A stretch of DNA of 64,000 bases, taken from contig NZ_CALMPA010000051.1 of NCBI RefSeq assembly GCF_937871615.1, positions 1 to 64,000 of the forward strand, in the 5' to 3' direction. Below, piece by piece: positions 1-64,000 of the stretch. Position 1 is the stretch's first letter, and every line of letters begins with the position of its first letter. A program made the position numbers and the translations under genes. This DNA comes from an uncultured Sphingomonas sp. GTDB lineage: Bacteria; Pseudomonadota; Alphaproteobacteria; Sphingomonadales; Sphingomonadaceae. The notes under the pieces are model-generated. The model made no database searches, had not been told where the DNA came from, and saw nothing but the letters and a program-made list of their open reading frames with translations.

Positions 1-90
1 GGCGGCGGCGGGCGCGGCCTGCCGCGCGAGCGCCGGGCTGGCGAGCGTGGCGGCGATCAGGGCGAGCGGGGCGGCGATCCGAACTTTCAT
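1..90 (-). CDS. Partial secreted protein, N-terminus only
   Basis: Read leftward from an ATG at 88-90, 30 codons stay open to the window edge. They begin MKVRIAAPLALIAATLAS and continue PALA-RQAAPAAA, a typical Sec signal peptide with a PALA-type signal peptidase I site near residue 22. The mature protein lies outside the window, so its function cannot be told. It diverges from the DsbD-like gene at 138, and the 47 bases between the two starts must hold both promoters. A redox partner of the DsbD-like protein would fit the position, but nothing in these 30 residues supports that. Confidence 0.6.
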   Translation of the reverse strand, partial: MKVRIAAPLALIAATLASPALARQAAPAAA

Positions 91-137
91 CAACGGTCCT
101 TGGTGCAATAATTCACGGGCCACGGTATGTCCGCGCC

Positions 138-2165
138 ATGATGGCGAGGCAAGCGTGGTTGGGGTGGTTAGCCACCGTCATGGTCGGTCTGATGACACTG
201 GCGGCGATTCCCGCCGCCGCGCAGCCGCATGTCGCGATGCGTCTGGTGGCGGAAACCGCGCACCCCGCCGCCGGGCAGACGGTGACGCTGGCGTTCGATG
301 CGGCGCCGGAATCAGGCTGGCACGCTTATTGGCAGAATCCCGGTGACGCTGGCGTCGGCACGCGGCTTGAGTGGAAGCTGCCGGCGGGCGCGAGCGCGGG
401 CGAATTGCGCTATCCGGTGCCGCAGCGGCTGCTGATCGCGGGGCTGATGAACTATGTGTTCGAGCGACCGTTCGCGATGCTGGTCGATCTGAAGATTCCC
501 GCGGGCCTCGCAACGGGCACGAGGCTGCCGGTGAGCGTGAAGGCCGATTATCTGGTCTGCACCAACGATCTGTGCGTGCCTGAAACGCAGACGCTGGCGA
601 CGACGCTGACGGTGGGCGATGGCGCGGCTGATCCGGCGTTCAGGGCCAGGTTCGACGCATGGCGGCGCGCCCTGCCGCGCCCGCTCGGCGCCACCGCGAC
701 ATGGGCGGCGAGCGGCGGCACGTTCCGGCTCGGGGTGCCGTTCCCGGCGGATGCACCGGCACGCGATGTCTATTTCTACCCGCTCGAATCCGGTGCGGTG
801 GATTTCGCCGCTCCCCAGAAAGTGGCGCGCGAAGGCGATCGGCTGGTGGTCGAGACGAAGGCGGCGGCTAGCCCGGTGAGCGGTCGGATCGAGGGCGTAT
901 TGGCGACCGGCGACGGGCGCGGGCTGGCGGTCGTCGCCGAGCCGGGCGTGGTCGCGCCGATCGCGGGCGCGGCGGAGGGCAGCGCGTGGCTCGCGGCGCT
1001 GGCGGCATTCGGCGGGGCGGTGCTCGGCGGGCTGCTGCTCAACATCATGCCATGCGTCTTCCCGATTCTCAGCCTCAAGGCGCTCAGCCTCGCGCGCTCG
1101 GGCGAGACGGAAGCCACCGCGCGGCGCGAGGCATTGGCTTATGCGGCGGGCGTGATCCTCGTCTGCCTCGCGCTGGGCGGCACGTTGCTTGCGTTGCGCG
1201 CCGGCGGGGCGGCGGTCGGCTGGGCGTTCCAGTTGCAGGATCCGCGCGTGATTGGCCTGCTGCTGCTGCTGGTCGCGGGGATCGCGTTCAACCTCGCGGG
1301 GCTGTTCGAACTGCCCACGCCGCGCTTCGCCGCCGGCTCGGGCACCCCCGGCGCCTTCGCCACCGGCGCGCTCGCGGCGTTCGTGGCGACTCCCTGCAGC
1401 GGCCCCTTCATGGGCGCCGCCCTGGGCGCCGCCCTGGTGCTGCCGACGATCGCGGCGTTGCTGGTGTTCGGCGGGCTTGGGCTTGGCATCGCGCTGCCGT
1501 TCCTGCTGATCGGCTTCGTGCCCGCGCTGCGGCGGCGGTTACCCAAGCCGGGGGCGTGGATGGTGCGGATGCGGCGCATCCTGTCTGTGCCGATGTTCTT
1601 GACGGCACTGGCGCTAGGCTGGGTGGTCGGGCGACAGGCGGGAGCCGACGGGCTGATGCTCGCGCTCGGCGCGGTGTTGCTACTCGCGCTCGCCTTGTGG
1701 TGGACCGGGCGACGACAATTCGCTGGCGTCGACCGCGCATATTGGCCGGTGCTGGCGGCGGTGCCGCTTGCGTTCGTCGCGGTCGGGCTGTTGCGCCCGG
1801 CGACGGCTTCGCCAGTGGTGGCGATCGCCGGGGCGGAGCCGTTCAGCGAGGCGCGGCTCGCGGCGCTGCGCGGGGAAGGGCGCCCGGTGTTCGCCTATTT
1901 CACCGCCGACTGGTGCCTGACGTGCAAGGTCAACGAAAAGACCGCGATCGAAACGGAGCGGGTCGCCCGCGCCTTCGGCAAGGGCAAGGTCGCGGTGCTG
2001 GTCGGCGACTGGACCGACGGCAATCCCGCGATCGGCCGCTTTATCGAGGCGAACAACCGCGCCGGCGTGCCGCTCTATCTATGGTATGCTCCCGGCGCGC
2101 GTAGCCCGCGCGTGCTGCCGCAATTGCTGACGGCGGATATGCTCGCGGCGTTGCCCGCGGAATAG
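138..2165 (+). CDS. DsbD/ScsB-like protein-disulfide reductase
   Basis: A 675-residue inner-membrane protein that would carry electrons from cytoplasmic thioredoxin to periplasmic disulfide targets. A signal peptide (about 1-28, ending AAAQ) is followed by a periplasmic DsbD-like N domain with C141 and C146 in CTNDLC. A CcdA/DsbD-type membrane core spans about 285-570, with the redox cysteines in PCVFP (C306) and TPCSGPF (C420). The C-terminal thioredoxin domain has the motif WCLTC (C593 and C596). All three cysteine pairs expected for the electron relay are present. The arrangement and the VPE motif after the N-domain pair are more like the ScsB branch than E. coli DsbD. The start is one of two adjacent ATGs (138 or 141). 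I am confident of the family, less of the substrate. Confidence 0.9.
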   Translation: MMARQAWLGWLATVMVGLMTLAAIPAAAQPHVAMRLVAETAHPAAGQTVTLAFDAAPESGWHAYWQNPGDAGVGTRLEWKLPAGASAGELRYPVPQRLLIAGLMNYVFERPFAMLVDLKIPAGLATGTRLPVSVKADYLVCTNDLCVPETQTLATTLTVGDGAADPAFRARFDAWRRALPRPLGATATWAASGGTFRLGVPFPADAPARDVYFYPLESGAVDFAAPQKVAREGDRLVVETKAAASPVSGRIEGVLATGDGRGLAVVAEPGVVAPIAGAAEGSAWLAALAAFGGAVLGGLLLNIMPCVFPILSLKALSLARSGETEATARREALAYAAGVILVCLALGGTLLALRAGGAAVGWAFQLQDPRVIGLLLLLVAGIAFNLAGLFELPTPRFAAGSGTPGAFATGALAAFVATPCSGPFMGAALGAALVLPTIAALLVFGGLGLGIALPFLLIGFVPALRRRLPKPGAWMVRMRRILSVPMFLTALALGWVVGRQAGADGLMLALGAVLLLALALWWTGRRQFAGVDRAYWPVLAAVPLAFVAVGLLRPATASPVVAIAGAEPFSEARLAALRGEGRPVFAYFTADWCLTCKVNEKTAIETERVARAFGKGKVAVLVGDWTDGNPAIGRFIEANNRAGVPLYLWYAPGARSPRVLPQLLTADMLAALPAE

Positions 2166-2170
2166 CGCAT

Positions 2171-2920
2171 TCAGGCGACCGCTTCATCCTCCGGCAACAG
2201 CGCCCAGCCGCGCGGGCCGAGTATCTCCAGCGGGCGATAGCGCGTCTTATATTCCATCCGGGGTGAGCCTTTCACCCAATAACCGAGATAGACATAGGGG
2301 AGTGCGGCGGCGCGCGCGCGCAGGATGTGATCGAGGATGATGAGATTGCCCAGGCCGGGCCGTTCCTCAAGATCGGGGGCGAAGAAGCTGTAGATCATCG
2401 ACAGCCCGTCCGCCTGCCGATCGGTGAGGCAGGCGCCGACGAGGCGGCCCTGCGCGCCGTTCACCGAAGGCTCGCGATATTCCACGATCACCGAATTGAC
2501 CGGCGATTGCTCGATCATGTCGGCATAATCGGTCTCGTCCATCCCGGCCATGCCGCCGCCGGGGTGCCGCGCCGCGAGATAACGGCGGAGCAATTGATAT
2601 TGCTCGTCGGTCGCCCATGGGCGGCACGCGGTAACCTCCAGATCCGAATGGCGGCGGATCAGCTTGCGTTGCGATGCATTGGCCTGAAAATCATGCGCCA
2701 CCACCCGCACTGATATGCACGCCGTGCATCCCGCGCACGATGGGCGATAGGCGACAGACTGGCTGCGCCGGAAACCGATTCGGCCAAGCGCGTCGTTAAG
2801 CTCCCCGGCGTGTGGGCCGGTCAGTTCGGTGAATACTTTGCGCTCCTGCCGGTCAGGCAGATAGGGGCAGGGCGCCGGGCTGGTCACGAAGAAGCGTGGA
2901 AAGCGGAATGGCGCGGTCAC
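2171..2920 (-). CDS. bpt: Aspartate/glutamate leucyltransferase (Bpt)
   Basis: A 249-residue cytoplasmic aminoacyl-tRNA-protein transferase. In the bacterial Bpt family it transfers Leu from Leu-tRNA to N-terminal Asp or Glu, marking proteins for ClpS/ClpAP in the N-degron pathway. The N-terminal ATE_N region shows [17 protein letters not shown] and the cysteine cluster [16 protein letters not shown], matching the ATE1-like zinc/cysteine signature. The C-terminal acyltransferase-fold half has [20 protein letters not shown], near-diagnostic for the family. Length is as expected. It faces the DsbD-like gene tail to tail, 5 bases apart. Upstream is ilvA on the same strand, but a strong terminator separates them, so bpt probably has its own promoter at 2921-2992. 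Confidence 0.95.
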
Positions 2921-2992
2921 CGACGATATCCTTCTGCCCGGCGCGCGGGTTCGCGCCTTGTCGACAGGATATGAATCCTCCGCCCAATCGTG

Positions 2993-3027
2993 AAAAGCGC
3001 GTTAACCACGAATAGAGGTTAACGCGC
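2993..3027 (-). terminator. Intrinsic terminator downstream of ilvA
   Basis: A perfect 11-base inverted repeat, 2997-3007 and 3017-3027 (GCGCGTTAACC with its complement), has a 9-base loop. Read leftward it is followed by TTTT (2996-2993). It lies 29 bases past the ilvA stop, so it most likely ends ilvA transcription. On the plus strand no T run follows. The GTTAAC cores resemble CtrA half-sites, but their spacing is wrong for a CtrA box. Confidence 0.8.
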
Positions 3028-3055
3028 CCGTGCCCGCCATTCCAGTGGGGGAAAA

Positions 3056-4300
3056 TCAGGCGGGTTCGACCTGGCTCACCTCATATCCGGTGTCGCGCAG
3101 CGCGGCCATCAGCCGGTTCAGATGATCGCGATCGCGCGCCTCGCATTCGATTTCGGCGATCAGTCCCTTGGCCGGCAGCGACGTGAACACGCGCTGGTGA
3201 TAGACCTCGATGATGTTGACGCGCTGTTCGTCGAAGATCCGCGCGACATTGTATAGCGAGCCGGGCTGATCCTGCAGCCGGATGCGCAGCCGCGCGAGCC
3301 GGCCCGAGCGGGCGAGATCGCGCAGCAGCACGTTGGCGAGCAGGCGGGTGTCGATATTGCCCCCGCACAGCACCACGCCCACCGTCTTACCACGGAAACG
3401 CTCACGATGTTGCAGCAGCGCGGCGAGCCCGGCGGCGCCGGCCCCTTCCACCACCGTCTTCTCGATCTGGAGCAGCAGGCTGACCGCTTCCTCCAGGCTG
3501 CGTTCGGAGACGAGCACGATATCGTCGACCAGCGCCTTCACCATGCGCGCGGTGATGCCGCCCGGCTCCTTCACCGCAATGCCCTCCGCCAGCGTATCGC
3601 CGGCACAGGGAAGATTGGTGTGATGAATGCGATTGTACATCGAAGGGAACAATTCCGCCTGCACCCCGATCACCTCCACCGGGCGGGATGCGGCGGCGGC
3701 AACCGTCGCCATCCCGGAAATCAGGCCGCCGCCGCCGATCGGGGTGATGAAGGTGTCGATCTCCGGCACATCCTCCAGCATCTCCAGCGCGACGGTGCCT
3801 TGCCCGGCGATCACGCGCGGATCGTCGAACGGGTGGATGAAGGTATAGCCGTCGCGGGCTTCGAGGGTGCGGGCGTGGGCGTAGGCGGCGTCGAACGTGT
3901 CGCCTTCCAGCACGACAGTTGCGCCATGGCCCTGTGTTTGGGTGACCTTCACGATCGGCGTGGTCGTCGGCATGACGATCGTGGCGGGCACGCCGAGCCG
4001 GTTCGCGTGATAGGCGAGGCCCTGCGCGTGATTGCCCGCGGACGCCGCGATCACGCCGCGCGCCTTCGCCTCGTCCGACAACTGGAGCAGGGTGTTGAGC
4101 GCGCCGCGCTCCTTATAGGCCGCCGTGAACTGAAGATTCTCGAACTTCAGATAGATGGTGGCGCCGATCATCTGGGAAAGCGTGCGGCTAATCAGCGTTG
4201 GCGTGCGCACGATCGAATCGCGAATCCGCATGTGCGCGGCACGCACGTCCTCGATAGTGACGGGAAGGGACTCGTTGTTCGTGGCAAGACTGGCCAACAT
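3056..4300 (-). CDS. ilvA: Threonine ammonia-lyase with C-terminal ACT domain
   Basis: A PLP enzyme of 414 residues that converts threonine to 2-oxobutyrate and ammonia, the first step to isoleucine. The fold-type II domain occupies about 20-325. The PLP lysine is in FTAAYKERGALN, the Asn/His-bearing segment is AASAGNHAQG, and the phosphate-binding loop is TPIGGGGLISG. A single ACT-like domain fills about 335-414 (RLQDQPGSLYNVARIF). The roughly 410-residue length with one short ACT domain is the form common in alphaproteobacteria, not the 514-residue E. coli IlvA. It is followed by a terminator and is probably monocistronic. Serine deamination as a side activity is known for the family. Confidence 0.93.
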   Translation of the reverse strand: MLASLATNNESLPVTIEDVRAAHMRIRDSIVRTPTLISRTLSQMIGATIYLKFENLQFTAAYKERGALNTLLQLSDEAKARGVIAASAGNHAQGLAYHANRLGVPATIVMPTTTPIVKVTQTQGHGATVVLEGDTFDAAYAHARTLEARDGYTFIHPFDDPRVIAGQGTVALEMLEDVPEIDTFITPIGGGGLISGMATVAAAASRPVEVIGVQAELFPSMYNRIHHTNLPCAGDTLAEGIAVKEPGGITARMVKALVDDIVLVSERSLEEAVSLLLQIEKTVVEGAGAAGLAALLQHRERFRGKTVGVVLCGGNIDTRLLANVLLRDLARSGRLARLRIRLQDQPGSLYNVARIFDEQRVNIIEVYHQRVFTSLPAKGLIAEIECEARDRDHLNRLMAALRDTGYEVSQVEPA

Positions 4301-4422
4301 AACCTCCGTTCACGCTGATCTACTGGCGGCAACGCCATGTATCCCGGCCGGGGAAACGACCGATCGGAACACGCCCGCCGCCTAGACCATCTAGCGCGCC
4401 GTGGAAACTGCGCCTAATCGAC

Positions 4423-5268
4423 GTGCCCATGAGGATCGCATTCATCGGCACCGGCGTCATGGGCGCCCCGATGGCCGGGCATCTCGCCCGCGCCGGACAC
4501 GAGGTCATCGTCTATAACCGCACGCGCCACAAGGCGGAGGCGACCGGGCTGCGCGTCGCCGACACGCCCGCCGCCGCCGCAACGGGCGCGGACGCGGTGG
4601 TCGCCTGCGTCGGCAATGACGGCGATCTGGAACAGGTGACGCTGGGCGCCGACGGTGCCTTCGCCGCGATGCGCGACGACGCGGTGTTCATCGACCACAC
4701 CACCGTTTCCGCCGATATCGCGCGGCGGCTGGCGGCGGCGCGCGCGCTATGCGTCGATGCGCCCGTTTCCGGCGGGCAGGCGGGCGCGGAGAAGGGCCAG
4801 CTTTCGATCATGTGCGGCGGCAGCGACGCCGCGATGGCGAAGGCGCGACCGATCATGGAGCCTTATGCCGCGCGCATCGTCCATGTCGGCACAGCGGGCG
4901 CGGGGCAGCAGACCAAGATGGTCAACCAGATCTGCATCGCCGGGGTGGTGCAGGGGCTGAGCGAGGCGTTGCGCTTCGCCCAGGCGAGCGGGCTTGATCT
5001 CGACAAGGTGTTCGAGGCGGTATCCGGCGGCGCGGCGCAGAGCTGGCAGATGGTAAACCGCTGGGGGACGATGGCGAAGGACGAATTCGATTTCGGCTTC
5101 GCGATAGACTGGATGCGCAAGGATCTGGGCCTCGCGCTCGACGAGGCGAAGCGGTGCGGCGCGGTGCTGCCGGTCGCCGCGCTGGTCGATCAATTCTATG
5201 CCGAGGTGCAGAAGATGGGTGGCGGGCGACAGGATACCAGCGCGCTGGTGCGGCGGTTGCCGAAGTGA
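4423..5268 (+). CDS. NAD(P)-dependent 3-hydroxyisobutyrate dehydrogenase-family oxidoreductase
   Basis: A 281-residue beta-hydroxyacid dehydrogenase. The N-terminal Rossmann motif is FIGTGVMGAPMAGHLARAGH, the substrate-binding motif is DAPVSGGQAGAEKG (about 110-123), and the catalytic lysine sits in GAGQQTKMVNQ. The helical C-terminal domain contains the expected DFGFAIDWMRKDLGLA segment. Relatives act on 3-hydroxyisobutyrate, tartronate semialdehyde or succinic semialdehyde, and the sequence alone does not choose between them. Starts at 4423 and 4429 are both possible; the shorter gives the usual N-terminus MRIAFIG. The stop overlaps the GTG start of the amidohydrolase (GTGA, 5265-5268), so the two are translationally coupled. 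Confidence 0.88.
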   Translation: MPMRIAFIGTGVMGAPMAGHLARAGHEVIVYNRTRHKAEATGLRVADTPAAAATGADAVVACVGNDGDLEQVTLGADGAFAAMRDDAVFIDHTTVSADIARRLAAARALCVDAPVSGGQAGAEKGQLSIMCGGSDAAMAKARPIMEPYAARIVHVGTAGAGQQTKMVNQICIAGVVQGLSEALRFAQASGLDLDKVFEAVSGGAAQSWQMVNRWGTMAKDEFDFGFAIDWMRKDLGLALDEAKRCGAVLPVAALVDQFYAEVQKMGGGRQDTSALVRRLPK

Positions 5269-6935
5269 GGGGGGCATTGCTGGCGGCGGTCGCCGCGCTT
5301 CTCCCCGTGCCGGCGCTTGCCGATGCGCTGATCGACAATGTGCAGGGCATCACGCTCGATCGAAGCGGGCAGGTCACGCGGTTCAAGGCGATCGTGATCG
5401 ACAAGGACGGCAAGGTCGTCCGCCTCGTCCCCGTCAACGAAGTGCCGCACAAGCCGACGAAGAAGGATCCCGGCCCGCGCTATGATTGGCGCACGGACAT
5501 GAAGGGCAAGGTGTTGCTGCCCGGCTTCATCGACGCGCACGGCCATGTCGAGCAACTGGGCTTCGCGGCGATGTCGCTCGATCTGTCGGACACGAAATCG
5601 CTCGATGAGGCGAAGGCGAAGATCGCGGCCTATATCGCCGCCAATCCCGATCGGAAGTGGATCATCGGGCGTGGCTGGAATCAGGAGAAATGGGGGCTGG
5701 GGCGCTTCCCCACCGCCGCCGATCTCGATCCCGTATCGGGCGATCATCCGGTGTGGCTGGAGCGTGCCGACAGCCATGCCGGCTGGGCGAACAGCGCGGC
5801 GATGCGCGAGGCGGGCGTCACCGTCGCCACCGCGGCACCAGCGGGCGGGCGGATCGAGAAAGGCGCGGGCGGCCAGCCCGCTGGCGTGTTCGTCGATGCC
5901 GCGACACAGCTTGTCGCGAAGGCGATCGCGCCGCCTTTGCCCAAGGAACGCGATGCCGCCTTCCTCGCCGCGCAACAGGTGTTGCTTGGCTATGGCGTCA
6001 CCGCGATCGCGGACATGGGGACGACGCTGGACGACTGGCTCAGCTATCGCCGCATGGCCGATATCGGCGCCATGCGCATCCGCGTGATGAGCTATGCGCG
6101 CGGCATGGAGACGGCGAGCCGCGTCGGCGGCAAGGGGCCGACGCCGTGGCTATATGGCGATCGGCTGCGGATGGGGGGCGTGAAAATCTACGCCGATGGC
6201 GCGCTGGGATCGCGCGGCGCGTGGCTGAAGGCGCCTTATGCCGATGCGCCGGGCCAGTCCGGCCTTGGCTTCAACAGCGACGCGCAATTGCAGAACCAGA
6301 TGAGCCGCGCCGCGATGGACGGGTTTCAGGTCGCGGTTCATGCGATCGGCGATCGCGCCAACGCCCAGGTGCTGGATGCGATTCAGGCGCTGTCGGACAC
6401 TTATACCGGCGATCGCCGCTGGCGCATCGAGCACGCCCAGATCGTCGCATCGGACGATCTGCCGCGCTTCGGGCATTTCGGCACGATCGCCTCGATGCAA
6501 CCGACGCACCAGACGAGCGATCGCACGATGGCGGAGGCGCGGCTCGGCCCTGAGCGGCTGGCGGGCGCCTATGCGTGGAAATCCATGCTGGCGAACGGAT
6601 CGAAGCTCGCCTTCGGTTCCGACACGCCGGTCGAGCGGCCCGATCCATGGGCTGGCTGGGCCGCAGCGTTCACACGGCAGGACGCCGACGGCCAGCCCTA
6701 TGGCGGCTGGCACCCCGAGGAGGCGGTGACGCGCGAACAGGCGTGGTGGGCCTATACCGGCGGCGCTGCCTATGCCGCCTTCGCCGAGAACAAATTCGGC
6801 ATCCTCGCACCCGGCCAGCGCGCCGATTTCATCATCGTCGATCGCGATCCGCTCAACGCCAGCGCGAGCGAATTGCGCAAGACGGTGGTGGAGCAGACAT
6901 GGATCGGCGGCGAGAAGGTGTGGGAGCGGAAATAG
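5265..6935 (+). CDS. Secreted amidohydrolase, YtcJ/amidohydrolase-3 family
   Basis: A 556-residue metal-dependent hydrolase. The best start is the GTG at 5265 that overlaps the upstream stop, because it begins directly with a signal peptide (hydrophobic GALLAAVAALLPVPALA, cut about residue 19). The frame is open farther upstream, but that part is antisense-like in composition. Metal and active-site elements of the family are visible: GFIDAHGHV near the start of the barrel, KIYADGALGSRGAWLK, HAIGDRAN, WRIEHAQ and FGSDTPVE. The C-terminus has the small beta-sandwich segment FGILAPGQRADFIIVDRDPL. Substrate is unknown; relatives are N-acyl or imide hydrolases. Coupling to the dehydrogenase suggests a shared catabolic step, although the signal peptide puts this enzyme outside the cytoplasm. 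Confidence 0.85.
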   Translation: MRGALLAAVAALLPVPALADALIDNVQGITLDRSGQVTRFKAIVIDKDGKVVRLVPVNEVPHKPTKKDPGPRYDWRTDMKGKVLLPGFIDAHGHVEQLGFAAMSLDLSDTKSLDEAKAKIAAYIAANPDRKWIIGRGWNQEKWGLGRFPTAADLDPVSGDHPVWLERADSHAGWANSAAMREAGVTVATAAPAGGRIEKGAGGQPAGVFVDAATQLVAKAIAPPLPKERDAAFLAAQQVLLGYGVTAIADMGTTLDDWLSYRRMADIGAMRIRVMSYARGMETASRVGGKGPTPWLYGDRLRMGGVKIYADGALGSRGAWLKAPYADAPGQSGLGFNSDAQLQNQMSRAAMDGFQVAVHAIGDRANAQVLDAIQALSDTYTGDRRWRIEHAQIVASDDLPRFGHFGTIASMQPTHQTSDRTMAEARLGPERLAGAYAWKSMLANGSKLAFGSDTPVERPDPWAGWAAAFTRQDADGQPYGGWHPEEAVTREQAWWAYTGGAAYAAFAENKFGILAPGQRADFIIVDRDPLNASASELRKTVVEQTWIGGEKVWERK

Positions 6936-6995
6936 GGGGGCACGGATAGCTCGCCGCGCTCTTTCGGGAAAAGCGCGCATCGTGTACCGGCGGCT

Positions 6996-7346
6996 ATGTT
7001 CCACCTCGCGGTAAAAGCGGCGATCTCGGGCATTCTCGTTGCCGTCGCCTCGACATTGGCGAAGCGCTATCCCGGCTTCGGGGCGCTGATCGCCTCGCTG
7101 CCGCTGGTTTCGGTTCTCGGCATGATGTGGTTGTGGAACGACAGGCCCGATGCGGAGAATATGGCGGCGCATGTCGGGGCGACCTTCTGGTTCGTGCTGC
7201 CTTCGCTGCCGATGTTCCTGCTGATCCCCGTGCTGCTGCGGCATGGCATCGGTTTCTGGCCCGCGCTGATCGCCGGATGCGGGCTTACGATCGCGCTCTA
7301 TCTCGCGATGACATGGGCAGGCCCGCGCTTCGGCTTGCAACTCTGA
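6996..7346 (+). CDS. DUF3147 family membrane protein
   Basis: A 116-residue integral membrane protein with about four hydrophobic segments (around 5-20, 30-47, 62-82 and 88-108). The pattern STLAKRYPGFGALIASLPLVS and the closing GPRFGLQL match the DUF3147 family, whose function is not established. It stands alone between the amidohydrolase gene and aguB, with 60 bases on each side. The start ATG at 6996 is the first in frame after the amidohydrolase stop. Confidence 0.75.
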   Translation: MFHLAVKAAISGILVAVASTLAKRYPGFGALIASLPLVSVLGMMWLWNDRPDAENMAAHVGATFWFVLPSLPMFLLIPVLLRHGIGFWPALIAGCGLTIALYLAMTWAGPRFGLQL

Positions 7347-7407
7347 GCGGCGGACGATCATTGCCACGCCATTGGCGCAGCCCCGCACTTCGCCTACATG
7401 CGCGCGC

Positions 7408-8256
7408 ATGACCGAAATCACCGTCGCCGCGCTGCAACTCGCCTTCTCCGATGATCTGGAGGGCAATATCGCCAACGTCTCCCGCCTTGTCCGCGAGGCG
7501 GCGGCGAAGGGCGCGCAGGTGATCCTGCCGCCCGAATTGTTCGAGGGCGAATATTTCTGCCGCGTCGAGGATGAGGGGCTGTTCGCCAATGCCAAGCCCG
7601 TGGGCGAGCATCGCGCGGTGGCCGCGATGCAGGCGCTCGCCGCCGAGTTGAAGGTGTGGATTCCCACCAGCTTCTTCGAGGCGGATGGCCCGCATCATTA
7701 CAATAGCCTCGCGATGGTCAATCCCGACGGCAAGGTCGCTGGCGTCTATCGCAAGAGCCATATCCCGGATGGGCCGGGTTATGAGGAGAAATTCTATTTC
7801 CGCCCCGGCAATACCGGGTTCAAGGTGTGGGACGGGCCGGGCGCGAAGCTGGGCATCGGTATCTGCTGGGATCAATGGTATCCCGAAACCGCGCGCGCGC
7901 TGATGCTGATAGGCGCGGAACTGCTGTTCTACCCCACCGCGATCGGCAACGAGCCGCATGACGAGGGGCTGGATACCGCGCGGCTGTGGCGCCGCGCGAT
8001 GATCGGCCATGCGGTGTCGAACGTCGTGCCGGTGATCGCGGCCAACCGTGTCGGCACCGAGCACGGCCAGACCTTCTACGGCACCAGCTTCATCTGCGAC
8101 GAGCGCGGCGATATTCTCGCCGAACTCGATCGCGCGGAGGAGGGCGTGATCGCCGCGACGCTCGATCTCGATCGCGTCAAGCGCCACCGCGCCGCCTTCG
8201 GCTTCTTCCGCGATCGCCGGCCGGAATTGTACGGGCGGCTGGTGCACGACATCTAG
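7408..8256 (+). CDS. aguB: N-carbamoylputrescine amidase
   Basis: A 282-residue cytoplasmic enzyme of the nitrilase superfamily that hydrolyses N-carbamoylputrescine to putrescine, CO2 and ammonia. The catalytic triad is visible: Glu in LPPELFEGEYF, Lys in YRKSHIPDGPGYEEKFYF and Cys in GIGICWDQWYPE. The tail RRPELYGRL is typical of AguB. I chose the ATG at 7408 (MTEITVAALQL) because the conserved domain starts right there. The preceding enzyme, agmatine deiminase, is encoded at 10357 on the other strand, so the pathway is nearby but not one operon. No arginine decarboxylase gene is in the window. Confidence 0.93.
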   Translation: MTEITVAALQLAFSDDLEGNIANVSRLVREAAAKGAQVILPPELFEGEYFCRVEDEGLFANAKPVGEHRAVAAMQALAAELKVWIPTSFFEADGPHHYNSLAMVNPDGKVAGVYRKSHIPDGPGYEEKFYFRPGNTGFKVWDGPGAKLGIGICWDQWYPETARALMLIGAELLFYPTAIGNEPHDEGLDTARLWRRAMIGHAVSNVVPVIAANRVGTEHGQTFYGTSFICDERGDILAELDRAEEGVIAATLDLDRVKRHRAAFGFFRDRRPELYGRLVHDI

Positions 8257-8340
8257 GGTTGATCGAGCAATCGTTCCGGCGCGTTTCGGTGCGCCGAACA
8301 CGCTGTCGCTCAGGTCGCTTTTCTGGCACTTTCGTGGGCG

Positions 8341-9381
8341 ATGAGCCGTCTCGCTCCCGATGACGCCGACGCCCGCTTCATCCGGCGGCTGTTTCTTGTC
8401 GTGCTGGTCGTCGGGCTGTTCGCCGCGCTCTATGTCGCGGGCGATCTGCTGATCCTCGCCTTCGGCTCGGTGCTCGGCGCGATCGTGATCCATGCCGTCG
8501 CCGAAATCTATCGCGAGCGGCTGCGGATGCCGGCGCGGCTCGCGCTCGGTCTGGCGATCGTCACGGTGCTGGCGCTGGTCGCGTTTCTCGGCTGGCTGTT
8601 CGGGGTGGCATTCCGCGAGCAGGTCAACATGTTCGTCGCGCGGCTGCCCGCGATGCTCGACGCGCTTGGCCGCTATATGGCGCAATCGCCGGTCGGCGCG
8701 AAGATTGATGACGCGGTACGCGCGGCTTATGCCGGCAGCCGTGTCGCGCAGGATATCGGTGGGCTGGCGCAGGGGGTGGGGGAGATATTCCTCAACGCGC
8801 TGCTGGTGCTGATCGGCGCGATCTTCTTCGCGGTCGATCCGGGGGTATATGAACGCGGCTTCCTGCTGCTGATGCCGCCTTCGAAGCGCGCCGCGATAGA
8901 TGATGCGCTGGTCGACGTTGCCTCCACCCTGCGCCTGTGGCTGCGCGCGCAACTGATCCAGATGACGACGATGGGGGTGATGGTCGGCTGCGGGCTGTGG
9001 CTGGCCGGTGTGCCCTCCGCCGCCGCGCTGGGGCTGTTGAGCGGGCTTTCGGAGTTCATCCCCTATATCGGGCCGCTCGCGGCGATGCTGCCCGCGCTTG
9101 GGCTGGCGGCGACGCAGGGGCCGGCATCGGTGTTCTGGGCGCTGCTGGTGTTCGCCCTGGTGCGGCTGGTGCAGACCAATTTCGTCACGCCGCTCAGCAC
9201 CAGCCGGGTGATCGCGATCCCGCCCGCGGTGACCCTGTTCGCGATACTGGCGATCGGCGCGGTGTTCGGCATTTTCGGCCTGTTCTTTTCAGCCGCGCTA
9301 CTGGTGGTGATTTTCACGCTCGTGCGCAGCCTTTACCTCCGGGAAACCCTTGGGGAGGATATGCCACATGGCACGCGCTGA
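8341..9381 (+). CDS. AI-2E family (PerM-like) membrane transporter
   Basis: A 346-residue polytopic membrane protein of the AI-2E/PerM family, with 7 to 8 predicted hydrophobic segments and the family signature LSEFIPYIGPLAAMLPALGLA in the C-terminal half, followed by QTNFVTPLSTSRVI. Members include E. coli TqsA, linked to autoinducer-2 export, and sodium/proton antiporters, so the substrate is not predictable. It starts 85 bases after aguB and ends 153 bases before ctrA. Confidence 0.85.
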   Translation: MSRLAPDDADARFIRRLFLVVLVVGLFAALYVAGDLLILAFGSVLGAIVIHAVAEIYRERLRMPARLALGLAIVTVLALVAFLGWLFGVAFREQVNMFVARLPAMLDALGRYMAQSPVGAKIDDAVRAAYAGSRVAQDIGGLAQGVGEIFLNALLVLIGAIFFAVDPGVYERGFLLLMPPSKRAAIDDALVDVASTLRLWLRAQLIQMTTMGVMVGCGLWLAGVPSAAALGLLSGLSEFIPYIGPLAAMLPALGLAATQGPASVFWALLVFALVRLVQTNFVTPLSTSRVIAIPPAVTLFAILAIGAVFGIFGLFFSAALLVVIFTLVRSLYLRETLGEDMPHGTR

Positions 9382-9430
9382 AATGCGCTGATTCGGCGAT
9401 TCGTCCCCGCGACTCGCCGGAATCCCTCGC

Positions 9431-9480
9431 TTAAGTCGAAATTAACCTTTTGCGTTCAGACAGTATTTGGTTAATGATTC
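9431..9480 (+). promoter_or_regulatory. CtrA boxes and GANTC site upstream of ctrA
   Basis: TTAA (9431-9434), seven bases, then TTAA (9442-9445) followed by CC matches the full CtrA recognition sequence TTAA-N7-TTAA(C). A half-site, TTAACCA on the minus strand, lies at 9468-9474, and GATTC at 9476-9480 is a GANTC methylation site of the CcrM type. In Caulobacter, ctrA is autoregulated by CtrA and its P1 promoter is silenced by GANTC methylation; the same logic is inferred here. The elements lie 55 to 104 bases before the start codon. Confidence 0.75.
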
Positions 9481-9534
9481 TGACGCGTTCGGGCCAGGAG
9501 GAGGCTCGTCGCGGTCTCGAACGGGGAATGTCAG

Positions 9535-10230
9535 ATGCGGGTGCTGCTGATCGAGGACGAGCCGACGACCGCCAGGGCGATCGAACTGATGCTCTCCACC
9601 GAGGGGTTCAACGTCTATTCGACGGACCTTGGCGAGGAGGGCCTCGATCTCGGCAAGCTCTATGATTACGATATCATCCTGCTCGATCTGAACCTGCCGG
9701 ATATGCACGGTTATGACGTGCTGAAGCGGCTCCGCGTCGCGCGCGTCACCACGCCGGTGCTCATCCTTTCCGGTATCAACGAAATGGATTCCAAGGTGCG
9801 ATCGTTCGGCTTCGGCGCCGATGATTATGTCACCAAGCCATTCCATCGCGAGGAACTGATCGCGCGCATCCATGCCGTCGTGCGCCGCTCGAAGGGCCAT
9901 TCGCAATCGGTTATCAAAACCGGCAAGCTGGCCGTGAACCTCGACGCGAAGACGGTGGAGGTCGATGGCGCGCGGGTGCATCTGACCGGCAAGGAATATG
10001 CGATGCTGGAGCTGCTGTCGCTCCGCAAGGGCACCACGCTCACCAAGGAAATGTTCCTCAACCATCTTTACGGCGGGATGGACGAGCCGGAACTCAAGAT
10101 CATCGACGTCTTCATCTGCAAGCTGCGCAAGAAGCTCAGCCTGGCGTGCGAAGGCGAGAATTATATCGAGACCGTATGGGGTCGCGGCTATGTGCTGCGC
10201 GAACCTGAAGAAGCGGCGCAGGTCGCCTGA
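9535..10230 (+). CDS. ctrA: Cell-cycle response regulator CtrA
   Basis: A 231-residue OmpR/PhoB-type DNA-binding response regulator and master regulator of the alphaproteobacterial cell cycle. The receiver domain has acidic residues in LLIEDEP, phospho-acceptor D51 in [12 protein letters not shown], and K101 in [13 protein letters not shown]. The winged-helix domain has the CtrA hallmark segments [37 protein letters not shown] and [10 protein letters not shown]. Length matches CtrA. The C-terminus reads EEAAQVA; Caulobacter CtrA ends in two alanines that promote ClpXP proteolysis, so the end is similar but not identical. Likely autoregulated through the upstream boxes, and followed by a strong terminator. 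Confidence 0.97.
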
Positions 10231-10256
10231 CCTAAAGCCAGCTTCGTCACCGGGAG

Positions 10257-10296
10257 ACGGCCGCGGCATCGGGGGGTGACGCGGCCGTTTTCTTTT
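10257..10296 (+). terminator. Intrinsic terminator of ctrA
   Basis: A perfect 9-base stem (10257-10265 ACGGCCGCG, pairing with 10280-10288) with a 14-base loop, followed by TTTCTTTT. It lies 26 bases after the ctrA stop and before the convergent aguA end. Confidence 0.88.
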
Positions 10297-10356
10297 GGGG
10301 CCGGGGGCCAAGGCTCCAATTGTTGGCGCCCCGGATGCCCGAAGCGCCCACCCCGA

Positions 10357-11322
10357 TCATCCCGGAATCTGCTGGCTGATGCAGTGGAAGCTGCCGCCGC
10401 CGGTAAGGATCGCGTCGGCGCGCAGGCCGATCACCTTGCGATCGGGGAAGATCGCCTGGAATTCGCGCACCGCCGCATCGTCTTCGGGCGCGCCGTATAG
10501 CGGCACGACGACGCTCGCATTGCCGATATAGAAGTTCATGTAGCTCGCCGGCACGATCTCATCGTCACGCATCACGCGGCCGGGCGAAGGGACGGGAGCC
10601 ACCGTGAGCCCAAAGGCGCGTGCGCGTTCGCTGGCCTGCTGATAGACCTGCCAGTTGGGATCATTCTCCGATCCAACCGGGATCGCGAGCCGACCTTCGC
10701 CGACGAAGCGCGCGAGATTATCGACATGGCCGTCGGTATGATCGTTGAGCAGGCCATCGCCGAGCCACAGCACGCGATCATAGCCCAGATCGCGTTCCAG
10801 CCGCTCCTCGATCGCGGCCTTGCCGATCGCGCCGTTGCGGTTCGGGTTGAGCAGGCATTGCTCGGTGGTGACGACCAGCCCGGTGCCGTCGCCGTCGAGC
10901 GCGCCGCCCTCCAGCACCCAGTCGCACGGCACGATGCGCTTGCCCCGGCGGCGGGCGAGGCGCGCGCCGATATCGTCGTCGCCGGGCAGATCATATTTGC
11001 CGCCCCAGCCGTTGAAGCCGAAATCGCGCGCGGTGCCGTCGCCGGTGATGATCGTTGCGGTATCGCGCAGCCAGATGTCACCGAACGGCTCGATCACCAC
11101 CTCCGCGAAGGGGGCGAGTTCGGCGGCGGTGGCACCGGCCTCGGCGTCCGCCGCGACCAGCAGCACCTTTTCACCGCGCCCCTCGGCATCGACCGCGCGG
11201 GCGAAGGCGGCAACCTCCTCCTGCGCCTGATCGAGATCGTCCTGCCACAATTCGGCGTGCGATGGGAAACCGATCCACACCGCCTTGTGGTGCGCCCATT
11301 CGGCTGGCGGGGTGCGGCTCAC
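10357..11322 (-). CDS. aguA: Agmatine deiminase
   Basis: A cytoplasmic enzyme of the peptidyl-arginine deiminase fold that converts agmatine to N-carbamoylputrescine and ammonia. Active-site elements: DIWLRDTATI, the FNGWGGKYD loop, EGGALDGDGTG, NDHTDGHVDN, and the nucleophilic Cys in GGGSFHCISQQIPG at the C-terminus. The frame is open farther upstream, but the GTG at 11320-11322 overlaps the M28 peptidase stop (GTGA) and begins just before the conserved PPAEWAHHKAVWIGFPS, giving 321 residues, so I prefer it. It feeds AguB, encoded at 7408. Confidence 0.93.
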   Translation of the reverse strand: MSRTPPAEWAHHKAVWIGFPSHAELWQDDLDQAQEEVAAFARAVDAEGRGEKVLLVAADAEAGATAAELAPFAEVVIEPFGDIWLRDTATIITGDGTARDFGFNGWGGKYDLPGDDDIGARLARRRGKRIVPCDWVLEGGALDGDGTGLVVTTEQCLLNPNRNGAIGKAAIEERLERDLGYDRVLWLGDGLLNDHTDGHVDNLARFVGEGRLAIPVGSENDPNWQVYQQASERARAFGLTVAPVPSPGRVMRDDEIVPASYMNFYIGNASVVVPLYGAPEDDAAVREFQAIFPDRKVIGLRADAILTGGGSFHCISQQIPG

Positions 11323-12965
11323 TTCGCTGCTCCGCGCGACTGATCGCGGATCGCGCGGAATTCGGCGGTCGGATACCAGTTCGGCCACATCGAGCCATCC
11401 GCCAGTTCGCGCCCGAGCTGATAATAGATCGTCAGATCCTGCACCGCGCCGGACCAGTCCCAGTTCGGATTATATTCGTCGGCCGGCTTGTGATAGCGAT
11501 TGGCGTTGTAATCCTCCGCCGCCGCGCGGCCCGCCGCGATGCCGCCATTGACCAGATCCTCCCCACTGCCGCCCGACAGCATCGGCACGCCGAGCTTGGC
11601 GAAGGAGAAATGGTCGGAGCGGTAATAATGCCCCTTTTCCGGCGTCGCTTCGGGCGCGATCGTGCGGCCCTGCGCGGCGACGAGCGGCTTCACCATATCC
11701 TCCAGCTCGGATTTACCCGCGCCGGTCAGCGAGAAATCGCGCGTCGCGCCGTTGACGTTGAGCACGTCCATATTGACCCCGCCCACCGTCTTGCCGAGCG
11801 GAAACACCGGATGCCGCGCGTAATAGGCTGAGCCGAGCAGCCCGCTTTCCTCCGCCGTCACCGCGAGGAACGCGATCGAGCGGCGCGCCGGGCCGGCCTT
11901 GGCCTGGGTTTCCGCCATCGCGATCAGCCCGGCGACGCCGGAGGCATTGTCGACCGCGCCGTTGCAGATGCCGTCGCCATTGACCGGATCGCAATGGCCG
12001 AGGTGATCCCAATGCGCCGAATAAAGCACCGTCTCGTCGGGCGCGCCGCTGCCGGGGAGGAGGCCGACGACGTTCTTCGAGGCGCTGCGGCGGATCGTGT
12101 TCGAGAAATCGCCGGAGAATTTCACGCCCAGCGGCACCGCCTTGAAACCCTGGTGCTTCGCGGCTTCGGAGAGTGCGGTGAAATCCTTGCCGGCGGCGGC
12201 GAAGATTTCCTTCGCGCGATCGAGCTGCACCCAACTGACGATCTGGCTCTGATCCATATGATCGCCCGGCTCGTCCAGCTCGTGCTGCGGGCCGGTCCAG
12301 GACGAGCGGACCACCGCCCAGGGATAGGCCGCGGGCTCTGTATCATGGACGATGATCGCGGCGGCGGCGCCCTGCCGCGCGGCTTCCTCGAACTTGTAGG
12401 TCCAGCGCCCGTAATAGGTCATCGCGCGGCCCTCGAACGGGCCGGCGGCAGGGCCGGCTTCTTTCGTCTGCCAATCAGGATCGTTGATGAGGATGACGAC
12501 CGTTTTGCCCTTCACATCCAGGCCGGCATAATCGTTCCAGCCTTTCTCGGGCGCGTTGATGCCATAGCCGACGAACACCATGTCGCTGTTCTTCAACGCG
12601 ATCCGCGGCACCACGCGATAGGTGCCCGCGACAATATCGTCGCGATAGGCGAGAGAGATTGGCTTCTTGCCGCCGGTGATGGTGAACGGCTTCACGTTGG
12701 TCGCGGTGATTTCGACCATCGGCACGTCCTGCGTCCACTGGCCCTGATTGCCCGGCTTCAGGCCGGCGGCCTTCATCCGTTCGATGATATAGGCGACGGT
12801 CTTCCTTTCGCCCTCGCTGGTCGGCGCGCGGCCTTCATAGGCATCGGACGACAGCTCCTTCGTCACCGATTTCAGCGTGTCGAGCGAGAAGCCGGGCTGC
12901 TGCTGCGCGAGCGCGGGCGTGGCAAGCGCGGTGGCGAGAAGGAACAGAGGCAGGCGAGAACGCAT
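11319..12965 (-). CDS. Secreted M28 family metallopeptidase
   Basis: A 548-residue exported zinc aminopeptidase-like protein. The signal peptide is LPLFLLATALATPALAQ (cut about residue 21). A PA-domain-like insert fills roughly 130-250. The M28 di-zinc site is recognisable: SAHWDHLGH, VDNASGVAGLI, TAEESGLLGSAYYA (catalytic Glu), the Asp region of VNMDVLN, and the final zinc His in YRSDHFSFAKLGVP. Natural substrate unknown. It is the first gene of a coupled pair with aguA (four-base overlap), an odd pairing since one product is exported and the other cytosolic. Confidence 0.9.
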   Translation of the reverse strand: MRSRLPLFLLATALATPALAQQQPGFSLDTLKSVTKELSSDAYEGRAPTSEGERKTVAYIIERMKAAGLKPGNQGQWTQDVPMVEITATNVKPFTITGGKKPISLAYRDDIVAGTYRVVPRIALKNSDMVFVGYGINAPEKGWNDYAGLDVKGKTVVILINDPDWQTKEAGPAAGPFEGRAMTYYGRWTYKFEEAARQGAAAAIIVHDTEPAAYPWAVVRSSWTGPQHELDEPGDHMDQSQIVSWVQLDRAKEIFAAAGKDFTALSEAAKHQGFKAVPLGVKFSGDFSNTIRRSASKNVVGLLPGSGAPDETVLYSAHWDHLGHCDPVNGDGICNGAVDNASGVAGLIAMAETQAKAGPARRSIAFLAVTAEESGLLGSAYYARHPVFPLGKTVGGVNMDVLNVNGATRDFSLTGAGKSELEDMVKPLVAAQGRTIAPEATPEKGHYYRSDHFSFAKLGVPMLSGGSGEDLVNGGIAAGRAAAEDYNANRYHKPADEYNPNWDWSGAVQDLTIYYQLGRELADGSMWPNWYPTAEFRAIRDQSRGAAK

Positions 12966-13120
12966 TACAGGCTCCGAGGCGCAAAAAGAACGTGCTGCTG
13001 TTTGGCAGCGCCGCGATCGGGGTGCAAGGCACGCGGCGGCCCGATCGGGTGTCGCCGGGCCGATCGAACTGTGCCATGAGCGCCGCGAGATAGCGGTATC
13101 GGAACCGCAGGGAGCATGTG

Positions 13121-13846
13121 ATGAAACTGGGCATCTACGGCAGCGCGGGGCGCATGGGGCGGGCGATCGCGGCGATCGCGACCGAGGAAGGCGTGACGAT
13201 CGCGGGCGGCGTTGATGCCGGAGGCGATCCGGCGCCGCTGGCGCGGGCGGCGGACGTGCTGGTCGATTTCTCCGCGCCCGCCGCGCTGGAGGCGAACCTC
13301 GCGGCGGCGGTGTCCGCCGGCACGCCGATCGTGATCGGGACGACCGGCCTGAACGCGGCGCATCACGCGCTGATCGACAAGGCGGCGCAGACCATCGCGG
13401 TGCTCCAGACGGGGAACACCTCGCTTGGCGTCACGCTGCTTGCGGCATTGGTGCGCGAGGCGGCGGAGCGGCTCGGCACGGAATGGGATATCGAGATCGT
13501 CGAGATGCACCACCGCCACAAGGTCGATGCGCCATCGGGCACCGCGACGCTGCTCGGCGAGGCGGCGGCGGCGGGGCGCGGCACGACGCTGGGCGAGGTG
13601 CGCGTCGATGGCCGCGCCGGGCTGACCGGCGCGCGGACCGAGGGGACGATCGGCTTCTCCTCGCTGCGCGGCGGATCGGTGGTTGGCGATCATCAGGTGG
13701 TGTTCGCGGGCGAGGGCGAGCGGATCGAGCTTGGCCATCGCGGCGAGGATCGCACGATCTTCGCGCGCGGCGCGGTGAAGGCGGCGCTGTGGCTCGCGGG
13801 CAAACCGGCGGGGCGCTATCGGATGGACGAGGTGCTGGGGCTTTGA
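13121..13846 (+). CDS. dapB: 4-hydroxy-tetrahydrodipicolinate reductase
   Basis: A 241-residue NAD(P)H-dependent cytoplasmic enzyme of the lysine/diaminopimelate pathway. The N-terminal nucleotide motif is GIYGSAGRMGRAI. The catalytic signature is IVEMHHRHKVDAPSGTA, including the catalytic His/Lys pair and the THDP-binding PSGTA. The tail AKPAGRYRMDEVLGL is typical. GGAG at 13111-13114 is well placed for the ATG at 13121; a GTG three bases upstream is also open. The stop overlaps the TTG start of nth (TTGA). Confidence 0.96.
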   Translation: MKLGIYGSAGRMGRAIAAIATEEGVTIAGGVDAGGDPAPLARAADVLVDFSAPAALEANLAAAVSAGTPIVIGTTGLNAAHHALIDKAAQTIAVLQTGNTSLGVTLLAALVREAAERLGTEWDIEIVEMHHRHKVDAPSGTATLLGEAAAAGRGTTLGEVRVDGRAGLTGARTEGTIGFSSLRGGSVVGDHQVVFAGEGERIELGHRGEDRTIFARGAVKAALWLAGKPAGRYRMDEVLGL

Positions 13847-14502
13847 AAAAGGCCGACATCTTCGAATTCTATCGCCGGCTGGCGGAGGCCGATCCGCATC
13901 CGGTGACCGAGCTGGAATATGGCAATGACTATCAGCTCGTCGTCGCGGTCGCGCTGTCCGCGCAGGCGACCGACGTTGGCGTCAACAAGGCGACCCGGCG
14001 GTTGTTCGCCGCGGTGAAGACGCCCGCTGAGATGGTCGCGCTGGGCGAGGCGGGGCTGAAGGAACACATCAAGACGATCGGCCTGTTCAACACCAAGGCC
14101 AAAAACGTCATCGCGCTGAGCGAGGCGCTGATCGCCGATCATGGCGGCGAAGTGCCGCAGGATCGCGCCGCGCTGGAAAAGCTGCCCGGTGTGGGGCGCA
14201 AGACCGCCAATGTCGTGCTGAACGTGGCCTTCGGCGCGGAGACGTTCGCGGTCGATACGCATATCTTCCGTGTCGGCAACCGCACGGGGCTGGCGAAAGG
14301 CAAGACCCCGCTGGCGGTGGAGAAGAAGCTCGATCACGATACGCCGCAGCCGTTTCGCGTCCACGCGCATCACTGGCTGATCCTGCACGGGCGCTATGTC
14401 TGCAAGGCGCGGCGGCCCGAATGCTGGCGCTGCGTGGAGGCCGATCTGTGCGCATACAAGCCCAAGACGCCCGCGCCGAAAGAGAAGGCGGTGGCGGCCT
14501 GA
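13843..14502 (+). CDS. nth: Endonuclease III
   Basis: A 219-residue DNA glycosylase/AP lyase that removes oxidised pyrimidines. The helix-hairpin-helix LEKLPGVGRKTANVVLNVAF carries the catalytic Lys, and the catalytic Asp is in FAVDTHIFRVGNR. The C-terminal cysteines C-x6-C-x2-C-x5-C (CKARRPEC, then WRC, then VEADLC) form the [4Fe-4S] site. I place the start at TTG 13843, overlapping the dapB stop, because KKADIFEFYRRL begins the family domain; the open frame upstream is only the dapB shadow. A non-AUG start with a four-base overlap suggests low, coupled translation. Confidence 0.93.
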   Translation: MKKADIFEFYRRLAEADPHPVTELEYGNDYQLVVAVALSAQATDVGVNKATRRLFAAVKTPAEMVALGEAGLKEHIKTIGLFNTKAKNVIALSEALIADHGGEVPQDRAALEKLPGVGRKTANVVLNVAFGAETFAVDTHIFRVGNRTGLAKGKTPLAVEKKLDHDTPQPFRVHAHHWLILHGRYVCKARRPECWRCVEADLCAYKPKTPAPKEKAVAA

Positions 14503-14503
14503 C

Positions 14504-15271
14504 CTATCCGCCGAACGCCGCCTTCATCCGCCTGCGCAACCGGCCCGGCATGAAGCGCCGCGCGAAGCTGGCCTGTCTGCCCGCCTTGCCGACGATATAT
14601 TCGCGCTCGCTGCCGTGTGCTGCCTGCCAGATCACCTCGGCGGCATCTTCGGGGGTATAGACCGGGGCCTTGCCCAGCCCGTCGCGGATCGCGCGGTTGC
14701 TGCCCTTCGAGCCGGTATCGAGCAATGGCGTTTCGATGAAGAACGGCATGACGCATGATACCGCGATGCCGTGGCGCGTGAATTCCGCGTCCAGCGCCTC
14801 GGAAAGCCCGCGCACCGCGTGCTTGGTCGCGGAATAGACCGCGAGGCCGGGCGAGCCGATGATCCCGGCGACCGAGGCGACGTTGATGAGGCGGCTGCCC
14901 GGTGTCGCCTTCAGGTGCGGCAGCGCCGCATAGACGCCGTTGATGACCCCCTTCAGATTGATATCGACTTCAAGCTCGGATTCGTCGGGCGTCACTTCCT
15001 CGAACATGCCGTAGCGCGCGATCCCTGCATTGTTGAGCAGGGCGTCGAGCCGCCCGGTCCGTTCAACGAACGCGGCCAGCGCGGCATCCCACCCCGCGCG
15101 ATCACGCACGTCGAGCGATATGGTGAAGGCGCCCAGTTCGCCCGCCACCCGCGCCATGCCGGTGCTGTCGATATCGCCGATGCCGATCGTCCAGCCTTCG
15201 CGGTGGAAGCGGCGCGCGGCGGCGAGGCCGATCCCCGATGCGCCGCCGCTGATGAAGATCGCCCGGCTCAT
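14504..15271 (-). CDS. SDR family oxidoreductase
   Basis: A 255-residue classical short-chain dehydrogenase. Cofactor loop GGASGIGLAAARRF, NNAG motif in DALLNNAGIARYG, active Ser in NVASVAGIIGSPG, and YSATKHAVRG giving the YxxxK pair. A C-terminal extension rich in Arg (RFMPGRLRRRMKAAFGG) is unusual and could be membrane-associating. It is the last gene of a coupled trio; its ATG overlaps the stop of the acyl-CoA dehydrogenase (ATGA, 15268-15271). The context suggests oxidation of a hydroxyacyl or alcohol intermediate. Substrate unknown. Confidence 0.85.
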   Translation of the reverse strand: MSRAIFISGGASGIGLAAARRFHREGWTIGIGDIDSTGMARVAGELGAFTISLDVRDRAGWDAALAAFVERTGRLDALLNNAGIARYGMFEEVTPDESELEVDINLKGVINGVYAALPHLKATPGSRLINVASVAGIIGSPGLAVYSATKHAVRGLSEALDAEFTRHGIAVSCVMPFFIETPLLDTGSKGSNRAIRDGLGKAPVYTPEDAAEVIWQAAHGSEREYIVGKAGRQASFARRFMPGRLRRRMKAAFGG

Positions 15272-16455
15272 CCTGCGCGCACCTCTCGGAACGGGATGGT
15301 GCGATCGACCTCCGGCTCCTTCGGCAGCCCGAGCACGCGCTCGCCGATGATATTGCGCTGGATCTGATCCGTGCCGCCGCCGATCGAGGTGAAATAGGCG
15401 TTGAGCGTCAGGAAATTGGCGTCCTCGGCGCGCGGATGCTCCGGCCCCTGCAACAGGCTTTCAGGGCCGAGCAGCAGGGTGCGGACGCGCGCTTCCTCGT
15501 GCAGGATGCGGCTCATCGCGAGCTTGCCCAATGACATGATCGACGCGGAGGTGCCCTGCGCCAGTTCCGCCTTGGCGCGCCCGGTGTTGAGCTTGTTGAG
15601 CGCGCGCCACGCGATCACCTGCGCCAGTTCCTGCCGGATCACCGGATCGCCGAGCTTCCCCGCCTCGCGCGCCAGCCCGAGCAGCGAATAATCGCCCTTC
15701 GGCCCGCCCGTGCCCGAACGCGGGCCGCGCGCGCGATCGCCCATCACCGATCGTTCATAGGCAAGCGCGGTCTGCAACACGCCCCATCCGCCGTTCAACG
15801 GCCCGAGCAGATTTTCGTCAGGCACGAAGGCATCGGTGATGAATACCTCGTTGAAATGCGCCTCATCGGTGATCTGCCTGAGCGGTCGCACCTCCACGCC
15901 CTCCTGCTTCATCGGCAGGAAGAAGAAGCTGATGCCGCGATGCTTGGGCACGTCCCAATCGGTGCGCGCGATCAGCATCCCGTAATCGGCGATCATCGCG
16001 CCGCTGGTCCACACCTTCTGCCCGGTGATGCGCCAGCCGCCATCCACCTTGTCCGCCCGCGTGCGAACCGCGGCGAGATCGCTGCCCGCGCCCGGCTCCG
16101 AATAAAGCAGGCACATGCCGACCTCGCCCGCGAGAAGCTTCGGCACGATCTCGCGCTTGAACGCGGGCGTGGCATGGGCGAGCGCGGTATTGGCCCAGAG
16201 GTTAGTGCGATCCTGCCCGGCGCCCGGCGCATCGACCGCCGCGAAGGCGCGCTCGACGATCTTCGCCTGATCGTTGGAAAGATCGCGACCGTGCCATTCG
16301 CTTGACCAACGCGGGACGGCCCAGCCGGCGTCGCGCACTTTCGCCAGCCACGCGCTGCGCGGATCGCGACCGAACGATTCGTGATGCGCAGGCACGCCCT
16401 TCCAGTTGGCGGCGAGCCAGGCTTCCACCTCCGCCTTGAGTTGTTCGTCGGTCAT
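15268..16455 (-). CDS. Acyl-CoA dehydrogenase, catalytic-type partner
   Basis: A 395-residue flavoenzyme that oxidises acyl-CoA to 2-enoyl-CoA. Seen: CLLYSEPGAGSDLAAVRT (FAD/substrate loop), ITGQKVWTSGA, and the C-terminal FAD/tetramer signature IGGGTDQIQRNIIGERVLGLP. The start is the ATG at 16455, overlapping the upstream stop (ATGA); the longer open frame is not needed. Together with the next gene upstream it resembles paired FadE proteins of actinobacterial steroid side-chain degradation, where two different subunits form one enzyme. Pairing here is inferred from coupling and order. Confidence 0.88.
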   Translation of the reverse strand: MTDEQLKAEVEAWLAANWKGVPAHHESFGRDPRSAWLAKVRDAGWAVPRWSSEWHGRDLSNDQAKIVERAFAAVDAPGAGQDRTNLWANTALAHATPAFKREIVPKLLAGEVGMCLLYSEPGAGSDLAAVRTRADKVDGGWRITGQKVWTSGAMIADYGMLIARTDWDVPKHRGISFFFLPMKQEGVEVRPLRQITDEAHFNEVFITDAFVPDENLLGPLNGGWGVLQTALAYERSVMGDRARGPRSGTGGPKGDYSLLGLAREAGKLGDPVIRQELAQVIAWRALNKLNTGRAKAELAQGTSASIMSLGKLAMSRILHEEARVRTLLLGPESLLQGPEHPRAEDANFLTLNAYFTSIGGGTDQIQRNIIGERVLGLPKEPEVDRTIPFREVRAG

Positions 16456-17525
16456 ACCTGAGCCTCCAGCGCGCTTAGGTAGCGTTCGCGCCAATGATTG
16501 CCGTCGCCGTAAAGCTGGGCGCCGGATCGCGCGCGGCGCAGATAGAGATGTGCGGGATGCTCCCAGGTGAAGGCGATGCCGCCGTGCATCTGGATCGCAT
16601 CCTTCGCGCAGCGGACGAAAGCGTCACCGCAGGCGAAGGCGGCGAGCGCGATCGCGGCATCCTTCATCGGCGCACCCACGCTGAGCTGGCGCGCGGCGTC
16701 GCGCGCGGCGCTGGTGGCGCTCTCCGACTCAAGCAACAGGTCGGCAGCCATATGCTTCACGGCCTGGAAGCTGCCGATCGCGCGGCCGAACTGGTGGCGT
16801 TCGCGCGCGTAATCGACCGCCATTTCCATGATGCGCCGCGCGGCCCCGGCCTGTTCGCCCGCCAGCGCGACCATCGCGATGTCGTGCGCGCGGGTCACGC
16901 GGTTGCCGTCGCCAATGCGGGTGGCGGGGCCGTGGAACGCCACGTCCGCCATGCGGCGCGTGCGGTCGAACACGGGGAGGGGGGTGATCGTGGCATCGGC
17001 GCGGGCGACGGTGAACACCGCGTCGTCCATCGCGACGAGGATCGTGTCGGCGATCGCGGCGTCGGGCACGAAGCGCGCGGTGCCGGAAAGCGTGTCGTCA
17101 CCGTGCCGCACGTCGCTCCTGCCCGTCCAGTCGCGGCTGCCGGCGAAGGCCACCGCGACGAGGCTTTCTCCGGCGGCGAGCGCGGAAAGCCGCTCGCCGT
17201 CTAGCAGCGTGGCGGCGATCGCGGCGGAGATCAGCGGGGCGGGGAGCAGCGCGGCGCCCGTCGCCTCCATCACCAGCCCCAGTTCGACCGGGCCGAGCGC
17301 CGCGCCGCCAAACGCTTCCGGCACGGTGAGGCCGACCACGCCGAGATCGGCCAATGCTCGCCACAATGCGGGATCGTGCCCGCTCTCGCTTTCCATGATG
17401 CGGCGCACATCGGTTTCCGTGCAAGCGTCGGCGAGCAGGCGGCGCACCGAATCGACCAATGCGGCACGATCCTCCGCCGTGAGGGCAGGCGGCGCCTCGC
17501 GGGCGTCACGCAACATATCGGTCAT
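16452..17525 (-). CDS. Acyl-CoA dehydrogenase, second subunit
   Basis: A 357-residue, more divergent acyl-CoA dehydrogenase. Seen: GVVGLTVPEAFGGAALGPVE near the N-terminus, FGRAIGSFQAVKHMAADLL in the FAD-binding helices, and QMHGGIAFTWEHPAHLYLRR near the C-terminus. The middle beta-domain is shorter and lacks a clear SEPGAGSD loop, as in the partner chain of heteromeric acyl-CoA dehydrogenases. It is the first gene of the trio, overlapping the next by four bases. A divergent SDR gene starts 101 bases away, so 17526-17626 should hold a two-way promoter. Confidence 0.85.
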   Translation of the reverse strand: MTDMLRDAREAPPALTAEDRAALVDSVRRLLADACTETDVRRIMESESGHDPALWRALADLGVVGLTVPEAFGGAALGPVELGLVMEATGAALLPAPLISAAIAATLLDGERLSALAAGESLVAVAFAGSRDWTGRSDVRHGDDTLSGTARFVPDAAIADTILVAMDDAVFTVARADATITPLPVFDRTRRMADVAFHGPATRIGDGNRVTRAHDIAMVALAGEQAGAARRIMEMAVDYARERHQFGRAIGSFQAVKHMAADLLLESESATSAARDAARQLSVGAPMKDAAIALAAFACGDAFVRCAKDAIQMHGGIAFTWEHPAHLYLRRARSGAQLYGDGNHWRERYLSALEAQV

Positions 17526-17626
17526 GCGGCCATCCTCTCGCGGCGCCGGCTTGCCCGGCGTCCGTAACGAAAGTTATGATGGCGCGAAGCGGCGAGTGAA
17601 TCAACCAGCCGTAGCAGGAGAGAGAG

Positions 17627-18394
17627 ATGCGCTTTGCGGGCAAGGTGGCGCTCGTCACCGGCGGGGGATCGGGCATCGGCGCGGCGACCGCGCGGCTGCT
17701 GGCGCGCGAGGGCGCGAAGCTCGTCGTGGTCGATCTCGTCGCGGAACATGCGCAGGTGGTGGCGGACGAAACCAGCGGAATCGCGGTGACGGCGGATGTG
17801 GCGCAGCGCGCCGATGTGGAGCGTGCGGTGGCGGTAGCGGTCGAACGGCACGGGCGGATCGACATATTGTTCAACAACGCCGGCATCGGTTGCGTCGGGC
17901 GCACCCCCGATCTCGATCCGGCCCAGTGGGAACGCGTGATTGCGGTCGATCTCAACGCGGTGTTCTACGCCTGCCGCGCCGCGATCCCGCATATGCCAAG
18001 GCCGGGCGGGGCGATCGTCAACACCGCCTCGATTTCCGGGCTGGCGGCGGATTACGGCTTCACCGCCTATAACGCGGCGAAGGCGGCGGTCATCAACTAC
18101 ACCCGCAGCCTGGCGATCGACCATGCGCGCGAAGGGATTCGCGCCAATGCGTTATGCCCCGGTCTGGTCGCCACCCCGCTCACCGATCGCGCCAAGGCGC
18201 TGGCGGGGCTGGAGCAGGCGTGGAACGACACGATCCCGCTCGGTCGCGCCGCCCGGCCGGAGGAGATGGCGGAGGTGGTCGCCTTCCTCGCCTCCGATGC
18301 GGCATCCTATGTCACGGGATCGGTGATCGTCGCGGATGGCGGGCAGACCGCATGGACCGGGCAGCCGAATTTGATGAATTTCCTGCCGGGTTGA
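17627..18394 (+). CDS. SDR family oxidoreductase
   Basis: A 255-residue classical SDR. GGGSGIGAATARLLAREG cofactor loop, VVDL acidic residue favouring NAD, FNNAGIGCVG, NTASISGLAADYG with the active Ser, and YNAAKAAVINY giving YxxxK. The tail VIVADGGQTAWTG matches the family. A strong Shine-Dalgarno sequence (AGGAGAGAGAG) precedes the ATG. It is divergent from the acyl-CoA dehydrogenase pair and convergent with the exonuclease gene, only 7 bases from its end. Probably a 3-hydroxyacyl-CoA or alcohol dehydrogenase serving the neighbouring pathway, but the substrate is not visible. Confidence 0.87.
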   Translation: MRFAGKVALVTGGGSGIGAATARLLAREGAKLVVVDLVAEHAQVVADETSGIAVTADVAQRADVERAVAVAVERHGRIDILFNNAGIGCVGRTPDLDPAQWERVIAVDLNAVFYACRAAIPHMPRPGGAIVNTASISGLAADYGFTAYNAAKAAVINYTRSLAIDHAREGIRANALCPGLVATPLTDRAKALAGLEQAWNDTIPLGRAARPEEMAEVVAFLASDAASYVTGSVIVADGGQTAWTGQPNLMNFLPG

Positions 18395-18401
18395 GCCAAC
18401 C

Positions 18402-19160
18402 CTATAGCAGCAGATCCTCGGGGCTGGGGCGCCCGACGTTCCCGCCGCCGCGCCGCCGCGCCATTTCCGTTTCCGCGGTGAAGCGCACATCCGGATCGCG
18501 ATCGCCGAGGAAGCCGATCAGGCTCTCCTCCTCGATCTCGCGCCAGTCCTTGCCGCGATCGGGGCCGTAGCGCACGCGCGGCAGCAGCCCCGGCACGCGC
18601 GACCATTCGAGCAATTGCGCGATGCTCACCTCGTTCAGCATGTCGCGCAGGTGAAAAGCGGTGACATAGGCATCGGGAAAGGCGCGATGCGCGGGAAGCC
18701 CGCGTTCGTGGATCAGGCCATGCGGCTTGCGCCAGTAGCGCAGCACCTGATTGGAAAAGCTCGGCGAATCCGGCCACAGCCGCATCGCGCATTTCCAGGT
18801 GCAGATCCATTCGGCGCCATGCGTCAGCGCGGACGTGCAGAACACCTGCTCGAAATCGGCGCGGTGCGCGGCGAGCGCGATGCGGCGCGGCCACGGATCG
18901 AGAACTGGCCGCGCGACATCGTGCCACCATGGCGCATCCGCCACATCCTCATCACGGATATGGTGGATCGCCTGCGTGATCGGCGGCATCGGGCGACCGG
19001 GATTGACCATGCGGTTGCCCCCTTCGCCCGACAATTCCCAGCGACCGTCCGGCCCGAGCGCCACGTCCTGCCAGCCGATTTCGCACACGCCATGCTGGGG
19101 CGGGGCGGGGCCGGTGGTTTCAAGGTCGATTACGCGGATGATACTGGGCGGGGAACGCAT
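18402..19160 (-). CDS. DEDDh 3'-5' exonuclease family protein
   Basis: A 252-residue RNase T/DNA polymerase III epsilon-like exonuclease. The ExoI motif is RVIDLETTG (metal-binding Asp and Glu), the ExoII-region Asp is in LAAHRADFEQVF, and the ExoIII HxxxxD is in HRAFPDAYVT. Long C-terminal segments beyond the core (LLPRVRYGPDRGKDWREI) are typical of a sphingomonad subgroup. The start is the ATG at 19160, 4 bases after pgmG ends, making it the last gene of the mipZ operon. It may act in DNA repair or RNA trimming. Confidence 0.82.
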   Translation of the reverse strand: MRSPPSIIRVIDLETTGPAPPQHGVCEIGWQDVALGPDGRWELSGEGGNRMVNPGRPMPPITQAIHHIRDEDVADAPWWHDVARPVLDPWPRRIALAAHRADFEQVFCTSALTHGAEWICTWKCAMRLWPDSPSFSNQVLRYWRKPHGLIHERGLPAHRAFPDAYVTAFHLRDMLNEVSIAQLLEWSRVPGLLPRVRYGPDRGKDWREIEEESLIGFLGDRDPDVRFTAETEMARRRGGGNVGRPSPEDLLL

Positions 19161-19164
19161 CGCC

Positions 19165-20550
19165 CTAATGTGGAGCCTCGCAGCCGCCATGTCGAGCGAC
19201 GTTGCTGAGCGCGAGTTGCGCGTCGATCGCCGCGACGATGCGGGCGAGGGCATCCGCGCTCCCCGCCTCGGCGCGCGCGGTGAGCATATCCTCGGTGTTC
19301 GATGCGCGCAGCAACCACCAGCCGCCGTCGACCGACACCCGCGCGCCATCGGTGGTGTCCACCGCCGCGCCGGCGGCGCGCAGCCGGGCGACGACCTCCG
19401 CCACCACCTGCTCCTTGCGCGCCGGATCGACCGCGAAGCGCAGTTCCGGCGTGCTGACCAGCGCCGGCAGCGCATCGTGCATCGCGGCGAGCGATTTGCC
19501 CGATGCCTGCACCGCGTCGATCAGCCGCACCGCCGCGTGGAGCGCGTCGTCGAAGCCCAGCCAGTCTCCACCGAAGAAGATGTGGCCGCTCATCTCGCCG
19601 CCGATCGGCGCGCCAAGTTCGCGCATCATCGCCTTGATATTGCTGTGGCCCGATTTCCACATCACCGGGCGACCGCCAAGCGCGGCGATCCGATCGAACA
19701 GCGCGCTGCTCGATTTGACATCCGCCACGATCGCCGCGCCGGGCATCGCGCGCAACACCGGCTCCACCAGAATGGAGAGAATCTGATCGCCGCGCAGCAC
19801 GCGGCCTTCGCCGTCGATCACCCCGACGCGATCACCATCGCCATCGAAGGCCACACCGAAATGGAGCTTCTTCGCCGCGACCAATGCGCGCAGGTCGGCA
19901 AGATTGGCATCCTCGGTCGGATCGGGATGATGATTAGGAAAATTGCCGTCGACATCGGTGAACAGCAGGTGATGCTCACCCGGCAGCAGCTTGACGAGTT
20001 GCTCGATCGCCGGGCCGGCGGCGCCGTTGCCGGCATCCCAGCCGATGCGGAAAGCGCCGCTGCAATCGCCCGCGACGCGGCGGACATAGCCGTCGAGCAC
20101 GTCGGCGGCGGAGACGCGCCCGGCGCCGCTCTCCCAATCGCCAGCCTCGGCCATCGCGGCAAGATCGCGGATCGCCGCGCCGAATATCGGGCGGCATTGG
20201 TGGAGCATCTTGAAGCCGTTGTGACCGGCGGGATTGTGGCTGCCGGTTACCTGTATGCCGCCATCCACCTTTAGCGTCGCGGCGGCGTGATACAGCATCG
20301 GCGAGGGGCAGAGGCCGATGCGCACGACATCCCCGCCACTTGCGACTAGCCCCTCGGTCAGCGCGGCTTCCAGCGCGGGCGAGGTCAGCCGCCCGTCATA
20401 GCCGACCGCGACGGCCTTGCCGCCCGCGCGCCGCACCAGCGTGGCGAAGCTGCGCCCCAATGCGGTCGCATCCTCGGTGCCGAGCGTGGCGCCGACCACG
20501 CCGCGAATGTCATATTCGCGCAGGATCGACGGAGCGAAGCGATGCGACAT
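19165..20550 (-). CDS. pgmG: Phosphoglucomutase/phosphomannomutase
   Basis: A 461-residue alpha-D-phosphohexomutase that interconverts hexose 1- and 6-phosphates for exopolysaccharide and lipopolysaccharide sugars. N-terminal LREYDIRGVVG; active-site phosphoserine loop GIQVTGSHNPAGHNGFKM; metal loop AFDGDGDRVGVID; sugar-binding GGEMSGHIFF; phosphate-binding RASNTEDML near the C-terminus. The dual-specificity enzyme of sphingan producers is called PgmG, and this sequence fits that group. It lies 7 bases after the J-domain gene in a four-gene leftward operon. Confidence 0.93.
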   Translation of the reverse strand: MSHRFAPSILREYDIRGVVGATLGTEDATALGRSFATLVRRAGGKAVAVGYDGRLTSPALEAALTEGLVASGGDVVRIGLCPSPMLYHAAATLKVDGGIQVTGSHNPAGHNGFKMLHQCRPIFGAAIRDLAAMAEAGDWESGAGRVSAADVLDGYVRRVAGDCSGAFRIGWDAGNGAAGPAIEQLVKLLPGEHHLLFTDVDGNFPNHHPDPTEDANLADLRALVAAKKLHFGVAFDGDGDRVGVIDGEGRVLRGDQILSILVEPVLRAMPGAAIVADVKSSSALFDRIAALGGRPVMWKSGHSNIKAMMRELGAPIGGEMSGHIFFGGDWLGFDDALHAAVRLIDAVQASGKSLAAMHDALPALVSTPELRFAVDPARKEQVVAEVVARLRAAGAAVDTTDGARVSVDGGWWLLRASNTEDMLTARAEAGSADALARIVAAIDAQLALSNVARHGGCEAPH

Positions 20551-20557
20551 CGCTGGC

Positions 20558-20839
20558 TCAGCCCGCGTGCCGGATCAGCAGATCGCGCGCCGCGTTCAGT
20601 TCGCGCGCGCGATCGTCGGAGCCGCCGTGATCGGGGTGCGCTTCGGCCATCAGCCGGCGGTGGGCGGCACGAATTTCCTCGCGATCCGCCGAAGGGCCGA
20701 CGCCGAGCAAGGCGCGCGCCGCCTGCTGGCCGGCATCGACGCCCGCCCGCCGCTTCGGCTTTGGTTTCTGGCCGAACGCATCCTTCCACAGCCGCCAGCC
20801 GGCATAAGCGACGAGCAGGGCGAGGATGAACTTCGCCAT
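20558..20839 (-). CDS. Small membrane-anchored J-domain protein
   Basis: A 93-residue protein with one N-terminal transmembrane segment (about 3-18, FILALLVAYAGWRLW), a basic linker (KPKPKRR) and a C-terminal J domain (about 40-93) whose HPD motif is in MAEAHPDHGGSDD. The architecture resembles the Tim14/DjlC-like group that recruits DnaK-type chaperones to membranes. Its ATG overlaps the mipZ stop (ATGA), so expression should follow mipZ. The client is unknown. Confidence 0.88.
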   Translation of the reverse strand: MAKFILALLVAYAGWRLWKDAFGQKPKPKRRAGVDAGQQAARALLGVGPSADREEIRAAHRRLMAEAHPDHGGSDDRARELNAARDLLIRHAG

Positions 20840-21669
20840 CAGGCGAACAGCGGCAGCGCGGGTTCGGGAAGCGCCAGCCCGGCCATCATCTCGCGCAATT
20901 CCTGCCGTGCCGCCACATGGCCCAGCCCCATGGCGCCGAATTCCTTCGCGTCCAGCATGGTGAGGCCGGCCGGGAACAGCTCGCGATAGATCACGCGTTC
21001 GCCCAGCCCCGGAATGATGCGGAAGCCGACGCGCTTGGATAGCTGATCGAGCGCCTCCGACACGCGCCGCATGTTGCGCGCCTCGATATGCTGGAGGCGA
21101 TTGCGCAGCACCACCCAGTCGATCGTCGAGCCATCGGCCTTGGCGCGCGCCTTGCGCGCATCCCAGATCAGCTCCGAATAGAAGCTCGGGCGCGTGACCT
21201 TGAAGGTTTCGGGATGAACCTGCCCGATCAGGTCGAAATCGACGAAGCTGTCGTTCATCGGCGTGACGAGCGAATCGGCGCGGGTCGCCGCCGCGCGCGC
21301 GACCGGATCGTCGCGGCCCGGCGTGTCGATCACCAGATAGTCGCTGCCGTCCGCCAGATCGTCGAACAGCGATTCGAAATTGCCGCCGTCCTGCCCGTCG
21401 CCGGTCGCGTGGCGCGGAACGGCCAGCTCGATTCCTTTGCGCCGTACCGTTTCGGCACGGTTATCGAGATAGCGCCCCATCGTGCGCTGGCGGTGATCGA
21501 GATCGAGGCACGCCACCCGCGCACCCTGTGCCGCCAGCGCGATCGCGACGTGCACCGCCGTGGTCGATTTGCCGGTCCCCCCCTTTTCATTGGCGAAGAC
21601 GATGACGTGAGTCTGTCCGTTACCGCTGGGCAATTCGTCGAATCCCTTGTTGATCCCCTGGATAGGCAC
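20839..21669 (-). CDS. mipZ: Division-plane positioning ATPase MipZ
   Basis: A 276-residue ParA/MinD-family ATPase. In Caulobacter, MipZ forms a gradient from ParB at the poles and inhibits FtsZ, so that division happens at midcell. Seen: the deviant Walker A in ANEKGGTGKSTTAVHVA, DLDHRQRTMGRYLDNR (the MipZ-specific switch segment), YLVIDTPGRDD, and the membrane/ParB-type region VVLRNRLQHIEARN. Length is typical. It heads a four-gene operon and starts only 42 bases from the divergent panC. Confidence 0.93.
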   Translation of the reverse strand: MPIQGINKGFDELPSGNGQTHVIVFANEKGGTGKSTTAVHVAIALAAQGARVACLDLDHRQRTMGRYLDNRAETVRRKGIELAVPRHATGDGQDGGNFESLFDDLADGSDYLVIDTPGRDDPVARAAATRADSLVTPMNDSFVDFDLIGQVHPETFKVTRPSFYSELIWDARKARAKADGSTIDWVVLRNRLQHIEARNMRRVSEALDQLSKRVGFRIIPGLGERVIYRELFPAGLTMLDAKEFGAMGLGHVAARQELREMMAGLALPEPALPLFA

Positions 21670-21711
21670 CCATAGAAGCCCGGTTCGTCAAGGACGAGGG
21701 GGTAAGATCGA

Positions 21712-22557
21712 GTGTTGACCGTTCGTGACCTTGCCGCATTGCGAGATGCGGTGAGGGAGTTCCGTGCTGAGGGAATGCGTGTGGCGCTCGTGCCGACGAT
21801 GGGCGCACTGCATCCGGGGCACATCGCGCTGGTCGAGGCGGCCAGGCGTCAGGGCACGAAGGTGGTCGCGTCGATCTTCGTCAACCCCAGGCAATTCGGG
21901 CCGAACGAGGATCTTACCCGCTATCCCCGCCGCGAAACGGCGGATCTGGCGATGCTGGCCGATGCCGGTTGCGATCTGGCATGGCTGCCGGCGGTGGAGA
22001 CGATGTACCCGGATGGCTTTGCCACCAATGTCAGCGTTTCGGGCGTCACCGAGGGGCTGGATGGCGCGTCACGCCCCGGCCATTTCGATGGCGTGGCGAC
22101 CGTGGTGTCCAAGCTGTTCAATCAGGTTTCGCCCGACGCCGCCTATTTCGGCGAGAAGGATTACCAGCAATTGCAGGTGATTCGCCGCATGGTTGCCGAT
22201 CTCGATTTCGATATCGAGGTGGTCGGCGTGCCGACGCAGCGCGATGATGACGGCCTCGCGCTGTCGTCGCGCAATATCTATCTCGACGAAACGGAGCGGG
22301 CGAAGGCGGTGGCGTTGCCGCGCGTGCTCGGCGTCGCGGCGCGCGCGATCGGGCGTGGAGACGATGTGGCGGCGGCGCTGGCGGAGGCGGAGGCGAACCT
22401 CGTCGCGGCGGGCTTCGCGGTCGATTATATCGCGCTGGCCGATGCCGAGACGCTGGATACCGATCCCGCCGATGGACGCCCGCGCCGGCTGCTCGCCGCG
22501 GCGCGGATGGGCGCGACGCGGCTGATCGACAATATCGCGATCGAGGATGGTCAATAA
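21712..22557 (+). CDS. panC: Pantothenate synthetase
   Basis: A 281-residue cytoplasmic ligase that joins pantoate and beta-alanine with ATP, a step to coenzyme A. Hallmarks: VPTMGALHPGHIALVEAAR (nucleotidyl-transferase HxGH-type motif), SIFVNPRQFGPNEDLTRYPR, YFGEKDYQQLQVIRRMVADL and LALSSRNIYLD. The start is GTG 21712; an in-frame TTG follows at once at 21715. It is divergent from mipZ with a very short gap. Confidence 0.95.
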   Translation: MLTVRDLAALRDAVREFRAEGMRVALVPTMGALHPGHIALVEAARRQGTKVVASIFVNPRQFGPNEDLTRYPRRETADLAMLADAGCDLAWLPAVETMYPDGFATNVSVSGVTEGLDGASRPGHFDGVATVVSKLFNQVSPDAAYFGEKDYQQLQVIRRMVADLDFDIEVVGVPTQRDDDGLALSSRNIYLDETERAKAVALPRVLGVAARAIGRGDDVAAALAEAEANLVAAGFAVDYIALADAETLDTDPADGRPRRLLAAARMGATRLIDNIAIEDGQ

Positions 22558-22572
22558 ACGCCCTTAACGGCG

Positions 22573-22580
22573 TTAACCAT
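22573..22580 (+). promoter_or_regulatory. Possible CtrA half-site upstream of the Sel1-like gene
   Basis: TTAACCAT, the CtrA half-site consensus, lies 66 bases before the start of the small Sel1-like gene. Another TTAA is 5 bases upstream, so it is not a full TTAA-N7-TTAA box. Eight-base matches arise by chance, so the call is tentative. Confidence 0.3.
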
Positions 22581-22645
22581 TTCTGAAGGGAGTGCGCGGC
22601 AAACCCCCGGATCGGTTCTTTTTGAAACCGAAAAGGGGCGGCGAG

Positions 22646-22942
22646 ATGGGCAACAGTCTCAAGAGCGCGAACTTCCTGATCGAAAGCCGGCTGCGCGATG
22701 CCGCACGCGGCGAGATCACGGCATATTATGATCTTGGCGTGGCTTATTCCACCGGCACCGCCGGCGTGCAGTTCGATCTGATCGAAGCGCATAAATGGTT
22801 CAATCTCGCCGCGATCAATGGCGACGAGACAGCGCAGGCGGCACGTGCGGAGATCGCGGGCGACATGAGCGCGCGCGAAGTGGCGATCGCCCAGCGCGCC
22901 GCGCGCGACTGGCTGGGCATGTTGCGGGCACGCGCGGCCTGA
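22646..22942 (+). CDS. Small Sel1-repeat-like protein
   Basis: A 98-residue soluble protein with no signal peptide. The segment AYYDLGVAYSTGTAGVQFD followed by EAHKWFNLAAINGDETAQ matches a single Sel1/TPR-like repeat (A-x2-LG-x2-Y ... A-x2-W-x2-LAA). The rest is a charged helix ending AARDWLGMLRARAA. Such proteins are usually adaptors, and the partner is unknown. I chose the ATG at 22646 (preceded by a GGGGCGGCGAG stretch) over the open upstream frame. It stands alone between panC and topA. Confidence 0.7.
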   Translation: MGNSLKSANFLIESRLRDAARGEITAYYDLGVAYSTGTAGVQFDLIEAHKWFNLAAINGDETAQAARAEIAGDMSAREVAIAQRAARDWLGMLRARAA

Positions 22943-23030
22943 ACCGGCGGCGAGCCATCGCGGCTCGCTTTATCGTGTCATCCGATCGGGCGCCTGATCG
23001 GCCCCGGCACATGGCCGGGGCGGTCGATCG

Positions 23031-25580
23031 TCATTCCTTCGCCGCGGCCTTCTTCGCGGGTGTCTTTTTCGCCGCTGCCTTCTTTGCGGGCGCCGCCTTT
23101 TTCTTCGGTGCCGCCTTCTTCTTTCCCTTGGCGGGCATCGCCGCGCGCGCGTCGATCAGTTGCGCGGCTTCCTCCAGCGTGAGTTGATCCGGCGCGATCG
23201 TCTTGGGCAGGGTCGCATTCGTCGTCCCGTCGGTGACGTAAGGGCCGTAACGCCCCTCCATCAGCTTGATCTCCGCCTCGGTGCGCGGGTGTGCGCCGAG
23301 CACCCTGAGTGGTTCGCGGCTGCCGCGTTGCCCGCGACCGCCCCCGGCGGCGGCCTCCGCGAGCTTGACGACGGCGGCGTTCATGCCGGTTTCGAACACA
23401 TCGGCGGTCGATTGCAGCCGGGCATATTTGCCATCGTGCGCGAGATAGGGGCCGTAGCGCCCGATCGAGGCGGTGATCGGATGCCCGCTATCGGGATGCA
23501 CGCCGATCGTGCGCGGCAGGCTCAACAGCTTCAGCGCCCATTCGAGCGTCATCTCGCCGATATCCTTGGGGATCGACGCGCGCTTCGCATCCTTGCCCTC
23601 GCCGAGCTGGATATAGGGGCCGAAGCGCCCCGCCTTGCGCTCCACCTCCAGCCCCGTCTCGGGATCGCGGCCAAGCGCTTCCGGCCCGGTGCTTTCGCCC
23701 TCGCTGCCGCCCGGCTGGGCGAAGCGGCGGGTGTATTTGCACTCGGGATAATTGGAGCAGGCGATGAACGCGCCAAACCGGCCCCCGCGCAGCGCGAGCT
23801 TGCCGTCGCCGCAATTCGGGCAGGCGCGCGGATCGCCGCCATCGGCGCGTTCGGGGAACAGATATGGCGCGAGGAACTGATCGAGCGCGGCGGTGATATC
23901 CGACGGCTTCTGCTCCATCACCTCGGTCGTGCGCGGCTTGAAATCGCGCCAGAACGCCTCCAGCACCGCCTGCCATTGCGCGCGGCCGCCGGACACATCG
24001 TCAAGCTCGTCCTCAAGCTCGGCGGTATAATCATAACCCACGTAACGCTCGAAAAAGCGTTCGAGGAACGCCGTCACCAGCCGCCCGCTCTCCTCCGCGA
24101 AGAAGCGGTTCTTCTCGATGCGGACGTAAGAACGGTCCTTAAGCGTCTGGATGATCGAGGCATAGGTGGAGGGGCGCCCGATGCCGAGTTCCTCCATCCG
24201 CTTGACCAGCGAGGCTTCGGAAAAGCGCGGCGGCGGCTGGGTGAAATGCTGTTCGGCCTCGACCGATTTCTTCGCCGGGGCATCGCCTTCGCGCAGGCGC
24301 GGCAGGCGGCGGGCATCATCGCCCTCGGCATCGTCCACGCCTTCCTCGTAAAGCGCGAGATAACCGGGGAACAGCACGACCTGCCCGGTCGCGCGCAGCA
24401 CGTTGCGCCCGGTGCCGTCGGCCAGCTCGATCGTGGTGCGCTCCATCCGCGCCGACGCCATCTGGCTTGCCAGCGCGCGCTTCCAGATCAGCTCATAGAG
24501 CCGCGCGTGATCGCCGCTGCCGGCATGATCGCGGGAAAAATCGGTCGGGCGGATCGCCTCGTGCGCTTCCTGCGCGTTCTTCGCCTTGGTCTGATACTGG
24601 CGCGGCTTATCCGGCACGTAGCTCGCGTCATAGCGATCGGCGACCGCGCGCCGCGCGGCGGAGATGGCGCTGCCGTCCATCTGCACGCCATCGGTACGCA
24701 TATAGGTGATCGCGCCGTCCTCGTAGAGGCCCTGCGCGATCCGCATCGTGTGGCTGGCGGAGAAGCCGAGCTTGCGCGCGGCCTCCTGCTGCAAGGTGGA
24801 GGTGGTGAACGGCGGCGGCGGGTTGCGCGTCGCGGGCTTGGTCTCGACCGACTGGACGGCGAAGCGCCCCGCCTCAACATCGGCGCGCGCGCGGCTCGCG
24901 GTGCCCTCGTCGCCGATCGACAGGCGATCGAGCTTCTTGCCCTCCCACTGGACGAGGCGCGCGGCGAACGGCGTGCCATCCTGCTCCATCGCGGCGGTGA
25001 TCGACCAATATTCCTGCGCGCGGAACAGCTCGATCTCGCGCTCGCGCCCCACGATCAGCCTGAGCGCGACCGACTGCACACGCCCGGCGGATTTGGCGCC
25101 CGGCAGCTTGCGCCACAGCACCGGCGAGAGCGTGAAGCCGACGAGATAATCGAGCGCGCGGCGCGCGCGATAGGCGTCGATCAGATCGGTATCGAGTTCG
25201 CGCGGCGCCGCCATCGCCGCCGTCACCGCCGCCTTGGTGATCGCGTTGAAGGTGACGCGCTCCACCTGCTTGGGCAGCGCCTTGCGGCCCCGCAGCACCT
25301 CTTGCACGTGCCACGAAATCGCCTCGCCCTCGCGATCAGGGTCGGTCGCGAGGATCAGACGGTCGGCCTTTTTCGCCTCGTCGGCGATCGCCTTCAACTG
25401 CTTTGCCTTGTCGGCGTAATTTTCCCATTCCATCGCGAAGCCCGCGTCGGGATCGACCGAACCATCCTTCGGCGGCAGATCGCGGACATGGCCGTAGCTC
25501 GCGAGCACGCGATAATCGGCGCCGAGATACTTCTCGATGGTTTTCGCCTTGGCCGGCGATTCTACGATGACAAGCTGCAT
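23031..25580 (-). CDS. topA: DNA topoisomerase I
   Basis: An 849-residue type IA topoisomerase that relaxes negative supercoils. Toprim domain: LVIVESPAKAKTIEKYLG and the acidic ATDPDREGEAISWH (79-92). Active-site Tyr at about residue 293 in AITYMRTDGVQ. One C4 zinc finger is clear (CPNCGDGK ... CSNYPECKY), followed by two to three zinc-less repeats with GRYGPY or GRFGPY. The C-terminus is a Lys/Ala/Pro-rich tail of about 30 residues made of KKAAPAKK-like units, histone H1-like, which probably binds DNA non-specifically. Upstream on the same strand are a small membrane protein gene, dprA and plsY. Confidence 0.97.
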   Translation of the reverse strand: MQLVIVESPAKAKTIEKYLGADYRVLASYGHVRDLPPKDGSVDPDAGFAMEWENYADKAKQLKAIADEAKKADRLILATDPDREGEAISWHVQEVLRGRKALPKQVERVTFNAITKAAVTAAMAAPRELDTDLIDAYRARRALDYLVGFTLSPVLWRKLPGAKSAGRVQSVALRLIVGREREIELFRAQEYWSITAAMEQDGTPFAARLVQWEGKKLDRLSIGDEGTASRARADVEAGRFAVQSVETKPATRNPPPPFTTSTLQQEAARKLGFSASHTMRIAQGLYEDGAITYMRTDGVQMDGSAISAARRAVADRYDASYVPDKPRQYQTKAKNAQEAHEAIRPTDFSRDHAGSGDHARLYELIWKRALASQMASARMERTTIELADGTGRNVLRATGQVVLFPGYLALYEEGVDDAEGDDARRLPRLREGDAPAKKSVEAEQHFTQPPPRFSEASLVKRMEELGIGRPSTYASIIQTLKDRSYVRIEKNRFFAEESGRLVTAFLERFFERYVGYDYTAELEDELDDVSGGRAQWQAVLEAFWRDFKPRTTEVMEQKPSDITAALDQFLAPYLFPERADGGDPRACPNCGDGKLALRGGRFGAFIACSNYPECKYTRRFAQPGGSEGESTGPEALGRDPETGLEVERKAGRFGPYIQLGEGKDAKRASIPKDIGEMTLEWALKLLSLPRTIGVHPDSGHPITASIGRYGPYLAHDGKYARLQSTADVFETGMNAAVVKLAEAAAGGGRGQRGSREPLRVLGAHPRTEAEIKLMEGRYGPYVTDGTTNATLPKTIAPDQLTLEEAAQLIDARAAMPAKGKKKAAPKKKAAPAKKAAAKKTPAKKAAAKE

Positions 25581-25640
25581 TGTGGCTTCGTTTTATCCTT
25601 CACACGTACGCGCGAGGGTGGCGAGGTGTCGGCGCGCCCG

Positions 25641-26036
25641 TCAAGAGCGTGGTGTGGCGCGGAACGCCAGCAAAAAACCGATGCCGAGCAAAAGATCAAT
25701 CAGGCCGAAGGGCAGGAGCAGGGCCGGCGCGCGGCCCTGCGCGCACAGGATCGCGACCGGCGCGGCGAACACGAGTTTCTCCACTACGGCTACCGGCATC
25801 AGCGCGCGATACCGCACCGGATCGCCGCCGATGATCCAGAAGGCGAGCTGGAAGGCGCTTGCCGTGCCGATGAAACCATAAGCAAAGGCTTCCGCGCCCG
25901 CCGGCGGCGTCTGGAAATATTGCGGGAGCAGCACGACCAGCCCGTAGATCGCGGCGCCCCGGAACCATCGCGAAACCCATGCTGGCGCCACCGCTTTCCT
26001 CCGCTCGTCAGGCCAGGCTTGCCCGGCCCCCGGCAT
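25641..26036 (-). CDS. Small four-helix membrane protein, unknown
   Basis: About 131 residues, or 116 if the GTG at 25991 is used, with four hydrophobic stretches: GAAIYGLVVLLPQYF, FIGTASAFQLAFWIIG, PVAVVEKLVFAAPVAIL and LLLPFGLIDLLLGIGFLLAF. I recognise no named domain. It overlaps the 3' end of dprA if the ATG at 26036 is right. Coding preference and the clear membrane pattern make it likely real, and it sits between dprA and topA in one leftward run. Confidence 0.6.
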   Translation of the reverse strand: MPGAGQAWPDERRKAVAPAWVSRWFRGAAIYGLVVLLPQYFQTPPAGAEAFAYGFIGTASAFQLAFWIIGGDPVRYRALMPVAVVEKLVFAAPVAILCAQGRAPALLLPFGLIDLLLGIGFLLAFRATPRS

Positions 26037-27078
26037 GACGTTCGAGCCGCCCGGCCAGTTCCAGTTCAAGCAGCACCGTCTGCACGATCGCGGGCGGATG
26101 GCCGGACTGGCGGATCAACTCGTCCACCGCGACCGGCACCGGGCCGAGCAGGGCGGCGATGGCGCGCCGTGCGGCATCGTCGGCATCGTCGGGAGGCGCA
26201 CCGGCGAATGGCGAGGTGGGCGCGCGCACCGCGCGGGCGTCGATCGGGCGGATCTGTTCGAGCACGTCGGCGGCGGTCTGCACCAGGATCGCGCCTTCGC
26301 GAATCAGCAGATTGCAGCCCTGCGCGCGCGGATCGAGCGGGCTGCCGGGCACCGCCATCACCTCGCGCCCGGCCTCGTTCGCCAGCCGCGCGGTAATCAG
26401 CGAGCCGGATTTGGGCGCCGCCTCCACCACCACCGTGCCCGCCGCGATCCCGGCGATGATGCGGTTGCGATGCGGGAAGTGGCGCGCGCGCGGCTCGGTG
26501 CCGGGCGGCATTTCCGCGATCAGCAGAGCCTCTTGCGCGATCCGTTCCTGAAGCGCGGCATTCTCGGGCGGGTAAGCGATGTCGATCCCGCCGGCGATCA
26601 CCGCGATGGTGCGCGCGCCCGCGCCCATATGCGCCGCGGTGTCGATCCCGCGCGCGAGGCCCGAGACGACCGATGCGCCTTCGCCCGCGAGATCATGGGC
26701 GAGTTGGCGGGCGAAGCGGCACGCGGCGGCGGAGGCGTTGCGCGCGCCGACGATGGCGATCGCCGGGCGCCGCGCCAGCGCGATATCGCCGCGCACGATG
26801 ATCGCGCTCGGGGCGTTTTCGAGTTCGGCGAGCAGCGGGGGATAATCCGCATTGCCCAGAAACAGATAGCGCGCGCCGAGTTCGCTCACCCGCTGCATCT
26901 CGTGTTCGATCACGCGCTGCTCTGGCGGCGAAGGCGCGCGGCCACCGCCACGCCGCGCGAGATCGGGCAATGCCGCCAGCGCGCGCGTCGCATCGCCGAA
27001 ACGCGCGATCAACTGGCGATAGGTGACGGGGCCGATGCCGGGCGTGCGGATCAGCCGCAGCCGATCGGCATCACTCAC
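26008..27078 (-). CDS. dprA: DNA-processing protein DprA
   Basis: A 356-residue protein that in competent bacteria protects incoming single-stranded DNA and loads RecA. The N-terminal helical region begins RLRLIRTPGIGPVTYRQL. The Rossmann-like core shows IVGARNASAAACRFARQLA, VVSGLARGIDTAAHMGA, GGIDIAYPPENAAL and PRARHFPHRNRIIAGIA, followed by GSLITARLA. The C-terminal winged helix (about 300-350) contains SGHPPAIVQTVLLELELAG. The start overlaps the plsY stop by 8 bases. Confidence 0.95.
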   Translation of the reverse strand: MSDADRLRLIRTPGIGPVTYRQLIARFGDATRALAALPDLARRGGGRAPSPPEQRVIEHEMQRVSELGARYLFLGNADYPPLLAELENAPSAIIVRGDIALARRPAIAIVGARNASAAACRFARQLAHDLAGEGASVVSGLARGIDTAAHMGAGARTIAVIAGGIDIAYPPENAALQERIAQEALLIAEMPPGTEPRARHFPHRNRIIAGIAAGTVVVEAAPKSGSLITARLANEAGREVMAVPGSPLDPRAQGCNLLIREGAILVQTAADVLEQIRPIDARAVRAPTSPFAGAPPDDADDAARRAIAALLGPVPVAVDELIRQSGHPPAIVQTVLLELELAGRLERHAGGRASLA

Positions 27079-27682
27079 GCGCGCCGCCGACCCTCGGTTC
27101 GGTCCCGTCGAGCAGCCGGGCGATGTTCGCGCGGTGCTTCCACAATACGATCAGCGCCAGCGCGATCAGCAGCGGCACGATATCGAACCAGCCGAATGCC
27201 GCCGCCGTCACCGGCGCGGCGATCGCCGCCGCCATTCCCGCAAGCGAGGAAACGCGCAGCAACGCGAGCAGCCCAAGCCATACCACGGCATAGACGAGGC
27301 CAAGCTGCCAGTGCAGCGCCAGCACGATGCCCATCAGCGTCGCCACCCCCTTGCCGCCGCGAAAGGCGAGCCAGATCGGATAGCAATGGCCGAAGAACGC
27401 GCCCGCGGCGGCGAGCGCGGCATCGCCGGGGAACAGCGCCTCCACGATCAGCACGGCGGCGGCGCCCTTGCCGAGATCGAGCAGCAGCGTCGCCGCCGCC
27501 AGCCCCTTGCGCCCGGTGCGCAACACGTTGGTGGCGCCGATATTGCCCGATCCGATCGCGCGCAGATCCCCCGCGCCGAACAATCGCGTCAGGATCACCC
27601 CGAACGGGATGGAGCCAAGCAGATAGCCGATCAGCAAAGCCGCGGCCGGTGCTACCCAGACGATTCCAGTTTCCAGCGCCAT
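27071..27682 (-). CDS. plsY: Glycerol-3-phosphate acyltransferase PlsY
   Basis: A polytopic inner-membrane enzyme of about 203 residues that transfers the acyl group of acyl-phosphate to glycerol-3-phosphate, the first step of phospholipid synthesis. Signatures: LLGSIPFGVILTRLFG, the active-site loop IGSGNIGATNVLRTGRKG, and FRGGKGVATLMGIVLAL. Start chosen at ATG 27682 (MALETGIVWV); 27691 is an alternative. Divergent from murI. Confidence 0.94.
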   Translation of the reverse strand: MALETGIVWVAPAAALLIGYLLGSIPFGVILTRLFGAGDLRAIGSGNIGATNVLRTGRKGLAAATLLLDLGKGAAAVLIVEALFPGDAALAAAGAFFGHCYPIWLAFRGGKGVATLMGIVLALHWQLGLVYAVVWLGLLALLRVSSLAGMAAAIAAPVTAAAFGWFDIVPLLIALALIVLWKHRANIARLLDGTEPRVGGARE

Positions 27683-27798
27683 ATCCCCCAAATGACGGAT
27701 GATGGCTTAAGGCCCAAACCCGTTCAGGGCAACGCCGTGCGGCGCGGCTTTGCCGGTTGCATTGTCGCGGCCGGATTTGCCCCCTAATGGCGCGATAC

Positions 27799-28587
27799 AT
27801 GAGCGATGCGCGGCCCATCCTGTTTTTCGATTCGGGTGTGGGCGGGTTGTCGATCGCGGCGCCGGCGCGCGCGGCGGTGCCCGATGCGCGGTTCGTCTAT
27901 GTCGCGGATTCGGCGGGCTTTCCTTATGGCACGCGCAGCGAGGTGGAAATCGCCGCGCGCGTGCCCGCGCTGCTCGGGCGGCTGGCGGAGCGTTATGATC
28001 CGCGGCTGATCGTGATCGCGTGCAACACCGCCTCGACGATCGCGCTGGCGGCGGTGCGCCAGGCGCTGGACCTGCCGATCGTCGGCACCGTGCCCGCGAT
28101 CAAGCCGGCGGCGGCGATGAGCGAGACGCGCACGATCGGCGTGCTCGGCACGAAAGCCACGGTGCGGCAGGCCTATGTCGACGATCTCGCCGCGCGTTTC
28201 GCCGCCGATTGCCGGGTGATTCGCCACGGCTCGGCGGAGCTGGTGCAACTCGCCGAGGCCAAATTGCGCGGCGAGGCGACCGATCCGGCACGCTATCGCG
28301 CCGTGCTCGCCGGGCTGTTCGATCAGCCGGGCGGGGAGGCGATCGACGTGATCGTCAACGCCTGCACGCATTTCCCGCTGGTCGAGGATGAGCTTGCCGC
28401 CGCAGCACCTCATGCGGTGCGCTTCGTCGATGGCGGCGCGGGGATCGCGCGGCGCATCGCCTATCTGACGCAAGGGCAGGATTTCGCGCGTAATGCCGAG
28501 GATGTCGCGGTGTTCACGGGCGAGGGCGGGGCGGCGCTGGCCCCGGCGCTGGCGCGTTACGGCTTTTCGCGGGTCGACCGGCTCTGA
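27799..28587 (+). CDS. murI: Glutamate racemase
   Basis: A 262-residue cofactor-independent racemase that supplies D-glutamate for peptidoglycan. Motifs: FFDSGVGGLSI, VADSAGFPYGTRS, IACNTASTIAL with the first catalytic Cys, GVLGTKATV, and VNACTHFPLVEDEL with the second catalytic Cys. Both catalytic cysteines are present. I chose the ATG at 27799, just before the conserved RPILFFDSG; earlier in-frame ATGs (27757, 27787) are less likely. Divergent from plsY. Confidence 0.93.
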   Translation: MSDARPILFFDSGVGGLSIAAPARAAVPDARFVYVADSAGFPYGTRSEVEIAARVPALLGRLAERYDPRLIVIACNTASTIALAAVRQALDLPIVGTVPAIKPAAAMSETRTIGVLGTKATVRQAYVDDLAARFAADCRVIRHGSAELVQLAEAKLRGEATDPARYRAVLAGLFDQPGGEAIDVIVNACTHFPLVEDELAAAAPHAVRFVDGGAGIARRIAYLTQGQDFARNAEDVAVFTGEGGAALAPALARYGFSRVDRL

Positions 28588-28649
28588 TGACTTTTCCCCG
28601 AGCGGATTTCCGCTGGCGCTGTTGCTGACACCAAGGTAAGCGACTGGGC

Positions 28650-29894
28650 ATGAGCACCGAGGAAAGCGACGCGCGCCCAGTCGACTATTCGCGCGTTTTC
28701 AACCAAGCGATCGACCGGCTTCACACCGAGGGCCGCTATCGCGTTTTCATCGACATCCTGCGCAACAAGGGCGCCTTTCCCAACGCGCGCTGCTTCGCCG
28801 GGCATAACGGGCCGAAGCCGATCACGGTGTGGTGCTCGAACGATTATCTCGCGATGGGCCAGCATCCCAAGGTGATCGCGGCGATGGAGGAGGCGCTCCA
28901 CGATGTCGGCGCCGGCTCCGGCGGCACGCGCAACATCGGCGGCAACACGCATTACCACATTGATCTGGAAGCCGAGCTTGCCGATCTGCACGGCAAGGAA
29001 GGCGCGCTGCTGTTCACCTCCGGCTATGTCTCGAACGAGGCGACGCTGGCGACGGTGGCGAAGGTGCTGCCGGGCTGCATCATCTTTTCCGACGAACTCA
29101 ATCACGCCTCGATGATCGCGGGCATCCGCAACGCGGGCTGCGAGAAGCATGTTTTCCGCCACAACGATCTTGCGCATCTGGAGGAGCTGCTCGCGGCGGC
29201 CGATCCGTCGCTGCCCAAGCTGATCGCGTTCGAGAGCGTTTATTCGATGGAGGGCGATGTCGCCCCGATCGCGGCGATCTGCGACCTTGCCGACAAATAT
29301 AACGCGCTGACCTATCTCGATGAGGTCCATGCGGTGGGCATGTACGGCCCGCGCGGCGGCGGCATTTCCGAGCGTGACGCGGTGGCGCATCGCCTGACGA
29401 TCATCGAAGGCACGCTGGGCAAGGCGTTTGGCGTGATGGGGGGCTATATCGCCGCCGACAAGGTCATCATCGACGTGATCCGCTCCTATGCGCCGGGGTT
29501 CATCTTCACCACCTCGCTGTCCCCGGTGCTGGTCGCGGGCGTGCTGGCGAGCGTGCGCCACCTGAAGCAATCGACCGCGGAGCGCGAGGGCCAGCAGGCG
29601 GCGGCGGCGAAGCTGAAGGCGATGTTCGCCGAGGCCGGGCTGCCGGTGATGATCGGCGAAACGCATATCGTGCCGCTGATGGTGGGCGATCCGGTGAAGG
29701 CGAAGAAGATCAGCGACGTGCTGCTCGCCGAATATGGCATCTACGTCCAGCCGATCAATTATCCGACCGTGCCGCGTGGCACCGAGCGGCTGCGCTTCAC
29801 CCCCGGCCCGACGCATGACGAAGCGATGATGCGAGAGCTTACCGACGCGCTGGCCGAAATCTGGGACCGGCTGGAGATCAGGAAGGCGGCCTGA
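28650..29894 (+). CDS. hemA: 5-aminolevulinate synthase
   Basis: A 414-residue PLP enzyme that condenses glycine and succinyl-CoA to 5-aminolevulinate. This is the C4 route to tetrapyrroles, used by alphaproteobacteria in place of the glutamyl-tRNA route. Seen: [29 protein letters not shown] (glycine-rich loop), [32 protein letters not shown] with the PLP-binding Asp, and [15 protein letters not shown] with the PLP lysine. Length is typical. It is convergent with queG, with a dispersed palindrome between that may end both transcripts. Confidence 0.96.
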
Positions 29895-29923
29895 GACGGG
29901 GCGCCCGCCGGGCTGCAAACTTC

Positions 29924-30003
29924 CATTCGGGCTGAGCTTGTCGACGCTCTGTCTTTTCCTTGCCGAAGAAAAGGGCAGCCCCTCGACAAGCTCAGGGCGA
30001 ACG
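29924..30003. repeat. Dispersed palindrome between hemA and queG
   Basis: Two inverted arms, 29924-29944 and 29983-30003, share CTGAGCTTGTCGA and flanking bases with only minor mismatches. An inner stem (CTTTTC with GAAAAG) sits in the loop. The words TCGACAAGCTCAGG and GGCGAACGG are well known in sphingomonad genomes as a dispersed element. The right arm supplies the last codons and stop of queG. In this convergent gap it could act as a bidirectional terminator. Confidence 0.75.
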
Positions 30004-31053
30004 GGTTTGGAGCGGGGCGAGCCGCGCTATCGCCCATTGCGCGGCATCGCGCACCACGTCGTTCGCGTCGTCGAGCAACGATGCGACTGCGCTCGCCAGC
30101 GCCGCATCGCCGCTGTTTCCCGCCGCGATCAGGCAGTTGCGCATCATCCGATCCCGCCCGATGCGCTTGATCGGGGAACCGGCGAACACCTGGCGGAAGC
30201 CCGCATCGTCCAGCGCGAGCAGATCGGCGAGATGCGGCGCGGCCAGCTCCGCGCGCGGGGCGAAGGCGCGGTTGGCGCGCGCCGCCTCGGCGAACTTGTT
30301 CCACGGACAGGCGGCGAGGCAATCGTCACAGCCATAGATGCGATTGCCGATCGACGCGCGAAATTCCTCCGGGATCGGCCCGGCATGTTCGATCGTGAGA
30401 TAGGAGATGCAGCGCCGCGCATCGAGCCGATAGGGGGCGGGAAAGGCATTGGTCGGGCAGGCGCGCTGGCACGCGTCGCACGAGCCGCAGGTGTCGCGCC
30501 CGGCCTTGTCCGGTTCGAGCGCCAGCGTGGTGTAGATCGCGCCGAGGAACAGCCAGCTTCCGTCCGTCCGGCTGACGAGATTGGTGTGCTTGCCCTGCCA
30601 GCCGAGCCCGGCGGCCTCCGCCAGCGGCTTTTCCATCACCGGCGCGGTATCGACGAACACCTTTAGGTCTCCGCCGGCCTCCGCCACCAGCCAGCGAGCG
30701 AGCGCTTTCAGCGCCTTTTTCACCAGATCGTGATAATCGGTGCCCTGCGCATAGACGGAGATGCGGCCATGCGCCGGCTCGCCTGCCAGGCGCATCGGGT
30801 CTTCGCGCGGGGCGTAGCTCATGCCGAGCGCGATCACGCTGCGCGCTTCCGGCCATAGCCCGGCGGGATTCTCGCGGTGATGCGCGCGCGCCTCCATCCA
30901 CAGCATGTCGCCATGCGCGCCTTCCGCAAGCCATGCGCGCAGCCGCTCCGCCGTGCGCGGCGCGGCATCGGCCAGCGCGATGCCGCAGGCTACGAAGCCG
31001 AGTTCGGCGGCCTTCAGCTTCAGCCGCGCTTCAAGAGAATTGTTTACAGACAC
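29992..31053 (-). CDS. queG: Epoxyqueuosine reductase
   Basis: A 353-residue cobalamin and [4Fe-4S] enzyme that reduces epoxyqueuosine to queuosine in tRNA. Seen: [20 protein letters not shown] with the catalytic Asp, [11 protein letters not shown], and two ferredoxin-like clusters [16 protein letters not shown] and [19 protein letters not shown]-like tail follows ([17 protein letters not shown]). The C-terminal residues and stop lie inside a dispersed repeat, so the natural end may have been altered. No other queuosine gene is in the window. Confidence 0.93.
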
Positions 31054-31126
31054 CGCCTATAATTAGCACAAAGCGGTAAGGCGCGGATCACAATTCCCGC
31101 GCGATCAGGCGAACGAAAGTGAATGC

Positions 31127-32044
31127 GTGAGCGATAATCCGGCGATCACCGCGAGCGGCCTGGTCAAGCGTTTCGGGGGGCGGCCCGTGGTCGACGGGGT
31201 TGATCTCCTTGTGTCGCGCGGGCTGATCTATGGCGTGCTCGGCCCCAATGGCGCGGGCAAGACGACGACGCTGCGCACCCTGCTTGGCATCATCGAGCCG
31301 GATGAGGGGAGCCGCACCCTGCTCGGCAACAGCCATCCGCGCGAGGTGAGCGATCTCGTCGGCTATCTGCCGGAGGAGCGCGGGCTTTATCCGACGATGA
31401 AGACGCAGGAGGCGATCGCCTTCATGGGCGCGCTGCGTGGCCTGCCCTGGGCCGAAGGGCGGGCACGCGCGACGATGCTGCTCGAAGAAAACGGGCTAGG
31501 CCATGCGATCGACCAGAAGATACGCAAGCTTTCCAAGGGGATGGCTCAGCTTGTTCAATTGTTTGGTTCGATCGTGCACCGGCCCGAACTGCTCGTGCTC
31601 GATGAGCCGTTCTCCGGGCTGGATCCGGTCAATCAGGAACGGCTGGAGGCACTGATCCTCGCCGAGCGCGATCGCGGGGCGACGATCCTGTTTTCCACCC
31701 ATGTCATGGCGCACGCGCAGCGGCTGTGCGACCGCCTCTCGATCATCGCGCGCGGCAAGCGGCGGTTCGAGGGGACGGTGGCTGACGCGCGCGCGCTGTT
31801 GCCGCAGCAGGTGCTCTATACGCCGCATTTCGCCGATGGTGGGATCACCGCGCTGTTGCCGCCCGATGCGACGCGCGCGGGGGAGGCATGGCGCTTCGAA
31901 ATGCCGGGCGGTGGGATCGAGGCGTTGCTGAAGCGGCTGATCGACGGCGGATATGGCATTTCCGGCCTGTCGATCGAGCGGCCCGGCTTGCATGAGGCGT
32001 TCGTCCGCATCGTCGGCGATGCGGCGATGGAGGATGCGGCATGA
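31127..32044 (+). CDS. ABC transporter ATP-binding protein (NatA-like)
   Basis: A 305-residue ABC ATPase. Walker A GPNGAGKTTTLRTLLG, signature segment IRKLSKGMAQLVQLF (LSKGM in place of LSGGQ, as is usual in NatA-like proteins), Walker B LLVLDEPFSGLDP, and switch His in ILFSTHVMAHAQ. The C-terminal DUF4162-like region (about 215-305) is typical of the sodium-export subfamily. The start is GTG 31127. The stop overlaps the permease start (ATGA). The transported substrate is not known. Confidence 0.9.
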   Translation: MSDNPAITASGLVKRFGGRPVVDGVDLLVSRGLIYGVLGPNGAGKTTTLRTLLGIIEPDEGSRTLLGNSHPREVSDLVGYLPEERGLYPTMKTQEAIAFMGALRGLPWAEGRARATMLLEENGLGHAIDQKIRKLSKGMAQLVQLFGSIVHRPELLVLDEPFSGLDPVNQERLEALILAERDRGATILFSTHVMAHAQRLCDRLSIIARGKRRFEGTVADARALLPQQVLYTPHFADGGITALLPPDATRAGEAWRFEMPGGGIEALLKRLIDGGYGISGLSIERPGLHEAFVRIVGDAAMEDAA

Positions 32045-33273
32045 GCGCATTGCCCCGCGCCCTGCGCCAGACGTTGACGATCGCGCGCCGCGATTTCGTC
32101 GCGACCGTCTTCACGCCGATCTTCCTGCTGTTCCTGTTCGCGCCCGTCATCATGGGGTCGTTCGGCGCGATCGGCGGGCTGGGTGCGCAGAACGTGTCGG
32201 CAGGCGCCGCCGCCAGAACGCATCTGGTGGCGATCGCCGCGCCATCGGATGCGGCATTGCTGCGTGAGGCGGATGCCGCGCTGCGCCCGCTGTTTCCGCC
32301 CGACGCGGAACCGCCGACGCTGGAGATTCGCGCGCCCTCGGGCGATCCGGCGATGCAGGCGCGCGCCGCCTTCGCCGCGCCCGATGTGGATATCGCCGCG
32401 GTGATGGCCGGCCCGCTCGATCGACCGAACATCATGCGCACGTCCGATGCGCGGCGCGGGGGAGCGTATCTCGCCGCGCTGGCGGATCGCGCGACCCGCC
32501 TCGCGCGCGATCCCGCGACTCGCTCCATCCCGGCGATCAGCATCGTCGCGCGCGCGGGGCCGAGCGCGCGGAACCGTGACGCATCCGCCTTCATCGCGGT
32601 GTTCGGGATATTCTTCCTCACGCTGTTCCTGTCGGGGCAGGTGGTCGGCACCATGGCGGAGGAGCGCAACAACAAGGTGATCGAGGTGCTGGCCGCCGCG
32701 GTGCCGCTGGAAAGCGTGTTCCTCGGCAAGCTCGTCGGCATGTTCGGCGTGGCGGCGCTGTTCGTCGTCTTCTGGGGCGTGGTGCTGAGCCAGATCAGCA
32801 CCTTCCTGCCGGGCGGCGGGCTGGCGAGCATGGCGCCGGGCGTGGGGATGGGAGCCTTCGCATTCTTGTTCGCGGCCTATTTCGCGATGGCTTATCTGCT
32901 GCTTGGCGCGGTCTTCCTCAGCGTCGGCGCGCAGGCGTCGACCATGCGCGAGATCCAGATGCTGTCGCTGCCGATCACCATCATCCAGATCGGGATGTTT
33001 GCTCTGGCTTCCGCGGCGGTTTCGCATCCCGGATCATGGCTGGCGCGGGCGGCGGAGATATTCCCGCTATCGTCGCCGTTCGCCATGATCGGGCACGCCG
33101 TGAACGCGCCTGAACTGTGGCCGCATCTCCTGGCGCTCGCGTGGCAGGCGCTGTGGGTGGCGATCTTCATCGCGATCGGTGCGCGGCTGTTCCGGCGCGG
33201 CGTGCTCCAGTCCGGCAGCCCGGTGGGCGCATGGCGCAGATTGTTCAATCGCGCCGATCGCGCAGGCTATTGA
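32041..33273 (+). CDS. ABC transporter permease (NatB-like, ABC2 family)
   Basis: A 410-residue membrane subunit. There is one transmembrane helix near residues 20-45, a large extracytoplasmic region to about 175, then about five further helices from 180 to 395. The motif SGQVVGTMAEERNNKVIEVL after the second helix is the conserved coupling region of the NatB/ABC2-type family. It forms a half-transporter pair with the overlapping ATPase gene. Function could be sodium, lipid or drug export. It ends 50 bases before the P450 gene. Confidence 0.88.
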   Translation: MSALPRALRQTLTIARRDFVATVFTPIFLLFLFAPVIMGSFGAIGGLGAQNVSAGAAARTHLVAIAAPSDAALLREADAALRPLFPPDAEPPTLEIRAPSGDPAMQARAAFAAPDVDIAAVMAGPLDRPNIMRTSDARRGGAYLAALADRATRLARDPATRSIPAISIVARAGPSARNRDASAFIAVFGIFFLTLFLSGQVVGTMAEERNNKVIEVLAAAVPLESVFLGKLVGMFGVAALFVVFWGVVLSQISTFLPGGGLASMAPGVGMGAFAFLFAAYFAMAYLLLGAVFLSVGAQASTMREIQMLSLPITIIQIGMFALASAAVSHPGSWLARAAEIFPLSSPFAMIGHAVNAPELWPHLLALAWQALWVAIFIAIGARLFRRGVLQSGSPVGAWRRLFNRADRAGY

Positions 33274-33323
33274 CATTCATGTCAGCTAAGGCTTTCCTTC
33301 GCACAAAGAACTAGGAGAGAAGC

Positions 33324-34565
33324 ATGGCCACGCTGGCGAAGAACGTGAGCGATATCGCGGCGGTCGATCCGCTCGATGTCAGCCGCGCGGAGCTTTATCG
33401 CGACGATACATGGCATAAGCCCTTCGCCGAACTGCGCGCGACCGCGCCGGTCCACAAGGTCGAGCATTCGGAATACGGGCCGTATTGGTCGGTTTCCACC
33501 TACAAGCCGATCGTCGAGGTCGAGTCGCTGCCCGATCTCTATTCGTCGGAGGTCGGCGGGATTACGCTCGCGGACTTCATCGAGAATTCCGATGTGAAGA
33601 TGCCGATGTTCATCGCGCGCGATCGCCCGGTGCACACCGGCCAGCGCCGCACGGTTTCCCCCGCTTTCACGCCATCGGAAATGACACGCATGTCCGGCGA
33701 TATCCGCCGCCGCACCGAGGAGGTGCTGGATAGCCTGCCATGGGGCGAGGGCTTCGACTGGGTGGACAAGGTTTCGATCGAACTGACCACGCAGATGCTG
33801 GCGATCCTGTTCGATTTTCCCTGGGAGGATCGCCGCAAGCTGACCTTCTGGTCCGATTGGGCGGGCGATATCGAGATCGTCAAGAACGAGGAACTGCGCC
33901 AGCAGCGGCTGCAATATATGTATGAATGCGGCGCCTATTTCCAGAATCTGTGGAACGCGAAGGTCGGCAAGCCGCAGACGCCGGATCTCATCAGCATGAT
34001 GATCCATTCGGACGCGATGAGCCACATGGATCATTTCGAATTTATCGGAAATCTGATCCTGCTGATCGTCGGCGGCAACGATACGACGCGCAACACCATG
34101 TCCGGCCTTGCCTTTGGCCTGAACAAATTCCCGGACGAGCGCGCCAAGCTGGAGGCCGATCCGTCACTCATCCCCAACGCGGTGAGCGAGGTGATCCGCT
34201 GGCAGACACCGCTCGCGCACATGCGCCGCACCGCGACCGCCGATACCGAACTGATGGGGCAGCAGATCAAGGCCGGCGACAAGCTCGCGCTCTGGTATAT
34301 CTCCGCCAACCGCGATCAGACGGTGTTCGGCGACGATGCGGACAAGCTGGTGGTCGATCGCGCCAACGCGCGGCGGCATCTGGCGTTCGGCCACGGCATC
34401 CACCGCTGCGTCGGCGCGCGACTGGCCGAATTGCAGGTCGGCATCCTGCTGGAGGAAATGGCGAAGCGCCGGATGCGCGTGAATGTGACCGGCGCGGTGG
34501 AACGCGTCCCGGCATGTTTCGTCCATGGTTATCGCAAGATTCCGGTGGAATTGAGCCGATATTGA
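33324..34565 (+). CDS. Cytochrome P450, CYP153-like
   Basis: A 413-residue soluble class I P450. I-helix oxygen-activation motif GGNDTTRN (250-257), ExxR in EVIRWQTPLAHMRRT (E289 and R292), and heme loop FGHGIHRCVGARLAE with the heme-ligand Cys at 362. The stretch EVIRWQTPLAHMRRTA and the I-helix strongly recall CYP153 alkane and terminal-carbon hydroxylases, which need a ferredoxin and a reductase. Neither is encoded in this window. AGGAGAG precedes the ATG, and the NatAB genes lie 50 bases upstream, so co-transcription is possible. Natural substrate: medium-chain alkanes, terpenes or fatty acids are candidates. Confidence 0.9.
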   Translation: MATLAKNVSDIAAVDPLDVSRAELYRDDTWHKPFAELRATAPVHKVEHSEYGPYWSVSTYKPIVEVESLPDLYSSEVGGITLADFIENSDVKMPMFIARDRPVHTGQRRTVSPAFTPSEMTRMSGDIRRRTEEVLDSLPWGEGFDWVDKVSIELTTQMLAILFDFPWEDRRKLTFWSDWAGDIEIVKNEELRQQRLQYMYECGAYFQNLWNAKVGKPQTPDLISMMIHSDAMSHMDHFEFIGNLILLIVGGNDTTRNTMSGLAFGLNKFPDERAKLEADPSLIPNAVSEVIRWQTPLAHMRRTATADTELMGQQIKAGDKLALWYISANRDQTVFGDDADKLVVDRANARRHLAFGHGIHRCVGARLAELQVGILLEEMAKRRMRVNVTGAVERVPACFVHGYRKIPVELSRY

Positions 34566-34623
34566 CGCCCTTTGCCAACCCGCCCGACAGCCGGTATTCG
34601 CCGGCTGTCAGCGGGGAACAGGC

Positions 34624-35733
34624 ATGACAGGGATTGAGGCGGGAGCGGATATTGCCACCGGGGCGTTGTTAGCCCGTGCCGTGGAGCCGGTGGGGGCGGT
34701 CGATTCCGCCACGGGCGGCCATGGCGCGGGGGAATGCCTCAATTGCGGAACGGGGCTGATCGGCGCACATTGCCACGGGTGCGGGCAGGCGGGGCATGTC
34801 CATCGCACCATAAGCGCGATCGGCCACGAAATCGCGCACGGCGTGTTCCATTTCGATGGCAAGATCTGGCGCACGCTGCCGTTGCTGGTGCTCCATCCGG
34901 GTGAATTGACGCGGCGCTATATCGCGGGAGAGCGCGCGCGCTTTGTCTCGCCGCTGGCGGTTTTCCTGTTCTCCGTCTTTCTGATGTTCGCGGTGGTAGC
35001 CAATCTGTCGGGCTGGCATCTTAGCAATCCGGATTTTCTGAAACCCGGCGTGAACGGCGGGATGGCGCAGGCGCGGCTCAAGCTCGATGAGGAGCGCCTA
35101 CGCGCGGTTGCCGCCGCGAACGGCGCGCGGGCGAAACTGGCGAAGGAACAGCGCAAATCCGATCCGGACAATGAGCGTGTTGCCAGATTCCAGCAGCGGA
35201 TCGCGAAAGCGGATGAGGCGGTGCGCGCGATCACTACCGCCGAACGCGCGCTGCCGCTGCCGACGACGTTCGACGTGGAGGGCGCCCCCCGATCATCGGA
35301 CAGCAACTGGCTGGAAGCGAAATTCCGCCACATGCGGGAAAATCCCGAGCTAGTGCTCTACAAGCTGAAGAACACGGCCTACAAATATAGTTGGGCGCTG
35401 ATCCCGATCTCGCTGCCGTTCCTGTGGCTGCTGTTTCCGTTCAGCCGCCGCTACGGCATGTACGATCACGCCGTCTTCACCACCTATTCGCTGACTTTCA
35501 TGACCTTGCTTACGATCGCGCTGGCATTGCTGGGCGCGATTGGCGTGCCGGGATGGCAGCTATGGGCGGCGGCGGCGATCATATCACCGATCCACATCTA
35601 CAAGCAGCTCAAGGGCACCTATCGGCTGAGCCGGACGAGCGGACTGATCCGGACCATGCTGCTATGCGCGATGATCCTGTGCGCGATCGTGCCGATCTTC
35701 GCGGTGCTGCTGATCGTCCTGGGGCTGGCGTAA
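34624..35733 (+). CDS. DUF3667 family membrane protein
   Basis: A 369-residue protein with an N-terminal zinc-ribbon-like motif (CLNCGTGLIGAHCHGCGQ, about 38-55), then the family segment FHFDGKIWRTLPLLVLHPGEL, one helix (about 100-122), a charged coiled-coil-like cytoplasmic or periplasmic region (about 135-230), and three or four helices in the C-terminal third. DUF3667 proteins are common in sphingomonads and have no established role. It follows the P450 gene by 58 bases and is convergent with ftsH. Confidence 0.78.
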   Translation: MTGIEAGADIATGALLARAVEPVGAVDSATGGHGAGECLNCGTGLIGAHCHGCGQAGHVHRTISAIGHEIAHGVFHFDGKIWRTLPLLVLHPGELTRRYIAGERARFVSPLAVFLFSVFLMFAVVANLSGWHLSNPDFLKPGVNGGMAQARLKLDEERLRAVAAANGARAKLAKEQRKSDPDNERVARFQQRIAKADEAVRAITTAERALPLPTTFDVEGAPRSSDSNWLEAKFRHMRENPELVLYKLKNTAYKYSWALIPISLPFLWLLFPFSRRYGMYDHAVFTTYSLTFMTLLTIALALLGAIGVPGWQLWAAAAIISPIHIYKQLKGTYRLSRTSGLIRTMLLCAMILCAIVPIFAVLLIVLGLA

Positions 35734-35740
35734 CGCGCAA

Positions 35741-35771
35741 AAAGAAACCCCGGCGGCGATGGCCGGGGTTT
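35741..35771. terminator. Shared terminator between DUF3667 gene and ftsH
   Basis: A perfect 10-base stem, AAACCCCGGC at 35745-35754 and its complement at 35762-35771, with a 7-base loop. Read leftward it ends in a T-rich run (TTTCTTTTTGC), so it is best as the ftsH-side terminator. On the plus strand it may also end the DUF3667 transcript, with a weaker U tract. Confidence 0.8.
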
Positions 35772-35803
35772 CCCTTGAAAACCGAGCGCTAATCCCGCCC
35801 GCG

Positions 35804-37774
35804 TCACGCCCCGGCGGGCGAGGGCGTTCCGAACGGCCCGGAAGGCCGCCGCGTCTTGGGGATAGAGGTGCCGGCGGCGCGCACCGGCGGCGCCTTCGGG
35901 CCGTTATCCATGCGACCGATCTCCTCGCCGGCGATCAGCTTCTTGATCTCGTCGCCGGTAAGCGTTTCATATTCGAGCAGTGCCCCGGCCAGCGTGTGAA
36001 GCTGGTCGATATGCTCGCTCAGCACGTGCTTGGCGCGCGCCAGCCCGCCTTCGACGATCATGCGAATCTCGTCGTCGATCAACTGCTGCGTCTGGTTCGA
36101 CATGCGCACCGGCTGCGATGACGAATAGCCGAGGAAACTTTCGCCCTCCGGCTGCGAATATTCGACCGGGCCGACCTTGTCGGACATGCCCCATTTGGTG
36201 ACCATGTCGCGCGCGAGGCCGGTGGCATATTGGATATCGCCCGATGCGCCGGACGATACCTTGTCATAGCCGAAGATCACTTCCTCGGCGACACGCCCGC
36301 CCATCGAAACGGCGAGGTTGGCGTACATCTTGTCGCGGTGATAGCTGTACGAATCGCGTTCCGGCAGGCGCATCACCATGCCAAGCGCGCGACCGCGCGG
36401 GATGATCGTCGCCTTGTGGATCGGGTCCGATGCCGGCTCGTGCAGCGCGACGATCGCGTGGCCTGCCTCATGATAGGCGGTCATACGCTTCTCGTCCTCG
36501 GTCATCACCATGGAGCGCCGCTCGGCGCCCATCATCACCTTGTCCTTCGCCTCCTCGAACTCGGCCATGGCGACGAGCCGCTTGCTCTTGCGCGCCGCCA
36601 TCAGCGCCGCCTCGTTGACGAGATTGGCGAGATCGGCGCCCGAGAAGCCCGGCGTGCCGCGCGCGATGACGCGGGCGTCGACGTCGGGGGCGAGGGGGAC
36701 CTTCTTCATGTGGACTTCGAGGATCTTGATACGGCCCTCGATATCCGGGCGCGGCACGACGACCTGGCGATCGAAACGACCGGGCCGGAGCAGCGCCGGA
36801 TCGAGCACATCGGGCCGGTTGGTGGCGGCGATGATGATGATTCCTTCGTTCGCCTCGAACCCGTCCATCTCGACAAGTAGCTGATTCAGCGTCTGTTCGC
36901 GTTCATCATTGCCGTTGCCGAGCCCGGCGCCGCGATGGCGGCCCACCGCGTCGATTTCGTCGATGAAGACGATGCAAGGCGCGGATTTCTTGGCCTGTTC
37001 GAACATGTCGCGGACACGGCTGGCGCCCACGCCGACGAACATTTCCACGAAATCGGAACCACTGATCGTAAAGAACGGCACACCCGCTTCACCCGCGATC
37101 GCGCGGGCGAGCAGCGTCTTGCCGGTGCCGGGCGAGCCGACCAGCAGCGCGCCCTTGGGGATCTTGCCGCCAAGCCGGGCGAATTTCGTCGGATCCTTCA
37201 GGAATTCGACGATCTCCTCCAGCTCCTCACGGGCCTCGTCGATGCCGGCGACATCATCGAAGGTGACCTTGCCTTCCTTTTGCGTCAGCATCCGCGCGCG
37301 GCTCTTGCCGAAGCCCATCGCGCCGCCGGCACCGCCGCCCTTCTGCATCTGGCGCATCACGAGGAACGCGATGCCGAGGAACAGCATGAACGGCAGCGCC
37401 TGCACCAGCACATATTGCCAGATCGACGGCCCATCCTCCGGCTTGCCCGAAATCGCGATATTCGCCTTGCGCAGACGATCGGTGAGCTGCGGATCGCTGA
37501 CCGGATAGGCGCGGAATTTCTCGCCGGACTTGAACGTGCCGGTGATGAGATCGCGGCTGACGTTCACATCCTTCACGGTGCCCTGATCGACCTTGTCGAG
37601 GAAGGTCGAATAGGCGATCGTATTGCCCTGTGCCGCCGGCGTCTTGCTGTCGAACATCGTGACGACGAGCGCCAGCGCGAGCAGGATGCCGACCCAGATC
37701 AGCAGGCTCTTCATCCATGGATTCGGGCCACCGCCGTTATTGTCGGGGCCGGGCTGCTTGTCCTTGTCGATCAT
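35804..37774 (-). CDS. ftsH: ATP-dependent zinc metalloprotease FtsH
   Basis: A 656-residue hexameric membrane AAA+ protease for membrane protein quality control and regulatory substrates. Two transmembrane helices (about 23-41 and 118-140) flank the periplasmic domain. Walker A GSPGTGKT at 213-220, Walker [10 protein letters not shown] at 267-275, second region of homology [20 protein letters not shown], and zinc site HEAGH at 435-439. The C-terminus is Pro/Arg-rich and variable. tilS lies just upstream on the same strand, the common tilS-ftsH order. Confidence 0.97.
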
Positions 37775-37837
37775 GCACTACCTTTCGCAACCTCCAATGT
37801 AGGCGACGGGAGGTTAATGGCAATGGAACAACGCCCA

Positions 37838-38809
37838 TCAGAGTGATCGACGCGGTGGCGCTTTTTCGATCGCCCATGAATCGCCGCGCGGCGCGATCAT
37901 CACGCCGCCTTGCGTGGCGCGCGCGCCAGCCTCCAGCGAATCGAGCAGCGGCTCGATATTGGTCGCCTCGCTCCACGCAGGCGCGGTGAGCGCATGGCGC
38001 GCGCGCGCCGCGCTGATCGCGCGGCGGGCGAGCCGGCGGCGCAACTCGCGCGGCAGCCCCGCGACATCGGCGAGGATCGCGCCATCGCCGCTTGCGCGCT
38101 CCGCCCACAGGCGATCCGCGACATAAGCGAGCGCAGCCTCGGCCTCGGCCAGCGCGGCGGCGGATTGCGCCAGCGCGAGCGGATCGAGCGACGGCGCATC
38201 GGCGAGCAGCGCGCGGATACGCGTCCGGTCGTGGCGCGGATCGGCGTTGCTCGGGTCATCGACGAACGGGGCCTGGGCATGGATCGCGATCTCGCGCAAT
38301 TCGCGCCGCCGCCAGCCGAGCAGCGGGCGCAGCGCGGGAAAGCCCGCGATCGTCGCGCGCGCGCGGATGCCCGAAAGCCCGGCCACGCCGGAGCCGCGCG
38401 CGGCGCGCATCAGGAAGGTTTCCGCCTGATCGTCGGCATGATGCGCGGTGAGGATCGCCGCCGCGCCCTGTTCGCGCGCCCAGCCGGCGAGCAGCGCATA
38501 GCGCGCCTCGCGCGCGCGCGCCTGGATGCTGGCGCCCGCGATCGGCGCATCGGGCGCGAGGATCGCGTGGCGCACGCCGAGCGCCGCGCAATGCGCCGCG
38601 ACCATCGCGGCTTCGTCGGCGCTGGCGGGGCGGAGGCGATGATCGACGGTGGCCGCCACGATCCGCGCGGGAGCGGCGGTGTGGACGAGGGCGAGCAGCG
38701 CCATGCTGTCCGCCCCGCCCGATACCGCGATCACCAGCCGATCGTCATCGGCGGCGAGGCGCGCGAGGCTGGCGCGAAAACGATCAATGGTGGCGGCGGG
38801 CGGGGGCAT
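37838..38809 (-). CDS. tilS: tRNA(Ile)-lysidine synthase
   Basis: A 323-residue ATP-dependent enzyme that adds lysine to C34 of tRNA-Ile(CAU). The PP-loop ATP motif is VSGGADSMALLALV, followed by VDHRLRP, ILTAHHADDQAETFLMRAARGSG (conserved HxxDDQ region), and FVDDPSNADPRHDRTRIR. It is shorter than E. coli TilS and lacks most of the C-terminal domain, as in many alphaproteobacteria. It is upstream of ftsH. Confidence 0.93.
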   Translation of the reverse strand: MPPPAATIDRFRASLARLAADDDRLVIAVSGGADSMALLALVHTAAPARIVAATVDHRLRPASADEAAMVAAHCAALGVRHAILAPDAPIAGASIQARAREARYALLAGWAREQGAAAILTAHHADDQAETFLMRAARGSGVAGLSGIRARATIAGFPALRPLLGWRRRELREIAIHAQAPFVDDPSNADPRHDRTRIRALLADAPSLDPLALAQSAAALAEAEAALAYVADRLWAERASGDGAILADVAGLPRELRRRLARRAISAARARHALTAPAWSEATNIEPLLDSLEAGARATQGGVMIAPRGDSWAIEKAPPRRSL

Positions 38810-38878
38810 GTCGGTCAGCCAGCTATCAGAGCGCGGCGCCCTGGGCCATGCGGCAATGGACGCGCGACCAGCCCGGCT

Positions 38879-39301
38879 TCACTCCCGCAGTATGGGCTCG
38901 CCGGTCCGGGGATTGGTCAGCGTGACATTTTCGAGCGCCAGGATGCGCCATTCGTCGCCCGCGCGGGTGAGGACGGCCATGATGAGCGTGTCTATCTCGT
39001 GCGGGCCGGCCGGGTGCGCGGTGCCGGTGGTGAGGCGCGTCCAGAAATGCGTCACCGCGGCATCCTCGCCGACCGGAACCACGTCGATCAGCTCATTCTT
39101 CAATGTCGAATCGCGATAGATGGTTTCGTGGATCGAGCGGTGAAGGGCGACGATTTCGTCGACGCCGCGCACATAATGCCCAAATCGGTTCACGAATGTC
39201 GCGTCGGCGTGAAACAGATCACCGAAGGCAAGCATGTCATGCGCGTTCCAGGCGGCCTGAAACGCGGGCGAGGCATCTTCGGGCCGGGTAATTCGCGGCA
39301 T
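38879..39301 (-). CDS. SgcJ/SnoaL-like (NTF2-fold) small protein
   Basis: A 140-residue protein of the SgcJ/EcaC or DUF4440 family: a cone-shaped NTF2-like fold used by various isomerases and hydrolases or with no known activity. Seen: AFQAAWNAHDMLAFGDLFHA near the N-terminus, FVNRFGHYVRGVDEIVALH, and WRILALENVTLTNP at the end. Start chosen at ATG 39301 with AGGGG upstream. The frame is open farther to 39367, but that part is the degraded ruvB 3' copy. It stands right behind that remnant, as if it once followed ruvB directly. Confidence 0.75.
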   Translation of the reverse strand: MPRITRPEDASPAFQAAWNAHDMLAFGDLFHADATFVNRFGHYVRGVDEIVALHRSIHETIYRDSTLKNELIDVVPVGEDAAVTHFWTRLTTGTAHPAGPHEIDTLIMAVLTRAGDEWRILALENVTLTNPRTGEPILRE

Positions 39302-39329
39302 GATCCACCCCTGTTCGCCGAACGCCGGC

Positions 39330-39391
39330 TCAATCGAACAACCCGTCCCGCCGCCTGCGTTGAGCATCCGCCCCCGCGCGGCGCGCGCGAC
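39330..39391 (-). pseudogene. Degraded second copy of the ruvB 3' end
   Basis: Two blocks match the 3' end of ruvB in the same orientation. Block 39330-39350 matches 40178-40198 at 19 of 21 bases, including the stop. Block 39351-39391 matches 40236-40276 at 38 of 41 bases. The remnant lacks the 37 bases between them, so its frame is broken: it still reads MLNAGG in one frame and GLFD-stop in another. Together with the true ruvB end it flanks the PEP-CTERM gene. Interpreted as a duplication scar. Confidence 0.85.
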
Positions 39392-39398
39392 ATTACGA

Positions 39399-39427
39399 TA
39401 AAGCCGCCGACCTTGCGACCGGCGGCT
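39399..39427 (-). terminator. Probable terminator of the PEP-CTERM gene
   Basis: An 8-base perfect stem, AGCCGCCG at 39402-39409 and its complement at 39420-39427, with a 10-base loop. Read leftward it is followed by a short run of T then ATCG. It lies 25 bases past the stop of the PEP-CTERM gene and next to the ruvB remnant. Confidence 0.55.
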
Positions 39428-39451
39428 CTATGCCATCCATTGGATCGGACG

Positions 39452-40045
39452 TTACATCGCTTCGCCGCTGGCGATGCGCTTCACCTTCGCGTCGAACCGA
39501 GCGTCCGAGCGGCGCTTTGCGCTGCGCAACATGCCGCCCACCGCGCCGAAGCCGAGGATCATCAAGGCCCAGCTCGCCGGCTCCGGCACGCCGCCGGCCT
39601 TGATCGACAGGGTGTCGAAATCGAAGCTGTGGATTCCGTTGCGGTAATCACTTCCCGAACCCGGCGCCGGGTTGAAGAAGAATCCGAACGACCCGTTGCC
39701 GTTGAGCGCGCTGAGTGAACTGTGATAGCCGCAGCCGGCGAAGCCGCAGCTATTGAGATCGGCCACGAAAACATTCGTCGCGGTATCATAGGCGAAATGG
39801 ACATAGTTGGTGAGCCCGGCAATGTCCGCCAGCGTATAGGTATTCCCGGTGTTCGCGATGGAAACCGAAAATGCGGTCAGGTCGCCATAGCCGAGCACCC
39901 CGGTAGCGCCGTTGGCATAGCTGAAACTGCCGGTGGCGACATCCGTGCCGCCCGAGGAATAAGTGAAGACCTTGGTGGCTGCGTCAGCCGATGTCGCGAA
40001 TGTAGCCAGCGCCGCGAGCGCGATGGCCCCCTTCAAATAGCTCAT
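39452..40045 (-). CDS. PEPxxWA-CTERM sorting domain protein
   Basis: A 197-residue exported surface or extracellular protein. Signal peptide 1-22 (LAALATFATSADA), a low-complexity beta-rich middle (Gly, Ser, Asn, Tyr) with a possible disulfide pair (C100 and C105, NSCGFAGCGYH), then the sorting signal VPEPASWALMILGFG (153-167), a hydrophobic helix and the basic cluster RSAKRR (174-179). Such proteins are processed by an exosortase-like system. Unusually, 18 more residues follow the basic cluster, whereas most PEP-CTERM proteins end there. The gene and its flanks are lower in GC than the surroundings and lie between two copies of the ruvB 3' end. Confidence 0.9.
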   Translation of the reverse strand: MSYLKGAIALAALATFATSADAATKVFTYSSGGTDVATGSFSYANGATGVLGYGDLTAFSVSIANTGNTYTLADIAGLTNYVHFAYDTATNVFVADLNSCGFAGCGYHSSLSALNGNGSFGFFFNPAPGSGSDYRNGIHSFDFDTLSIKAGGVPEPASWALMILGFGAVGGMLRSAKRRSDARFDAKVKRIASGEAM

Positions 40046-40177
40046 ATCAAACTCCCCGTTTGACCAAATCGCAAATTCGACCCTTAGCGGCTAGGTTAGC
40101 GAAAGATTAATCTGCGATCGACGGGAAAGTTTTCCCGATGCGGGACATGTATGCGTTTTGGCCTGATCGGGCGGCGT

Positions 40178-41200
40178 TCAATCGAACAAGCCGTCCTGCG
40201 CGCCCGCCGGCGGATTCAGCCCCAGATGCTTCCAGCCGCCGGCGTTGAGCATCCGCCCTCGCGCGGTGCGCGCGACGAGGCCGAGCTGGATCAGATAGGG
40301 TTCGATCACTTCCTCGATCGTGTCGCGCGGCTCCGACAGACCGGCGGCGAGCGTTTCCACCCCCACCGGGCCGCCGCGATAAATGTCCGCGATCATCGTG
40401 AGATAGCGGCGATCCATCGCATCGAGCCCGAGGTTGTCCACCTCCAGCCGGTTGAGCGCGCGATCGGCGGCGGCGGCGTCCACCTCGATCGTTCCCGCGA
40501 CATTGGCGAAATCGCGCACCCGGCGCAGCAGCCGCCCGGCGATCCGCGGGGTGCCGCGCGCGCGCCGCGCGATCTCCGCCGCGCCATCGCGGGCGATATG
40601 CAGATCGAGCAGCCGCGCCGCGCGCGAGACGACATGTTCCAGCTCATCCACGGTGTAGAATTGCAGGCGGACCGGGATGCCGAAACGATCGCGCAGCGGC
40701 GTGGTGAGCAGCCCCTGCCGCGTCGTCGCGCCGACCAGCGTGAAGCGCGGCAGATCAATCCTGACCGAGCGCGCCGAGGGGCCTTCGCCGATCATCAGAT
40801 CGAGCGCGCGATCCTCCATCGCGGGATAGAGCACCTCCTCCACGGCGGGCTGGAGGCGGTGGATCTCGTCGATGAACAGCACATCGCCGTCCTCGAGATT
40901 GGTGAGCAGCGCGGCGAGATCGCCCGATTTGGCGATCACCGGGCCGGATGTCGCGCGAAAGCCCACCCCCATCTCGCGCGCGACGATCTGCGCCAGAGTC
41001 GTCTTGCCCAGGCCGGGGGGGCCGAACAGCAATACATGATCGAGCGCGTCGCCACGCCCCTTCGCCGCCTGAATGAACACGCGCAGATTCTCGCGCGCCG
41101 CCTTCTGCCCGACGAACTCGTCCAGCGTCTTGGGGCGCAGTGCTGCGTCCATATCCTCCGGCCGGCGGGCGGAGGTGAGCAGGCGATCGGCATCGGTCAT
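40178..41200 (-). CDS. ruvB: Holliday junction branch-migration ATPase RuvB
   Basis: A 340-residue AAA+ motor that drives branch migration with RuvA. Walker [15 protein letters not shown] (58-71), Walker [11 protein letters not shown], sensor segment [19 protein letters not shown], and the winged-helix DNA-binding domain ending [15 protein letters not shown]. Complete. A degraded copy of its last ~100 bases lies about 0.8 kb downstream. ruvA is 62 bases upstream, consistent with one operon. Confidence 0.97.
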
Positions 41201-41262
41201 CGCGGGGACATAGCCAGAACGCGCGCGGCGGGGGAAGCGAAATCGGGCGACGTGTTAGCGCG

Positions 41263-41865
41263 TCAGCGCGCCGCCTTGCGCAGCGCGAGGCGGACGAGCG
41301 CGTCGAGCGTGGCGCCGCCGCCCAGTTCCTCCTCCGCCGCGGTGACGGCGGCGCTCGCTTCCGCCGGGCGGAAGCCGAGGTTGAGCAGCGCCGACACCGC
41401 ATCCGCGCCCGCGCCGCTTGCCATCGCGGCGGTGCCCCCCGAACCCGCCGGGCCGAGCACGATGCCGCCAGCCTTGTCCTTCAGTTCGCGCACGATGCGT
41501 TCGGCGAGCTTGGGGCCGACGCCGTTGGCGCGCGCGACCATCGCCTTGTCCTGCGCCGCGATCGCGCGCGACAGGTCCGCCGGCTCCAGCGCGGAAAGGA
41601 TCGCCAGCGCCACCCGCGCGCCAACCCCCTGCACCCCGGTCAACAGCCTGAACCAATCCCGCTCATCGGCGCGCGCGAAGCCGACGAGGCGGATGAAATC
41701 ATCCCCCACCAGCATCTCGGTGAACAACACGCACGCCTCGCCGACCGGCCCGATCGCGGCGAGCGTGCGCGACGAGGCGCCGACCAGATAGCCGACCCCG
41801 CCAACGTCGATCACCGCATGATCGAGCGCGATTTCCTCCAGCCGGCCCTTGAGATGCGCGATCAT
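41263..41865 (-). CDS. ruvA: Holliday junction DNA helicase subunit RuvA
   Basis: A 200-residue junction-binding subunit. Starts [26 protein letters not shown] (OB fold, given here from the N-terminus in short form [11 protein letters not shown]). Helix-hairpin-helix motifs [14 protein letters not shown] and [14 protein letters not shown] occupy about 70-130. The C-terminal domain III that contacts RuvB follows after a Gly/Ala-rich linker. Next to ruvB in the usual order; separated from ruvC by an unrelated divergent gene. Confidence 0.95.
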
Positions 41866-42047
41866 CGGGCGTCGACGGGGCGGGAAGGGGGAAGAAGGTG
41901 TCGCATGGCCGGCACATAACCGGAAAGGCGAAGGCGGCGGAAGCGGGTTTGATCGTGCGCCTTGCCGCCCGCGCCCGCAGCGTCAGGCCCGGTTCACAAA
42001 TTCTGCGGTAACAAGGCGGCACACAGGCTTGGATAAGGTCCGCCCCC

Positions 42048-42833
42048 ATGGCTATTCAGTGGCGCACAAGGACGTTGACGATGATCGCGGGCCTTGTCGC
42101 GGCGGCAAGCCCGATCACCGCCGCATCGGCCCAGAATTATCCCGCACCGCCCCCGCCGGATTATCCGCCGCCGCCGCCGCCAGCTCCATCGGGCGGGCAA
42201 TATGACGAGCCGGGCGGCCAATATCCGCAATCGCCCGATTATCCCCAAACGCCCGACTATCGGCAGCAAGGCGGCTATGACACGGCGCCGCCGCCGGGAT
42301 ATGACGGATCGCAGCCGCCACCGCCGCCGCCGGGATATCAGCCGGACCCCGCCTATGCCGCGCAGCCCGATCAGGATCGCCGGTTCGAGGCTTATGCCGA
42401 GGATTGGGCGCAACGTTATTGCGTGCGGGCGAACAACAATACCGGCGCGGGCGCGGTGATCGGCGGCTTGCTCGGCGCGCTGGTCGGATCGAGCGTGGCC
42501 GGGCGGCATGATCGCGGGGCGGGCGTGATCGTCGGCGGGATCGCGGGGGCGGCGGGTGGCGCGGCGATCGGCAGCGCGAGCAGCCACGAAACCAGCCCCG
42601 GCTGCCCGCCGGGATATGTGGTGCGCGGCGGCGCCCCCGCTTTCTATTACGAAGGCTATGGCCAGCCATATTATTACGCCGCGCCGGGCTGGTATCGGCC
42701 CTGGGTGTTCATGGACCGGCGCTGGGTTTACCGGCCCTATCCGTATCACAATTGGTATTATCGCAATTACGGCTATGGCCGCCCCGGCTACGGCTATCGC
42801 GGTGGGCGCGGATACCGGTATCGCCCGTATTGA
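42048..42833 (+). CDS. Secreted glycine-zipper protein with Pro- and Tyr-rich regions
   Basis: A 261-residue exported protein. Signal peptide about 1-28 (TMIAGLVAAASPITAASAQ); a Pro/Tyr/Gln-rich low-complexity stretch (about 30-115) with repeated PPPPGY and PDYPQ units; a glycine-zipper 2TM-like domain (about 128-180) with GAGAVIGGLLGALVGSSVAG and GVIVGGIAGAAGG; and a Tyr/Arg/Gly-rich tail ending in repeated GYGRPGYGYR-like motifs. Likely an outer-membrane-associated protein, role unknown. It sits between ruvC and ruvA on the opposite strand. Confidence 0.75.
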   Translation: MAIQWRTRTLTMIAGLVAAASPITAASAQNYPAPPPPDYPPPPPPAPSGGQYDEPGGQYPQSPDYPQTPDYRQQGGYDTAPPPGYDGSQPPPPPPGYQPDPAYAAQPDQDRRFEAYAEDWAQRYCVRANNNTGAGAVIGGLLGALVGSSVAGRHDRGAGVIVGGIAGAAGGAAIGSASSHETSPGCPPGYVVRGGAPAFYYEGYGQPYYYAAPGWYRPWVFMDRRWVYRPYPYHNWYYRNYGYGRPGYGYRGGRGYRYRPY

Positions 42834-43170
42834 TCTGACGGCGGTGGACTTGGCTTGGGGCGCAAGCTCAATCAGGACAGTGCCGTGACGGAGCGGATTT
42901 TGGTGTCAGGCAAGAAGCAAGGAGGGTGCGATGCTCAAGCATCATGACCGACGCCGCGACGCCGCATGACGCCAAATCCGCCCGCCGCACCGCGGGCTTC
43001 TCCGCGCGATCACGACGCTGTCCTGATCGAGTTTGAACCCAAGGGTCGATCTGGCCTGAATGTCGATCGGCCCTGGAGCGGCGATCCGCCCGCATCGGAT
43101 CGGCGCTTTATTTCCCTTTGTTTGCCGCGAATTACGAGACGGCGGCGGATTCGGCCTGCCGTGAATCGCG
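42834..43170. other. 337-base gap between glycine-zipper gene and ruvC, no gene recognised
   Basis: No RNA gene, strong terminator or long coding frame is convincing here. The only notable item is a very good ribosome-binding site (AAGGAGGG, 42919-42926) 4 bases before ATG 42931, opening a 12-codon frame MLKHHDRRRDAA that stops at 42969. It could be a leader peptide, but nothing lies downstream on this strand, since ruvC and DUF559 read leftward. Confidence 0.4.
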
Positions 43171-43659
43171 CTAGCCAATCCCCGCGCGGCGGCTCGCCAG
43201 ATGATGCGCGTGGGTGATCGCGACGGCGAGCGCGTCTGCGGCATCGGCGCCCGCGATCTTCACGCCCGGCAGCAGCCGCGCGACCATCGCATGGACCTGC
43301 GCCTTGTCTGCATTGCCGACACCGACCACCGCTTTCTTCACCAGCCGCGCGGCATATTCGCCCGGTTCGATCCCCGCGCGCGCCACCGCGAGCAGCACGA
43401 CGCCGCGCGCCTGCCCAAGCTTCAGCGTGGATTGCGGATTGGCGTTGACGAACACCTCCTCCACCGCCGCCGCCTGTGGCGCATGATCGGCGATCAGCGC
43501 GGCGAGCATCGTATCGAGATCCGCGAGCCGCCGCGCGAGCGGCTCGGCGGTGTCGGTCTTCAGCCGGCCATTGGCGAGATGCGACAGCCGGTTGCCCTCC
43601 GCCCGGATCACGCCCCAGCCGGTGGTGCCGAGGCCGGGATCGAGGCCCAATATAATCAA
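43171..43659 (-). CDS. ruvC: Holliday junction resolvase RuvC
   Basis: A 162-residue endonuclease that cuts Holliday junctions. Catalytic acidic residues: D7 in [16 protein letters not shown]68 in [20 protein letters not shown]139 and D142 in [17 protein letters not shown]. Length is typical. Its start abuts the stop of the DUF559 gene, inside or next to a palindromic repeat, so its native promoter or ribosome-binding site may have been replaced. The usual upstream neighbour yebC lies beyond DUF559. Confidence 0.95.
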
Positions 43660-44048
43660 AGCCTCTCCCCTTCAGGGGAGGGGTTGGGGTGGGGGGCGGA
43701 CCAGCGATCGGGTCGGCTGATGAGTACCGCTGCGATCGTCAGCATGACACCCTCCATATTCTCGCGAACCTCGGCGTTGGTGAAGCGCAAGGTGTGGAAG
43801 CCTTGTTGCGTGAGGTCGGCATCGCGGCGGCGATCGGCGGCGGGATCATGCGTGTCGCCGTCGATCTCCACCACCGATCCCTTCGCCGGACAGAAGAAGT
43901 CGCAGATGTAACCGCCGATTACCGCTTGCCGACGGAATTTGTGGCCGGTTTGGGAATTGGAGAGACGGCGCCACAGGCGTTTTTCCCATTCCGTCGGGTT
44001 GCGGCGCATTTCCGCCGCGCGATCCAGCAATTCGCGCTCCGTCGGCAT
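43656..44048 (-). CDS. DUF559 family endonuclease-like protein
   Basis: A 130-residue protein of the DUF559 family, related to Vsr/MutH-type PD-(D/E)XK nucleases. Seen: [32 protein letters not shown] and [10 protein letters not shown] (probable metal-binding acidic residues), then [19 protein letters not shown]. No function is proven for the family. I chose the ATG at 44048 over the earlier one at 44066. The last residues ([14 protein letters not shown]) are encoded by the flanking repeat. The gene is bracketed by inverted copies of a ~35-base repeat and separates yebC from ruvC. Two stretches I counted are lower in GC than the flanks. Confidence 0.85.
43660..43695. repeat. Palindromic repeat, left copy beside DUF559
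   Basis: Contains CTCCCCTTCAGGGGAGGGG followed by TTGGGGTGGGG. It is the near-exact inverted copy of 44055-44092. It overlaps the 3' end of the DUF559 frame and ruvC's upstream region. Confidence 0.85.
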
Positions 44049-44054
44049 GACATT

Positions 44055-44092
44055 TCCCCACCCCAAACCCCTCCCCTGAAGGGGAGGGGCTT
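44055..44092. repeat. Palindromic repeat, right copy beside DUF559
   Basis: CCCCACCCCAAACCCC followed by CTCCCCTGAAGGGGAGGGG. Inverted relative to 43660-43695 over about 35 bases with few differences. It lies between the yebC stop (44099) and the DUF559 start (44048). Confidence 0.85.
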
Positions 44093-44098
44093 ATAAGG

Positions 44099-44842
44099 TC
44101 AGCCGAGCTTTTCCATCACTTCGTCGGACACTTCGTAATTGCCCCACACCTGCTGCACATCGTCGTCATCGTCGAGCGTGTCGATCAGCTTGAACAAGGT
44201 GGCGGCGTCGCTTTCGTCGACCTGCACGTTGGTCTGCGGGCGCCAGGCGAGCTTTGCGCCCTCATATTCGCCGAGCACCGGCTCCAGCGCGCGGGCGACT
44301 TCGTGGAGATCGGCCTGTGCCGTCCAGATCTCATGCCCTTCGTCGCTCGACTGCACGTCTTCCGCGCCGGCCTCAAGTGCTGCCTCGAACACCTTTTCTG
44401 CGTCGCCGACGCTCGCCGGATAGGTAATCAGCCCCATCCGGTCGAAACCGTGGCTGACCGAGCCGGACGCGCCAAGGTTGCCGCCGTTCTTGCTCACGGC
44501 GGTGCGCACGTTGGTGGCGGTGCGGTTGCGATTGTCGGTCAGCGCCTCGATGATGAGGCTCACCCCGCCGGGGCCGAAGCCCTCGTAGCGGACTTCCTCG
44601 TAATTCTCCGCGTCGCCGCGCGTCGCCTTGTCGATCGCGCGCGCGATATTGTCCTTCGGCATCGACGCCGCCTTGGCCGCATTGACCGCGGCGCGCAGGC
44701 GCGGGTTCATATCCGGATCGGGCGTGCCCATCTTCGCCGCGACGGTGATTTCGCGGCTGAGCTTGGAGAATGCCGCGGAACGCTTCTTATCCTGCGCGCC
44801 CTTGCGGTGCATGATGTTCTTGAATTTGGAATGGCCTGCCAT
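44099..44842 (-). CDS. yebC: YebC/PmpR family protein
   Basis: A 247-residue cytoplasmic protein. YebC-family proteins were described as DNA-binding regulators; more recent work links some to ribosome rescue at proline stretches. Starts [18 protein letters not shown], the family signature, so the ATG at 44842 is chosen although the frame is open upstream. Further hallmarks: [36 protein letters not shown] and RMGLITYP. Classic first gene of the yebC-ruvCAB cluster. Divergent from pdxH, 103 bases away. Confidence 0.95.
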
Positions 44843-44945
44843 GGGGACTCCGGGAAATCTGTGGCGCGTCCTGTAGGCGCGTGGGCGGGCCTGCTCAAGA
44901 TACGTGCGATGGCGCGAAGCGTGGTCGCCCGCTATGGGAGTGCCG

Positions 44946-45527
44946 ATGACTGATGATCCATTCGCCCTGTTCGATGCCTGGTATGCCGAGGCGCGCGCCA
45001 GCGAGCCGAACGATTCCAATGCGATGGCGCTGGCGACGGCGGATGCGCGGGGGCGCCCGTCGGTGCGGATGGTGCTGCTGAAAGGGCATGGCCGCGACGG
45101 TTTCGTCTTCTACACCAATCGCGAGGGGCGCAAGGCGGGCGATCTGGCGGCGAATCCCCATGCCGCCTTGCTGTTCCACTGGAAGTCGCTGCGCCGCCAG
45201 ATTCGCATCGAAGGGCCGGTGACGCTGGCGAGCGACGCCGAGAGCGACGCCTATTTCGCGACGCGCAGCCGCGATTCGCAGCTTGGCGCATGGGCATCCG
45301 ATCAATCGCGCCCGCTCGATCGCCGTGAGACGTTCGAGGCGCGTTTCGAGGAGGTGAGCGCGCGCTTCGCGGGCGCAGACGTGCCGCGCCCGCCGCATTG
45401 GGGCGGCTATCGCGTCACGCCCGAACGGATCGAATTCTGGCAGGATCGCGCGCACCGCCTGCATGAGCGCCGCCTGTTCCTTCCCGACGGAACCGGCGGG
45501 TGGAGCGAGGGATTGCTTTATCCATGA
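44946..45527 (+). CDS. pdxH: Pyridoxamine 5'-phosphate oxidase
   Basis: A 193-residue FMN enzyme making pyridoxal 5'-phosphate. Motifs: [20 protein letters not shown] (FMN/PLP binding), [43 protein letters not shown], and the C-terminal [24 protein letters not shown] in two parts. I chose the ATG at 44946 ([12 protein letters not shown]). Its stop overlaps fieF (ATGA). Confidence 0.95.
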
Positions 45528-46471
45528 CCCGCGAGGAACGCCGCCGCATCATCCCGCTTGCCATGCGCGCCGCCATGGCGAGCGTGGCGATGGCGAGCGG
45601 GCTGCTGATCCTGAAGGGCTTTGGCGCGTGGCATACTGGATCGGTGGCGATGCTCGGCTCGCTTGCCGATACCGCGCTCGATCTGCTGGCGAGCCTCGTC
45701 ACGCTTTACGGCGTGAAGCTGGCGGCGGAGCCGGCGGATCACGATCACCGTTTCGGCCACGGCAAGGCGGAGGCGCTGGCCGCATTGTTCCAGGTCGCGC
45801 TGATTACCGCATCCGCCGCCGCGATCGCGTGGCGCGCGGTGGTGGCGCTCAGCGACCCGCAGCCGACGCATGACGCGGGGACGGGGATCGCCGTATCGGT
45901 GGCGGCGATCGCGGCGACGTTGCTGCTGCTATGGTATCAGCGGACGATCATCCGCCGCACCGGATCGGTGGCGATCATGGCGGATAACCTGCATTACCAA
46001 TCCGATGCGCTGCTCAACGGATCGGTGATCGTCGCGCTGGTGCTCGATCAGTTCATCGGGTGGAGCTGGGCGGACCCGGTGTTCGGCATCGTCATCGCGA
46101 TGTGGCTCGCCTATGGGGCGTTCCAGGCGTCCAGCCAGGCGATCGACCAGTTGATGGATAAGGAATGGTCCGAGGATCAGCGCCGCGCCTATATCGAGGT
46201 CGCCGCGCGCCAGCCGGGGGTTCGCGGCATCCACGATTTCCGCACGCGCCGTTCGGGCAGCCATGATTTCGCGCAATTTCATATGGAGGTTGCCCGCGAT
46301 CTGACCGTCGCGCAGGCGCATGATATCGTCGAGAGCATGGAGCGGCGCCTGCGCGATGCCTTTCCCAAGGTGGAGGTGCTGATCCACCTCGATCCCGAGG
46401 GGCATGTCGATACGGATAACCCGCTGATCGAAGCGGATGTCACGCCGCACTGGTTCGGCAAGCGCGTGTGA
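45524..46471 (+). CDS. fieF: Cation diffusion facilitator (FieF-like)
   Basis: A 315-residue inner-membrane divalent-cation/proton antiporter. About six transmembrane helices to residue 215. Metal-site residues in SLADTALDLLASL and HDHRFGHGKAEALAA, and a second acidic pair in DNLHYQSDALLNGSV. The C-terminal cytoplasmic metal-binding domain (about 220-310) shows RRSGSHDFAQFHMEV and HLDPEGHVD. Likely exports iron or zinc. Coupled to pdxH by a four-base overlap and followed 13 bases later by phzF. Confidence 0.9.
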   Translation: MTREERRRIIPLAMRAAMASVAMASGLLILKGFGAWHTGSVAMLGSLADTALDLLASLVTLYGVKLAAEPADHDHRFGHGKAEALAALFQVALITASAAAIAWRAVVALSDPQPTHDAGTGIAVSVAAIAATLLLLWYQRTIIRRTGSVAIMADNLHYQSDALLNGSVIVALVLDQFIGWSWADPVFGIVIAMWLAYGAFQASSQAIDQLMDKEWSEDQRRAYIEVAARQPGVRGIHDFRTRRSGSHDFAQFHMEVARDLTVAQAHDIVESMERRLRDAFPKVEVLIHLDPEGHVDTDNPLIEADVTPHWFGKRV

Positions 46472-46484
46472 TCGGGGAGGCGAG

Positions 46485-47282
46485 ATGAGGATAGGGTTCG
46501 CGCAGATCGACGCTTTCGCCAGCGCGGCGTTCGCGGGCAATCCGGCGGCGGTGATGCCGCTTTCCGCATGGCTGGACGATGCGACGCTCCAGGCAATCGC
46601 GGCGGAGAACAATTTATCCGAAACCGCGTTCCTGATCCCCGATGCGAGCGGGGAGGCGGATTTCGAGCTGCGCTGGTTCACCCCCGCCGCGGAGGTTGCT
46701 CTATGCGGCCATGCGACGCTGGCGAGCGGGCATTTCGTGCTGTCTGGCGACGACGCGCGCCAGCGGGTGCGCTTCCGCACGCGCAAGGCGGGCGTGCTGG
46801 AGGTGGCGCGTGACGGCGCGGGCTATGCCATGGCGCTGCCGGCCTGGGCGCCGTCGCCGAAACCGCTACCCGCGATCGTCGCCGCGCTGGGGCTTGGCGA
46901 GGCGGTGGAAACCTTGTGGCATGAGAGCCGCTACGGCCTCGTCGTGGTGAAGGATGCCGCGACCGTGCGCGCGCTCGATCCCGATTTCCGCGCGCTGGCG
47001 CGGGAGGGCGATCTGCTCACCATCGTTACCGCGCCGGGCGACGATACGGATATCATCAGCCGCGCCTTCGCGCCGGGGGCGGGGATCGACGAGGATCCGG
47101 TGACCGGCTCCGCCCATGCGGTGATGGTGCCTTATTGGGCGCGTCGGCTGGGGCGCGATACGTTCAGCGCCTGGCAGGCGAGCGCGCGCGGCGGGCGGCT
47201 GTCATGCCGGTTCACGGGGGATCGCGTCGTGCTGGGCGGCGATTGCGTGACGGTGATCGAGGGCGTGTTTCTGCTCGGGTAA
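46485..47282 (+). CDS. PhzF family isomerase/epimerase-like protein
   Basis: A 265-residue protein of the PhzF/DapF-fold family. N-terminal IDAFASAAFAGNPAAVMPL, catalytic-Glu segment NNLSETAFLIP, EVALCGHATLASGHFVL, and the C-terminal half shows DEDPVTGSAHAVMVPYW. Members include phenazine pathway isomerases and many of unknown substrate. There are no other phenazine genes here, so a phenazine role is unlikely. Third gene of the pdxH-fieF-phzF run. I chose ATG 46485 (MRIGFAQID). Confidence 0.87.
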   Translation: MRIGFAQIDAFASAAFAGNPAAVMPLSAWLDDATLQAIAAENNLSETAFLIPDASGEADFELRWFTPAAEVALCGHATLASGHFVLSGDDARQRVRFRTRKAGVLEVARDGAGYAMALPAWAPSPKPLPAIVAALGLGEAVETLWHESRYGLVVVKDAATVRALDPDFRALAREGDLLTIVTAPGDDTDIISRAFAPGAGIDEDPVTGSAHAVMVPYWARRLGRDTFSAWQASARGGRLSCRFTGDRVVLGGDCVTVIEGVFLLG

Positions 47283-47291
47283 GGCGGTTCC

Positions 47292-47358
47292 GGCCCGCTC
47301 CCCCACCCCGCCTCCCATTCAGGATACTGGCGGGGGAGGCGGGGTGGGGGAGCGGGCC
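47292..47358. terminator. 25-base-pair perfect hairpin between convergent genes
   Basis: Arms 47292-47316 and 47334-47358 are perfectly complementary over 25 bases (GGCCCGCTCCCCCACCCCG at the outer end of the left arm), with a 17-base loop. It lies 10 bases after the phzF stop and 16 before the end of the lipoprotein gene on the other strand. It probably ends both transcripts, though no clear T run follows. The CCCCACCCCG core resembles the palindromic repeats near DUF559, so it may be a mobile repeat reused as a terminator. Confidence 0.7.
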
Positions 47359-47374
47359 GGCGCCGCGACAAAAA

Positions 47375-47746
47375 CTACCTCCCGCCCTCGCGCCGGGTGA
47401 GCGCCGCGACGCAGCTTGCCCGGTCGATCGCGCTGCCATCCGCCTCGCGCGCGTCGATATAGGTGACGCGCGGCTCATCCGATCCGCGCGGATAGAGATA
47501 GGCGTCGAGAACGCAGATGCGGCTGGTGAACTGGAGCTTGCGCGCATTGCCTTCGCGCACGTCCGCATCGGGCTGGCCGAACAACTTGACCAGCGCGGCC
47601 GCGTCATGCCCGATCACGCGCTCCAGCCCGGTCGAGCTATAGGGCACGGTTACGACAGCCGGGGTGGCGGGCGGCGGGGCCGCGCCGGTCGAGGCGCAGC
47701 CCGCCAGCAATGCCGCCATCGCCACAACCGCCAGGCCAGTTCTCAT
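47375..47746 (-). CDS. Small lipoprotein
   Basis: A 123-residue predicted lipoprotein. MRTGLAVVAMAALLAGCAST has a textbook lipobox (LAGC, Cys17). The mature part includes LERVIGHDAAALVKLFGQPDADVREGNARKL in which GQP/DxRxG is reminiscent of SmpA/BamE-like small folds, and a Cys pair (RICVLD, RASCVAA). No firm family. The ATG at 47746 overlaps the EI24 gene stop (ATGA), so the frame open upstream is not used. Confidence 0.7.
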   Translation of the reverse strand: MRTGLAVVAMAALLAGCASTGAAPPPATPAVVTVPYSSTGLERVIGHDAAALVKLFGQPDADVREGNARKLQFTSRICVLDAYLYPRGSDEPRVTYIDAREADGSAIDRASCVAALTRREGGR

Positions 47747-48411
47747 TGCCGTCCCCGATGAAACAGATGCGTCGCCATCGCCGCGCCAAGCACCGGCGCG
47801 AGGATGTTGAGGAGCGGAACCACGAACAGCCCCGTCGCCGCAAGGCCGAGCAGGAAGCGTTGCGCGCGGTTCGTCCGGCGCCACGCGCGCATCGCCGCAT
47901 CGTCCATGTGCCGCGCCGCGACCATATCGCCCAGATCGCGCCCGAGCAGCCAGCCGTTGACCGCGAAGAACAGCGCCGCCGTGCCGATCCCGGTAATCAG
48001 CAGCACCGCATAGACGGGCACGAGCAACAGGTTGATCGCGATGAAGCGCGCGCCCGAGCGCAGCCCCATCACCAGCGCGCGGTGGAAGGAAATCGCCCGC
48101 GCCGAGGCGAGCGCGGCAGGATAATGTTTCGCCTCCACCGCCGCGACCACATCGTCGGCGAACAGCCCCACCGCCAGCACCGCCACCGCGCGGAACAGGA
48201 ACCAGAAGGCGAGCGCGATCAGCACCAGCGTCGCGGCGGAGGCGAGTTCGTCATGCCATGCCGATCGCGCGAGCAGCCCTTCCATGCCCCACCACAGGGC
48301 GATGCCGAGCGCCGCGAACAATGCGAGCGTGACGAGCAGGCTCTTGCCCAGCACCCTGAGGATGCGTGGATCGCCCAATTGGGCGAGCGACAGGGCAAGG
48401 GCGCCGAACAT
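47743..48411 (-). CDS. EI24 domain (CysZ-like) membrane protein
   Basis: A 222-residue protein with four to five long hydrophobic stretches (about 22-42, 58-85, 125-155 and 190-215). The segment ALFFAVNGWLLGRDLGDMVAARHM is characteristic of the EI24/CysZ family. CysZ imports sulfate in enterobacteria; no sulfate assimilation genes are near, so this role is not supported here. Coupled to the downstream lipoprotein gene. Confidence 0.75.
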   Translation of the reverse strand: MFGALALSLAQLGDPRILRVLGKSLLVTLALFAALGIALWWGMEGLLARSAWHDELASAATLVLIALAFWFLFRAVAVLAVGLFADDVVAAVEAKHYPAALASARAISFHRALVMGLRSGARFIAINLLLVPVYAVLLITGIGTAALFFAVNGWLLGRDLGDMVAARHMDDAAMRAWRRTNRAQRFLLGLAATGLFVVPLLNILAPVLGAAMATHLFHRGRQ

Positions 48412-48534
48412 TGCCGCCCCAGATGCGTGGCTACGGGCGGTTGCGCAAGGCGCGGCACGCCACTAACGCACCGCGGTTTACGTTCGCGCCGGGCTTTCGC
48501 CGGTATTGAACGATGAGATACCGGAGACAGTTTC

Positions 48535-49518
48535 TTGACCAGGCCCAATTACGCGGTCGTCGCGATCGGCAATGCGATCGTCGACATCATCGCCCCCGCC
48601 ACCGACGATTTCATCACCGACAACGGCATGACCAAGGGCGCGATGCAGCTCGTCTTCTCGCCCGAGGAGGCCGACGCGCTTTATGCGAAGATGGGGCCGG
48701 GGCAGGAGATTTCGGGCGGATCGGCGGCGAACACGATCGCGGGCATCGCCTCATTGGGCGGCAAATGCGGCTTCATCGGGCAGGTCGCCGACGATCAGCT
48801 CGGGCAGGTTTTCGGGCATGACATCCGCTCCGCCGGCATCCGTTTCGATACGGCCTCGCGCCCCGGCCAGCCCAGCACCGGGCGTTGCCTGATCTTCGTG
48901 ACGCCCGATGGGCAGCGCACGATGAACACCTTCCTCGGCGCGTCGCACTATCTGCCCGCGCAGGCGCTGGATCGCGATCTGATCGCCGATGCCGCCTATC
49001 TCTATCTCGAAGGCTATCTGTGGGATCCCGAGGAGCCGCGCGCGGCGATGCGCGCCGCGATCGACGTGGCGCGCGCGGCGGGGCGCAAGGTGGCGTTCAC
49101 GCTGTCGGCGGAGTTCGTCATCGAGCGGCATCGCGCGGCGTTTCACGATCTGATCGAACACGGGCTGATCGACGTGCTGTTCGCCAATGAGGCGGAGATC
49201 ATGTGCCTGACCGAAACCGCCGATGTTGAAGCGGCGATCGCGGCGGTGCGGGCGAAGGTGCCGCTGCTGGTGGTGACGCTGAGCGAGAAGGGCGCGCTGG
49301 CGATCGCGGGGGACAAGCGCGTTCACGCCCCCGCCGCGCCGGTCGACAAGGTGATCGACACCACCGGCGCGGGCGATCTGTTCGCAGCGGGCTTCCTTCA
49401 TGCGCAGGCGCAGGGGAGCGATCTGGCGCATTCGCTGCGGCTCGGCGCGATCTGCGCGGCGGAGGTAATCAGCCATTATGGCGCGCGGCCGCTGGTGGAT
49501 CTGAAGACGCTGGCCTGA
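48535..49518 (+). CDS. Adenosine kinase-like PfkB family kinase
   Basis: A 327-residue ribokinase-fold sugar/nucleoside kinase. IGNAIVDIIA near the N-terminus, GGSAANTIAGIASLGGK (PfkB substrate motif), and the catalytic DTTGAGDLFAAGFLHA with the anion hole and catalytic Asp. Best match is the adenosine kinase branch, common in sphingomonads. It uses a TTG start at 48535 with GGAGA 7 bases upstream; no ATG gives the full N-terminus. Confidence 0.88.
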   Translation: MTRPNYAVVAIGNAIVDIIAPATDDFITDNGMTKGAMQLVFSPEEADALYAKMGPGQEISGGSAANTIAGIASLGGKCGFIGQVADDQLGQVFGHDIRSAGIRFDTASRPGQPSTGRCLIFVTPDGQRTMNTFLGASHYLPAQALDRDLIADAAYLYLEGYLWDPEEPRAAMRAAIDVARAAGRKVAFTLSAEFVIERHRAAFHDLIEHGLIDVLFANEAEIMCLTETADVEAAIAAVRAKVPLLVVTLSEKGALAIAGDKRVHAPAAPVDKVIDTTGAGDLFAAGFLHAQAQGSDLAHSLRLGAICAAEVISHYGARPLVDLKTLA

Positions 49519-49530
49519 TCGGTGGCATAC

Positions 49531-49556
49531 AAGCCCCTCCCCTGAAGGGGAGGGGT
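49531..49556. repeat. Palindromic repeat before hrpB
   Basis: Third copy of the palindrome, AAGCCCCTCCCCTGAAGGGG then AGGGGT, 13 bases after the kinase stop. Same core as beside DUF559. It may terminate the kinase transcript and lies in the hrpB promoter region. Confidence 0.8.
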
Positions 49557-49611
49557 GACCAGGCGCGCGGCACTTCGACAAATTCCGCCCGAACGGGCTA
49601 AAGGGCCGATC

Positions 49612-52050
49612 GTGTCGCCTGATCTTCCCATCCACGCCGTGCTCCCCGATCTGCTCGCCGCGTTGCGCGTGGGGTCGGGCGTGGTGCTGGTCGCGCCGCC
49701 GGGGGCGGGCAAGACGACGGCGGTGGCGCCCGCGCTGATCGCGGAAGGCTGGTGCACGGGCGAGGTGCTGCTGCTCTCGCCGCGCCGGCTCGCGGCGCGC
49801 GCGGCGGCGGAGCGGATGGCGGCGCTGGCCGGGGAGCCGGTGGGGCAGACGTTCGGCTATGCCACGCGGCTGGACAGCAAGCGTTCGGCGAAAACCCGCG
49901 TGACCGTGGTGACGGAGGGCATTTTCGTCGCGCGCATCCAGAGCGATCCCGAACTGGCGGGGGTTTCCGCCGTGCTGTTCGACGAAGTGCACGAGCGCAG
50001 CCTCGATGGCGATTTCGGCCTTGCGCTGGCGATCGACGCGCAGGGGGGATTGCGCCCCGATCTGCGGCTGGTGGCGATGTCCGCCACGCTCGACGGCGCG
50101 CGCTTCGCCCGGCTGCTCGGCGACGCGCCGGTGATCGAGAGCGCGGGGCGTAGCTGGCCGCTCGAACTGCGCTATATCGCGCGCGGCGGGGAGACGCGGA
50201 TAGAGGATGCGGTGGCGGGCGCGGTGCGGCAGGCGCTGCGCGAAACGGCGGATGGCGTGCTCGCCTTCCTCCCCGGCGTGGCCGAGATCGAGCGCACCGC
50301 CGAGCGGCTGGAGGGAATCGCGGGTGTCGCGCTCCACAAGCTCCACGGCAGCCTCGATCCGGCAGCGCAGCGCGCGGCGATCCGGCCCGAGCCGGATGGC
50401 GCGCGCAAACTGGTGCTCGCCACCTCGATCGCGGAGACCAGCCTGACGCTCGACGGGATCGGCGTGGTGGTCGATTCCGGCCTCGCACGGCGCCCGCGCT
50501 ACGATCGCGCGGCGGGGATGACGCGGCTCGTCACCGAACGCGCGAGCCAGGCGGCGGTGACGCAGCGCGCCGGGCGCGCCGCGCGGCAGCGGCCAGGCGT
50601 TGCCTATCGCCTGTGGGAAGAAGCCGCCACCGCAGGGCTGCCGCGCTTCGATCCGCCGGAGATTCTGGAGGCGGACCTCTCCGCGCTGGTGCTGGCCTGC
50701 GCGATCTGGGGCGTCGCCGATCCGCGCGATCTGGCATGGATCGACGCGCCGCCGGAAGCGGCGGTGGCGGAAGCGCGCGCGCGGCTTACGACGCTGGAGG
50801 CGGTGGACGCGGATAGCCGCCCGACCGCGCATGGCCGCGCGATCGCCGCTTTGCCGATGCCGCCACGGCTGGCGCACATGCTCGTGCGGGCTGGGGAAAT
50901 GGGGCTGGGAAGCGTGGCGGCGGAGGTCGCGGTGTTGCTCGGCGAGCGCGGGCTGGGCGGCAATGACGCCGATCTCGAACTGCGGCTGCGGCGCTGGCGG
51001 GGGGACCGTTCGCGCAAGGCGGATGCCGCGCGCGACCTCGCGGCGCGCTGGGCGAAGCTGGTCGGCGGGAATACGGGGGCTGAGGGGATCGCGACCTGTA
51101 TCGCGCTCGCCTTCCCCGATCGTGTCGCGCGGCGGCGCGATGCCTCTGGCGAGCGCTGGGCGTCGGTCGGCGGGCGTGGGTTCAGGCTCGATCCGGCCTC
51201 GCCGCTGGCGCGGGGCGAATGGCTCGCGGTGGCGGAGACGCAGGGGATGGCGGCGGGCGCGCGCATCCTTTCGGCGGCGGCGATCGAGGTGGAGACAGTG
51301 GAGGCGCTGTTCGCGGATCGGATCGAGACGCGCCATACTGCCGAGTTCGATCCAGCGAGCGGCGCGGTGCGGCCTTTGCGCGAACGGCGGCTCGGCGCGG
51401 TGCGGCTGTCGAGCGGGCCGGATGCGAATGCGTCGCCGGTGGCGATCGCGGCGGCGCTGGTCGCGGGCGTGCGGCGCCATGGCCTCGATCTGCTGCCATG
51501 GAGCGAGGGCGCGCGCGCGCTCCGGGTGCGGGCGGGCTATGCGGGCGTGGCGCTGGACGATGCCGCGCTGGCGGCGCGGCTTGACGAATGGCTGCCGGCG
51601 GTGGTCGAGGGGCGGCGGCGGCTCGATGCGATCCCGCCGGGCGCGCTCACCGATGCGATCCGGGGCCTTTTGTCATGGGACGATCTCCAGCGCATCGAGC
51701 GCGTTGCCCCGGCCCATTTCACCAGCCCCGCCGGCAGCACCCACGCGATCGACTATGGCGCCGACGGGGGGCCGCGCGTCGAATTGCGCGTGCAGGCGCT
51801 GTTCGGCCTTGCCGAGCATCCGGTGGTGGGGGAGGGGCGCGTGCCGCTCGTCCTGTCGCTCACATCGCCCGCCGGGCGCCCGATCCAGACGACGCGCGAT
51901 CTGCCCGGTTTCTGGGCGGGAAGCTGGGCGGCGGTGGCGAAGGAAATGCGTGGCCGCTACCCGCGCCATCCATGGCCGGACGATCCGGCGGGTGCCAATG
52001 CGACGCTCCGGACGAAAAATGCCGATGCAAGGCGCAAACATTCGGGCTAA
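49612..52050 (+). CDS. hrpB: ATP-dependent helicase HrpB
   Basis: An 812-residue DEAH-box helicase. Motif I VAPPGAGKTTAVAPAL, motif II LFDEVHERSLDGDF, motif III AMSATLDG, motif V LATSIAETSLTLDGIG, motif VI TQRAGRAARQRPG. After the helicase core come HA2-like and the HrpB-specific C-terminal domain (about 480-812), seen as LPWSEGARALRVR and RYPRHPWPDDP at the end. I chose GTG 49612 (VSPDLPIHAVL), as the earlier open part overlaps the repeat. The role in bacteria is poorly known. Confidence 0.93.
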   Translation: MSPDLPIHAVLPDLLAALRVGSGVVLVAPPGAGKTTAVAPALIAEGWCTGEVLLLSPRRLAARAAAERMAALAGEPVGQTFGYATRLDSKRSAKTRVTVVTEGIFVARIQSDPELAGVSAVLFDEVHERSLDGDFGLALAIDAQGGLRPDLRLVAMSATLDGARFARLLGDAPVIESAGRSWPLELRYIARGGETRIEDAVAGAVRQALRETADGVLAFLPGVAEIERTAERLEGIAGVALHKLHGSLDPAAQRAAIRPEPDGARKLVLATSIAETSLTLDGIGVVVDSGLARRPRYDRAAGMTRLVTERASQAAVTQRAGRAARQRPGVAYRLWEEAATAGLPRFDPPEILEADLSALVLACAIWGVADPRDLAWIDAPPEAAVAEARARLTTLEAVDADSRPTAHGRAIAALPMPPRLAHMLVRAGEMGLGSVAAEVAVLLGERGLGGNDADLELRLRRWRGDRSRKADAARDLAARWAKLVGGNTGAEGIATCIALAFPDRVARRRDASGERWASVGGRGFRLDPASPLARGEWLAVAETQGMAAGARILSAAAIEVETVEALFADRIETRHTAEFDPASGAVRPLRERRLGAVRLSSGPDANASPVAIAAALVAGVRRHGLDLLPWSEGARALRVRAGYAGVALDDAALAARLDEWLPAVVEGRRRLDAIPPGALTDAIRGLLSWDDLQRIERVAPAHFTSPAGSTHAIDYGADGGPRVELRVQALFGLAEHPVVGEGRVPLVLSLTSPAGRPIQTTRDLPGFWAGSWAAVAKEMRGRYPRHPWPDDPAGANATLRTKNADARRKHSG

Positions 52051-52060
52051 GGGGCACGTC

Positions 52061-52342
52061 ATGCCTATCGCTCGTATCTACCAGCGCCCGAAAAATGCCA
52101 TGCAATCGGGCAAGCACCGCACCGATTGCTGGATGCTCGAATTCGAACCGGCCGAGGCGAAGCAGCCCGATCCGCTGACCGGCTGGGCCGGCAGCGGTGA
52201 CACCCGCGATCAGGTGCGGATGATGTTCCCGACGAGCGCGGCGGCGATCGCCTATGCCGAGCGCGAAGGGCTGGCCTTTTCGGTGACCCCGACGCCGACG
52301 CGCACGCTCAAGTTGCAGACCTACGCCGATAATTTTCGCTGA
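52061..52342 (+). CDS. NDUFS4-like complex I accessory subunit
   Basis: A 93-residue protein of the ETC complex I subunit (NDUFS4/ETC_C1_NDUFA4) family, an accessory subunit of NADH:ubiquinone oxidoreductase in alphaproteobacteria and mitochondria. ARIYQRPKNAMQSG, WMLEFEPAE, DPLTGWAGSGDTRDQVRM and FPTSAAAIAYAEREG are the family's hallmarks, along with the final LKLQTYADNFR. The nuo operon is not in the window. It follows hrpB by 10 bases. Confidence 0.92.
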   Translation: MPIARIYQRPKNAMQSGKHRTDCWMLEFEPAEAKQPDPLTGWAGSGDTRDQVRMMFPTSAAAIAYAEREGLAFSVTPTPTRTLKLQTYADNFR

Positions 52343-52371
52343 GGCGCGCGTGGGGCGTCCGCGCCCCGGCG

Positions 52372-52890
52372 TCAGGCGCTGGGCGCCAGCGTGTCCGCGA
52401 GCAGCAGCATCAGCTTGACGTCGATCGCGACGCCCTCGGCGCGTTTGCGCGTGACGAAGGCGGCGATCTCGCGGCGCGGAACGCGGTGGACGATGATATT
52501 CTCGTCCGCATCGCCGCCGCCTTCGCCAACCTTCACCAGATCGTGCGCGCGGACAAAGGTGAAGCCTTCGCTGACCATGCCGGGAGAGGAATGGAAAGCG
52601 CCGAGCAGCTCAACCCGCCCGGCGCGATAGCCGGTTTCCTCCTCCAGCTCACGGATCGCGGCTGGCGCGATATCCTCGCCCGCCTGTTCGTCGCCGACGA
52701 GGCCGGCGGGCAGCTCCAAGCAATTGCGGCCCAGCGGCACGCGATATTGCTCGACGAGGATCACCTCGTCCGCCGGGGTGATGGCGAGGATCACCGCCGC
52801 GCCGATCCCCCGGCTGCGCGCGGCATATTCCCATTTGCCGTCCTTCATCATGCGGATGAAGCGGCCCTCCCAAACGGTTTCAGCGGTCAT
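52372..52890 (-). CDS. Nudix hydrolase (ADP-ribose pyrophosphatase-like)
   Basis: A 172-residue Nudix protein. ELPAGLVGDEQAGEDIA followed by AIRELEEETGYRAG gives the Nudix box, and LGAFHSSPGMVSEGF the ADP-ribose-type element downstream. The EQYRVPLGRN segment also favours ADP-ribose or a similar nucleoside diphosphate sugar. It is the last gene of a leftward operon, with a four-base overlap with the TPM-domain gene. Confidence 0.88.
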   Translation of the reverse strand: MTAETVWEGRFIRMMKDGKWEYAARSRGIGAAVILAITPADEVILVEQYRVPLGRNCLELPAGLVGDEQAGEDIAPAAIRELEEETGYRAGRVELLGAFHSSPGMVSEGFTFVRAHDLVKVGEGGGDADENIIVHRVPRREIAAFVTRKRAEGVAIDVKLMLLLADTLAPSA

Positions 52891-53555
52891 AGGATGATAA
52901 GCCGATCCGGCAGTTCATTGATATCGCCCGGCGTGCGCGGGAAATGTTCGCCCAGCACCAGCCCGATCTGCCCCACCGCGGCGGCCATGCCGTCCGCCGG
53001 ATGCTCCTCGCGCAGCGGGCCGACCAGCGCCGCCATCGCGGCACCCCAGGTGGCATCGGGCACGCGATCGTGGATCGCGGCATCCGCGATGATTTCCGCG
53101 CGGCGCTCATCAAGGCTGAGATAGAGCAGCACCCCGGTTGACCCGATCGTGCGCTTCTCGGCGGCGGCGCGGAAGATGGCGAGCGCGCGGGCGCGGACGC
53201 GGCGTGATTTGGTCGCCCCCGGCGTCAGCGCCAGCCGCAGCGGGCGCCACGCGAAGATGCCGCGACAGGCGAGAAAGGTGATCGCGACGAGGAACAGCGC
53301 GATGGTCAGCGTCGCGCGGATCGAAACCACCGGCGCCCATGGATCGACCAGCAGATGCACCCGCTCGATCGCCACCGGGAAGGTCGCCAGCAACGCCACC
53401 ACCAGCAGCATCACCAGCAATGTCCAGTGCAGCGCGACATCGTGATAGGCATCGGATGCGCGCGCCACGACGGTGACGATTTCGCCATCGGTGCCTGCCT
53501 CCGCCGCCGTCACCGCCGCGGTGACGCGATCGCGATCCTCAGCCGTCATCCGCAT
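52887..53555 (-). CDS. TPM-domain membrane protein, second paralogue
   Basis: A 222-residue protein. An N-terminal half-TPM region (TAAVTAAEAGTDGEIVTVVAR) is followed by two long hydrophobic segments (about 45-62 and 83-100), then the remainder of the domain (FRAAAEKRTIGSTGVLLYLSLDERR in parts, then VGQIGLVLGEHFP). The TPM domain is thus interrupted by membrane helices, typical of YgcG-like partners. Function unknown. I start at ATG 53555, overlapping the upstream stop. The partner TPM protein is encoded directly upstream. Confidence 0.8.
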   Translation of the reverse strand: MRMTAEDRDRVTAAVTAAEAGTDGEIVTVVARASDAYHDVALHWTLLVMLLVVALLATFPVAIERVHLLVDPWAPVVSIRATLTIALFLVAITFLACRGIFAWRPLRLALTPGATKSRRVRARALAIFRAAAEKRTIGSTGVLLYLSLDERRAEIIADAAIHDRVPDATWGAAMAALVGPLREEHPADGMAAAVGQIGLVLGEHFPRTPGDINELPDRLIIL

Positions 53556-54487
53556 CACCAGCCCCCCGACGCGCCGCCGCCGCCGCCCGATCCGCCGCCG
53601 CCGCCGCCGAAGCCGCCATCGCCCCAGCCACCGCCGCCGCCATCGCCGTCACCCCAGCCGCCACCGCCGCCACCGCCACGGCGACCGATCTCATTGACGA
53701 TCGACCATAATATGATCGGCAGCGCGCCGGAGCCGTCTCCGCCATAGCGTTGCCCCTTCCCACCGCGTCGCGCGAAGGAAAGCAGGACGAACAGCATCAC
53801 CATCCCCCAGAACACCAGCCCGAGCGGGATGCCGCCGCCGCCGCGCTGCGCCTTGTGCGTCTGGTCGAACTGTTTCACCGCCGCGTTCAGCCGCGCCTGC
53901 GCCTCCTCCGGCGAGGCGCGGAGCTGGGCGATGATCGCATCGGTGCCGGCCTCGATCCCGCCGGCCATGTCGCCCGCCTTGAAGCGGGGGAGGACATCAT
54001 TGTTGATAATGACGCTGGACAAGGCATCGGTAAGGAATGGTTCGAGCCCGTAGCCCACCTCGATCCGCAGCTTGCGATCGTTCGGCGCGATGACGAACAG
54101 CGCGCCGTTGTTCACGTCCTTCAGCCCCACGCCCCAGGCGCGCAGCAGCTTGTTGCTATATTCCTCGATCGGATAGCCCTGCAGATCCCTGATCGTGACG
54201 ACGGCGACCTGCCGCTTGGTATCACGCTGCAACGCCGCCAGCTTCTGCGTAAGCTCCGCCTGCACCTGGGGCGAGAGGATGCCGGCGTCGTCCACCACGA
54301 AGCCGGTGAATTTGGGGAAGGTCTGCGCGCCGGCGGGTGACGCGAGGGCGACAAGCAGCGCCGCCGCCAGCGCGAGCAACACCCACAGCAGCCGGCGCGC
54401 CCACGCCAGCCGGCGCGCATAATCTTGCACGAACGCATTTGCCCCGGCCTGCGCCGGATGGGCGATCGGACGGGGGCGCATCGTCAT
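53555..54487 (-). CDS. YgcG-like TPM-domain protein with Gly-rich tail
   Basis: A 310-residue exported membrane protein. After a signal/anchor (about 32-54, LLWVLLALAAALLVALASPAG) comes a TPM domain: FVVDDAGILSPQVQAELTQKL, RQVAVVTIRDLQGYPIEEYS, GALFVIAPNDRKLRIEVGYGLEP (shown in parts) and DMAGGIEAGTDAII. A C-terminal transmembrane helix (about 225-242) and then a very Gly/Trp/Asp-rich tail (about 270-310, GGGGGGGWGDGDGG-like). This family sits next to lemA in many genomes and its role is unclear. Here lemA ends 1 base upstream. Confidence 0.88.
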   Translation of the reverse strand: MTMRPRPIAHPAQAGANAFVQDYARRLAWARRLLWVLLALAAALLVALASPAGAQTFPKFTGFVVDDAGILSPQVQAELTQKLAALQRDTKRQVAVVTIRDLQGYPIEEYSNKLLRAWGVGLKDVNNGALFVIAPNDRKLRIEVGYGLEPFLTDALSSVIINNDVLPRFKAGDMAGGIEAGTDAIIAQLRASPEEAQARLNAAVKQFDQTHKAQRGGGGIPLGLVFWGMVMLFVLLSFARRGGKGQRYGGDGSGALPIILWSIVNEIGRRGGGGGGGWGDGDGGGGGWGDGGFGGGGGGSGGGGGASGGW

Positions 54488-54488
54488 C

Positions 54489-55082
54489 TCAACTGCCGAA
54501 ATTCACCTTTGGCGCGGTATCCGCCCCCGGCGTGGTCGCGGCGAACGGCACCATCGGCTTCGCGCCGTAGAAGATCTTCGCGCCCACCGCCGCCGGGAAG
54601 GTGCGGATCGTGGTGTTATATTGCTGGACCGCGGCGTTGTAATCGTTGCGGGCGATAGTGATGCGGTTCTCGGTGCCTTCGAGCTGGCTCATCAGCGTGG
54701 TGTAATTGCCCTGGCTCTTCAGTTCGGGATAGGCCTCCTGCAAGCGCTGGAGCGACATGGTGAGCCCGGCCTGCGCCGTCTGATAACGCTGGATCGCGGC
54801 GGGATCGGTGAGCTGCTCACCCGATACCTGTACCTTATTGGCGGATGCGCGGGCCTGCGTCACTTCCACCAGGATTTCCTTTTCCTGCGCGCCTGCGGCC
54901 TTCACCGTGGCGACGAGGTTCGGGATCAGATCGGCGCGCCGCTGATATTGATTCTGGACATCGGCCCAGCGCGCCTTCGCATTTTCCTCCGCCGTCGGGA
55001 TGCTGTTGATCCCGCACCCGCCGAGCGTGAGCGCAAGGCCGGCGACAGCAAGCGAACGAGGGGCGAGCGAACGAAACGTCAT
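54489..55082 (-). CDS. LemA family lipoprotein
   Basis: A 197-residue LemA-family protein. Signal and lipobox (LAVAGLALTLGGCGIN, Cys at about 23), then the long helical LemA domain: QNQYQRRADLIPNLVATVK, LTMSLQRLQEAYPELKSQ, QLEGTENRITIARNDYN and FPAAVGAKIFYGAKPM. First gene of the lemA-TPM-TPM-nudix operon. I place the start at 55082; the frame remains open farther upstream but that part is antisense to mscL. Confidence 0.9.
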   Translation of the reverse strand: MTFRSLAPRSLAVAGLALTLGGCGINSIPTAEENAKARWADVQNQYQRRADLIPNLVATVKAAGAQEKEILVEVTQARASANKVQVSGEQLTDPAAIQRYQTAQAGLTMSLQRLQEAYPELKSQGNYTTLMSQLEGTENRITIARNDYNAAVQQYNTTIRTFPAAVGAKIFYGAKPMVPFAATTPGADTAPKVNFGS

Positions 55083-55190
55083 TGGGTGTGGTCCTCCGGT
55101 TCCTGTCTTAGGCATATAGTGCACTTGTCGCGCTTGGCGAAGGGGCAATCGTGTGGTTAACCTCAGCGCACACTTCAGGAGTGGTGGCTC

Positions 55191-55622
55191 ATGTTCAAGG
55201 AATTCAAGGCGTTCATCATGCGCGGCAACGTGCTCGATCTCGCCGTCGCGGTGATCATCGGCGCGGCATTCGGCAAGATCATCACCTCGCTGACCGAAGA
55301 TGTCATCATGCCGGTGATCGGAAAATTGTTCGGCGGGCTCGATTTCTCCAGCTATTTCATCGTGCTGGGGAAGGTGCCTGAGAAGTTGCAGGGATCGACC
55401 GATTATGCCGCGCTGAAGAAGGCGGGCGTGCCGCTGCTCGGCTATGGTGAGTTCATCACCCAGGCGGTCAATTTCCTGATTATCGCCTTCATCATCTTCC
55501 TCGTCATCCGCGCGGTGAACCGCGTGATGCCCAAGGCTGAAGCGGCGCCGGCGGCCGATCCGGCGGACGTGGTACTGCTGCGCGAAATCCGCGACGAACT
55601 GCGCAGCCGGCGCGGGGCGTGA
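55191..55622 (+). CDS. mscL: Large-conductance mechanosensitive channel
   Basis: A 143-residue channel that opens under membrane tension to release osmolytes. N-terminal MFKEFKAFIMRGNVLDLAVA then IIGAAFGKIITSLTEDVIMP (first pore helix), a periplasmic loop (about 45-85), the second helix AVNFLIIAFIIFLVIRAVNR, and a charged C-terminal helix (LREIRDELRS). GGAG lies upstream. Divergent from lemA, 109 bases apart. Confidence 0.96.
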   Translation: MFKEFKAFIMRGNVLDLAVAVIIGAAFGKIITSLTEDVIMPVIGKLFGGLDFSSYFIVLGKVPEKLQGSTDYAALKKAGVPLLGYGEFITQAVNFLIIAFIIFLVIRAVNRVMPKAEAAPAADPADVVLLREIRDELRSRRGA

Positions 55623-55681
55623 ACGGGCTGTCCGCCGCTGCCGGTTAGGGCCGACGCGACATTCAACCCATGCTGGCCTGC

Positions 55682-55760
55682 AAATGGCGGTTTCCCGCGC
55701 TTTTCGGTGCTCACGTACCTTTAGTACGCTGCGCTTGCGGGTCACGAGAAACCACCATTT
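55682..55760. repeat. Complex palindromic repeat between mscL and the Rrf2 gene
   Basis: Outer arms AAATGGCGGTTTC (55682-55694) and GAAACCACCATTT (55748-55760) pair with one mismatch; an inner perfect arm CGTAC (55714-55718) pairs with GTACG across a short loop, and GCGC-containing segments between pair in part. Its form suggests a folded ~80-base intergenic element of dispersed type, lying in a convergent gap. Confidence 0.65.
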
Positions 55761-55817
55761 TCGGCTCGACCTGACCTGAATGCGATTGGCCCTAGGGGCC
55801 GGGGCGGCGGATCGCCT

Positions 55818-56249
55818 TCAGGCGGCGACCAGATCCTCCGCCGTCGCATCGGCGAGGCTGGTGCCGTCCAGAATGCGTGCGGTTTCGTCGCGCACGCGCA
55901 TCATCGCGTGCCGGATCGCGCAATCCGCCTCGCTCTTGCAATCCTTGCACGCGCGATAGGCGGTGCGGCTGACGCACGGCACCAGCGCCAGCGGGCCTTC
56001 GATCACGCGGATGATGTCGCCCAGCGAAATCAGATGGCTGGCGCGCGACAGGCGATAACCGCCCATTTTCCCGCGATGGCTGTGGAGCAGCCCGGCGTCG
56101 CGCAGATCCGCCAGAATCAGCTCCAGAAACTTGCGCGGCACATTCGCCTCCGTCGCGATGCGGTTCATCGGGATCGGCGGGCTGGCGGCGGGCGCTTCGG
56201 CCAGAAAAAGCATCGCGCGTAGCGCGTAGCGGGAACGCTGCGTCAACAT
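55818..56249 (-). CDS. Rrf2 family transcriptional regulator
   Basis: A 143-residue winged-helix regulator. MLTQRSRYALRAMLFLAEA, NRIATEANVPRKFLELILADL (DNA-reading helix) and GKMGGYRLSRASHLISLGDI are the family's hallmarks. The Cys cluster PCVSRTAYRACKDCKSEADC (about 91-110) resembles the Fe-S ligands of IscR/NsrR-type members. An iron-sulfur, NO or redox sensor is likely; no suf/isc genes are here, so targets are unknown. Confidence 0.88.
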   Translation of the reverse strand: MLTQRSRYALRAMLFLAEAPAASPPIPMNRIATEANVPRKFLELILADLRDAGLLHSHRGKMGGYRLSRASHLISLGDIIRVIEGPLALVPCVSRTAYRACKDCKSEADCAIRHAMMRVRDETARILDGTSLADATAEDLVAA

Positions 56250-56294
56250 GATGCCCCGTTCTATGCACCTGCATTATGGCGAGCGAAAGGCGGG

Positions 56295-56324
56295 CTTTCA
56301 GTTTCCGGCGCGATCGCCTATATT
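56295..56324 (+). promoter_or_regulatory. Probable ssrA promoter
   Basis: A -10-like TATATT at 56319-56324 with CTTTCA at 56295-56300, 18 bases apart. This would start transcription near 56331, just upstream of the tRNA-like acceptor piece of ssrA. The -35 is a weak match. Confidence 0.45.
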
Positions 56325-56531
56325 GGCCGGGCTCGCGGGGCTTGCCCCACGGCTATGGCGATAAGCGCCGGTGTAGAATAGACGCAGCGGACCCGGGGGC
56401 GGTACCCGGCGGCTCCACCACCAACCGCCTTTTTCCGGCGGGTGATGACGGGGCCGAACTAGGATCGACGTGTGTTGAAAGGCACTGGCTTTTGCCCGGA
56501 ATGGGACCACCGTGACGGCCCGTACACAAGT

Positions 56532-56567
56532 GCCAACGATAACGAAGCACTCGCGATTGCCGCGTAA
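56532..56567 (+). other. tmRNA proteolysis-tag reading frame
   Basis: Eleven codons beginning GCC and ending with TAA, giving ANDNEALAIAA. With the alanine already on the tmRNA the full tag is AANDNEALAIAA. The AND start and the hydrophobic end with AA fit alphaproteobacterial tags recognised by ClpXP and SspB. Confidence 0.92.
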
Positions 56568-56616
56568 CTGAAGGCCTCACGGCCCAAGGTTATTCGAACA
56601 AAAGCGCGGTTGGGCC

Positions 56617-56672
56617 GCACCGGGCAACAGAAGCGGATTCCAGCGGTACGGGGAGCACCGGGCAACAGAAGC
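56617..56672 (+). repeat. Twin hairpins with identical loops downstream of the tmRNA tag
   Basis: The 18-base word GCACCGGGCAACAGAAGC occurs at 56617-56634 and again at 56655-56672. In each the flanks pair to make a hairpin whose loop carries the 14 bases ACCGGGCAACAGAA; the second is strong (GGGGAGC with GCTCCCC, 56650-56656 and 56671-56677). Most likely part of the tmRNA coding piece (pseudoknot-like domains), but a terminal duplication is possible. Confidence 0.6.
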
Positions 56673-56717
56673 TCCCCACTTCACGAGATGGCGGGAAGTG
56701 TCCGGCGCACAAGAATG

Positions 56718-56744
56718 CGCGCCACCCCAAGCCGAGGTGGCGCG
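56718..56744. terminator. Possible terminator between ssrA and the SDR gene
   Basis: A 9-base stem CGCGCCACC (56718-56726) with GGTGGCGCG (56736-56744) and a 9-base loop. No good T run follows on either side. It lies in the convergent gap between ssrA and the leftward SDR gene. Confidence 0.4.
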
Positions 56745-56772
56745 TGTCCGTTCAGGTTGCGAGAGGGTAGGC

Positions 56773-57561
56773 TCAGGCGTCGATGCTCGTGCCCAGCGCC
56801 GCATTGACCAGCCCGCCGTCGACCACCAAGGTATCGCCCACGACATAATCCGATGCGCGGCTGGCGAGGAAGATCGCGGCGCCGGCCATATCATCGAAAT
56901 TGCCGATGCGACGCATCGGGATGCCCTTTGCCACCTCGTCACCATGATCGCGCGCGGCGCGGTTCATCTCGCTGGCGAAGGCGCCGGGGGCGAGGCTGGT
57001 GACGATGATGCCGTCCTTCACCAGCCGCGCGGCCATCCGCTTGGTGAGATAGATCAGCGCCGATTTGGAAGCGTGATAGCTGTACGTTTCCCACGGATTG
57101 AGCCGCAGGCCGTCGATCGAGGTGATGTTTATCACCTTTGACGGGCGATCGTGGCTGGCATCGCGCTTCAGATGATCGTGCAGCATCTGCGTGAGGAAGA
57201 AGGGGGATTTCACGTTGAGGTTCATCACCTTGTCCCACCCGCTCTCGGGAAATTCCTCGAACGGCGCGCCCCATGCCACGCCGGCATTGTTGACGAGGAT
57301 GTCGAGACGCTGCTCGCGCGCCATCAGTGCCTCCGCGAGTTCCCTGCACCCCGCCACGGTGGAGACATCGGCGGGCAGGGCGATGCAGTTCGGGCCAAGC
57401 TCGGCGGCGGTTTCATCGCACGCGGCGGCCTTGCGCGAGGAGATATAGACCTTCGCGCCCTGCGCGATGAACGCGCGCGCGATGATCTTGCCGATCCCGC
57501 GCGATCCGCCGGTGACGAGGGCGATGCGCCCTTCCAGGCTGAAAAGATTGTTCAGGCTCAT
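56773..57561 (-). CDS. SDR family oxidoreductase
   Basis: A 262-residue classical SDR. TGGSRGIGKIIARAF cofactor loop, ISSRKAAACDETA, LVNNAGVAWGAPF, NITSIDGLRLNPW with the active Ser, YSYHASKSALIYL giving YxxxK (YHASK), and TLVVDGGLVNA. Arg after the glycine loop favours NADP. Start chosen at ATG 57561 (MSLNNLFSLEGR). Divergent from another SDR gene at 57723, the two sharing a 161-base promoter region. Substrate unknown. Confidence 0.85.
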   Translation of the reverse strand: MSLNNLFSLEGRIALVTGGSRGIGKIIARAFIAQGAKVYISSRKAAACDETAAELGPNCIALPADVSTVAGCRELAEALMAREQRLDILVNNAGVAWGAPFEEFPESGWDKVMNLNVKSPFFLTQMLHDHLKRDASHDRPSKVINITSIDGLRLNPWETYSYHASKSALIYLTKRMAARLVKDGIIVTSLAPGAFASEMNRAARDHGDEVAKGIPMRRIGNFDDMAGAAIFLASRASDYVVGDTLVVDGGLVNAALGTSIDA

Positions 57562-57722
57562 GTCTCTCTCCTCGATCCGCGTGCACGGTGTGGGCGTCTG
57601 CACCGGGCGCTACCGAACGGTCGGGCCGTGGGCAAGGGTGGCAAACCGAAAATTCGAACCATGGTCGATTGACGTGCTGTTGCCCCATACTATGATGCCG
57701 AAAACAAGATACAGGAGAGTGT

Positions 57723-58550
57723 ATGCGCTTTACGGGCAAGCGCGCCGTCGTGACCGGCGGCGCCTCCGGCATCGGTCGTGCGACCGCGTTGCGGCTGGCG
57801 GAAGAAGGCGCCGAGGTGTGGATCGGCGATCTCGACGAGGCCGGTGGCCGCGAGGTGGCGGAAACATCCAATGGCCGCATCCGCTTCATGCGCTGCGATG
57901 TCACGCGGGCCGAGGATATCCGGGCGCTGATCGAGGCGGCGGACGCGGCGGGCGGGCTCGATGTGCTGTTCAACAATGCCGGCGCGGGCGGCGCGCGCGA
58001 ACATATCGACGAGATCGCGCCCGAGGATTGGGATCGCACCCATGCGCTGCTGTTGCGCTCGGTCGCGCTCGGCATCCGTTACGCCGCGCCGCTGATGGCG
58101 AAGCGCGGCGGCGGCGCGATCGTCAACACCTCCAGCGTTTCGGCGCTCGGCAGCGGCTATGCCCCGATCGCTTATTCCACCGCCAAGGCCGGCGTGCTGC
58201 ACCTGAGCAAGGTGGCGGCGGCGGAGCTGGCGAAGGATGCGATCCGGGTGAACGCGGTAATCCCCGGTTTCATCACCACCAATATCTTCGTGAGCGCGCT
58301 CGATCTGCCGCCGGAGAAGCGCGCGGCGGCGAATCAGGCGATCGGCGGGATCGCCGCGCACGCGCAGCCGGTGAAGCGCGCGGGGCGCCCGGAGGATATC
58401 GCGGCTGCTGTCGCCTATCTCGCCAGCGACGACGCGGCATTCGTTACCGGCACGCACATCCTGGTCGATGGCGGGCTGACCATCGGCACGCGGCAGAGCT
58501 GGGATCCGACGATGCCGGGCATGTTCGAAGCATTGGAGGCGATGGCGTGA
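57723..58550 (+). CDS. SDR family oxidoreductase
   Basis: A 275-residue classical SDR. GGASGIGRATALRLAEEG loop, GDLDEAGG (Asp after beta-2, favouring NAD), FNNAGAGGAREHI, NTSSVSALGSGYAP with Ser, YSTAKAGVLHL giving YxxxK, and GTHILVDGGLTIG. Starts at ATG 57723 after AGGAGAG. The stop is embedded in the GTG start of the permease gene (GTGA), so the two are likely a unit. Confidence 0.87.
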   Translation: MRFTGKRAVVTGGASGIGRATALRLAEEGAEVWIGDLDEAGGREVAETSNGRIRFMRCDVTRAEDIRALIEAADAAGGLDVLFNNAGAGGAREHIDEIAPEDWDRTHALLLRSVALGIRYAAPLMAKRGGGAIVNTSSVSALGSGYAPIAYSTAKAGVLHLSKVAAAELAKDAIRVNAVIPGFITTNIFVSALDLPPEKRAAANQAIGGIAAHAQPVKRAGRPEDIAAAVAYLASDDAAFVTGTHILVDGGLTIGTRQSWDPTMPGMFEALEAMA

Positions 58551-60046
58551 ACGCGCCCGTCGCGCCGGTGACGGGGGCGACGCCAGCAGCGATCACACCG
58601 CCGGCGCGGCGCCTGTCGAACGGCGTGATGGGATGTTACGGCTTCGGGGCGGCTGCTTATGGGGTGAAGGACGCGGGCTTCGGCACCTTCCTTCTCCTGT
58701 TCTACAACCAGGTGGTGGGCGTGCCGGCGGCGACGGTGGGCTTTGTCGTGATGATCGCGCTGATCGTCGATGCCTTCGTCGATCCCACCGTCGGGTTTCT
58801 CTCTGATCGCACGCGCAGCCGCTGGGGGCGGCGGCACCCGTGGCTTTATGGCGCGGTGCTGCCGATCATGCTCGGCTGGGTCGCCTTGTGGAATCCGCCG
58901 ATCGGCGCGAGCGAAACGCTGATCCTGCTGTGGCTGTTCGTCGTCGCGGTGCTCGTGCGTAGCGCGGTGAGCGCCTATGAGGTGCCGGGGCAGGCGATGG
59001 CCGCCGAACTGAGCGCGGATTATGACGAGCGCACGCGGATCATGTCCTATCGCTATCTGTTCGGCTGGCTCGGCGGGCTGACGATATTGGTTTCGGCCTA
59101 TGTCTATTTCCTGGCCGCGACGCCGGAATATCCCAACGGGTTGCTCAATCCGGCGGGCTATGGCGGCTTCGCGATCGCGGGCGCGTTGCTGATGGGGGGC
59201 GCGATCCTCACCTCCGCGATCGGCACGCATCGCGAGATTCCGCGCCTGCCCAAGCCGGAGATCGAGCGGCAAACGCTGTCGCAGAACCTGCGCGATATCG
59301 CCGAAACGGTGAAGAACCGCGCCTTCGCCACGCTGATGGTGGCCGGAATCTGCGCCTATACCGGGCAGGGGATCATCTATGCGATCTCCAATTACCTTGC
59401 GAGCTTCGTATGGGGCTTCAAGGGGATGACCTTCCTTTATTACAGCATCGCGCTGTTCGCCGGGGTGGCCGTGGCCTTCGTTATCGCGCCACGCGCGGGC
59501 CGGCGTGGCAGCAAGCCGCTGACCGCCGCGATCGCCTCCATCACCTCGGCGGTGATCGGCACGACGCCATATTGGCTGCGGCTGGCGGGCTGGTTTCCTT
59601 CGCCGGGCGACCAGTGGATGCTCCCGCTGGTGTTTCTGTTCGCGGGGATTTCCACCGCGTTCAGCGTCACGGCCTATATTCTCGGCGCGTCGATGCTGGC
59701 CGATGTGGTGGAGGATTCGGAGGCGCGGACGGGGCGCCGATCGGAGGGCGTGTTCTTCGCGGGCGGCTTCTTCGTCCAGAAATGCACCAGCGGCATCGGT
59801 ATCTTCGCCACCGGGCTGATCCTTGCCGCCGCCGGCTTCCCGGCGAAGGCGGTGCCGGGGCAGGTGGCGATCCCGACGCTGGATCGGCTGACGCTGATCT
59901 TCTGCTGCTGCTATCTGTTGTTCTACGGGCTGGCCGCGCTGTTCTATGCGCGATTCCCGTTCGGGCGCGGGGAGCATGAGGCGCGGCTCGCGCGGCTCGC
60001 GGCGACCGGCGTGCTCGATTCGGAACCGCGCGAACCCTTTGCATGA
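58547..60046 (+). CDS. GPH-family MFS symporter
   Basis: A 499-residue permease of the glycoside-pentoside-hexuronide (MelB-like) branch of the MFS. DAFVDPTVGFLSDRTRSRWGRRHP near the N-terminus is the characteristic loop (cation-coupled sugar symporters carry a DxxxDP version), here read in two parts, then VLPIMLGWVALWNPP and about 12 transmembrane segments. Start is GTG 58547, overlapping the SDR stop. A catabolic substrate for the coupled SDR is a sensible guess, but the sugar or organic acid cannot be named. Confidence 0.85.
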   Translation: MNAPVAPVTGATPAAITPPARRLSNGVMGCYGFGAAAYGVKDAGFGTFLLLFYNQVVGVPAATVGFVVMIALIVDAFVDPTVGFLSDRTRSRWGRRHPWLYGAVLPIMLGWVALWNPPIGASETLILLWLFVVAVLVRSAVSAYEVPGQAMAAELSADYDERTRIMSYRYLFGWLGGLTILVSAYVYFLAATPEYPNGLLNPAGYGGFAIAGALLMGGAILTSAIGTHREIPRLPKPEIERQTLSQNLRDIAETVKNRAFATLMVAGICAYTGQGIIYAISNYLASFVWGFKGMTFLYYSIALFAGVAVAFVIAPRAGRRGSKPLTAAIASITSAVIGTTPYWLRLAGWFPSPGDQWMLPLVFLFAGISTAFSVTAYILGASMLADVVEDSEARTGRRSEGVFFAGGFFVQKCTSGIGIFATGLILAAAGFPAKAVPGQVAIPTLDRLTLIFCCCYLLFYGLAALFYARFPFGRGEHEARLARLAATGVLDSEPREPFA

Positions 60047-60186
60047 CCGCTGGATGAACCGCGTTCGGATCGGATCATCGGCACGTCGAAACGACTCGTC
60101 GGAAAAGGTTCCCGACGCGCTTGGTTTCTTTAACCCTTGCCCGTAGCCGGGATGCAACGAACGTCCTGTTGACCGGGGGGTCGCAA

Positions 60187-60762
60187 GTGAATTTGAAGGT
60201 TTTGGCGGCGCGCGTTGCGCTGGTGTTCTCATTCGGCCTGATGGCGGCTGCCCCTGCGGCAGCCCAGTTCTGGCAGTGCGCCCCTTACGCCCGCGAGATT
60301 TCGGGCATCGACATTCGTGGCAATGCCAACACCTGGTGGGGCCAGGCGGCGGGCCGCTACGAGCGCGGCAACGAGCCGCGCGTCGGCGCGGTGCTGGCGT
60401 TCAAGGCGACGGCGCGGATGCGCGTGGGCCATGTCGCGATGGTTTCGCGGGTGGTCAGCGATCGCGAAGTTCTGCTGACCCATGCCAATTGGTCGCGCCC
60501 CGGCCGCGTCGAAGCGAATGTTCGCGCGATCGACGTGTCGCCGAACAACGATTGGAGCATGGTGAAGGTGTGGTATGCGCCGCAGGGCGGGCTTGGCACC
60601 TCCAATTATCCCACCAGCGGCTTCATCTACGGCGATGATGCGCCCGCCGCATCGCATCCCGCGATCGACACCGATACGCGCAGCACCACCGCGCTGGCCA
60701 ATGCGACGATCGCGGCGGCGGCGAAAGCGCCAGTGACGGGCGGGATTTCGCTCGAACAGTAA
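60187..60762 (+). CDS. Secreted CHAP-domain protein
   Basis: A 191-residue exported amidase-like protein. Signal peptide about 1-27 (LAARVALVFSFGLMAAAPAAA). The CHAP core shows the candidate nucleophile Cys in QFWQCAPYAREISG, NTWWGQAAGRY, and the catalytic His in MRVGHVAMVSRVVSDRE. These domains cut peptidoglycan peptides. Start chosen as GTG 60187. A flexible Ala/Thr-rich tail follows (about 145-191). Stands alone. Confidence 0.85.
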   Translation: MNLKVLAARVALVFSFGLMAAAPAAAQFWQCAPYAREISGIDIRGNANTWWGQAAGRYERGNEPRVGAVLAFKATARMRVGHVAMVSRVVSDREVLLTHANWSRPGRVEANVRAIDVSPNNDWSMVKVWYAPQGGLGTSNYPTSGFIYGDDAPAASHPAIDTDTRSTTALANATIAAAAKAPVTGGISLEQ

Positions 60763-60880
60763 GTTTCGCCGCACCGCGCGGCATTGCCAGCGCGCGCGGA
60801 ACGATTATGGTGCAGACGCAACGGGGCCGCCTTCGATCGCAAGCGCGGCCCTATTTCGTGTTCGAGCCAAGGTAGTGCCT

Positions 60881-61528
60881 GTGACCCTTCGCCATGCAGC
60901 CGCCCCGATCGCCCTTCTCGCCGCGCTGGGGGGCTGCGCGAAGACCGGCGATATCGACCTTTCTTCCGGCGTCGGCATCACGGCGGTGCGTTCCGCTTGC
61001 CCATCGGTGGGCGTGCCGGCGGGAACCGGCGATATCACGCTGTTCGATCCGCCGGCCAGCCGCGATTCGACCGCGATTGATGTGGTGGCGGATATCAGCA
61101 ACGTCCGCTCGACCTGCGATGACAGCGGCGACGATGTGCTCACCACCGTCACCTTCGACGTGCGTGCGCGCCGGACGCGGGGCGAAGGCGCGCGTGACGT
61201 GACCTTGCCCTATTTCATCACGATCGTGCGCGGCGGCAATGCCGTGATCGCCAAGCGCATCGGCTATGTCGGGCTGCATTTCGATGCCGGGCAAACGCTT
61301 GCGACGACGAGCGGGCAGGCATCCTCGACGATCAATCGCGTGGCGGCGACGCTGCCTGAGGACGTGCGCGCCAAGCTCAACCGCAAGCGCAAGGCCGGGC
61401 AGGAGGATGCCGCCGTCGATCCGCTGAGCGCGCCCGATGTGCGCCAGGCGGTGTTGTCCGCCAGCTTCGAGGCGCTGGTCGGCTTCCAACTCACCGAGGA
61501 TCAGCTCAAATATAATGCGCAGCGCTGA
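60881..61528 (+). CDS. Predicted lipoprotein, unknown
   Basis: A 215-residue protein starting TLRHAAAPIALLAALGGCAK, with lipobox ALGGC (Cys about 18). The mature part is mostly beta-like (DITLFDPPASRDSTAIDVVA and VTLPYFITIVRGGNAVIAKR are clear stretches), ending in a charged helix. Two cysteines in RSACPSVG and RSTCDDS may pair. No known family recognised. A GTG 6 bases earlier (60875) is an alternative start. Confidence 0.65.
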   Translation: MTLRHAAAPIALLAALGGCAKTGDIDLSSGVGITAVRSACPSVGVPAGTGDITLFDPPASRDSTAIDVVADISNVRSTCDDSGDDVLTTVTFDVRARRTRGEGARDVTLPYFITIVRGGNAVIAKRIGYVGLHFDAGQTLATTSGQASSTINRVAATLPEDVRAKLNRKRKAGQEDAAVDPLSAPDVRQAVLSASFEALVGFQLTEDQLKYNAQR

Positions 61529-61543
61529 GCCGCGCCGCGCCGC

Positions 61544-61927
61544 TCAATCGCGTTCGATCAGGTAATTCATCCGCGCCGCCGCGATCGGGCGCTCGCGATC
61601 GTCCTGCCAGGCGAAGGCCACGACATTGGCGACGCGATTGCCAAGCCGGGTGATCCGCCCCGCCGCGCGCGTCTCGCGATCGCGCCCGCCGCGCATGAAA
61701 TCGACCGTCACGTTGATCGGCTTGATCCGCCCGCCGCCTTCGCTTTCCAGCGCGTGGCGCAGCGCCGCGATCGCGGCCACCTCCAGCAGGCCCGCGATCG
61801 CGCCGCCCTGAAGGAAGCCGGGGCGGCCCAGCACGCCGGCGTGGAACGGCATCACCATCACCGGCGTATCGTCTTCGTCGCGCTCCAGCGTCGCTTCCAG
61901 CAGCGCGGCATAAGGGGGGAGTTTCAT
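61544..61927 (-). CDS. PaaI family thioesterase
   Basis: A 127-residue hotdog-fold thioesterase. FLQGGAIAGLLEVAAIAALRH holds the GG loop and helix, and KPINVTVDFMRGGRDRETRA the beta strand. Probably hydrolyses acyl-CoA intermediates. It overlaps the next thioesterase gene by four bases (ATGA at 61924-61927). Confidence 0.85.
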   Translation of the reverse strand: MKLPPYAALLEATLERDEDDTPVMVMPFHAGVLGRPGFLQGGAIAGLLEVAAIAALRHALESEGGGRIKPINVTVDFMRGGRDRETRAAGRITRLGNRVANVVAFAWQDDRERPIAAARMNYLIERD

Positions 61928-62376
61928 CGCTCGGTCCTCGGATAGCTGCCGCTCGGTACCATGAAGGTCGCGGCGACATGCGCGATCGGATCGTCGATAT
62001 CGCCATCATGCGCGATGCCGCGGGTGAACGAGATCGAGCGCGCGACGCGCAGGCATTCGGCCCGCCCGATGACGGTGTGGCCGGGGCGGGCGGGGCGCAG
62101 ATAGTCGATGCGCAGATCGAGCGTGGCATGGGGCGCGAAGCCGCCGACGCGCTGCCACACCGCGAGGCTGGTCGCCACATCCATCATCGCGATGATCGGG
62201 CCGGATGCGATCACGCCGCTTTCCTCATCGCCGATCAGCTCTTCGGAATAGGGCATCGCCAGTTCGATCCAGTCGGCGCCCATTGCGTGAAAGCGGGTGC
62301 CCAGCCGACCGGCATGGCCGCTGAACCTGCGGTTCTCGATCATCTCGAGCGCCATCTTTGCGGGATCGAAGTTCAT
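61924..62376 (-). CDS. PaaI family thioesterase
   Basis: A 150-residue hotdog-fold thioesterase, paralogous to its downstream partner. ASGPIIAMMDVATSLAVW gives the helix, ATLDLRIDYLRPARPGHTVI the strand. The two overlapping genes suggest a heteromeric hotdog enzyme, although each could also self-assemble. Divergent from the enoyl-CoA hydratase, which lies 101 bases away. Confidence 0.85.
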   Translation of the reverse strand: MNFDPAKMALEMIENRRFSGHAGRLGTRFHAMGADWIELAMPYSEELIGDEESGVIASGPIIAMMDVATSLAVWQRVGGFAPHATLDLRIDYLRPARPGHTVIGRAECLRVARSISFTRGIAHDGDIDDPIAHVAATFMVPSGSYPRTER

Positions 62377-62476
62377 GCCCGCTTCCCTACACCCTCGCGC
62401 GCGCGGCGCAACGCTGTGGCGTTGCCGGGCGGCGCGGGGCGGGCTAGCGCTGGGTTAACGAACGGCAGGAGAGCGA

Positions 62477-63262
62477 ATGATGGAGCAACGGGTTACGATC
62501 ACGGTGGCGGACGGGATCGCCGATGTCCGGCTCAATCGCGCGGACAAGATGAACGCGCTCGATCCGGCGATGTTCGCCGGGCTAAACGAAGCGATCGCGA
62601 AGCTCGGCGGGATGAGCGGCGTGCGCGTCGCGGTGCTGTCTGGCGAGGGCAGGGCGTTTTGCGCCGGGCTGGACATGAGCTCGATGGCGGGGGGCGGATC
62701 GGGCACCGATCTTGCCGCGCGCAGCCATGGCCTCGCCAACGCCGCGCAGCATGTCGCATGGGGGTGGCGCGAACTGCCGATGCCGGTGATCGCCGCCGTG
62801 CATGGCGTCGCGATGGGCGGCGGGTTTCAGGTGCTGTCCGGCGCGGATATCCGCATCGTCCACCCCGCGACCCGCATGTCGATCCGCGAAACCTATTGGG
62901 GGCTGGTGCCCGATATGGCCGGGGTCGCTCTGTGGCGCACGCTGGCGCGCGACGATGTGCTGCGCGAACTGACCTATACCGCGCGGGAATTCTCCGGGGC
63001 GGAGGCGCTGGGCTATGGCTTTGCGACGCGGCTTGACGACGATCCCCGTGCGGCGGCGATGGCGCTCGCGCGCGAGATCGCGGGGCGCAACCCGGATGCG
63101 GTGCGCGCATCGAAGCGGCTCTATAATGTCGCGGCGGATGCCGATGCGGCGACGGTGCTGCGCGCTGAAAGTGCGGAGCAGATCGCGCTGATGCGCTCGC
63201 CCAATCAGGTGGAGGCGGTGCGCGCGAACATGGAAAAGCGCGCGCCGGTGTTCAGCGATTGA
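62477..63262 (+). CDS. Enoyl-CoA hydratase/crotonase family protein
   Basis: A 261-residue crotonase-fold enzyme. Motifs: VRLNRADKMNALDPAMF, GEGRAFCAGLDMSSM (oxyanion hole), AAVHGVAMGGGFQVLSGADI, and MSIRETYWGLVPDMAG with the catalytic Glu region. NADxxAxxRASKRLYNVA matches family C-termini. An isomerase-like role is possible since the second Glu position is not certain. The start is at 62477; a second ATG follows at once. Confidence 0.87.
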   Translation: MMEQRVTITVADGIADVRLNRADKMNALDPAMFAGLNEAIAKLGGMSGVRVAVLSGEGRAFCAGLDMSSMAGGGSGTDLAARSHGLANAAQHVAWGWRELPMPVIAAVHGVAMGGGFQVLSGADIRIVHPATRMSIRETYWGLVPDMAGVALWRTLARDDVLRELTYTAREFSGAEALGYGFATRLDDDPRAAAMALAREIAGRNPDAVRASKRLYNVAADADAATVLRAESAEQIALMRSPNQVEAVRANMEKRAPVFSD

Positions 63263-63292
63263 TGATGGCGCGGATCGGAATGGCGCCGTCCG

Positions 63293-64000
63293 TCAGAACG
63301 GCAGCCATTTCGATTTGTGCGAGAAATTCATGTAGCCGACATTGACGCCGGCCCGCCAGCCGACACCCAGCCGCACCGGGATCAGCACGATATTGCCGCG
63401 CCGCAGATAGGTGGCGGCGAATCCGCCGACGAAATACAGCCGCCCTTCGCCGCCGGGGAAGCGCCGGAACAGATCCTCGGTGTCGTAGAGGTTATACACC
63501 AGCACGAACACCTTGTTGGCATCGCCGCCGAGATCGAAGCCGACCGACGGCCCGGTCCAATAGACCGGCATCTGCCCCTCCACCTTGTGCGTCATGATTC
63601 CCGAGCCATAGCGCAGCCCGACGACCACCGCGCCCGATGCCTCCCGCCCGGCGATATAGGCGTTTGGCTCGCCCTGGTCCTTCAGGATTTTCTCGATGAT
63701 CGAAGCGAAGCCTTCGGCGCCCTTGCCGAACACGCCTTCGCCCGCACCGATCAGATCATCGCGCTTGAATGTTTCCGCCGCCGTGGTGGTGGATTGGGCG
63801 CGCCCGTCCTGCGCGGCATTATCCGGGGCAGGGGGCAGCGTGAGCGGTGCGGCTTGCGCTGCGGGCGGATCGACCGGCACCGGCTCGTCGGGATAACGCT
63901 GCGTCGGCGTTTGCGGCGCGTTATGGGGCGCGGGGGAAATATCGTTGTCGATCGCCTTGTTCGGGTCGATCGTCCGCACCTGCGCTGGCGCGGCGGTGCC
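63293..64000 (-). CDS. DUF1134 (SYLF-like) protein, 5' end missing
   Basis: The visible 236 codons stay open to the window edge; GTAAPAQ precedes the region VRTIDPNKAIDND, so the true start (and probably a signal peptide) is outside. A Pro/Ala-rich linker (about 20-60) is followed by a DUF1134 domain: DDLIGAGEGVFGKGAEGF, IVEGQMPVYWTGPSVGFDLG-like segments (here VEGQMPVYWTGPSVGFDLG) and VPVRLGVGWRAGVNVGYMNF-like C-terminus. Function is not established; related SYLF domains bind lipids. Partial at its 5' end. Confidence 0.85.
   Translation of the reverse strand, partial: GTAAPAQVRTIDPNKAIDNDISPAPHNAPQTPTQRYPDEPVPVDPPAAQAAPLTLPPAPDNAAQDGRAQSTTTAAETFKRDDLIGAGEGVFGKGAEGFASIIEKILKDQGEPNAYIAGREASGAVVVGLRYGSGIMTHKVEGQMPVYWTGPSVGFDLGGDANKVFVLVYNLYDTEDLFRRFPGGEGRLYFVGGFAATYLRRGNIVLIPVRLGVGWRAGVNVGYMNFSHKSKWLPF

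Follow-up and report, generated by a model that had tools for sequence, protein, structure and literature searches.

A degenerate second ruvB 3′ end beside a PEP-CTERM gene suggests gene acquisition downstream of ruvB in a Sphingomonas genome

Integrative elements that enter at the 3′ ends of genes leave their cargo flanked by directly repeated copies of the gene end. Other routes of gene gain have also been described. In one study (PMC5635113), hotspots lacking recognizable mobile elements are described together with recombination at the flanking core genes. In another (PMC3240628), homology-facilitated illegitimate recombination during transformation replaces a local segment with a foreign one of similar size, and most such events show 3–10 nt of microhomology.

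We analysed a 64-kb stretch of DNA (64,000 nucleotides, called the window) from contig C51 of a Sphingomonas genome labelled G000, in which a PEP-CTERM gene resides between the intact 3′ end of ruvB and a second, degraded copy of that end. As in the integrative elements just described, a direct repeat of a gene end flanks the cargo; in contrast to them, the locus has no tyrosine integrase (PF00589) on its contig, a single-gene cargo, a degraded repeat and, among the loci examined, no second occupied site. It resembles the products in PMC3240628 in that a short foreign insert replaces a segment of similar size beside a homologous anchor and carries no mobility genes, but its junction is without visible microhomology, a spare gene end is left behind and no donor was found. 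Like the hotspots in PMC5635113, it has a changing set of accessory genes bounded by conserved genes, here ruvB on one side and ptsP or tilS on the other, whereas our comparison follows one locus across species. With modest confidence, we read the locus as the scar left when genes were acquired in an ordinary way at the plastic slot that follows ruvB; it reveals no new mobile element. It offers a small, readable example of how the borders of core genes gain and lose genes with no mobile element in sight, and shows that in Sphingomonas the region past the ruvB 3′ end is plastic.

The ruvB 3′ end and its second copy

The ruvB gene lies on the minus strand (41200–40178; an open reading frame of 340 amino acids carrying the Pfam domains RuvB_N, AAA_lid_4 and RuvB_C), and its end reads as normal and intact in the window. 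This working 3′ end (40178–40276) recurs 786 nt beyond the end of the gene as a 62-nt remnant (39330–39391, minus strand) that corresponds to roughly the last 99 nt of ruvB. The two copies align in direct orientation as one block of 46 nt (39346–39391 versus 40231–40276, 42/46 matches or 91%) and one of 22 nt (39330–39351 versus 40178–40199, 20/22 or 91%); when aligned in the ruvB frame register, the blocks match at 39/42 and 17/18 positions. Comparison of the last 120 nt of ruvB with its own downstream flank gives E = 3e-15. The same-orientation duplication reported in a preliminary description of this DNA is therefore real, and it is not a product of chance. Also borne out is the 37-base deletion that had been placed in the downstream copy: 2 nt stand in the remnant in place of 39 nt of ruvB, a net loss of 37 nt that also shifts the reading frame past the deletion.

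Self-comparison of the 64-kb window returned seven repeat pairs at E ≤ 1e-3; a palindrome tops the list, and the two ruvB ends form the strongest direct repeat. A whole-genome search (3.99 Mb; 40 of 95 first-look candidates were scored) found no third copy of the remnant. An assembly artefact was considered and dropped, because the locus lies within a 78-kb contig and the copies are not identical. Palindromic or inverted repeats occur in the window at 29922–30005, at 47284–47366 and at 43659–43694 with 44056–44092, the first being a member of a family of about 80 nt that is listed at more than 20 places in the G000 genome.

Genes between ruvB and tilS

The interval between the two ruvB ends (39392–40177, minus strand, 786 nt) has a GC content of 59.8%, which is, as first described, below that of the surrounding genes (68.9% for ruvB and 74.8% for tilS). 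The sole gene recognised there from open reading frames and Pfam encodes a PEPxxWA-CTERM sorting-domain protein of 197 amino acids (39452–40045, minus strand), and matches to PF07589 and NCBIfam NF035944 confirm its earlier assignment. The protein shares its sorting motif with the PEPxxWA-CTERM proteins of NF035944, scoring 50 bits against a curated cut-off of 35, whereas its body rises above the cut-off in no Pfam or NCBIfam family. Behind the gene, a hairpin stretch (39395–39440, minus strand) that stops a few nucleotides short of the remnant has a predicted fold of −23.7 kcal/mol (z = −4.0). The hairpin is probably the gene’s own terminator, as had been suggested, although a terminator consensus scan lists no site at 39395–39440, an omission probably due to the shortness of the T run.

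Within the genus, the best relative that aligns with most of the PEP-CTERM protein shows 48% identity to it, and G217 reaches 65% identity over the C-terminal 57 residues. No relatives were found at E ≤ 1e-15 in a sample of 297 further genomes of the family, or in searches of genome contigs (by peptide patterns), plasmids and viral contigs.

Beyond the remnant, the gene order continues with an SgcJ/EcaC-family gene and then tilS. The SgcJ-like gene (38879–39301, minus strand; SnoaL/DUF4440; 140 amino acids) is recognised by Pfam and by the TIGR02246 profile (56.7 bits, cut-off 33.95), and its distribution is scattered. Its ATG at 39301 lies 29 nt beyond the stop of the remnant, exactly as originally claimed. 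Owing to the deletion, an ATG within the remnant (39367) is in frame with this gene and opens a 162-amino-acid reading frame; matches to homologues start at residues 1–14 when numbering begins with the internal ATG (39301). The open reading frame at 37838–38809 (minus strand) is the gene we take to be tilS.

The SgcJ gene is present in 14 of the 295 genomes of the genus, the window’s own included. Eleven of the 13 others are 60–71% identical to it, one is 40% identical and one is truncated by a contig end; none lies beside ruvB within 1.5-kb flanks (both flanks for 12 loci, the last being cut by a contig end). When 11 of the 13 loci were compared as DNA, likeness to the window was restricted to the gene, save three short matches. 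Locus L041 has a further 25-nt match to the window, and a stretch from G217 has a 44-nt match to the end of the window’s PEP-CTERM gene; a 34-nt match of L042 to the ruvB 3′ region (E = 1e-4) proved to be another gene. Relatives are also present on plasmids of Sphingobium and in records from Acinetobacter. Judged by where its homologues are found, the SgcJ-family gene appears to be one that travels. The suggestion that it once followed ruvB directly as the ancestral state is not supported, given these 13 loci and the lack of a match in the close relative G049 at E ≤ 1e-15. In Sphingomonas sp. 67-36, the nearest named relative by its TilS, DNA matches to the searched part of the window are found only from tilS on, and the upstream genes differ.

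A RuvB search of the 295 genus genomes (own counted) gave 283 matches at E ≤ 1e-150. Within the best half or so of these, G049 is closest (99% identity in amino acids, 92.4% in nucleotides), followed among the matches listed by G178 and G179 (97%) and then by G217, G063 and G048 (96%). The G049 slot between ruvB and tilS, of about 980 nt (978 nt, versus about 1,316 nt in G000), contains an alpha/beta hydrolase gene on the opposite strand and lacks the PEP-CTERM gene, the SgcJ gene and the remnant. Homology of G049 with the window ends 2 nt past the ruvB stop and restarts at 38859, just upstream of tilS. The empty site foreseen in close relatives was thus found in part: G049 is without all three features, but its slot holds the hydrolase gene rather than a clean junction, and ruvB directly followed by SgcJ with a single 3′ end was not found among the relatives examined. 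The PEP-CTERM gene and the remnant are specific to the G000 genome among those examined, and the hydrolase gene of G049 may itself be a newcomer.

Two further observations concern these relatives. Between ruvA and ruvB, G049 (L033), G048 (L035) and G217 (L084) carry about 570–1,140 nt extra, compared with about 60 nt in the window, and the ruv genes may be split in these genomes. TilS matches of G049 (L004) fall in two overlapping frames, so its tilS looks frameshifted in its assembly, with sequencing indels as the likely cause.

The ruvB downstream slot and the origin of the second end

To describe the 3′ side of ruvB across the genus, we used 133 loci that are distinct in the last part of the gene, drawn from a first set of 57 and from 80 added later. 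Seven of the added loci were picked as PEP-CTERM carriers (G004 since its gene had already been seen beside ruvB); the others were taken mostly in list order, with some on short contigs left out. The ptsP gene follows ruvB in 70 of the 133 loci, with a median gap of 408 nt and a gap of more than 600 nt in 24, and was not found in the examined stretch of the other 63, many of these stretches being only 1.5 kb. In the set of 57, the distance from ruvB to ptsP ranges from 49 to 2,677 nt where ptsP was found. Where both ptsP and tilS are downstream, ptsP is between and tilS lies 4.4 to 7.0 kb past ruvB. The ptsP block is located elsewhere in the genomes of G000, G049, G217 and G048, and the gene preceding ptsP has, by eye, the same look in G000 and G049. 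Five slots chosen for Pfam analysis carry TM2, glyoxalase, PhzC-PhzF, alpha/beta hydrolase and PEP-CTERM cargo. This variability of gap and cargo, along with the displaced ptsP block, marks the 3′ side of ruvB as an old, repeatedly used breakpoint, and the slot downstream of ruvB is plastic in the gene orders compared.

A strong second ruvB end is present at 1 of the 133 loci, that of the window. None of the other 132 has the layout. Weaker ruvB-tail matches (E ≤ 1e-3) occur at five other loci, with lengths of 31 nt in G042 (L026), 43 nt at 79% identity in G086 (L243) and 15–20 nt in the remaining three. Inspected by eye, the copies in G042 and G086 are degraded and lie amid palindromic GC-rich repeats, and G086 has two such tail and repeat units downstream of ruvB.

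G000 and G049 both have the arrangement ruvB, slot, tilS with ptsP elsewhere, and by parsimony their common ancestor therefore had the same arrangement. Today the slot of G000 is filled by a PEP-CTERM transcription unit together with an SgcJ-family gene, that of G049 by the hydrolase gene. An acquisition is consistent with this variable slot, with a best PEP-CTERM relative in the genus at 48% and with SgcJ relatives that share little beyond the gene itself. In such a course of events, at least one incoming fragment would have recombined homologously on one side, with ruvB or tilS/ftsH as the anchor, while its other side would have been joined illegitimately at 39391/39392. This would have stranded a second copy of the ruvB 3′ end between the new genes, its source being either this strain or a close relative of it. 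This spare, non-functional end may subsequently have decayed, by the deletion and by four differences in 60 nt, with ruvB remaining intact.

The number of events, one or two, the anchor and the donor are what we infer; the genomes searched yielded no donor in which ruvB neighbours either an SgcJ gene or this PEP-CTERM gene. An insert coupled with local replacement beside a homologous anchor is seen when G000 is compared with G049, although G049 is perhaps not the older state. Microhomology at 39391/39392 amounts to 0 nt by eye against the genome’s own ruvB, a weak test in that this gene is perhaps not the true parent. Of the two options left by the preliminary description, illegitimate recombination is favoured over a stripped element.

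The main rival to this acquisition is self-copying by slippage or template switching, in which the ruvB end was duplicated in tandem or by a template switch and the PEP-CTERM gene came in between, either later or in the same repair. We consider it possible but less likely than acquisition. Of the 45 ruvB tails compared, the remnant comes nearest to its own ruvB (56/60, next G178 and G179 with 54/60), and at the third base of codon 340 it agrees with its own ruvB, unlike most others. The weaker partial tail copies in G042 and G086, two loci that have a downstream neighbour in common and no PEP-CTERM gene, likewise speak for copying. However, at two sites (the third base of codon 337 and the first base past the stop), few as these are, the present ruvB groups with G049 and the remnant groups with several other species. 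Likelihood placement over about 60 nt favours neither origin: on the G000 branch the remnant scores 1.1 log units under the best placements, which fall outside G000 and G049. Differences at codons 312, 314 and 320 are uninformative on the origin of the remnant. The final 99 nt of ruvB differ between genomes in any case (83/99 for G000 and G049, 87/99 for G000 and G179, 84/99 for G049 and G179), so no sign of import was taken from the ruvB tail.

A small integrative element could also have entered at the ruvB 3′ end and restored the gene, its integrase being lost later or acting in trans. The layout, with an intact gene end, cargo and then another gene end pointing the same way, is of the kind such an element would produce, and a direct repeat of the gene end is present at both borders, the distal copy being short by 37 nt net. 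Phage_integrase (PF00589) matches number 21 in the genome, and 18 of these exceed the family cut-off; as they are located on other contigs, an integrase could conceivably have acted in trans. But none of the 21 is on C51, in agreement with the original remark that no integrase is present, and the ends of the 786-nt interval have no terminal inverted repeats beyond those of shuffled sequence (best 8 nt with one mismatch; mean 8.2 and maximum 12 in 100 shuffles). Furthermore, the distal copy, which such an element would leave as the original end, is no more like the ruvB end of the sister G049 than the proximal copy is (51/60 versus 53/60), the layout does not recur at any of the other 132 loci, and literature on integrase attachment and ruvB yielded, in the records consulted, only CRISPR biology. 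Site-specific integration at ruvB is unlikely, and we give a stripped integrative element, the second option of the earlier account, only a small chance.

PEP-CTERM genes at other gene ends

A broader explanation is that PEP-CTERM surface-protein genes of Sphingomonas are mobile single-gene cassettes that move without an integrase and settle by preference at gene 3′ ends, ruvB included, at times duplicating the end. If true, it would explain the spread of these bacteria’s many PEP-CTERM genes, but we consider it very improbable. A PEP-CTERM gene lies directly beside ruvB at 3 of the 133 loci (G000, G166 and G004), against about 0.2 expected by a rough count from 93 PEP-CTERM genes in 15 genomes with about 3,900 genes per genome assumed; the sample is skewed by 7 loci, among the 80 fetched, that were picked as PEP-CTERM carriers. 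The gene is on the strand of ruvB in G166 (L074) and convergent to ruvB, about 10 nt off, in G004 (L233), but neither locus has a ruvB duplication. By sequence comparison, the encoded proteins are at most distant relatives of the window’s, that of G166 being 29% identical and that of G004 falling short of E 1e-12.

Direct repeats spanning a PEP-CTERM gene were found at 6 of 63 loci (4/45, then 2/18 further ones) at E ≤ 1e-4, in a DNA-level test that strongly diverged gene ends would escape. A control of 300 random placements, made in 49 different loci, gave 12 at the same cut-off. Loci excluded beforehand numbered 6 of 51 for the first count (no open reading frame or a short flank) and 8 of 26 for the second (tested earlier, no open reading frame or a short flank). 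The 12 other PEP-CTERM loci tested in the G000 genome have no spanning repeat at E ≤ 1e-4; one 21-nt match (E = 0.001) occurs among this genome’s other PEP-CTERM loci. Inspection of the six repeat loci showed that a gene end is involved only in the index case and in G276. By eye, the G007 repeat consists of similar terminators of adjacent PEP-CTERM genes and those of G016 and G251 are intergenic, and the G115 repeat, a 21-mer, is too short for judgement.

In G276 (L060, 543–2505), a PEP-CTERM gene with a nidogen-like domain adjoins a D12-class adenine methyltransferase gene, which is dam-like, and lies between that gene and a second copy of its 3′ end in the same orientation (75% identical over 79 aligned columns). 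The proposed search for further PEP-CTERM genes flanked by duplicated gene ends thus gave one case besides the index, G276, in the 63 tested loci. Two cases make no rule, and movement as cassettes is kept alive at low probability. Among the titles seen, literature on PEP-CTERM with Sphingomonas and horizontal transfer, or with exosortase, duplication and insertion, offered none on point.

The PEP-CTERM protein of the window has a tail: at 39452–39520 it extends beyond the basic end of the motif (RRSDxxFDAKxKxI). Its last 63 residues, motif included, have matches at E ≤ 1e-10 in 30 of the 295 genus genomes (own counted), and some of these matches align right through the tail.
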